This document shows, piece after piece, positions 1 to 22,908 of a DNA stretch of 22,908 bases. This DNA comes from a virus, in IMG/VR virus record IMGVR_UViG_3300022074_000399, positions 1 to 22,908 of that record; one strand, written 5' to 3'. The position numbers were made by a program, and so were the translations under genes. The stretch's first letter is position 1. Every line of letters begins with the position of its first letter. A model generated the notes under the pieces. The model was not told the DNA's origin. It did no database searches and was given only the letters and a program-made list of their open reading frames with translations.

Positions 1-109
1 CATTAAGAACATCTCTTACATTTAATAAAAACTTTTTATCAGTAAGTAATGAACCTAATACTTTAAGTTGAAATCCTTTGCCGTATTGTTGTAAACTTTT
101 TAATGTCAT
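1..109 (-). CDS. 41: Replicative DNA helicase (T4 gp41-like), N-terminal fragment
   Basis: Only the first 36 codons are in the window; the gene runs off the left edge. The visible protein begins MTLKSLQQYGKGFQ and continues with a segment rich in leucine and lysine (GSLLTDKKFLLN). From memory this matches the start of DnaB-type replicative helicases of T4-like marine phages, which open with a tyrosine-glycine-phenylalanine-glutamine segment followed by LLTD. The ATG overlaps the stop codon of the upstream nuclease gene by four bases (ATGA), which supports the start and suggests coupled translation. The position directly after RNase H, UvsX and gp32 genes also fits a replisome helicase. The Walker motifs that would prove the assignment lie outside the window, so the call rests on the N-terminus and context. 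Confidence 0.7.
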   Translation of the reverse strand, partial: MTLKSLQQYGKGFQLKVLGSLLTDKKFLLNVRDVLN

Positions 110-1134
110 TTTATAACCGTTGTTAGACCCCTAAAATTTTCAAGCCACCCTTCTGTATTCTTCGTAACACCTTCTATTTTATCTTGCTCTAAAAGCCTTA
201 AGAAAGCGCCAGTTTGTAAATCAGGTATCGGGCTCTTTATTATATCTAATATAGTATTTTTTTCGCTATTATCCAACACAGATTCATGTAAATTCATCAA
301 TTCATAATTTTTCATTACTCTATCCCAGCTATGAATAATTTTAGCAAATATTTTCTTAGGTTTATCTCCTTCCATTTGAGTTTCACAATGATCCCAAATA
401 TTATCCAACGAAGCTAAAGGATCATAAGAAAAACTTTTCCATTCGGACATAATCGTCTTAATACCTAATCCTTTTACCCCTGGTAGATTATCAGAGTTAT
501 CACCTAAAAGAGCTTTAACTATATTATAATTTTGAGGAAGTACTTTTATTTCCTCTACTATATTCTCTGCAGTAAAAGTTTTCTTTTTTACTGGAGCATA
601 TATGTTTATATTCTTATCAATTAATTGAAAGAAATCTTTATCAGATGATACTATAGTAACTTTTTTACCGTTACCTGAAGCTTGTTTTGCTAAATAAGCA
701 ATAATATCGTCTGCTTCTAATTTTTCCATTACTATTTGTTGTAATGGTAAGCATTCTAAATAATCTTTAGTTCTAAATAATTGTCCTATCAAAGCTTCTT
801 GTTCTTGCTCTCTTGTATCATACAACCCCCAATGAGTTATGCGAGCAGTTGCCCTTTGCGCTTTATAATTAGGATCAATATTTTGCCGGTTTCCGGAACC
901 TCCTTTGCCATCCCATACTATCACTACTCTTGTAGGATCGAATATACGGGTAACATACCCTAATGAGCGAAGAAATCCCACCAGGCCTCCGATATGCGTG
1001 CCTGATGGGTTCATCGCCTTGAGTAACGAAAAGCTACGAATTAACATATTCATAGCGTCTATGATCAGGATATGATCGTTCAACTCTCGGGGTGGGGTCT
1101 GCTTTAAGTTATTTAAAATATCTTCGTATGCCAT
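106..1134 (-). CDS. rnh: 5'-3' exonuclease / RNase H (T4 Rnh-like, FEN family)
   Basis: The 342-residue protein carries the metal-binding acidic residues of the PIN/FEN 5' nuclease fold: Asp26 in LIIDAMN, Asp75 in VIVWDGKG, Glu140 with Asp142 and Asp143 in LEADDI, Asp165 and Asp167 in SSDKDF, and Asp212 and Asp215 in GDNSDNLPGVKGLG. The last leads into a helix-hairpin-helix DNA-binding segment. The length is close to T4 RNase H, about 305 residues. In T4 this enzyme removes RNA primers and trims flaps on lagging-strand DNA, working with the polymerase and gp32. Its ATG shares one base with the uvsX stop codon (TAATG), and its own stop overlaps the helicase start, so it lies in a coupled replication operon. 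All expected acidic residues are present and it should be active. Confidence 0.92.
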   Translation of the reverse strand: MAYEDILNNLKQTPPRELNDHILIIDAMNMLIRSFSLLKAMNPSGTHIGGLVGFLRSLGYVTRIFDPTRVVIVWDGKGGSGNRQNIDPNYKAQRATARITHWGLYDTREQEQEALIGQLFRTKDYLECLPLQQIVMEKLEADDIIAYLAKQASGNGKKVTIVSSDKDFFQLIDKNINIYAPVKKKTFTAENIVEEIKVLPQNYNIVKALLGDNSDNLPGVKGLGIKTIMSEWKSFSYDPLASLDNIWDHCETQMEGDKPKKIFAKIIHSWDRVMKNYELMNLHESVLDNSEKNTILDIIKSPIPDLQTGAFLRLLEQDKIEGVTKNTEGWLENFRGLTTVIK

Positions 1135-2207
1135 TAATCTAGTAAGTTAGGAGATATTGGTGTTTCTTCTAAATCTCCTTCTTCGATTAGATCAAAGTCT
1201 ATGGAACCAACTAACTTTAACCAATGATCTTTATGAGCATCTTTATACTTATCGATTGCTCTTTTATCATCAGCTATGAAGCCATGTTGTGTCATTACGA
1301 TTCTACCTCTAGATTGAACTCCTCCGATATGATTCTTCTCTACTTGAACGTTTGTACGTTTAGCAAACTCTACTTGAAGACCGTTTTTAATAGCTTTAAT
1401 TTTCGAAGTACCTGGATTAGTAATATTACCGAAAGTAACTACTAACGTAGCATCATACCACATAGACATACCTCCTTTATTCTGAAGTTTAGGCATACCC
1501 ATAGGAGATTCAGGTTTCATCGTCCATACTTTATTAATAGCTACTAAAGTATTAGTGTAAGGAGAATTCTGTTTCCTAGATAATAAGATTTTTTGGTTCA
1601 AATTATTACCAAACTGAGTAGACATTGCTCCTGCATTCCACTCATTATTATTCTTATTAGAACGAACTGATAAGTCACAAGGAACTGATCCAATACTATC
1701 CCAGAAGAAGCACATATCAAAAGGTAAATTACCTTTAGCTTGTTCATCCATAAGATCAGCAATATAAACTGCTACATCTTCAATAGTATTTAAAGTACTT
1801 CTATCAGCATACAAGAAGTGACCTTCGTAATCAACTATATTACCATCATTATCTTTAATCTCTTCAATCTGTAATCCCATTTCCTTAGCGTGATCCCAAG
1901 ACCATTTCATCTCAGTAATAATAAAAACCGGGAGAATGCCCATTTTTTGAGCACTCACCGCAGCTTCTACTAAGGCAGTTGTTTTGCCTGTATCACTATG
2001 TCCACGTAGTAGAGTGATATGCCCAGTAGGTAAACCAGGCAGGGAGGTAATATCTTGAAAAGCTTTAGATAGAGGTATCCATCCTTGCTCTTTAAACTTT
2101 ACAGAAGAATTAGTATAACCTTTCTTCTTTTTAAAATTTCCTAAATTGAACGACTTCTGAACAGCAGCAGTCGCTCTAGCTTTTGTTTCTACTTTTTTCT
2201 TCGCCAT
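1134..2207 (-). CDS. uvsX: UvsX-like RecA-family recombinase
   Basis: This 357-residue protein is a RecA/UvsX strand-exchange ATPase. It shows a Walker A motif GHSDTGKT at residues 69-76, a Walker B-like hydrophobic strand ending in Asp170 (CFFWDSIG), and a region around residues 185-205 (WNAGAMSTQFGNN) resembling the DNA-binding loop of UvsX. The first 30 residues are Lys/Ala-rich and basic. In T4, UvsX coats ssDNA, drives recombination-dependent replication and is helped by gp32 and UvsY; no UvsY gene is seen here. The start codon overlaps the gp32 stop by one base and the stop overlaps the nuclease start by one base. Length is close to T4 UvsX (about 390 residues). The C-terminal tail is acidic (EEGDLEETP), as in many recombinases. 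Confidence 0.93.
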   Translation of the reverse strand: MAKKKVETKARATAAVQKSFNLGNFKKKKGYTNSSVKFKEQGWIPLSKAFQDITSLPGLPTGHITLLRGHSDTGKTTALVEAAVSAQKMGILPVFIITEMKWSWDHAKEMGLQIEEIKDNDGNIVDYEGHFLYADRSTLNTIEDVAVYIADLMDEQAKGNLPFDMCFFWDSIGSVPCDLSVRSNKNNNEWNAGAMSTQFGNNLNQKILLSRKQNSPYTNTLVAINKVWTMKPESPMGMPKLQNKGGMSMWYDATLVVTFGNITNPGTSKIKAIKNGLQVEFAKRTNVQVEKNHIGGVQSRGRIVMTQHGFIADDKRAIDKYKDAHKDHWLKLVGSIDFDLIEEGDLEETPISPNLLD

Positions 2208-3004
2208 TACTCATTAAATAAATCATCAAACTTACTAACTGTATCTTTATTGCCAGCAGTAGCTGTTTCTAAAGTAAAGTCAGTCTTTTGAGGACTAGAG
2301 CTTTCTGGCGTAGTTTCAGCACCGGCTGCTGGAGTACTCTCCTCAGCTGATCCTGGGTTCAGGTAATTTTGAAGTTGTTTCTTGATAAAATCATAATCGT
2401 ACTGTGTATGTACTTCTACTGGGTTAGGTTGAGTCTTTAACCAAGTATCTACTAAATCATTATTATCTGATAAAGGAGTTTGCTTAGGTTTAATTCTTAC
2501 AGTAGTTTCAGGATAAGGGTTACCTTGTCTCTGTTCTACTACCATATCCCATCCGTTTATTACATCAGTAAAGTCTCCTACATCTTCATCTTCTGCTAAA
2601 GCAAGTAAAGACTTATAAATTGTAATACCAAATCCCCATAGTCTAACACCTTTATCTTCTTCTCCTCTTACTACTACAGGAGCAAAGATTCTAGTCTTAG
2701 GGCTAATTTTACCAGATAACGACCAATTATCTTTATCATTTGTTTTTCTAAGTTCTTTTACAAACTCTTCAATCGGGTCTTGCTTACCAAAGTTAGATAA
2801 AGCAACCATAGGGTATTTTCCAATACCATAGTGAAACTTTAACTCTTTAAAAGGAAAAGCAGGATCGAAAGCAGACGGTACAATTCTTACTGTTTGCTTT
2901 CCTAATTCAGGTTTCCAAAAAATCTTGGAATAGTCAGTCTTTTCTCTATCCTGACCGGTGTTGTTTAAGGCATCTAATTTAGCCTTGATCGCATTAATGT
3001 CCAT
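2207..3004 (-). CDS. 32: gp32-like single-stranded DNA-binding protein
   Basis: This 265-residue protein resembles T4 gp32. It has a short N-terminal segment (1-25), a core opening with the aromatic/basic stretch IFWKPELGKQTVRIVPS at 28-44, and a low-complexity Ser/Thr/Ala/Glu linker at about 219-245. The tail is acidic and ends SKFDDLFNE. This layout is typical of SSBs whose acidic tail recruits replication partners. The protein contains no cysteine, so it cannot build the His/Cys zinc site known in T4 gp32. It is translationally coupled to uvsX (1-nt overlap) and is first in the recombination operon. A possible promoter with TATAAT lies about 24 nt upstream of the ATG. The family assignment comes from the core motif, the acidic tail and the neighbours. 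Confidence 0.85.
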   Translation of the reverse strand: MDINAIKAKLDALNNTGQDREKTDYSKIFWKPELGKQTVRIVPSAFDPAFPFKELKFHYGIGKYPMVALSNFGKQDPIEEFVKELRKTNDKDNWSLSGKISPKTRIFAPVVVRGEEDKGVRLWGFGITIYKSLLALAEDEDVGDFTDVINGWDMVVEQRQGNPYPETTVRIKPKQTPLSDNNDLVDTWLKTQPNPVEVHTQYDYDFIKKQLQNYLNPGSAEESTPAAGAETTPESSSPQKTDFTLETATAGNKDTVSKFDDLFNE

Positions 3005-3028
3005 ATAACTAATTTTAATTTATAACTT

Positions 3029-3042
3029 ATTATACTAATATA
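3029..3042 (-). promoter_or_regulatory. Candidate promoter upstream of gp32 gene (TATATT-AGTATAAT)
   Basis: On the minus strand the sequence is TATATTAGTATAAT, ending 24 nt before the gp32 ATG. It contains a TATAAT hexamer. Closely related sequences lie before the genes starting at 15438 and 16317. No convincing -35 box was seen. The promoter role is inferred from recurrence and position. Confidence 0.4.
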
Positions 3043-3053
3043 AGAACTTATTT

Positions 3054-3509
3054 TTAGTTCTCCAACTCTATTATCCTATAAAGTTTAGTATTTACTCTTT
3101 TTAATTCCGGACCTTTTGTTAGAAGAACGCAGTTTCTATAATCTGACCAATTAATTCTATATGAAGTATCTAACTGGCCACCATTTAATTGCTTTATAAG
3201 AGTATTTAAAGCATTAATAGTATAGAGAGTATTAGTTTCTTTTTTTCTATGCACTAAGATAGTATTATCTAAAAAAGCAGACACATTCCCAAAGTCAACA
3301 TTATAAGTACAAATATACTCATCTTGGCTTTTAGAATAAAGTACAAAAATTTTATTGTAAATAATCTTGTATCTTTCCTGTATAGATGATAGTACATCTT
3401 CTAATCCCTCTTGGGTAGAGAATGTACAAAACAGTTTATTACTCATATCGTCGTTTAAAAGTACTTGATCAAAATCATATTCGACCGAAAAATCTGTAAC
3501 TAATTGCAT
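3054..3509 (-). CDS. Unknown protein, 151 aa, next to DNA polymerase
   Basis: I do not recognise a defined family. The protein is soluble, with no signal peptide or membrane segment. It has an N-terminal acidic half, a central Lys/Tyr-rich strand-like segment (YKIIYNKIFVLYSKS, about 47-61), a TYNVDFGN segment near 69-76, and a C-terminal part with ILVHRKKETNTLYTIN (about 84-99) and NWSDYRNCVLL. The alternation of hydrophobic and polar residues suggests a compact alpha/beta fold. It sits between the polymerase and gp32 genes, so a replication-linked role is plausible but unproven. The ATG follows directly after a copy of the recurrent motif ATATTTATAATAA with no spacer. From memory, proteins with the TLYTINALN segment occur near replication genes of other marine T4-like phages, but I cannot verify this. 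Confidence 0.72.
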   Translation of the reverse strand: MQLVTDFSVEYDFDQVLLNDDMSNKLFCTFSTQEGLEDVLSSIQERYKIIYNKIFVLYSKSQDEYICTYNVDFGNVSAFLDNTILVHRKKETNTLYTINALNTLIKQLNGGQLDTSYRINWSDYRNCVLLTKGPELKRVNTKLYRIIELEN

Positions 3510-3522
3510 TTATTATAAATAT
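3509..3522 (-). promoter_or_regulatory. Recurrent leader/promoter motif, copy abutting the ATG
   Basis: Minus-strand sequence is ATATTTATAATAA followed at once by ATG of the 151-aa gene. It matches the motif found before many late genes, but here there is no spacer. If it were a -10 box the transcript would start inside the gene, so this copy either acts in translation or serves a downstream gene. Confidence 0.4.
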
Positions 3523-3531
3523 GAAACTGTT

Positions 3532-4857
3532 CTACAAAACTAAATTTTTACTAAACTTAAACTTTATTGGGTATTTTCCATCTTTTTCCAAGATTTTTTG
3601 TATACCTTCTAAAGTTTCTTTACCATCTTCTTTATCAAAATCAAAAAGTATGGCATCATAGGTGTACAACGCTATTTTAGTTTTTTTATCTTTTAAGTAG
3701 CGTAGTACTTCTTTTAATATAAGAATATTATTTGAAGTTTCCAACGATTGCATCATATAATTCATCAACTTCGCTGGATGCATCTCTTTTAACTCTTTTG
3801 TGAAAGGTTTTGATGATTGTGGATTCCATACTACTCCATTATTATTAAACATATTCCACATTGCATCAATATATTCTTGTATTTCTTTAAATATTTTTAA
3901 ATCTTTATGCTCTTCAGGTATTTTACCATAAATTGCCTGAAAATTAATCTGTTTTGCTTTAGTATACTCATCATCTGTTATTTCATCTTTACCGAAGTAA
4001 AGCTTTGCTAACTGTTTATGAGCTGATTCAGAGGTAAGACTATAATCAATCTGATTAGAAAGTAAGCGCAGGTGGTACCCGTCAAAATCAAACTCAACAA
4101 AGTAATCTTTTTGTGGTCGGAAGGTTTTTCTATGCCTCTCCGTGTGAGGAATAGCAGCGAAATTAATACTATTATAAGAATTAGTGGGTCTAGATGTAGC
4201 ATTGTATAAATTATATGAGGTTAGTACTTTATTATCTTTTATATTGTATAGTGGATCCCTAGGAGAGAACGTCTCTACGAAAGGTTCATAATATATTCCT
4301 ATACCATGTTGTTCTAATAAGTAAAATACGTTAGTTGCAGTTTTGTTATAGAACTCAAATCCGTCAGGGATATCATACTGTATAATGTCTTTAACCTTAT
4401 CGTACAAATCTTCGCAAGATTCATATAATTTGGTTAAAGGTAATAATTTATTTACATAAGGAATATTTCTAAATTTATTATAGAAACTATTAATAGTAGA
4501 GTTAGTTCGAGAAACATCTAATTTATCGTAATTCACCATACTATATATGAGGGATAAATCTATAGCATCCTGTAAATTAAAGTGGTATAAGAGCTTCTTT
4601 TTATCTAATGTATATAGTTTACTACTTTTAGATAAAATACTATAGACACGATGTTTATCTACATTTAATCCTTCATCATGATCGATAGGAATAATAAATC
4701 CGTGATCAGATTTAAGTAATCTTATATAAACTGCTATAGTTGAGGTTAACTGAGGATGATATAGGTCATGATTAGATATAATATCTACATAACATCCTAA
4801 CCTGACGAGATTTTCTAGATTAACTAACTTAGATTCTTCTTCTACTATATAAAACAC
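3532..4857 (-). CDS. Family A DNA polymerase, divergent, with degenerate exonuclease-like N-terminus
   Basis: The 441-residue protein has the order of motifs of a PolA-type polymerase. A segment at 215-250 (NLYNATSRPTNSYNSINF, then IPHTERHRKTFRP) corresponds to the conserved TGR..S..PNLQNIP region. Motif A is VEFDFDGYHLRLL (254-266) with catalytic Asp257. Motif B is KQINFQAIYG (302-311), and motif C is LYTYDAILFDF (397-407) with Asp401. In motif A the usual Glu is His262; in motif C the usual HDE is Tyr-Asp-Ala. Residues 1-110 look like a decayed 3'-5' exonuclease: FYIVEEESKL replaces the DxE site and TLDKKKLLYHF lies where the second motif should be. The start is GTG; an in-frame TAA directly precedes it. 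T4 itself uses a family B polymerase, so this is a replacement. Confidence 0.82.
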   Translation of the reverse strand: MFYIVEEESKLVNLENLVRLGCYVDIISNHDLYHPQLTSTIAVYIRLLKSDHGFIIPIDHDEGLNVDKHRVYSILSKSSKLYTLDKKKLLYHFNLQDAIDLSLIYSMVNYDKLDVSRTNSTINSFYNKFRNIPYVNKLLPLTKLYESCEDLYDKVKDIIQYDIPDGFEFYNKTATNVFYLLEQHGIGIYYEPFVETFSPRDPLYNIKDNKVLTSYNLYNATSRPTNSYNSINFAAIPHTERHRKTFRPQKDYFVEFDFDGYHLRLLSNQIDYSLTSESAHKQLAKLYFGKDEITDDEYTKAKQINFQAIYGKIPEEHKDLKIFKEIQEYIDAMWNMFNNNGVVWNPQSSKPFTKELKEMHPAKLMNYMMQSLETSNNILILKEVLRYLKDKKTKIALYTYDAILFDFDKEDGKETLEGIQKILEKDGKYPIKFKFSKNLVL

Positions 4858-4906
4858 TTACAAAACCTTTTTTATTTAATATAGTAAAAAAAAGTTAAAC
4901 TAGCAA

Positions 4907-5857
4907 CTAATATCCATATCCTTGTGAAAGATTAGTTTGAGGAGCAGGGCTTCCGCCGCCACCTCCACCTGGGATATTTTCTTGTGGTCCTTCAAACCCT
5001 TCGTCAATGTTATAATCTATTCCTCCGCCGCCTCCGCCGCTGCTTCCACCTTGTGGTCTAGAACGTGGGATTGGAGGTTTTTTACGTAATAAAGGTCGAG
5101 GTCCCTTAATCGGTTTAGCAAATCTAGGTTTTTCGTGAACCCAACCTGCTTCTACATAAAATTCATGATCTTTAGGAGTTTTTACTAGTATACCTTCTCC
5201 AGTTTTAGGGTTATACATCATGTGAGGATAATCTAATTTAGGAGGAGTTCTTAAAGGAGATTGATTAATAATTATTCTTAATTTTTCTTCTCTTGGCAGG
5301 TCTTCAAATTTATACCCCTTAACATCTGATTTTATATTTACAAATTTATCATATTTAGTAATAAATTTTTCAATACCAGGCATTTCTAAAGAAGCTTTTT
5401 GAGTATTTTCTTTATTTCTAGTTGCTGCTCCTTTAAAGAGAAATCCTTGGTTAAAAATATCTTTAACTGGTTTTTGAAGTATCCATTTTAATGTAGTATT
5501 AAGTAGGTATTTTTCTTTACTTTTTTCATCAAATGTAGATTTTTTGACTTCGATGATTTTTCCACCTCTTGTATCTTTTATAAAATATCTATTAAAGAAT
5601 CCTCTCTCATAATCGTTAGGATCAGGATGAGCATTTTCTGATACTAACTTATCTTCGTATTTATTTTCAGGTAAATGAGGTTCAGAATCATCTTCAAATA
5701 TCTGTACTGAATTTTTACTTGGTACTGATCCGGTATATGTCTCTCCATTGTAAAGCTTATGGTATGACCCTACATAAGGCTGACCAGAAGGTAACAGGAA
5801 CTGTCCTTCTTGTGCCAAAAGTCCTTTTACAAATTTAAATGCGGGTAGCCATGCCAT
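4907..5857 (-). CDS. Putative virion/baseplate protein with Gly-rich C-terminus, 316 aa
   Basis: The exact function is unknown. The protein begins with a hydrophobic MAWLPAFKFVKGLL, then a segment FLLPSGQPYVGSYHKLYNGE with TGSVPSKNS (about 20-48). This Y-x-G-x-Y-H ... TG pattern I recall from structural proteins of marine T4-like phages. The middle (80-220) is rich in Lys, Asp and Tyr. The C-terminus holds Pro/Arg/Lys-rich stretches (KPIKGPRPLLRKKPPIP) and two poly-Gly runs, at about 270-277 and 297-303, ending SQGYGY. Low-complexity Gly tails often lie on surface-exposed or flexible virion parts. It is the last gene of the tail module, 5 nt after the hub gene, and is followed by the replication genes. 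A structural role is inferred from position and composition. Confidence 0.7.
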   Translation of the reverse strand: MAWLPAFKFVKGLLAQEGQFLLPSGQPYVGSYHKLYNGETYTGSVPSKNSVQIFEDDSEPHLPENKYEDKLVSENAHPDPNDYERGFFNRYFIKDTRGGKIIEVKKSTFDEKSKEKYLLNTTLKWILQKPVKDIFNQGFLFKGAATRNKENTQKASLEMPGIEKFITKYDKFVNIKSDVKGYKFEDLPREEKLRIIINQSPLRTPPKLDYPHMMYNPKTGEGILVKTPKDHEFYVEAGWVHEKPRFAKPIKGPRPLLRKKPPIPRSRPQGGSSGGGGGGIDYNIDEGFEGPQENIPGGGGGGSPAPQTNLSQGYGY

Positions 5858-5862
5858 ATCTA

Positions 5863-8790
5863 TTATTTTACTTCAGTTCCGTCCATATTATACTTAAACC
5901 CAAAAGGTGCACCTTCTTTTTTCAGAGTCCTACCGTATGTTACTGCTCCGTCATTTGATATAGAAGCAACTGACTTAGAACCTTTATCATATTCACTCGT
6001 ATTAGGATCCCAAGCTTGGAAATGCATCCAATCATAATTTTGAGATTTTCCTAAACTGTACCATCCGTTGTTTTCGAAAATTTCAACCATTCTTTCATAC
6101 TCTTTCCTAGAAAAATTAGCATCTGGAGCTCTTTGACTTAACTTATTTAAATCAGGAAGTAAATCAATAGCTATTCCCCAAGAGTGTAAGCTCCAAGTTG
6201 TTCCATTTCTTTTCTGTCTTTTATTATAAACCCCTGCATAAACGTTAATACCTAATCTTTTAATTTTATCAATTCCATATTCGTCTTTAATTTCTTTTAA
6301 AGCACTATGTAGCCCATCAGCAACATCTTGATGTACTCCTTTTATGTTAAATACTTTTTTACCGTCGTATGTTAAATTAAATCCATCAGGTACTGCTACA
6401 GTAGCATGTTTAGAAGTATCACCAGGCTCACCATAAGTTTCAACTACTGCTTTCTGTCTTTCTGCTGTGTTTACTTCTGCTTTTTTTCTTGCTTCTTCTT
6501 TTTGTTTAGCTATTTTTTCTTGAGCTGCTAAAAATCCTGGATCTGGTTCTTCTGTGGAAGGCAGCATAAACATTCTAGTACTAATTTCTGTTTCCCATCT
6601 ACCACTGGTATCAACATTATCTGTTAAACCGGTAATTATAAAGCCTACATTATTATGGTATCTAGTAGGTAGTATGTTATTCTGTATCTTAAAAGCTTCT
6701 CCTACTTTCAGACCACTTATACCATCCATTGTTAAACTTAAACTTAACGGAATAATACCTTTGAAAGGTGCTTTTTGCCCACTTTGTCTTTTAGTTCTTT
6801 GATTATGTTTATAACAAGCTTCTGTATACATTCTATGATTTGATGCATTATTTCTAAATGCTTCTCTATCCCATTTTTTAGTCTTGCTGCAGTAAAGGGT
6901 ATAAGCTGCTTGTACTTTTGCACCATAATCTAATGCTTCTTGATTTGCTTTTTCCTGATCAGATGCTAAATCATCAGAAGGTTCTGTTTCAGTAGGACCA
7001 GTAGTTAACGTTTTTTTAAATCGATCTTTAACACCTTCATTATATTTGTTAATACCGCTAGAACCTACATCATTACCGGAAACTGCTGCAGAAATAGCAA
7101 TCATTTTCGTCATCTCTCCTGATATTTTGGAATCTAATTTAAATTCAGTTACTAAACTTCCTAACCCTACTAAATCTAGCGTTACATATTTATCTCCTTC
7201 AGCAACTGTTTCAGGATCATAGAAATTTCTATCTACTACTCTCCATTCGTTATTAACTTTATCTAAATCTAAATCAAGTTTATTTATACCGCCTAAATTA
7301 GTATTAATATCTCCCAATACTTTTTTAACAAAAGTAAAAACATTATCACTCGATTCAACATTATCTGCTTTTGATTTTGCAAATGCTTCAACTATACTAA
7401 TTAAATGGTCCAGATTAACCATTATACTGTATACATTTTCAGGCTCTGCATGAGCGATTGATTTGGTTTCTTCTACTTCCCAGGGCAAATTACCTCCGTA
7501 CATTTCTAAATCACTATAATATACACCGTCTCCTGATTTAAAAGGTAACATGCAAATACCTGGGTTTAGTGCTACATGTCCAGGAAATGTAATAAAAGTA
7601 CTTGAAAGTTTACCGGATTTATACCTACCAGTTCTTAGGTACGACTCTAAAATATTTTTTTCATTTCTTGGCATTAATAGTTCATTACAGACTGCCATTA
7701 ATAGTCCTAAGTTTATAAATCTAAATCTGTTTTCAAACCCTCTACCTACTTGGTATTTTTTAGCATCTTCACCTTGTACAACCCCTTTGTCTAGACCAGC
7801 TATATTAAAACCGAAACTATTAGTAACAAAATACTGATCTTCAGGTAAAGGTTGTAAGTCTTTACCTCTTAGGTTATTAAACATAAATTTATAGTTTTCA
7901 CCTTTCTTTTTTAAGAGTTTTAAGACTTCTAATAAAGTGCTATTATCAGATTTAGCATCATTATCTTCAAAAAATTCATTTAATTTACTGTTTTTATTAT
8001 TAGACATTAATATACCTAAAGATTCTACTATTTCTCCTTTGGCTTGAATACTAACAGAACAATCAAAACCTCCTGATTTATTATAAGACCAGCTAAAATT
8101 AATTATTCTACCTAAAAATCCACTGTAGTTGTAACTTGTTTCTTCTTGTTTTTCAACTATCATTTTTTGTAGTTCAGGTAATGTTTTACTTCCGTTTAGA
8201 TATACTTCAGCTAAAGATGTTTGATATGTATCTATATTGTAATTTTCAAAAGCTTTGACTTCAGTAGTATCTATATAAGATGAATTACCGTACTCTACTA
8301 ATATATTAAAACCGGGTCTAAAAAATAATTTTTCAACTGCATCTAATTGTTGTAAAGACCAAACAGAAAATCCTATTTCTGCTTTCTTTAATGTTCCGTA
8401 AGTACCCATCGACTGTACTGTAAATGAGTTAATACCTGCCATTGGTCTATATCCTATTTGATCGTCAAAATGGTAAGCTCCTACATCATCCACATCATTT
8501 AAAATAAATCCTTCTCTCATTTTAAATTCAGTCTTACCGTCTTCATTTTCATGTTTAGTTAAAGTACCACCATGTAAAATAAAACTGGAAGCTAAATCAG
8601 ATGTGAATTCAGAGTCAGAAGGTAAATCTTTAGAATTAACAGAAGAAACTACTCTTACGAACGATCCTCTGTTATTTAATAACATATTTTGATCAGTTAG
8701 TTTGTCATTGCTCTCCATAAGAGCTTTACGAGCTACTAACTGTCTATGAACATTTTCACTTATCGGTATTCCAAATGCTTTTTCCGCCAT
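5863..8790 (-). CDS. Large baseplate hub / tail-tip protein with C-terminal M15-type D,D-peptidase
   Basis: This 975-residue protein is the largest in the window. The N-terminal part contains a stretch (GYRPMAGINSFTVQS, then GTLKKAEIGFSVWS and FFRPGFNILVEYGN) typical, as I recall, of phage baseplate hub proteins. Residues 680-745 (SLSLTMDGISGLKVGEAF, then ILPTRYH and W-E-T-E-I-S-T-R) resemble the hub domain of gpD/gp27-type proteins. A charged, likely helical linker (745-790) follows. The C-terminal domain (about 800-930) has the zinc peptidase signature SLHSWGIAID with His869 and Asp876, and DWMHFQ with His923 and probable base Asp920. That fits peptidase family M15 (D-Ala-D-Ala carboxypeptidase/endolysin type). 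It probably opens peptidoglycan during infection, as gp5 lysozyme does in T4. It follows the LysM-type baseplate gene and overlaps it by one base. Confidence 0.85.
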   Translation of the reverse strand: MAEKAFGIPISENVHRQLVARKALMESNDKLTDQNMLLNNRGSFVRVVSSVNSKDLPSDSEFTSDLASSFILHGGTLTKHENEDGKTEFKMREGFILNDVDDVGAYHFDDQIGYRPMAGINSFTVQSMGTYGTLKKAEIGFSVWSLQQLDAVEKLFFRPGFNILVEYGNSSYIDTTEVKAFENYNIDTYQTSLAEVYLNGSKTLPELQKMIVEKQEETSYNYSGFLGRIINFSWSYNKSGGFDCSVSIQAKGEIVESLGILMSNNKNSKLNEFFEDNDAKSDNSTLLEVLKLLKKKGENYKFMFNNLRGKDLQPLPEDQYFVTNSFGFNIAGLDKGVVQGEDAKKYQVGRGFENRFRFINLGLLMAVCNELLMPRNEKNILESYLRTGRYKSGKLSSTFITFPGHVALNPGICMLPFKSGDGVYYSDLEMYGGNLPWEVEETKSIAHAEPENVYSIMVNLDHLISIVEAFAKSKADNVESSDNVFTFVKKVLGDINTNLGGINKLDLDLDKVNNEWRVVDRNFYDPETVAEGDKYVTLDLVGLGSLVTEFKLDSKISGEMTKMIAISAAVSGNDVGSSGINKYNEGVKDRFKKTLTTGPTETEPSDDLASDQEKANQEALDYGAKVQAAYTLYCSKTKKWDREAFRNNASNHRMYTEACYKHNQRTKRQSGQKAPFKGIIPLSLSLTMDGISGLKVGEAFKIQNNILPTRYHNNVGFIITGLTDNVDTSGRWETEISTRMFMLPSTEEPDPGFLAAQEKIAKQKEEARKKAEVNTAERQKAVVETYGEPGDTSKHATVAVPDGFNLTYDGKKVFNIKGVHQDVADGLHSALKEIKDEYGIDKIKRLGINVYAGVYNKRQKRNGTTWSLHSWGIAIDLLPDLNKLSQRAPDANFSRKEYERMVEIFENNGWYSLGKSQNYDWMHFQAWDPNTSEYDKGSKSVASISNDGAVTYGRTLKKEGAPFGFKYNMDGTEVK

Positions 8791-9092
8791 TACCTTTCAT
8801 CATTTAATTTATTATAAAGATCAATAACGTTAGAAGGATTAGCCGGTATTCTTACTTGTACTCCAGGAGGTACAACTAATGAATCTTTTTTAAAACTGTT
8901 TGCTCCTGCTATTAACCACCATAAGGAAGCGTTATTATAGAACTGTAAAGCTAAAGTATCGTATCGATCTCCAGCTGTCGTTATAGCATAGGTATCGTCA
9001 GAAGATAATGGTATTTCAGGAAATATAGGATTCCTATAATATTTAACTCCTTCTGAAGTTCTGCTTACTTTTATTTTTTTATATCTACCCAT
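8790..9092 (-). CDS. Baseplate protein with LysM-like fold (gp53-like wedge / tail LysM protein)
   Basis: The 100-residue protein has YYRNPIFPEIPLSSDD near the start, then a LysM-like core: GDRYDTLALQFYNN at about 42-55, LWWLIAGANSF, and VVPPGVQVRIP. The pattern GDRYDxLAxxFY followed by a Trp-Trp, an asparagine and a closing P-G-x-x-x-R-I-P is that of the LysM proteins found in contractile tails, and T4 gp53 also has such a domain. The role is likely to join hub and tube or wedge parts inside the baseplate, not to bind cell wall. It lies 1 nt after the 475-aa tail protein and overlaps the hub gene by one base. Its last codons contain a weaker copy of the repeated TATAATAAA motif, 17 nt before the hub ATG. 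Confidence 0.82.
   Translation of the reverse strand: MGRYKKIKVSRTSEGVKYYRNPIFPEIPLSSDDTYAITTAGDRYDTLALQFYNNASLWWLIAGANSFKKDSLVVPPGVQVRIPANPSNVIDLYNKLNDER
8808..8819 (-). promoter_or_regulatory. Recurrent motif, variant copy upstream of hub gene
   Basis: The minus-strand sequence CTTTATAATAAA differs from the main motif by one base and lies 17 nt before the hub ATG, inside the coding end of the LysM-type gene (codons for LYNK). The hub gene has an AAAGG close to its start, one of the few Shine-Dalgarno-like sites in the window. Confidence 0.35.
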
Positions 9093-9093
9093 T

Positions 9094-10521
9094 TTACTTT
9101 AAAATTTTTGAAGTTGGGTCTTGATTAAACATATAAGTTTCTCCAAACGTACTATTAAAGCTGTGGATAGGTTTAAAGTTACAACTTACATCTAGTATAT
9201 GAGGAACTTCTCCACCTTCATCATTTTGACCAGGTCCAAAAGGATAATCAGTATCCCAACCTAGATTCACACTATCTATAAATCCAAGTTGATTAGTTAC
9301 ATAATCTCCTATAGTTATAGCTATCAAATTTCCTCTCATAAAACTAGAACCAACATAAGTAGGAGCTAAGTGACCTGCTAAAGCATTTAATTTATTATAC
9401 ATTGGTATTAATTCATTTTTAGAAAGAGCAGGTACTTTAAAACTAAAGCTCATATCTCTATTAAATCCAGTATATGTATGGAATTCTTCCGCTCTACCTA
9501 TATAATTAAATGAATCCCAACTAGCTCCATAATTATCACTGAAAGCATCTAAATAAGCTCTAAAAAATAAATGTGTAATTAATGGTTCCTGTACCTCTGT
9601 ATCGGTATTAGGTGCTGTTGGAGGAGTAATTATTTTAAATCTAAATTTTATTAAATCAGTGAATTGAGCATCTAGTTCGCTTTCTTTTTCAGCAGCATCA
9701 GATAAAGAAGAAGTAAAAGGTTCTATAGAAGTAATATTATCTTTTTCATAACTATTAGAAGTAACGTATCCTGATTTAGATGCTTTATCTATACTACCTC
9801 CAAATATTATATTACTACCTTTAGGATCAGTTACACTACCAGTACCAAAAGTATAATATGAACCTGAGTTGAAATTAAAAGAACCAGTTCTTGATAATAC
9901 AGTTTTTTTACCTATTTCTTCGACAAAATTTTCTCTTCGAGTTTTATCGTTAGGTTGCTTAGAATAATAATCTATAACTATATTACTTTTTAAGTCAGGA
10001 TCAAATATATCGCCAGGATTAACTATATTACCTCCTGATTTTTCTAATATACCGGTAGTTCTTATAATACCGTCTTGATTTCTGTTATTTTTGTATTCTA
10101 CATGTCCTTGTACCCCGGGTAAATACCCTAATTTGCCTGAAAATCCTTTTACAAAATGAGTTCCAGTACCGTTAACAGGTACTTGAGCCAACGTAGAAGC
10201 TAATGTTTTAACTGCATTACCTGCTCCTCTTAAAATATCGCCTGCTAATTTTCCTTTTTTATTACTTTTAATTCTTTGTTCTAAAGTATGTAAAAGAGCT
10301 TGATTACCGCCGAACTTTAAAGCAGATGGAGTACTTGTTAAAAGTTTACCTATCCTTTTTAAATCATCAACTCGTCTAGTAGCTTCCAAATTAATACCAG
10401 ACGAAGTTGGATTTTTATTAATATCTTTAGTTACTAATGGATTATTAGTAGATGTGATATTACCTCCAAATTCACCGTAGGATAAATCCTTCAGATTAGT
10501 CTGTAAATTAATTAACGGCAT
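9094..10521 (-). CDS. Baseplate / tail tube-associated structural protein, 475 aa
   Basis: The function is inferred from position between the tape measure and the LysM and hub genes, where baseplate tube-extension proteins (T4 gp48/gp54 and equivalents) are encoded. The N-terminal 290 residues are polar and Ser/Asn/Gly/Thr-rich with repeated short glycine stretches. The C-terminal 180 residues look like a conserved domain: LIKFRFKIITPP near 290, DNYGASWDSFNYIGRAEEFHTYTGF, and near the end GFIDSVNLGW, EVPHILDVSCNFKPIHSF. The last pattern (W-x-T-D ... H/LP-x-x-LDVxxxFxPIH) is one I associate with phage tail proteins that bind the tube. It has no signal or membrane segments. A TATAAATA sequence lies 10 nt before its ATG, overlapping the end of the preceding gene. 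Confidence 0.72.
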   Translation of the reverse strand: MPLINLQTNLKDLSYGEFGGNITSTNNPLVTKDINKNPTSSGINLEATRRVDDLKRIGKLLTSTPSALKFGGNQALLHTLEQRIKSNKKGKLAGDILRGAGNAVKTLASTLAQVPVNGTGTHFVKGFSGKLGYLPGVQGHVEYKNNRNQDGIIRTTGILEKSGGNIVNPGDIFDPDLKSNIVIDYYSKQPNDKTRRENFVEEIGKKTVLSRTGSFNFNSGSYYTFGTGSVTDPKGSNIIFGGSIDKASKSGYVTSNSYEKDNITSIEPFTSSLSDAAEKESELDAQFTDLIKFRFKIITPPTAPNTDTEVQEPLITHLFFRAYLDAFSDNYGASWDSFNYIGRAEEFHTYTGFNRDMSFSFKVPALSKNELIPMYNKLNALAGHLAPTYVGSSFMRGNLIAITIGDYVTNQLGFIDSVNLGWDTDYPFGPGQNDEGGEVPHILDVSCNFKPIHSFNSTFGETYMFNQDPTSKILK

Positions 10522-10531
10522 AACTTATCGT

Positions 10532-10539
10532 TATTTATA
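10532..10539 (-). promoter_or_regulatory. TATAAATA, exact match to T4 late promoter core
   Basis: Reading the minus strand, TATAAATA lies 10 nt before the ATG at 10521 and in the same direction as the gene. It matches the T4 late -10 element exactly. Because the region is AT-rich, chance occurrence is possible, but this is the only copy noticed in the sense direction just upstream of a tail gene. Confidence 0.4.
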
Positions 10540-10798
10540 CTGTTCTATTAATAGAATTAGTACCAGTAAGATCTTGAGCATTACCTCTAATTCCTTTTTC
10601 CGGAAGATTATCCATATAGTTATTAGTAGGTTTTAATCCTTTCAAACTCAAAGAAGACTCACGAGCCAGAATATCTGGGTTGTCAGTAATAGAAGAGTTA
10701 AAGTGAAGAGTTGATGTGCCTTTAGCACCGTCTCTCTTTGCAGGAGTTTGCCCTTTTAATCCGTATACAGAATCTTTTAATTTTGCTTTTAGTGACAT
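10535..10798 (-). CDS. Small tail-module protein of unknown function, 87 aa
   Basis: The protein is polar and basic at the N-terminus (MSLKAKLKDSVYGLKGQTPAKRDGAKG), with Ser/Asn-rich middle (LHFNSSITDNPDILARESSLSLKG) and an end with NNYMDNLPEKGIRGN. There is no transmembrane or signal sequence. It lies between the tape measure gene and the 475-aa tail protein gene, 27 nt after the former and 13 nt before the latter, and the motif CTATTTATAATAAA stands 10 nt before its ATG. The position suggests a small baseplate or tail-tip component. I do not recognise a family. Confidence 0.72.
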   Translation of the reverse strand: MSLKAKLKDSVYGLKGQTPAKRDGAKGTSTLHFNSSITDNPDILARESSLSLKGLKPTNNYMDNLPEKGIRGNAQDLTGTNSINRTV

Positions 10799-10808
10799 AA
10801 TATTAATT

Positions 10809-10822
10809 TTTATTATAAATAG
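10809..10822 (-). promoter_or_regulatory. Recurrent motif CTATTTATAATAAA before the 87-aa gene
   Basis: The copy sits in the 27-nt gap after the tape measure gene, 10 nt before the ATG at 10798. It contains TATAAT. The same sequence and spacing recur before other late genes, which supports a shared regulatory role as promoter or leader. Confidence 0.55.
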
Positions 10823-10825
10823 TTG

Positions 10826-13204
10826 TTAGTTGCTAAGTTTAGCATTCATAGTTAAAGTTTGTCCTACTCTACTACCATCTAGGTATACATGTCCACCTGA
10901 TTTAACAGTAGCAATAAGTTCTTTTAGAAGGTTTTCAACCTCTCCTCCTAATTTAGTTCCACCGGCCATCGTTAAAGTATCAGCAGGATGTGTCTTGATA
11001 GTAAAATCTTCAGCATCAACATTAACATCTTCTCCTCGTCTTTTTTTGGTTTCTGCCATATGGCCTTCTCTATCGCCGATATAGCCCATATCTCTAGCTG
11101 CTAAACCTGCATCAATAGCAACAGATGCTGCAGTACCAATACCAGGGAAAATAGAAACTATACCTGAAAGTAGTTCTGCACCAGCTCCAAATATATCTCC
11201 ATCTTTAAATCTTTTATATGCTAACCCTATACCTACTAAAGCTCCTAATATAGGAATTTTTTTAAGTAGAGACTTGAATCCCATCTTACCAGCTGATTTA
11301 AATATTCCTCCTCCTAAGAATTTACCAAATTTTGAAATACCTTTAAATGCTTTACCTATAGGTTTTACTAACCCTTCAGCTATAGATTTTCCTATAGCCA
11401 TAAATTTAGAACCAAATTTTCCTATAAAACCAAATATTTCAGTAGAAACTTCAGCCATTTGTTTAAAGAAGTTAGTAACATGTTGCATGTGTTTTGCTAG
11501 ATCTTGTACAGCTTCAGCCATTTGTTGCATAGCTTCTTTTTGAGCTTCAGCCATAGTTGCATTTTTTAACTGTCTTAAAGTTTCACTATCCCCCATATCT
11601 TTTTCTAACTTAGCCATTGCTTTAGCTTTTGCCTCACTATCTTCCATAGCCTCTATTTCAGCATACCTATTTTTTAGTTTTTCATCTAATGTTTGACCTT
11701 CTACATCAGAGAATTTAGCCATTGCTTCTTGATTAATAAGTGTCTGAGCTAATTCATCTCTACTCATACCCATTGATTTAGCAAGTGCGTTTTGCTGTAT
11801 AACATTCATTTTACTAAATTCTGCAGACGAACCAACGTTTTTAGCCAATTCTGCTGCTAATGTTGCTTGATCTCCAGTCAAAGCAGCCATTCTAGCTCTA
11901 TCTAAATTTAAATCTCTTCCTAGTAACAATTCAGCTTCCATTTCTGCACCGATAGATTCTTCAAAATCCAACAATTGCTCTCCTGCTTGATTAAGCTGAT
12001 TCATATTCATACCTAATTTTCTTGCCTGGAAGGCAGCTTTACCAATTCCTCCTGAAAATTTAGATGTTGTTAATTGTGTTGCTGCACTGGCGCCTGCTAC
12101 ATCTTTCATCACGTCCTGATATCTGACAGCACTTCCTTGTGCATCATTTTGTAATTTAACTTGAGTAATTAAACTATTATTGAAATCTTGTAAGTTAGTA
12201 CCTGTGGCTGCACTTAAATTATTTAAATTAGAAGCTTGCTCTACTGTTAAACCTAACTTTTTAGTTGCTGTTGCAAATGCAACGGAAGTTTCTTTTGATA
12301 ATTTAGCACTTATACCTAATGCATCAGATACACCGGTAGTTGCCTTCATTATATCTGCACCAACTAACCCTGGGGTTTCTCTACCAATTCTATTAAACTC
12401 TTTATTAAGTTCATCAGCTCTTTCACGAGACATATTAAGGTTTCTGCTTAACTCAACAATCCTTTCATCTCCTTCTTTCAGGCCGGTAATAAATTTACCT
12501 ATAAAAAATCCTGTAGCTAATTTACCAAAAGCTCCAGTCATTTGTTTAGCACCTGCTGCAAATGCATTTCCTCCTTCTGCTGCTGCTTCTCTTGCCGCTT
12601 TAGCTGCGTTTCCGAATTCACCAAACAGTTTACCCATCCCGGGAATCTTGTTTGTAAATTCAGACATATTATCGAAGAATTTACTTTCTTTGTTAATCTT
12701 AGTATTAGCTTCTTCGATTTCCTCAAAAGATCTTGCTAATCCTGCTGCTTGGTCTCGAGAATTTGTTAACCCTTCTAAGGTTTTATTTATAGCTTTTACC
12801 TCTTCTTCACTTGCATTAACCCTTGCTTCTGTTAAAAACTTGATTTGAGAATCAAGTTCTGTCATTTTAGTTTTTAAGTTGGCCTTTTCTTTTTCGAATT
12901 TGGCCATAACTTTAGCATCTTTCAGTTGGTCTTTATTGATACCTGAAAGAACTTTTGCACTTTTATTTATATCTGCTACTACATTAGCAGAATTATTCAT
13001 TGCATTACTGAACTCAAACCCACCTTTAGCAGTTTCTTTAATATTCTTAGATACATTACCAAAGGTATCCATAGCCTCAGTAGCTAGAGAACGAATATTT
13101 TCTAACGATTTTTCTGCTTCTTTAAGGTTATCAGCCAATGGACCTGTGCCCATAGCTTCTTCTCCTAATCCCGGTACTCTTTTTTTTCCGTTTTCTTCAG
13201 CCAT
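10826..13204 (-). CDS. Tail tape measure protein
   Basis: The 792-residue protein has the features of a tape measure. Long charged helical segments lie at about 95-180, 245-275 and 500-570. Ala/Gly-rich hydrophobic stretches follow at about 222-241 (FGKLATGFFIGKFITGL) and 590-705, the latter with repeated Gly-Lys-Phe units, ILGALVGIGLAY and a membrane-like SGIVSIFPGIGTAASVAI. By the rule of about 0.15 nm of tail per residue, it would set a tail near 120 nm; this is an estimate. It sits directly after the gp26-like chaperone and its extension, the usual order in tailed phages, and before the baseplate genes. The ATG is followed by polar MAEENGKKR, and the upstream region holds a 16-bp palindrome and a hairpin. 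C-terminal membrane-active segments may help DNA entry, as proposed for other phages. Confidence 0.9.
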   Translation of the reverse strand: MAEENGKKRVPGLGEEAMGTGPLADNLKEAEKSLENIRSLATEAMDTFGNVSKNIKETAKGGFEFSNAMNNSANVVADINKSAKVLSGINKDQLKDAKVMAKFEKEKANLKTKMTELDSQIKFLTEARVNASEEEVKAINKTLEGLTNSRDQAAGLARSFEEIEEANTKINKESKFFDNMSEFTNKIPGMGKLFGEFGNAAKAAREAAAEGGNAFAAGAKQMTGAFGKLATGFFIGKFITGLKEGDERIVELSRNLNMSRERADELNKEFNRIGRETPGLVGADIMKATTGVSDALGISAKLSKETSVAFATATKKLGLTVEQASNLNNLSAATGTNLQDFNNSLITQVKLQNDAQGSAVRYQDVMKDVAGASAATQLTTSKFSGGIGKAAFQARKLGMNMNQLNQAGEQLLDFEESIGAEMEAELLLGRDLNLDRARMAALTGDQATLAAELAKNVGSSAEFSKMNVIQQNALAKSMGMSRDELAQTLINQEAMAKFSDVEGQTLDEKLKNRYAEIEAMEDSEAKAKAMAKLEKDMGDSETLRQLKNATMAEAQKEAMQQMAEAVQDLAKHMQHVTNFFKQMAEVSTEIFGFIGKFGSKFMAIGKSIAEGLVKPIGKAFKGISKFGKFLGGGIFKSAGKMGFKSLLKKIPILGALVGIGLAYKRFKDGDIFGAGAELLSGIVSIFPGIGTAASVAIDAGLAARDMGYIGDREGHMAETKKRRGEDVNVDAEDFTIKTHPADTLTMAGGTKLGGEVENLLKELIATVKSGGHVYLDGSRVGQTLTMNAKLSN

Positions 13205-13212
13205 AAGTGTAG

Positions 13213-13228
13213 TATACTATATAGTATA
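13213..13228 (-). promoter_or_regulatory. 16-bp perfect palindrome upstream of tape measure
   Basis: TATACTATATAGTATA is a perfect inverted repeat lying 8 nt before the tape measure ATG. It overlaps a variant of the recurrent motif (CTATTTATACTAT, 13221-13233). It could be an operator or part of a promoter, but AT-rich DNA makes short palindromes common. Confidence 0.35.
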
Positions 13229-13237
13229 AATAGGTAA

Positions 13238-13258
13238 GGCTTCTATTTGTTAGAAGCC
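13238..13258 (-). other. Hairpin at the end of the chaperone extension gene
   Basis: GGCTTCTA and TAGAAGCC form an 8-bp perfect stem around a 5-nt loop (ACAAA in the minus-strand RNA). It contains the TAG stop of the extension frame. The bases after the stem are TTACC, not a T run, so it is not a classic intrinsic terminator. A role as mRNA 3' end or processing site is possible. Confidence 0.45.
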
Positions 13259-13488
13259 CTAGTTCTATATGTTGGAGTTTTTACCTTAGCTTTTCGTTTT
13301 GCATCTGCAATAGCTTTCTCTTCACTTTCCTTCTTTTGAGCATAATGTTCTTTAAGTTTTTCAAAAGTAAACCTACGTAACCAAATAGGCATATTGAAAA
13401 CTTCAGTCCAGCTGTAACCTCCTTGTCCGTGAAAAACTATTTCGTGTATTTGAGTATATAGAAGTACCTTATAATCAGGCGTCAGGCC
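13243..13488 (-). CDS. Tail assembly chaperone extension, reached by +1 frameshift (81 codons)
   Basis: This frame has no usable start of its own: it is open from a TAG at 13498-13500, and the first ATG is 33 codons after 13488, inside FNMPIW. Yet the whole frame looks coding: after GLTPDYKVLLYTQIHEIV it has FHGQGGYSWTEVFNMPIWLRRF and a charged helical end with many Lys and Glu. The IHEIVFHGxGGY...NMPIWLRxFTF pattern is one I recall following gp26-type genes in marine T4-like phages. The natural way to make it is a +1 (or -2) shift at the T7 run of the upstream gene, giving a product of about 324 residues. Position just before the tape measure is where tail chaperone frameshifts occur in many long-tailed phages. 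Translation from the internal ATG (49 residues) is the alternative. Confidence 0.7.
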   Translation of the reverse strand, partial: GLTPDYKVLLYTQIHEIVFHGQGGYSWTEVFNMPIWLRRFTFEKLKEHYAQKKESEEKAIADAKRKAKVKTPTYRTRASNK

Positions 13489-14218
13489 AAAAAAAGTCTA
13501 GCCCAATGGCTAACGGTACTTCCTCCTCCCTGCCAATATCATCTATATGAGTAAATTTAAACTCTACATCTGGTTGGACTTCTACATATTTTTTTCTAAG
13601 TTCTCTAGCATCTTTAGCTAAAAGAAAATTATCAACAAAATCTCTAATATCTTTAGATTCAGTTAATCCGTTAACTGAAGTAATCATATATTTTAATCTT
13701 GTAGTAACTTCAAAAGAACCTTCTTTGTTTAATTTTTTTAGTCCTTCTATTTCTCTTTCAATCTTTTTTTCATCTCCATGTGTAAGAAGCTTAAAAGTAA
13801 CCTGGTTATCAGTATGAGGAAGATTAAATGTGAAGTTATTTTCACCTTTGTTATAAAGTTTTTTATCAACTTTTTTAGTCTCTAAAGCACTTAAATCAAC
13901 GGTATATTTTTTACCTTCATAGGATACATCATAATCTTTTCCGTAAGCAAGTATTCTTGCTGAAAGCATTACTGCGTTTTTATCTCCTATTAAAAGCTCA
14001 TTATAATCAAAATTTTCAGTAACTACTAATGATTTTAGTAATCTATCTATTACTGTTCCATTTTTTATATAATTTTGATTAGTTAAAATATCTTCTTCTT
14101 TAGCTGTCATATACTTTAACTCAATAGTTCCGTCAGCTAATGGAGAATCTTTAGGATATAGTAATCCTTTTGATGGTAATTCTACTGTTTCAGTAGGTAG
14201 TTTAAATTTTGATTCCAT
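13475..14218 (-). CDS. 26: gp26-like baseplate/tail assembly protein (T4_baseplate family), short frameshift product
   Basis: The 247-residue protein matches the pattern of the T4 gp26 family: LPSKGLLYPKDSPLADGTIELKYMTAKEEDILTNQNYIKNG at about 14-53, then ID-R-LLKSLVV, LLIGDKNAVMLSARILAYG (about 76-94) and a C-terminal half rich in Lys and Glu. The segment IELKYMTAKEEDIL is the most diagnostic. T4 gp26 is about 208 residues and is needed for baseplate hub assembly. It stands right before the tape measure, the position of tail assembly chaperones. Its last codons are GAC TTT TTT TGG, a T7 run, after which the zero frame ends within five codons while the +1 frame stays open for 81 codons. The upstream gap (14219-14293) holds only a weak motif variant (TATATTTATTAATA). 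Confidence 0.82.
   Translation of the reverse strand: MESKFKLPTETVELPSKGLLYPKDSPLADGTIELKYMTAKEEDILTNQNYIKNGTVIDRLLKSLVVTENFDYNELLIGDKNAVMLSARILAYGKDYDVSYEGKKYTVDLSALETKKVDKKLYNKGENNFTFNLPHTDNQVTFKLLTHGDEKKIEREIEGLKKLNKEGSFEVTTRLKYMITSVNGLTESKDIRDFVDNFLLAKDARELRKKYVEVQPDVEFKFTHIDDIGREEEVPLAIGLDFFWPDA
13489..13498 (-). other. Probable +1 programmed frameshift site (T7 run)
   Basis: In the mRNA the zero-frame codons are GAC TTT TTT TGG. A Phe tRNA on the second TTT can slip one base forward and re-pair perfectly, which puts GGC in the A site and enters the extension frame. A -1 shift would meet TGA after two codons (TTG GCC TGA). A -2 shift or polymerase slippage on the T run would also give the fusion. 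The two frames overlap only in 13478-13497. Confidence 0.65.
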
Positions 14219-14293
14219 AGAATTTATTAGTTATAACTTACTTGTATTAATAAATATAGGAAGAATATATTTTGGAACCAACTGTTTTTTAGA

Positions 14294-14818
14294 TTAATTT
14301 GGTTTACCCATCATAATCTTTTTTATCTTTTTACCGCCAATAACTCGATCATAAGTACCATCTCCATGCCATACTATCTCTTTACCTTTTAATGCATTTC
14401 TCACCGTTTCTTCATCGTCTACGACTGGAACTCCTTTAGCCTTTAATATATCGTATATCTTTCCAGATACTTCTATATAATGACCTTTTTTCTTTAAATT
14501 ATCGGCAGTGTAGTTAACTGCGGCAGATCTTGATGGTTTAGTATTATCATGACCCATACCTACAAACTTTTTTCCTCCTGCTCTATTTTTAGACATAATA
14601 ACTGCATCATCCTCTGGATCATCATCTAAATCTATAACAGTATATAGATCCGCAGCTGAAGATATAGAAGCAGGAGAGGTTACGTTTGGATGTCCACCTA
14701 TAGGTCCATAAGCAGTATCTATTAGATCAAATAGATCTTTTTCTGCTTGTTTTACTTCATCAGGTGACATCGGTAACCAAGTATTCTTTTTTTCTAAAAT
14801 AATATCGGTAAGTTTCAT
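14294..14818 (-). CDS. Conserved-looking unknown protein, 174 aa
   Basis: I do not know the family by name. The N-terminus is MKLTDIILEKK followed by a helical EVKQAEKDLFDLIDTAYGPIGGHPN (about 21-45). Then come a very acidic turn IDLDDDPEDDAVIMSK (62-77), GKKFVGMGHD (83-92), a basic region SRSAAVNYTADNLKKKGHYIEVSG, and an end with KGKEIVWHGDGTY. The layout (DLIxTAYxPIGGHPN; DxDDDPEDDA; GMGHD) looks like an acetyltransferase-like fold seen in marine phage genomes, but this is a guess. Its ATG lies one base after the stop of the 52-aa gene. It is the last gene before the gp26-like gene, so it may be late-expressed. A structural or DNA-modifying role cannot be excluded. Confidence 0.68.
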   Translation of the reverse strand: MKLTDIILEKKNTWLPMSPDEVKQAEKDLFDLIDTAYGPIGGHPNVTSPASISSAADLYTVIDLDDDPEDDAVIMSKNRAGGKKFVGMGHDNTKPSRSAAVNYTADNLKKKGHYIEVSGKIYDILKAKGVPVVDDEETVRNALKGKEIVWHGDGTYDRVIGGKKIKKIMMGKPN

Positions 14819-14819
14819 G

Positions 14820-14978
14820 CTACTTATTTATTCTATGCAATTCTTGTCGTAAATATTCTAACTCTACTTTAGCTTCACTTACGTTTCCGGAATCTAAAAG
14901 TTCTTGGATGTAAGTAACCTTTTGATATAGGGTACTATTCTTAGTGTAGTTTTCCAAAATAATTTTACTTAGTTGCAT
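14820..14978 (-). CDS. Small protein, 52 aa, overlapping the hydrolase gene
   Basis: ATG at 14978 opens a 52-codon frame starting MQLSKIILENYTKNS and ending in LYQKVTYIQELL, DSGNVSEAKVELEYLRQELHR. The end predicts an amphipathic helix with heptad-like leucines (about 38-50). It overlaps the end of the hydrolase gene by 14 nt and stops one base before the next ATG. The best evidence that it is real is a perfect copy of the recurrent motif (14989-15002), 10 nt before its ATG, inside the coding end of the hydrolase. The function is unknown. Confidence 0.6.
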   Translation of the reverse strand: MQLSKIILENYTKNSTLYQKVTYIQELLDSGNVSEAKVELEYLRQELHRINK

Positions 14979-15438
14979 CTATTACTGCTTTATTATAAAT
15001 ATCTTTAAAAACAGTAAGTGGAGTTCTATGACCCATTCCTTTTATTTCAGTCCAAGTATGAGCTAAATCTTTAAATATTTCTGTAGCTTTAGGGTCAATA
15101 ACACTATCTTCAGTACCTACTACAAAGTTTCTCTTCCAGTTCGTCTCTCCGTAAGTTACTCCTTCTGGTTCTACCGTTCTACTATGTAATGCAGGATTAA
15201 AGAGTAGTACTTCTATATCTAAATGACTACCTATAGCATCAGCAAAGTAACCACCCATACTACTACCGATAATTAAATCAGGTTTATCTATTTTAGCAGC
15301 TTCTAATAAGCTTTTAAACATTTTAGGATTAGTATAAACCATCCTCGGAGCGAAGACTCTATCAGCAACACTATTTAAAAAGTCAACTTTCGGACCACCG
15401 ACAGAAGACTCAAGACCATGTAAATACCAAACGTTCAT
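14965..15438 (-). CDS. YqiA-like alpha/beta hydrolase (putative esterase)
   Basis: The 157-residue protein begins MNVWYLHGLESSVGGPK, the HG-x-x-SS oxyanion segment of the short alpha/beta hydrolases related to YqiA (UPF0227). It has the nucleophile elbow GSSMGG with Ser60, an acidic loop VVGTEDSVIDP with Asp111 (or Asp115), and GMGHR with His137, completing a catalytic triad. Length is close to E. coli YqiA, about 190 residues. Members hydrolyse small acyl or thioesters; the substrate cannot be told. It lies between tail genes, so it is an accessory gene. Its C-terminal codons contain the recurrent motif and the start of the next small gene. A TATATTTAGGTATAAA sequence (15447-15462) stands 8 nt before its ATG. 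It has no signal peptide, so it should act in the cytoplasm. Confidence 0.8.
   Translation of the reverse strand: MNVWYLHGLESSVGGPKVDFLNSVADRVFAPRMVYTNPKMFKSLLEAAKIDKPDLIIGSSMGGYFADAIGSHLDIEVLLFNPALHSRTVEPEGVTYGETNWKRNFVVGTEDSVIDPKATEIFKDLAHTWTEIKGMGHRTPLTVFKDIYNKAVIDATK
14989..15002 (-). promoter_or_regulatory. Recurrent motif ATATTTATAATAAA, copy inside the hydrolase gene
   Basis: The copy encodes part of DIYNKA at the end of the hydrolase and lies 10 nt before the ATG of the 52-aa gene. The identical sequence and spacing elsewhere indicate that it is placed for the small gene, not kept by the hydrolase sequence alone. Confidence 0.55.
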
Positions 15439-15446
15439 ACTGTAAC

Positions 15447-15462
15447 TTTATACCTAAATATA
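15447..15462 (-). promoter_or_regulatory. Candidate promoter TATATTTAGGTATAAA upstream of hydrolase
   Basis: It lies 8 nt before the ATG at 15438. Related sequences precede the genes starting at 16317 (TATATTTAAGTATAAT) and 3004 (TATATTAGTATAAT). All three genes are preceded by an intergenic gap. The promoter role is inferred from this similarity. Confidence 0.4.
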
Positions 15463-15507
15463 AGAAAAATAACGCAGAAAAACAACTTTTCTTTGTTAAT
15501 AAGGTTA

Positions 15508-15536
15508 GGATCAGGGGGCAGGACGCCCCCATCTCC
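15508..15536 (-). other. Strong GC-rich hairpin between two accessory genes
   Basis: GGGGGC and GCCCCC form a 6-bp stem with a 5-nt loop, extended by outer pairing of GGA(G)AT with ATCC. It stands out in this AT-rich genome. It begins 14 nt downstream of the 255-aa gene stop. There is no T run, so it is not a typical intrinsic terminator. It could be an mRNA 3' end, a processing signal or a small structured RNA. Confidence 0.6.
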
Positions 15537-15549
15537 AGGTTATGAATCT

Positions 15550-16317
15550 TTATGCGTTAATAACGTAATCTCTATATTGCCACTTAAGGACATCAATATT
15601 ACTCATTCTTACTTTTTCGTATACTCTAGGAGTTTCTCCGTAAGTACTAATCTCTATATCAGCAGACTTTCCGGAAGCAGTTTTAGAAAGAATCTTAGCA
15701 GAAGTAATACCTCTCAAAGTCCAATCCCATCTAAGATCAATAGAACCTTTCTTATCCTTATCAAATACTAACCCTTCTCCTTCTAGTAAATTTTTAGCTT
15801 TAGTTAAATAAGTTTCATTTTTCTCATCTTTTAACTTCTGAATATCACCTTCAGCTAACCATTTAGCTTTTTGGGCTGCAGAATACTCTTCTTTGAACGA
15901 TTCTTTATAGGAGTTAAACTTAGCTATAATATCATCTCCATAATCTAATAATACTTTAGCAACTTCTCCAGCGGTAAATAATCTTTCAAGTTCCCACTGA
16001 GAGTTATCATTAGTAGAGTACATACTAGTTTCAATATTAGTAAACTCTCCGGTTTTCCAATCATCTCTAAATCTTAGAGTAATCATTTCTTTATCGTAAT
16101 TATATTCCTTATGAGGACGTTTTACTACAAAGGAAGTACCGTAATCATGGTCGAAATATACATCATCTAGAGTAAACTCTCCTCCGAAATATTCTTGAAT
16201 AATTTCGAAGTACATAGAATCTCTCTTCTTTTCAACTTCATTAAAAGTTTCAGTAAGTAAAGCAAGCTCTTCTTGCTTTTTTTCGATAATCTGATCGATA
16301 ATTTGTGCTTTTGTCAT
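15550..16317 (-). CDS. Unknown protein with helical N-terminus, 255 aa
   Basis: I do not recognise the family. The first 35 residues (MTKAQIIDQIIEKKQEELALLTETFNEVEKK) predict a coiled coil. The middle (45-110) is aromatic and acidic with FGGEFTLDDVYFDHDYG and a K-R-P-H-K-E-Y segment. A second charged helix spans about 125-170. The last 70 residues, with IDLRWDWTLRG, KILSKTASGKSADIEI and VLKWQYRDYVINA, alternate like beta strands. There is no signal or membrane segment. The gene stands alone between a hairpin and the 53-aa gene, with candidate promoter TATATTTAAGTATAAT 21 nt upstream. Its location among tail genes suggests a virion or assembly role, but nothing proves it. Confidence 0.7.
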   Translation of the reverse strand: MTKAQIIDQIIEKKQEELALLTETFNEVEKKRDSMYFEIIQEYFGGEFTLDDVYFDHDYGTSFVVKRPHKEYNYDKEMITLRFRDDWKTGEFTNIETSMYSTNDNSQWELERLFTAGEVAKVLLDYGDDIIAKFNSYKESFKEEYSAAQKAKWLAEGDIQKLKDEKNETYLTKAKNLLEGEGLVFDKDKKGSIDLRWDWTLRGITSAKILSKTASGKSADIEISTYGETPRVYEKVRMSNIDVLKWQYRDYVINA

Positions 16318-16338
16318 AACCTTTATTTAACCTTTTTA

Positions 16339-16354
16339 ATTATACTTAAATATA
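16339..16354 (-). promoter_or_regulatory. Candidate promoter TATATTTAAGTATAAT
   Basis: It lies 21 nt before the ATG at 16317 and ends in TATAAT. It is related to the sequences upstream of the genes starting at 3004 and 15438, and looks like the shorter recurrent motif with AGTA inserted. Confidence 0.42.
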
Positions 16355-16380
16355 CGAAAAAAATCTTTGTTAGGCAACTT

Positions 16381-16542
16381 TTACCCCAAGTTTTTTTCAT
16401 AAATTTTAACAGCTTCTTTGATATCTTCTATATCATATTCTACTAAAATTTTATAAGCTTTTTTAGGAGGATCTATTTTTTTATTTGGATCGATTACTCC
16501 TTCTTCTACTAATTCGTGGTATTTTTTAATTGAATCACTCAT
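16381..16542 (-). CDS. Small acidic/basic protein, 53 aa
   Basis: ATG at 16542 starts a 53-codon frame (MSDSIKKYHELVEEGVIDP, then a Lys-rich KKIDPPKKAYKILVEYDIEDIKEAVKIYEKNLG). It predicts two amphipathic helices and an exposed basic turn. The ATG overlaps the stop of the upstream 46-aa frame (ATGAGTGA), suggesting coupled translation. The function is unknown. Confidence 0.6.
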   Translation of the reverse strand: MSDSIKKYHELVEEGVIDPNKKIDPPKKAYKILVEYDIEDIKEAVKIYEKNLG

Positions 16543-16675
16543 AACTTTTATTTTTATGCTTTGTTTTACGTCTATATTTCTTTTTATTGCGAACCGGAGT
16601 AGGCATTATTAATGCTTCCTTCCACTCCTGCAGAGTGAGCACTATTTGCTTTAGGTTTTTCTTGGTTCCACTCAT
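16535..16675 (-). CDS. Small basic protein, 46 aa
   Basis: ATG at 16675 opens a frame with MSGTKKNLKQIVLTLQEWKEALIM and an end very rich in Lys and Arg (PVRNKKKYRRKTKHKNKS). Its stop overlaps the start of the 53-aa gene, a typical phage coupling. Most of it lies in another frame over the 40-aa frame at 16584-16706, so at most one of the two may be important. The basic tail suggests nucleic acid binding, which is an inference. Confidence 0.5.
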   Translation of the reverse strand: MSGTKKNLKQIVLTLQEWKEALIMPTPVRNKKKYRRKTKHKNKSYE

Positions 16676-16706
16676 CGCTATAAAAGATAAAATCTACTTT
16701 TAACAT
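16584..16706 (-). CDS. Possible small protein, 40 aa, in a second frame
   Basis: ATG at 16706 opens a 40-codon frame (MLKVDFIFYSDEWNQEK, then a Ser/Ala/Gly-rich end AHSAGVEGSINNAYSGSQ). It follows a motif variant (TATATTTATAGTAT) with no spacer, and overlaps the 46-aa frame by 92 nt. It is the first gene after the intrinsic terminator at 16744-16769. The overlap makes it less certain than its neighbours. Confidence 0.42.
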   Translation of the reverse strand: MLKVDFIFYSDEWNQEKPKANSAHSAGVEGSINNAYSGSQ

Positions 16707-16743
16707 ATACTATAAATATATGAAAATATATGCAGAGAACCAA

Positions 16744-16769
16744 CAAAAAACCCGGATAAATCCGGGCTA
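16744..16769 (-). terminator. Intrinsic terminator after the tail tube gene
   Basis: Minus-strand RNA forms CCCGGA-UUUA-UCCGGG, a 6-bp stem with a 4-nt loop, extended by weaker A-U and G-U pairs, followed by a run of six T. This is the clearest Rho-independent terminator in the window. It lies 25 nt after the tube stop codon and separates sheath and tube from the accessory island. Confidence 0.88.
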
Positions 16770-16793
16770 ATGTTTTTAAGAGGTAGGTGTGTA

Positions 16794-17279
16794 TTAGTAA
16801 TTTAATACGCAGTAGTCCATTGCTACTGTTATACTGATTTCAACAGCTTCATCTGATGTCCAGTCATACTGACCAAAATCACCATTTGTTAAAATTGCTC
16901 CTTTGATGATCCATTCTCCTACAATGTCACCAACAGGTCCTAAGATATTTAAAGTAAGATCCTTTTTATAAAAATCTGAATATCCAGCTCTACCTGTTAC
17001 AGATTCGTATCCTGTTCTAGCCCATTCCATTACAGCTTGAGCTCCTGAAGGAGTTACCGGATCGTAAAGAGTCATGGTCATATCTTCCCATTCTCTCTTA
17101 CCTCTGATTTTTCTATATGAATTTATGTGGTCTAATTTAATGACGTTATCGGTAAAGGTAGGAGCTTTTACATTCTTCACCATAAAAGATGGAATGTTAT
17201 CGATAAGCATCACAAATCTGTTCTGTACCTTTGGTTCAAAGGCTTTAAACATTATTTCGTTTGGATCTAATACTGCCAT
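16794..17279 (-). CDS. 19: Tail tube protein (T4 gp19-like)
   Basis: The 161-residue protein has the length of T4 gp19 (163 residues) and the family pattern: FEPKVQNRFVMLIDNIPSFMVKNVKAPTF at about 14-42, a middle with WEDMTMTLYDPVTPSGAQAVMEW, and an end with GPVGDIVGEWIIKGAILTNGDFG and a beta-rich VEISITVAMDYCVLNY. Hexameric rings of it stack to form the inner tube through which DNA passes. It follows the sheath gene after 38 nt, the usual order. A motif copy lies 11 nt before the ATG, and a strong terminator follows the gene. It should be highly expressed. Confidence 0.92.
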   Translation of the reverse strand: MAVLDPNEIMFKAFEPKVQNRFVMLIDNIPSFMVKNVKAPTFTDNVIKLDHINSYRKIRGKREWEDMTMTLYDPVTPSGAQAVMEWARTGYESVTGRAGYSDFYKKDLTLNILGPVGDIVGEWIIKGAILTNGDFGQYDWTSDEAVEISITVAMDYCVLNY

Positions 17280-17290
17280 GTTGTATTTAC

Positions 17291-17304
17291 TTTATTATAA
17301 ATAT
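17291..17304 (-). promoter_or_regulatory. Recurrent motif ATATTTATAATAAA before tail tube
   Basis: The copy lies in the 38-nt gap between sheath and tube genes, 11 nt before the tube ATG, and contains TATAAT. With the terminator after the tube gene it could give a short tube-only transcript. Confidence 0.58.
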
Positions 17305-17317
17305 CGTTAATTAAAAA

Positions 17318-19072
17318 TTATCCAGTAAATGTTGCACCAGTTGGTTCAACTGTAAAGTCAAGTACTATAAATTCTGCTGTTTTGGCTGGCTGAATAAAGA
17401 TTTGACCTATTAATTGATTTCTATCTACTACATCTGCTGTGTTGTTCGTGTCATCCATTACTACTCTAAAAGTATAAAGACCTTGTCTCTGTACTACTGA
17501 TTCTAAGTAAGGATTAACTACTGATAAGAATCTATTTCTAGTTGCTACTGTATTTTGTTCAAATACTAAGTTTCTAGCTTGATCACCTAAGAACTTCTTA
17601 AGTTGTATCAATAGTCTTCTTACGTTTACTCTATCTAAAGCGCTAGCTTTAGTTTGTAAAGTTTTCTGTCCAAATACTGCAATACCCTGACCAGGGAAAG
17701 TAGCGATTGGGTTAACTTTACCATCATATAAAAGGTCTCTTTGACCTCTTGTTAATTTTTGCTCTGCTTGAATTACTCCAATTACTCCACCTCTAACTAA
17801 TCCAGCTGGTGCAAACCATGGTGCTGAACTATTATCTGTAAATGCATATACACCTGGTATAACACATGAAGAAGGTACAAAAATGTTTCTTCCTGTTGCT
17901 CCTCTTACCTGTACCCAAGGCCAGTAAGAAGCTGCATAAGAGCTGTTTAATGAAGTTGCTGTGCCTGTAATATTACTTACGGTAGATCCGTGACCATCTA
18001 AATCTACTACCGCTATACAGTCTCCTCTAGATTCAGCTAAAGTAATAATATTATTTAATACTCCTGCTTGATCTGCATATTCGTAAATTAAACCTGGAGC
18101 TGAAATAATATTAAATATATACTCATCTTTATTATCTAAGATTGAAATAGCATCAGTATAGTTTCCTGAAGTTAATCCTTGTGTATTTACATTAGCTATA
18201 GATATGCCGTAGTTAGCATCTGCTGGTGCAATATTACCGGAAGCTCCGTGGAAAGATCCTGATTCTACTTTTGGTAATGAACCTGAGTAAGAAGCACCTG
18301 TAGAAGGTCCTACTGATACTCCATCATTAAGTAAGTATCCTGTTGTCTGTGAGTTTACAGATGCAACATAAATAAAGTTTGATTTATTTATATACTCACC
18401 GAAAGACTTAATATATGTTTTAGCACCATCAGAAGCTTTTGCTTTATACTGAGTACCAATTTTAGCCTCGATATAGTTATCTGATTCTGGATCTAAAGAT
18501 ACATTATTAAATGTTTCTAGTACTACTTTTGCATTGTGGCTATCATCCCCTCTTCTTACCAATAATGTAAAAGTACCTTTTTTATTATCTACATTCTGAA
18601 TTTCCCATCTTAGGTTATCTGCAGAACCAGATTGTAATACTCCTCCACTGCCGTTGATTTCTGCGCCGGCGACGTTTACACCTGTAGAGTTATTTAAGAT
18701 TGTTCCTTTTCCTAATGTCTTTAAAGTAAATGGTTGAACGCTACCATTAGCTGAGGATGATACGTGTGTTGATGTTGCGTTAGTAAATGATCCTGTTACT
18801 ACTCTAGTAACTAACACTGAATTACCTCCTTGAGCAAAGTAATTTTTTACTCCTACTGAGGTTAAGAATTCTTGTTTAGTTGATCCGGAAGTAAATACTT
18901 CACCAAACTTTCTAACGTACTCATTATATGAAGTAACGATAGTCGGTTCTTCTACTGGTCCTTTTACTGTTGGTCCGATGATTGCTGCACCAGCTTCAAC
19001 GGGAGCAGGACTGATAAATGAAATATCATTTTCTCTCGCAAATACACCTGGGGAGATGATTGTTTCTGCCAT
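17318..19072 (-). CDS. 18: Contractile tail sheath protein (T4 gp18-like)
   Basis: The 584-residue protein has a typical sheath N-terminus (MAETIISPGVFARENDIS, then APVEAGAAIIGPTVKGPVEEPTIVTSYNEY) and a conserved C-terminal domain. There I see FPGQGIAVFGQKTLQTKASALDRVNVRRLL at about 450-480 and IQLKKFLGDQARNLVFEQN beyond, ending in GQIFIQPAKTAEFIVLDFTVEPTG. The middle (90-300) is Ser/Gly/Asn-rich and variable, as usual for the exposed sheath domains. Its subunits wrap the tube and contract to drive it through the cell envelope. T4 gp18 is about 659 residues. A motif copy lies 21 nt before its ATG. It makes this phage a myovirus beyond doubt. Confidence 0.95.
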   Translation of the reverse strand: MAETIISPGVFARENDISFISPAPVEAGAAIIGPTVKGPVEEPTIVTSYNEYVRKFGEVFTSGSTKQEFLTSVGVKNYFAQGGNSVLVTRVVTGSFTNATSTHVSSSANGSVQPFTLKTLGKGTILNNSTGVNVAGAEINGSGGVLQSGSADNLRWEIQNVDNKKGTFTLLVRRGDDSHNAKVVLETFNNVSLDPESDNYIEAKIGTQYKAKASDGAKTYIKSFGEYINKSNFIYVASVNSQTTGYLLNDGVSVGPSTGASYSGSLPKVESGSFHGASGNIAPADANYGISIANVNTQGLTSGNYTDAISILDNKDEYIFNIISAPGLIYEYADQAGVLNNIITLAESRGDCIAVVDLDGHGSTVSNITGTATSLNSSYAASYWPWVQVRGATGRNIFVPSSCVIPGVYAFTDNSSAPWFAPAGLVRGGVIGVIQAEQKLTRGQRDLLYDGKVNPIATFPGQGIAVFGQKTLQTKASALDRVNVRRLLIQLKKFLGDQARNLVFEQNTVATRNRFLSVVNPYLESVVQRQGLYTFRVVMDDTNNTADVVDRNQLIGQIFIQPAKTAEFIVLDFTVEPTGATFTG

Positions 19073-19093
19073 GTTGGTCTATTTTATTTTAAG

Positions 19094-19107
19094 TTTATTA
19101 TAAATAT
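19094..19107 (-). promoter_or_regulatory. Recurrent motif ATATTTATAATAAA before tail sheath
   Basis: The copy lies 21 nt before the sheath ATG in a 146-nt gap without genes. The longer spacer differs from the 9-11 nt seen at other genes, so it would fit a promoter better than a ribosome-binding element. Confidence 0.55.
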
Positions 19108-19167
19108 CATTCAGGAATGTAAAACAATACAGTCTAAAAAGTTTTACTTCTCTATAATAAATAGGAA

Positions 19168-19188
19168 AGGAGGATGTAAAACCCTCCT
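19168..19188 (-). terminator. Hairpin, possible weak terminator after the 98-aa gene
   Basis: AGGAGG and CCTCCT form a 6-bp stem around a 9-nt loop in the minus-strand RNA. It is followed by TTCCTATTTATT, a broken rather than pure T run. Its place between the 98-aa gene and the sheath leader suggests termination or mRNA end protection. Confidence 0.5.
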
Positions 19189-19218
19189 CTCTTAAAAGTA
19201 TGTAAAAGTTTTTTATTT

Positions 19219-19515
19219 TTACTCTTCTACTACCTCAGGCGCTTCAGCTGCTTCAGCTGGTGGCTCTGGTGCTGGAATAAACTCGCCAGCTTGTAAGTCA
19301 ATAGAACCTATGCCGTACTTATCTTCTAATTCTTTTACTAAATCAGTTTCTTCTTGTCTTAATTCAGATAAAAAACCTTCCGCTTTTTCCTTTCTTTCAT
19401 CGAGATTAATCTCTGCTAAAGAAATAGTACCTAATTCCTGAACTAATGCTGCATTTTTCTTGCTTAGTTCCTGTAACTTGTCAAGCTCATCTTGAGTTAA
19501 CTTTTGATTTGCCAT
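19219..19515 (-). CDS. Small coiled-coil protein with Pro/Glu/Ala-rich tail, 98 aa
   Basis: The first 68 residues (from MANQKLTQDELDKLQELSKKN through LVQELGTISLAEINLD to LRQEETDLVKELEDKYG) predict a long coiled coil. A short conserved-looking GIGSIDLQAGEFIP follows, and then an acidic, Pro/Ala/Glu-rich tail (PAPEPPAEAAEAPEVVEE). There is no cysteine or membrane segment. It sits upstream of the sheath gene. I recall similar small proteins next to tail genes of marine T4-like phages. A scaffolding or assembly role is possible; the function is unknown. Confidence 0.7.
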   Translation of the reverse strand: MANQKLTQDELDKLQELSKKNAALVQELGTISLAEINLDERKEKAEGFLSELRQEETDLVKELEDKYGIGSIDLQAGEFIPAPEPPAEAAEAPEVVEE

Positions 19516-19582
19516 AATTTTAAAATTTAATTAATCGATTAATAATATTATAATATAGTAATAAATAGTTTTAGATCCAACT

Positions 19583-19921
19583 TTAATTTAAAGTTTTTGT
19601 AACTACCACTGGGGTAACTGATTCTAAAAGGCTACTAGACGCTGATGTCTTATATGTAGCTACTACTTCTGACCCCATAGATGATGTTACCCATCCGATT
19701 ACGTCTGATTCTTTTAAATTATCCCATTCTATGAAACTTCCGGAATCTAAAGACGAAACGTCTATTGCTTGAGTTCCTACTAAGTCATATGAATGGCTTA
19801 CTTCGTTAAAAACATCAGAAGCTTTTAATCTCCAATGTACTTGAAAAACTACATCGTTAAATCCTGATGATGTTGGATATGTATCTAATGTGTTACAATT
19901 CCACGTATACTTTATTGCCAT
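19583..19921 (-). CDS. Unknown small beta-rich protein, 112 aa
   Basis: The protein begins MAIKYTWNCNTLDTYPTSSGFNDVVFQVHWRLKAS, then has a central GTQAIDVSSLDSGSFIEWDNL and DVIGWVTSSMG. The strand-like pattern and abundance of Ser/Thr/Val suggest a small beta fold. I recall proteins with this MAIKYTWNC...DVVxxVHW start as conserved unknowns of marine phages, often beside structural genes. No signal peptide or catalytic motif is seen. A motif copy (CTATTTATAATTAAA) stands 10 nt before its ATG. A virion or tail-fibre associated role is only a guess. Confidence 0.72.
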   Translation of the reverse strand: MAIKYTWNCNTLDTYPTSSGFNDVVFQVHWRLKASDVFNEVSHSYDLVGTQAIDVSSLDSGSFIEWDNLKESDVIGWVTSSMGSEVVATYKTSASSSLLESVTPVVVTKTLN

Positions 19922-19931
19922 AGCTTTTATT

Positions 19932-19946
19932 TTTAATTATAAATAG
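19932..19946 (-). promoter_or_regulatory. Recurrent motif, variant CTATTTATAATTAAA
   Basis: It stands 10 nt before the ATG at 19921 and has one extra T compared with the main form. It again contains TATAAT in the sense direction. Confidence 0.52.
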
Positions 19947-19951
19947 TCTAA

Positions 19952-20092
19952 TTATATAGTTCTAAATCTTCTTCTATCGTTCCAAGTTACTCTTTTACCT
20001 TGGCTCATAAATGCTTTATCTTTAATTCTATCGTTAAATTCATTACGTAGAGCATTTAATTGATTATTACCATTAGCTTGTTTACTATTCAT
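19952..20092 (-). CDS. Small basic protein, 46 aa
   Basis: ATG at 20092 begins a 46-codon frame that starts one base after the cytochrome stop. The protein is polar (MNSKQANGNNQLNALRNEFND) with a basic end (SQGKRVTWNDRRRFRTI). It has no signal or membrane segment. Tight coupling to the cytochrome gene and a stop 5 nt before the next motif copy support it. The function is unknown; the Arg-rich end could bind nucleic acid. Confidence 0.58.
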   Translation of the reverse strand: MNSKQANGNNQLNALRNEFNDRIKDKAFMSQGKRVTWNDRRRFRTI

Positions 20093-20093
20093 T

Positions 20094-20774
20094 TTACTTT
20101 AAATCTTTTAAACGTTTATTTAAGTCTTTTTTAAACTCTTTTAGTTTTTTATCAACTTTTTTCTTTACTTTATTATCAATTAAAGTATTCATTTCTCCAT
20201 CAACTCTATCTTGATCCATATGTAACTTTTTCATTAAGTATAAATTAGTAGATTGTGTTTTAGCAGTTATTTCAGTTATAGCTTTTAAACCTACATAAAA
20301 AGCATAAATAGCTACAGTCAATATAACCAAACAAATTGCTATAAGTATGTAAATGTAAGTAGGGGTGGGAGTATTATTAACAACTACTTGACCTCCTGGA
20401 GCTGCTACCGGTGCTACTACATTTGCAGCTTCAATTTTTTTAATTTTCCACTGACTTAAATACTCTATAATATCATTTAATTCTTCATCTTTTAAAAACT
20501 GGTACCCAGGCATAGCTGCTCTATTGTATTCTTCCCATATTTCAACAGCATGAGGGTCACCTGCATCTATAAGTGCCTTAGAATTATAAATCCATTTTTT
20601 AGTCCATTCTGCTCCTTGAAGTTCTATAACATCTTGTAGAGGAGGCCCTACTAATTTTTTATCCATTTTATGACAAGCAGCACAATGAGTATTAAATAAT
20701 TGCTTGCCTTTTGCATAGTCTTGACCATAAGTAAAACTACTCAATACAACCAAAAAAATAAAAAGTTTTTTCAT
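20094..20774 (-). CDS. Membrane-anchored c-type cytochrome (auxiliary metabolic gene)
   Basis: The 226-residue protein has an N-terminal signal sequence (MKKLFIFLVVLSSFTYGQ, cut near 17-18) and a class I cytochrome c domain at 20-108. The heme site is C31-A-A-C34-H35, followed by GPPLQDV, the W-T-K-K-W-I segment, and Met88 in AAMPGYQFL as likely axial ligand. The domain ends in DIIEYLSQWK. Such domains with GKxLFxxHCAACHKxDKKLVGP are, as I know them, typical of Bacteroidota respiratory chains. A Pro/Ala/Val/Thr linker (116-139) leads to one transmembrane helix (140-162). A cytoplasmic, Lys-rich helical tail (about 175-226) follows. The topology would put heme in the periplasm and the tail in the cytoplasm. 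It follows the DUF2061 gene after 3 nt and has its own motif copy, so it is probably expressed with late genes. Confidence 0.9.
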   Translation of the reverse strand: MKKLFIFLVVLSSFTYGQDYAKGKQLFNTHCAACHKMDKKLVGPPLQDVIELQGAEWTKKWIYNSKALIDAGDPHAVEIWEEYNRAAMPGYQFLKDEELNDIIEYLSQWKIKKIEAANVVAPVAAPGGQVVVNNTPTPTYIYILIAICLVILTVAIYAFYVGLKAITEITAKTQSTNLYLMKKLHMDQDRVDGEMNTLIDNKVKKKVDKKLKEFKKDLNKRLKDLK

Positions 20775-20777
20775 TAA

Positions 20778-20999
20778 TTATTCTTTATTATAAATAGTAT
20801 TTTGTTTCGATTTTTTATATAAAATCCATGTTCTCTCGTATGAAAAATATCCAATAGTTTTTAATACTGTATCGATACTTCCTACTGCTAAACCAAATTT
20901 TAAACTACCTGTGATTGCCCAGCTAACTAATACGGTAATACTGGTAGCTATGACTCTCCAAATTAAAGTTTTAATAATAGTTTCTTTATAACTTACCAT
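20778..20999 (-). CDS. DUF2061-type small membrane protein, 73 aa
   Basis: The protein matches the DUF2061 pattern: KETIIKTLIWRVIATSITVLVSWAITGSLKFG at 5-36, then AVGSIDTVLKTIGYFSYERTWILYK. It has two hydrophobic segments (about 14-30 and 36-52) and a basic end. Family function is not known. I recall DUF2061 genes next to APS kinase and sulfate-activation genes in bacteria, which fits the APS-kinase-like gene three genes upstream. It overlaps the nucleotidyltransferase gene by 14 nt, and a GAGAGG sits directly before its ATG. Its end codons (TIYNKE) hold the motif copy for the cytochrome gene. Confidence 0.8.
   Translation of the reverse strand: MVSYKETIIKTLIWRVIATSITVLVSWAITGSLKFGLAVGSIDTVLKTIGYFSYERTWILYKKSKQNTIYNKE
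20784..20797 (-). promoter_or_regulatory. Recurrent motif CTATTTATAATAAA before the cytochrome gene
   Basis: The copy lies inside the last codons of the DUF2061 gene and 9 nt before the cytochrome ATG. It is identical to the copy at 10809-10822. It suggests that the cytochrome is controlled like the tail genes and not only with the upstream cassette. Confidence 0.55.
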
Positions 21000-21339
21000 C
21001 CTCTCTCATTTTAGCTCTAATTTTAGTAGCTGATATTTCTTTTATATCTTGAGGAGGAACATGTTCTACTATATCATACCCAACTCCTCTTCCGTAATTT
21101 ACTGATTCTATATCTGGTATAATTATAACTTTAACTCTACCTTCTTTTATAAGATCGTGTAAAACTGTCTCTATATTCTTTTTTATAACTTCTGATGACC
21201 AGGGTTGATTTTCGTTTACCTCTATGTCTCTAATAGCTATACAAACGTTTTTTCCTGTTTTTAATCTTTGATCTATTAACCATTGATGACCTTCATGCCA
21301 AGGTTGCCATCTACCTATAAACATACTATATTTTTTCAT
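20986..21339 (-). CDS. Small nucleotidyltransferase (HxGH superfamily), 117 aa
   Basis: The protein carries the signature of the nucleotidylyltransferase superfamily: MFIGRWQPWHEGHQWLID at 6-23, with H15-E-G-H18, and the C-terminal ISATKIR (102-108). The GRxQPxHxGH form resembles NMN/nicotinate adenylyltransferases; cytidylyltransferases and ATP sulfurylases share the fold. At 117 residues it is shorter than most of these, though compact NTases of about 130 residues (TagD-type) exist. It joins a nucleotide to a phosphate-bearing substrate, which cannot be named. It is overlapped by 14 nt on each side by neighbouring genes, and AAAGGA before its ATG is a possible Shine-Dalgarno. Together with the kinase and phosphatase it looks like a small activation pathway. 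Confidence 0.82.
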   Translation of the reverse strand: MKKYSMFIGRWQPWHEGHQWLIDQRLKTGKNVCIAIRDIEVNENQPWSSEVIKKNIETVLHDLIKEGRVKVIIIPDIESVNYGRGVGYDIVEHVPPQDIKEISATKIRAKMREDGKL

Positions 21340-21673
21340 ATCCTTTATCTCTTTCTAAGTTAATACCAATTGCTCTTTCTCCTGGGTTGTTTGGGTCCAT
21401 ATCATTTATAAGATATCTAGGCCCTCTTTCGATACCCATAAGTAAATTGTCATAAGGTATATCATTCGTTTGTAACTCCCATTCAGTATGAACTACCATA
21501 GATTTAGGTCTAGCTGTAGTTAGTATAATCATATGACCTTCTTTTTTCTTTTCTATTAGAAAACTTTTAGTAGATTCTATTACTTCGACAGGAGATTCCA
21601 TATACGTTTCAAATTTTCTATACTTAAAAATAGTACCGTCTATGTCTACGAAATACGTATTAAATTTTTTCAT
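21326..21673 (-). CDS. HAD-superfamily phosphatase, 115 aa
   Basis: The protein has motif I VDIDGTIF with nucleophile Asp10 and Asp12, motif II IILTTARP with Thr52 or Thr53, and a terminal INDMDPNN with Asp91 and Asp93 as the metal-binding motif IV. Lys57, or Arg86 in RGPRYLIND, may serve as the basic residue. It is short, so it has at most a tiny cap. HAD enzymes of this type dephosphorylate sugars, nucleotides or phosphorylated intermediates. It is overlapped by 14 nt at both ends, by the kinase and the nucleotidyltransferase genes, so translation is coupled. Its substrate probably belongs to the same pathway as these neighbours. Confidence 0.85.
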   Translation of the reverse strand: MKKFNTYFVDIDGTIFKYRKFETYMESPVEVIESTKSFLIEKKKEGHMIILTTARPKSMVVHTEWELQTNDIPYDNLLMGIERGPRYLINDMDPNNPGERAIGINLERDKGYEKI

Positions 21674-22145
21674 CTATTTCTTTTACTATTATCTTTAATG
21701 ATTCTAGAGGATTATCTTTAGTGGTATTAATATTAGTAAAATTATCGGTAGGTACTTTATACTCTTTTACATGAAAATGTTCTCTACCTCTTTTTTCTTG
21801 ACTTATATCATAATGAATAAAATATTCTTTAATATCTTCTCCTAAAATATTTTTAAATTCTTCTCTCTGATCCCTATAAGGAGAAACTAAAGATACAATA
21901 ACATCTTTCCCTTGATTATGCAAATAATGAGCTATTTTTTGAGCTGCATCTATATTAGCTCTTCTTCCTTTTTCTGAATAATCCTTATTAGCAAATAACT
22001 CTCTCATTTCATCTCCATCTATTCTGAAAGCTTTATATCCCCTATTATTATCTTTATCATTTTTAATATCCTCTAAATAATCTTTTAAGAGATTACCTAA
22101 TACTGTCTTACCTGATCCGGGTTGTCCTGTTAACCAATATATCAT
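21660..22145 (-). CDS. cysC: APS-kinase-like P-loop kinase (CysC family)
   Basis: The 161-residue protein has Walker A GQPGSGKT at 7-14, then the APS kinase signature RIDGDEMREL at 41-50 followed by SEKGRRANI at 57-65, and a strand ending in VIVSLVSPYRDQRE. This order and the DGDxxR plus a K-G-R-R-x-N-I element are those of adenylylsulfate kinase, about 175-200 residues, which makes PAPS from APS. A related phage nucleoside or sugar kinase cannot be ruled out because the P-loop region (WLTGQPGSGKT) differs from the usual GLSGSGKS. It begins 2 nt after the glycosyltransferase stop and overlaps the phosphatase gene by 14 nt. No ATP sulfurylase of normal size is present. Confidence 0.8.
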   Translation of the reverse strand: MIYWLTGQPGSGKTVLGNLLKDYLEDIKNDKDNNRGYKAFRIDGDEMRELFANKDYSEKGRRANIDAAQKIAHYLHNQGKDVIVSLVSPYRDQREEFKNILGEDIKEYFIHYDISQEKRGREHFHVKEYKVPTDNFTNINTTKDNPLESLKIIVKEIDEKI

Positions 22146-22147
22146 AA

Positions 22148-22908
22148 TTATTTAAAAAATTTGCCGTCCCAATTTAACTTTTCAGGAGATAAATGAACAC
22201 AGTAAGATTGTAAAGAAACTATTTGATAAAACATTTTAGAAAATATCCAATCATCATGACCTGCATTTTTAGATAATGACGGATAAACGTGATGTAAATC
22301 AGGATAAAGCTCTAAAAAAGTAGGCATATGCCATAATTGAAAATAACCGTATCCTTTAAATCTCTGTACTATATTATCAGATTTATCAAAATACTTTTGA
22401 GGATTAAAATCTCTAAAATCCTCATCTTCACCTACATTAACTCTACCCATAGTATATAAGTTTACTGCCCTATATTTACCTTCATCGGTATATTCCATAT
22501 ACTGCCTGAAAGGGCCGACTATTTCTAAGCTTTCTACTGAGACGCATTTTCTTTTAACAGTACCTATTATTTGAGGTCTGTTTACTCTTCTGCCGTTTTC
22601 ATCGACATACCTTTCGTCAGTAGGAAATGTATCAGGAAAATTATTAGGAAGTAAGACATCTGCATCAATATGCAAATACCATTCTTTATCATAACCAATA
22701 TGGTCGATAGCTTCATTTATTGCACATCCTTTAGCAAATTGTCTATCTAAAAGAGTTTTTGAATAAATTACTTCGATACCGTGTTGTTTACAAAGAGCTA
22801 TAGTACCTTTATCTTCTTTAGTAGTAATTACCGTCCAACGTTTAAAAAAACGTTTATTAGGAATACAGTACTTAAATAAATGTGCGTAATTTACACATAC
22901 CGTAATAG
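22148..22908 (-). CDS. Glycosyltransferase (GT-A type), partial at its 5' end
   Basis: The frame is open from the right edge of the window, so the start is missing and about 252 residues are visible. They begin with ITVCVNYAHLFKYCIPNKRF, typical of the first strand of GT-A enzymes, followed by WTVITTKED and a DRQFAKGCAINEAIDH segment. Then comes the DxD metal site in WYLHIDADVLLP (visible residues 76-87). Later parts hold GYGYFQLWHMP and KNAGHDDWIFSKMF, similar to the acceptor and catalytic region of family 2-like transferases. A TTG at 22673-22675 inside the DxD segment is not the real start. The enzyme transfers a sugar to phage DNA, virion protein or host surface glycan. It leads the tightly coupled cassette. 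Confidence 0.8.
   Translation of the reverse strand, partial: ITVCVNYAHLFKYCIPNKRFFKRWTVITTKEDKGTIALCKQHGIEVIYSKTLLDRQFAKGCAINEAIDHIGYDKEWYLHIDADVLLPNNFPDTFPTDERYVDENGRRVNRPQIIGTVKRKCVSVESLEIVGPFRQYMEYTDEGKYRAVNLYTMGRVNVGEDEDFRDFNPQKYFDKSDNIVQRFKGYGYFQLWHMPTFLELYPDLHHVYPSLSKNAGHDDWIFSKMFYQIVSLQSYCVHLSPEKLNWDGKFFK

Follow-up and report, generated by a model that had tools for sequence, protein, structure and literature searches.

Known phage auxiliary genes belong mostly to photosynthesis, carbon, nucleotide, and sulfur metabolism. Cyanophages carry auxiliary genes for electron carriers, such as plastocyanin (petE) and ferredoxin (petF), and to our knowledge carriers of the aerobic respiratory chain have hardly been reported among phage auxiliary genes. 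Neither class I cytochromes c nor auxiliary genes for electron carriers are new as kinds. As for cytochrome c motifs in phages, within the open-access journal literature searched, they are found in published soxD genes only (PMC8190135), and no report of a phage-encoded respiratory-chain cytochrome c was found in the same literature. A study surveying nitrogen genes of ocean viruses notes that no cytochromes or similar carriers were seen in its phages (PMC8115048).

The closest described cellular system is ActA of the Flavobacterium johnsoniae alternative complex III. Its N-terminal domain holds the sixth heme, is membrane-anchored and mobile, and is unresolved in the map; the proposal is that it shuttles electrons by moving between ActE and cytochrome aa3 (PMC8552683). 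When ActE is deleted, transfer to aa3 goes on, presumably straight from ActA (PMC8552683). The extra ActA domain appears to be a functional replacement for the cytochrome c domain of caa3 oxidase (PMC5928083).

The window analyzed here (the whole stretch of viral DNA, 22,908 nucleotides) contains a gene for a putative membrane-anchored cytochrome c. Like the petE and petF products, its protein would be a small phage-carried electron carrier sustaining host electron flow; unlike these soluble photosynthetic proteins with copper or iron-sulfur, it is a heme protein of predicted respiratory role with a membrane anchor. With phage SoxD (PMC8190135) it has in common a cytochrome c motif in a phage-encoded protein, whereas SoxD serves sulfur oxidation, lacks the heme motif in some copies, and differs in family and role.

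Protein layout, fold, and relation to ActA

The cytochrome ORF starts with ATG and encodes 226 aa without an internal stop. The match of the product to Pfam Cytochrom_C (PF00034) exceeds the family gathering cut-off. The gene and the elements of the protein are as follows.

20094..20774, minus strand: cytochrome c gene (ORF call; PF00034, E=2.3e-13; 6BTM chain A, ActA, 2.3e-25)
20721..20774, minus strand: signal peptide, residues 1-18 (MKKLFIFLVVLSSFTYGQ), read from the sequence, with a predicted cleavage site
20670..20684, minus strand: heme attachment motif CAACH, residues 31-35, read from the sequence
20511..20513, minus strand: Met88, presumed distal axial heme ligand, conserved in 33/35
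20361..20438, minus strand: flexible linker rich in Ala, Pro, and Val, residues 113-138 (from sequence; low pLDDT at 121-132)
20286..20360, minus strand: transmembrane helix, residues 139-163 (about), from hydrophobicity and the model helix H139-184
20097..20285, minus strand: Lys-rich helical tail, residues 164-226, from the alignment

The signal peptide, CxxCH site, Met88, and transmembrane anchor described by the initial annotation are thus all present. The signal peptide has no lipobox Cys. According to the alignment, C31, C34, and H35 are kept in all 35 relatives, G43 and P44 are likewise invariant, and Met88, judging by the class I cytochrome c fold, would be the distal axial ligand. The whole protein has one hydrophobic helix, and its topology would place the heme domain in the periplasm and the Lys-rich tail (63 residues, net charge +8) in the cytoplasm. 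Within this tail the string QSTNLYLMKKL is identical among the four phage proteins found (see below) and missing from cellular free-standing proteins, that is, phage-only. The tail is probably a phage-specific cytoplasmic anchor or assembly element.

The AlphaFold2 model built with the 35-row alignment has a mean pLDDT of 80.7, and Foldseek matches it to cytochrome c of Rhodothermus marinus (3CP5), at an rmsd of 1.3 A across 93 columns (E 1e-5). A BFVD fold search gave no significant match. Judged by sequence and model together, the 226-aa protein is a class I cytochrome c, having the heme attachment site, the distal Met position, and an all-helical fold.

By sequence, the closest solved structure is chain A of 6BTM, the F. 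johnsoniae ActA, with a match spanning query residues 16-169, i.e., the N-terminal heme domain of ActA and the transmembrane helix that follows it. The heme domain is ~35-50% identical to that of Flavobacteriaceae ActA. The phage protein and the mobile domain of ActA have in common a monoheme class I domain, a linker, a transmembrane helix, and the conserved motif CAACHKxD..GPxL. In contrast to ActA, the phage protein is free-standing and phage-borne, has no second transmembrane helix and no five-heme module, and carries the 63-residue Lys-rich tail. It has a single CxxCH, whereas the cellular ActA examined have 6-7; since it has only one such motif and ends 63 residues past the helix, it is not an ActA.

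A profile of the phage protein matches 395 of the 399 Flavobacteriaceae genomes, and among the best matches listed almost all lie in frames of ActA size (400-520 aa); these 395 genomes appear, by sequence, to encode an ActA-like protein. Several Flavobacteriaceae ActA have two tandem mobile cytochrome c domains, with 7 CxxCH in total (L012, L019, L020, L021, L026, L027, and others), and L020 holds parts of two such tandem-domain ActA genes side by side.

Insertion sites, other carriers, and phage lineage

The initial annotation had placed the cytochrome amid phage genes, and these can now be named: tail sheath (PF04984/PF17482), tail tube (phrog_4542), baseplate, gp32, UvsX-like recombinase, and 5'-3' exonuclease. 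The features that define the insertion and its upstream motif are given below.

20787..20796, minus strand: TATTTATAAT, a promoter-like motif of late type that precedes the cytochrome gene
3512, 10812, 14992, 17294, 19097, 19936, and 20787, minus strand: sites of TATTTATAAT in the window
20778..20999, minus strand: gene for a DUF2061 small membrane protein, on one side of the insertion (PF09834, 8.8e-19; syntenic in L060/L061)
19952..20092, minus strand: 46-aa ORF on the other side of the insertion, which adjoins the DUF2061 gene in L060/L061
17318..19072, minus strand: tail sheath gene, a marker of the phage backbone (PF04984/PF17482; 63% to Flavobacterium phage immuto)

Two loci, L060 and L061, have a sheath 89% identical to that of the window and no cytochrome gene. 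Their gene order is the same as in the window: the 252-aa ORF (22148-22906), kinase, HAD, nucleotidyltransferase, DUF2061, 46-aa ORF, DUF7936, and sheath. At their empty site the DUF2061 stop overlaps the start of the next gene. Because this order is kept without the cytochrome, the window represents a one-gene insertion with both flanks intact. An assembly chimera or contig breakpoint, which the initial annotation had raised as a concern, was rejected, since both flanks are syntenic with L060/L061. According to GC3, the inserted gene is phage-like (0.163 vs 0.117-0.221 in other window genes).

The proposal that the cytochrome is conserved beside the sheath was rejected: the gene was found there in 0 of 42 sheath-bearing records and 0 of 80 loci. 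The link to tail genes drawn in the initial annotation was therefore given up, as the nearest sheath relatives lack the gene, it lies next to the sheath in no other phage examined, and in the other carriers its site is in the gp32/UvsX block. The gene itself survives this result because each of four independent viral contigs has it as a clean insertion of one gene.

These four are the window and three further loci (L002, L003, and L004); scans of the viral collection with different patterns all returned the same three. Every carrier is a fragment from a metagenome, 4.6-22.9 kb long. Neither the phage protein nor its cellular relative had a match among 50,697 records of annotated phages, and PHROGs contains no family for the phage cytochrome. 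Over their full length, including the transmembrane helix and the QSTNLYLMKKL tail, the L002-L004 proteins are 60-64% identical to that of the window. In these loci the cytochrome is flanked by genes of 131 aa and 115 aa and lies upstream of gp32 and UvsX. Another locus, L197, has the same neighbors at 96-100% identity, with a gap of 530 bases between the 131-aa gene and gp32 vs 1224, and its comparison with L004 shows a clean empty site. Within this lineage the gene occurs in only 3 of the 83 loci holding UvsX and gp32.

The backbones of the two types of carriers are distant. Between the window and L004, UvsX is 22% identical, gp32 38%, and the 131-aa homologue 46%, and the sheath of the window is about 51% identical to that of the L004 lineage over the C-terminal half. 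The heme domains of the cytochromes are 82% identical. Since the carrier lineages are otherwise so distant (gp32 38%, UvsX 22%), the gene is best seen as mobile cargo, and the occurrence of similar cytochromes on distant backbones points to exchange between phage lineages. The alternative is strong constraint on the cytochrome protein. Among L002-L004, dN/dS equals 0.043-0.075 for the whole protein and 0.009-0.042 for the heme domain, so the gene is under purifying selection there; in dN/dS comparisons with the window protein, synonymous sites are near saturation. By position and selection, the cytochrome is a candidate phage auxiliary metabolic gene; it is of host type, has phage genes on both sides, and is not a contaminant.

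As for timing, the gene strand of the window has TATTTATAAT 7 times and the opposite strand never, against 0.91 expected by chance, which bears out the late-type motif that had been noted for this gene. It lies immediately ahead of the sheath gene (motif at 19097-19106), the tail tube gene (17294-17303), the DUF7936 gene (19936-19945), and the cytochrome gene, and across 80 sheath-bearing loci it is present 139 times on the gene strand vs 5 on the other. Because the motif precedes the cytochrome as it does the sheath and tube genes, the cytochrome is probably a late gene in the window phage. Late timing is not general, however, since in L002-L004 the gene follows directly after the 131-aa gene, amid replication genes, and has no late-type motif of its own. 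Apparently the late-type motif in this group of phages, TATTTATAAT has the T4 late motif TATAAATA within it in reverse complement, which makes its orientation odd relative to T4.

In comparison with Flavobacterium phage immuto (Immutovirus, host Flavobacterium sp. LMO8), the window phage has a sheath 63% and a UvsX-like protein 70% identical, and the order pol A-gp32-recombinase-exonuclease is common to both. On backbone identity and gene order, the window phage is assigned to Immutovirus-like T4-type myoviruses of Flavobacterium. Kinship to Immutovirus and the Bacteroidota-type protein suggest that this marine virus probably infects flavobacteria, in agreement with the Bacteroidota-type host named earlier. 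For the L002-L004 lineage, the nearest annotated UvsX (52%) belongs to phage Mel-JY01 (PP395634.1), whose host is recorded as Microcystis. Mel-JY01 is also close to the window in the sheath, with Microcystis being the host as recorded.

Tree position, proposed function, and alternatives

In the best tree (115 heme domains, 95 alignment columns), the four phage proteins cluster with L008, L148, and L149, which are cellular proteins of the free-standing form, at a support of 100/98 and away from the ActA domains. The AU test on the same 95 columns does not reject an ActA origin, with the phage proteins placed next to the ActA of Flavobacteriaceae (p = 0.17). The cellular members belong to a small Flavobacteriales group (188 aa in L008, 190 aa in L149, partial in L148). 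Like the phage protein, they have a signal peptide, one heme, and one transmembrane helix, as well as the QG-xx-WTK-x-W signature (QGxxWTKKW) that ActA lacks. In contrast to it, they are encoded in bacterial genomes, have no QSTNLYLMKKL tail, and show ~34-41% identity over the whole protein. An azurin-like gene adjoins two of the three cellular genes; the neighbor in L008 is PF00127. The free-standing form of the phage clade is found in three genomes, all within one nine-genome group, and in 0 of 396 genomes of an order-wide sample at a strict cut that would also hide weaker members. In Chitinophagales-type genomes, free-standing proteins (L015, L024, and L028) likewise combine a single heme with a single transmembrane helix in 176-190 aa, and their genes are close to the complex III operon, ~1.1 kb upstream of ActA. 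They cluster with the ActA of their own genomes and therefore have an origin separate from that of the phage proteins.

The reading we favor, with moderate confidence and by analogy with the host protein, is that the product is a phage-adapted, membrane-anchored monoheme cytochrome c working like the mobile heme arm of host ActA. Export and heme loading would fall to the Sec and cytochrome c maturation systems of the host, and the heme domain would swing on the flexible linker at the periplasmic face. It would accept electrons from complex III (the ActE or ActA hemes) and pass them on to cytochrome aa3 or another terminal oxidase. Late expression in the window phage would add carrier capacity that does not depend on host synthesis and would let menaquinol oxidation and proton-motive force persist while host expression is shut down. 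On this reading, the virus may supplement or steer the respiration of its host during its multiplication. The electron-carrier role first put forward for the gene remains the best reading and is now tied to the mobile heme domain of ActA (6BTM, 2.3e-25), with the function itself argued by analogy.

The ActA-arm match, the fold, the kept heme-site residues, purifying selection, and the flavobacterial host lineage count in favor of a respiratory shuttle, as do the near-universal ActA-like proteins in the Flavobacteriaceae genomes searched and the motif common with the sheath and tube genes. Against it count the absence of the rest of ActA, which may bear on docking to complex III or the oxidase, and the best tree, which pairs the phage protein with rare free-standing cytochromes and not with ActA. 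If true, the gene would provide a phage-made component of the aerobic respiratory chain, and viruses would act directly on the complex III-oxidase step in marine flavobacteria, which are major degraders of algal matter. The phage protein would also be a natural minimal ActA arm for probing how alternative complex III feeds the oxidase. A broader proposal is held only tentatively, and we consider it somewhat doubtful: distinct T4-like phage lineages, at least one of them flavobacterial, may exchange a detached ActA-like arm with a phage-specific cytoplasmic segment at its C terminus, which would override oxidase choice or feed rate via the complex III/oxidase supercomplex.

The carrier may instead serve another partner (cbb3 oxidase, peroxidase, or azurin), in redox balance or oxidative defense and not at the complex III-aa3 step. 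The position in the best tree next to free-standing cellular cytochromes, two of them adjoining an azurin gene, and the QG-xx-WTK-x-W signature common with these and not with ActA speak for such a role. We nevertheless judge it unlikely, as the ActA arm is the closest solved relative by sequence and ActA-like proteins are encoded in nearly all Flavobacteriaceae genomes searched, whereas the free-standing clade form is limited to the three genomes and was found in none of the 396 of the order-wide sample at the strict cut.

Another use of the same protein would be as a decoy with a dominant-negative effect, in which the lone arm would compete with that of ActA or fill the oxidase docking site, slowing or rerouting respiration late in infection, for example to favor lysis or exclude other phages. 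Such an effect would be consistent with an arm that comes alone, without the rest of ActA, with the late-type motif ahead of the gene, and with the apparent lethality of plasmid ActA overexpression in F. johnsoniae (PMC8552683). However, a pure decoy need not be redox-active, while purifying selection acts strongly on the heme-binding residues and on Met88, the likely axial ligand, and cells too have a free-standing form; the decoy is accordingly rated as improbable.

Packaging of the protein as a heme component in or on the virion, which the initial annotation already ranked as the less likely alternative, has in its favor the motif common with the sheath and tube genes and the structural genes nearby. 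It is very improbable, given that the signal peptide and transmembrane helix direct the protein to the inner membrane, that L060 and L061 have the same tail genes and no cytochrome, and that the gene sits amid replication genes in the L002-L004 lineage. Least credible of all is an artefact, be it an assembly chimera or a transient, functionless capture of a host gene: the gene is in only 4 viral contigs among those scanned and in no annotated phage, but its flanks syntenic with L060/L061, phage-type motif, phage-like GC3, three independent further contigs, purifying selection, phage-only conserved tail, and clean empty site in L197 vs L004 all speak against it.

Other genes of the carriers

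Several further observations concern the genes around the cytochrome. On the minus strand of the window, positions 20778-22145 hold a run of partly overlapping small genes that adjoins the cytochrome and is conserved in L060/L061. It encodes the DUF2061 membrane protein, an NMN-adenylyltransferase-like nucleotidyltransferase, a HAD phosphatase, and an APS-kinase-like P-loop kinase. The two ends of phrog_10255 match the kinase and the nucleotidyltransferase of this run.

The recombinases of the two types of carriers (window UvsX at 1134-2207 vs L004:3184-4302) are 22% identical despite homologous gp32 and neighboring genes, and this low identity therefore suggests non-orthologous replacement. 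Between the tail tube and the baseplate hub, the window has three genes (14294-16317, minus strand) of 174 aa, 157 aa (UPF0227 esterase-like), and 255 aa. They are present in L060 and missing from this position in L062-L073, which makes it a second variable cargo site.
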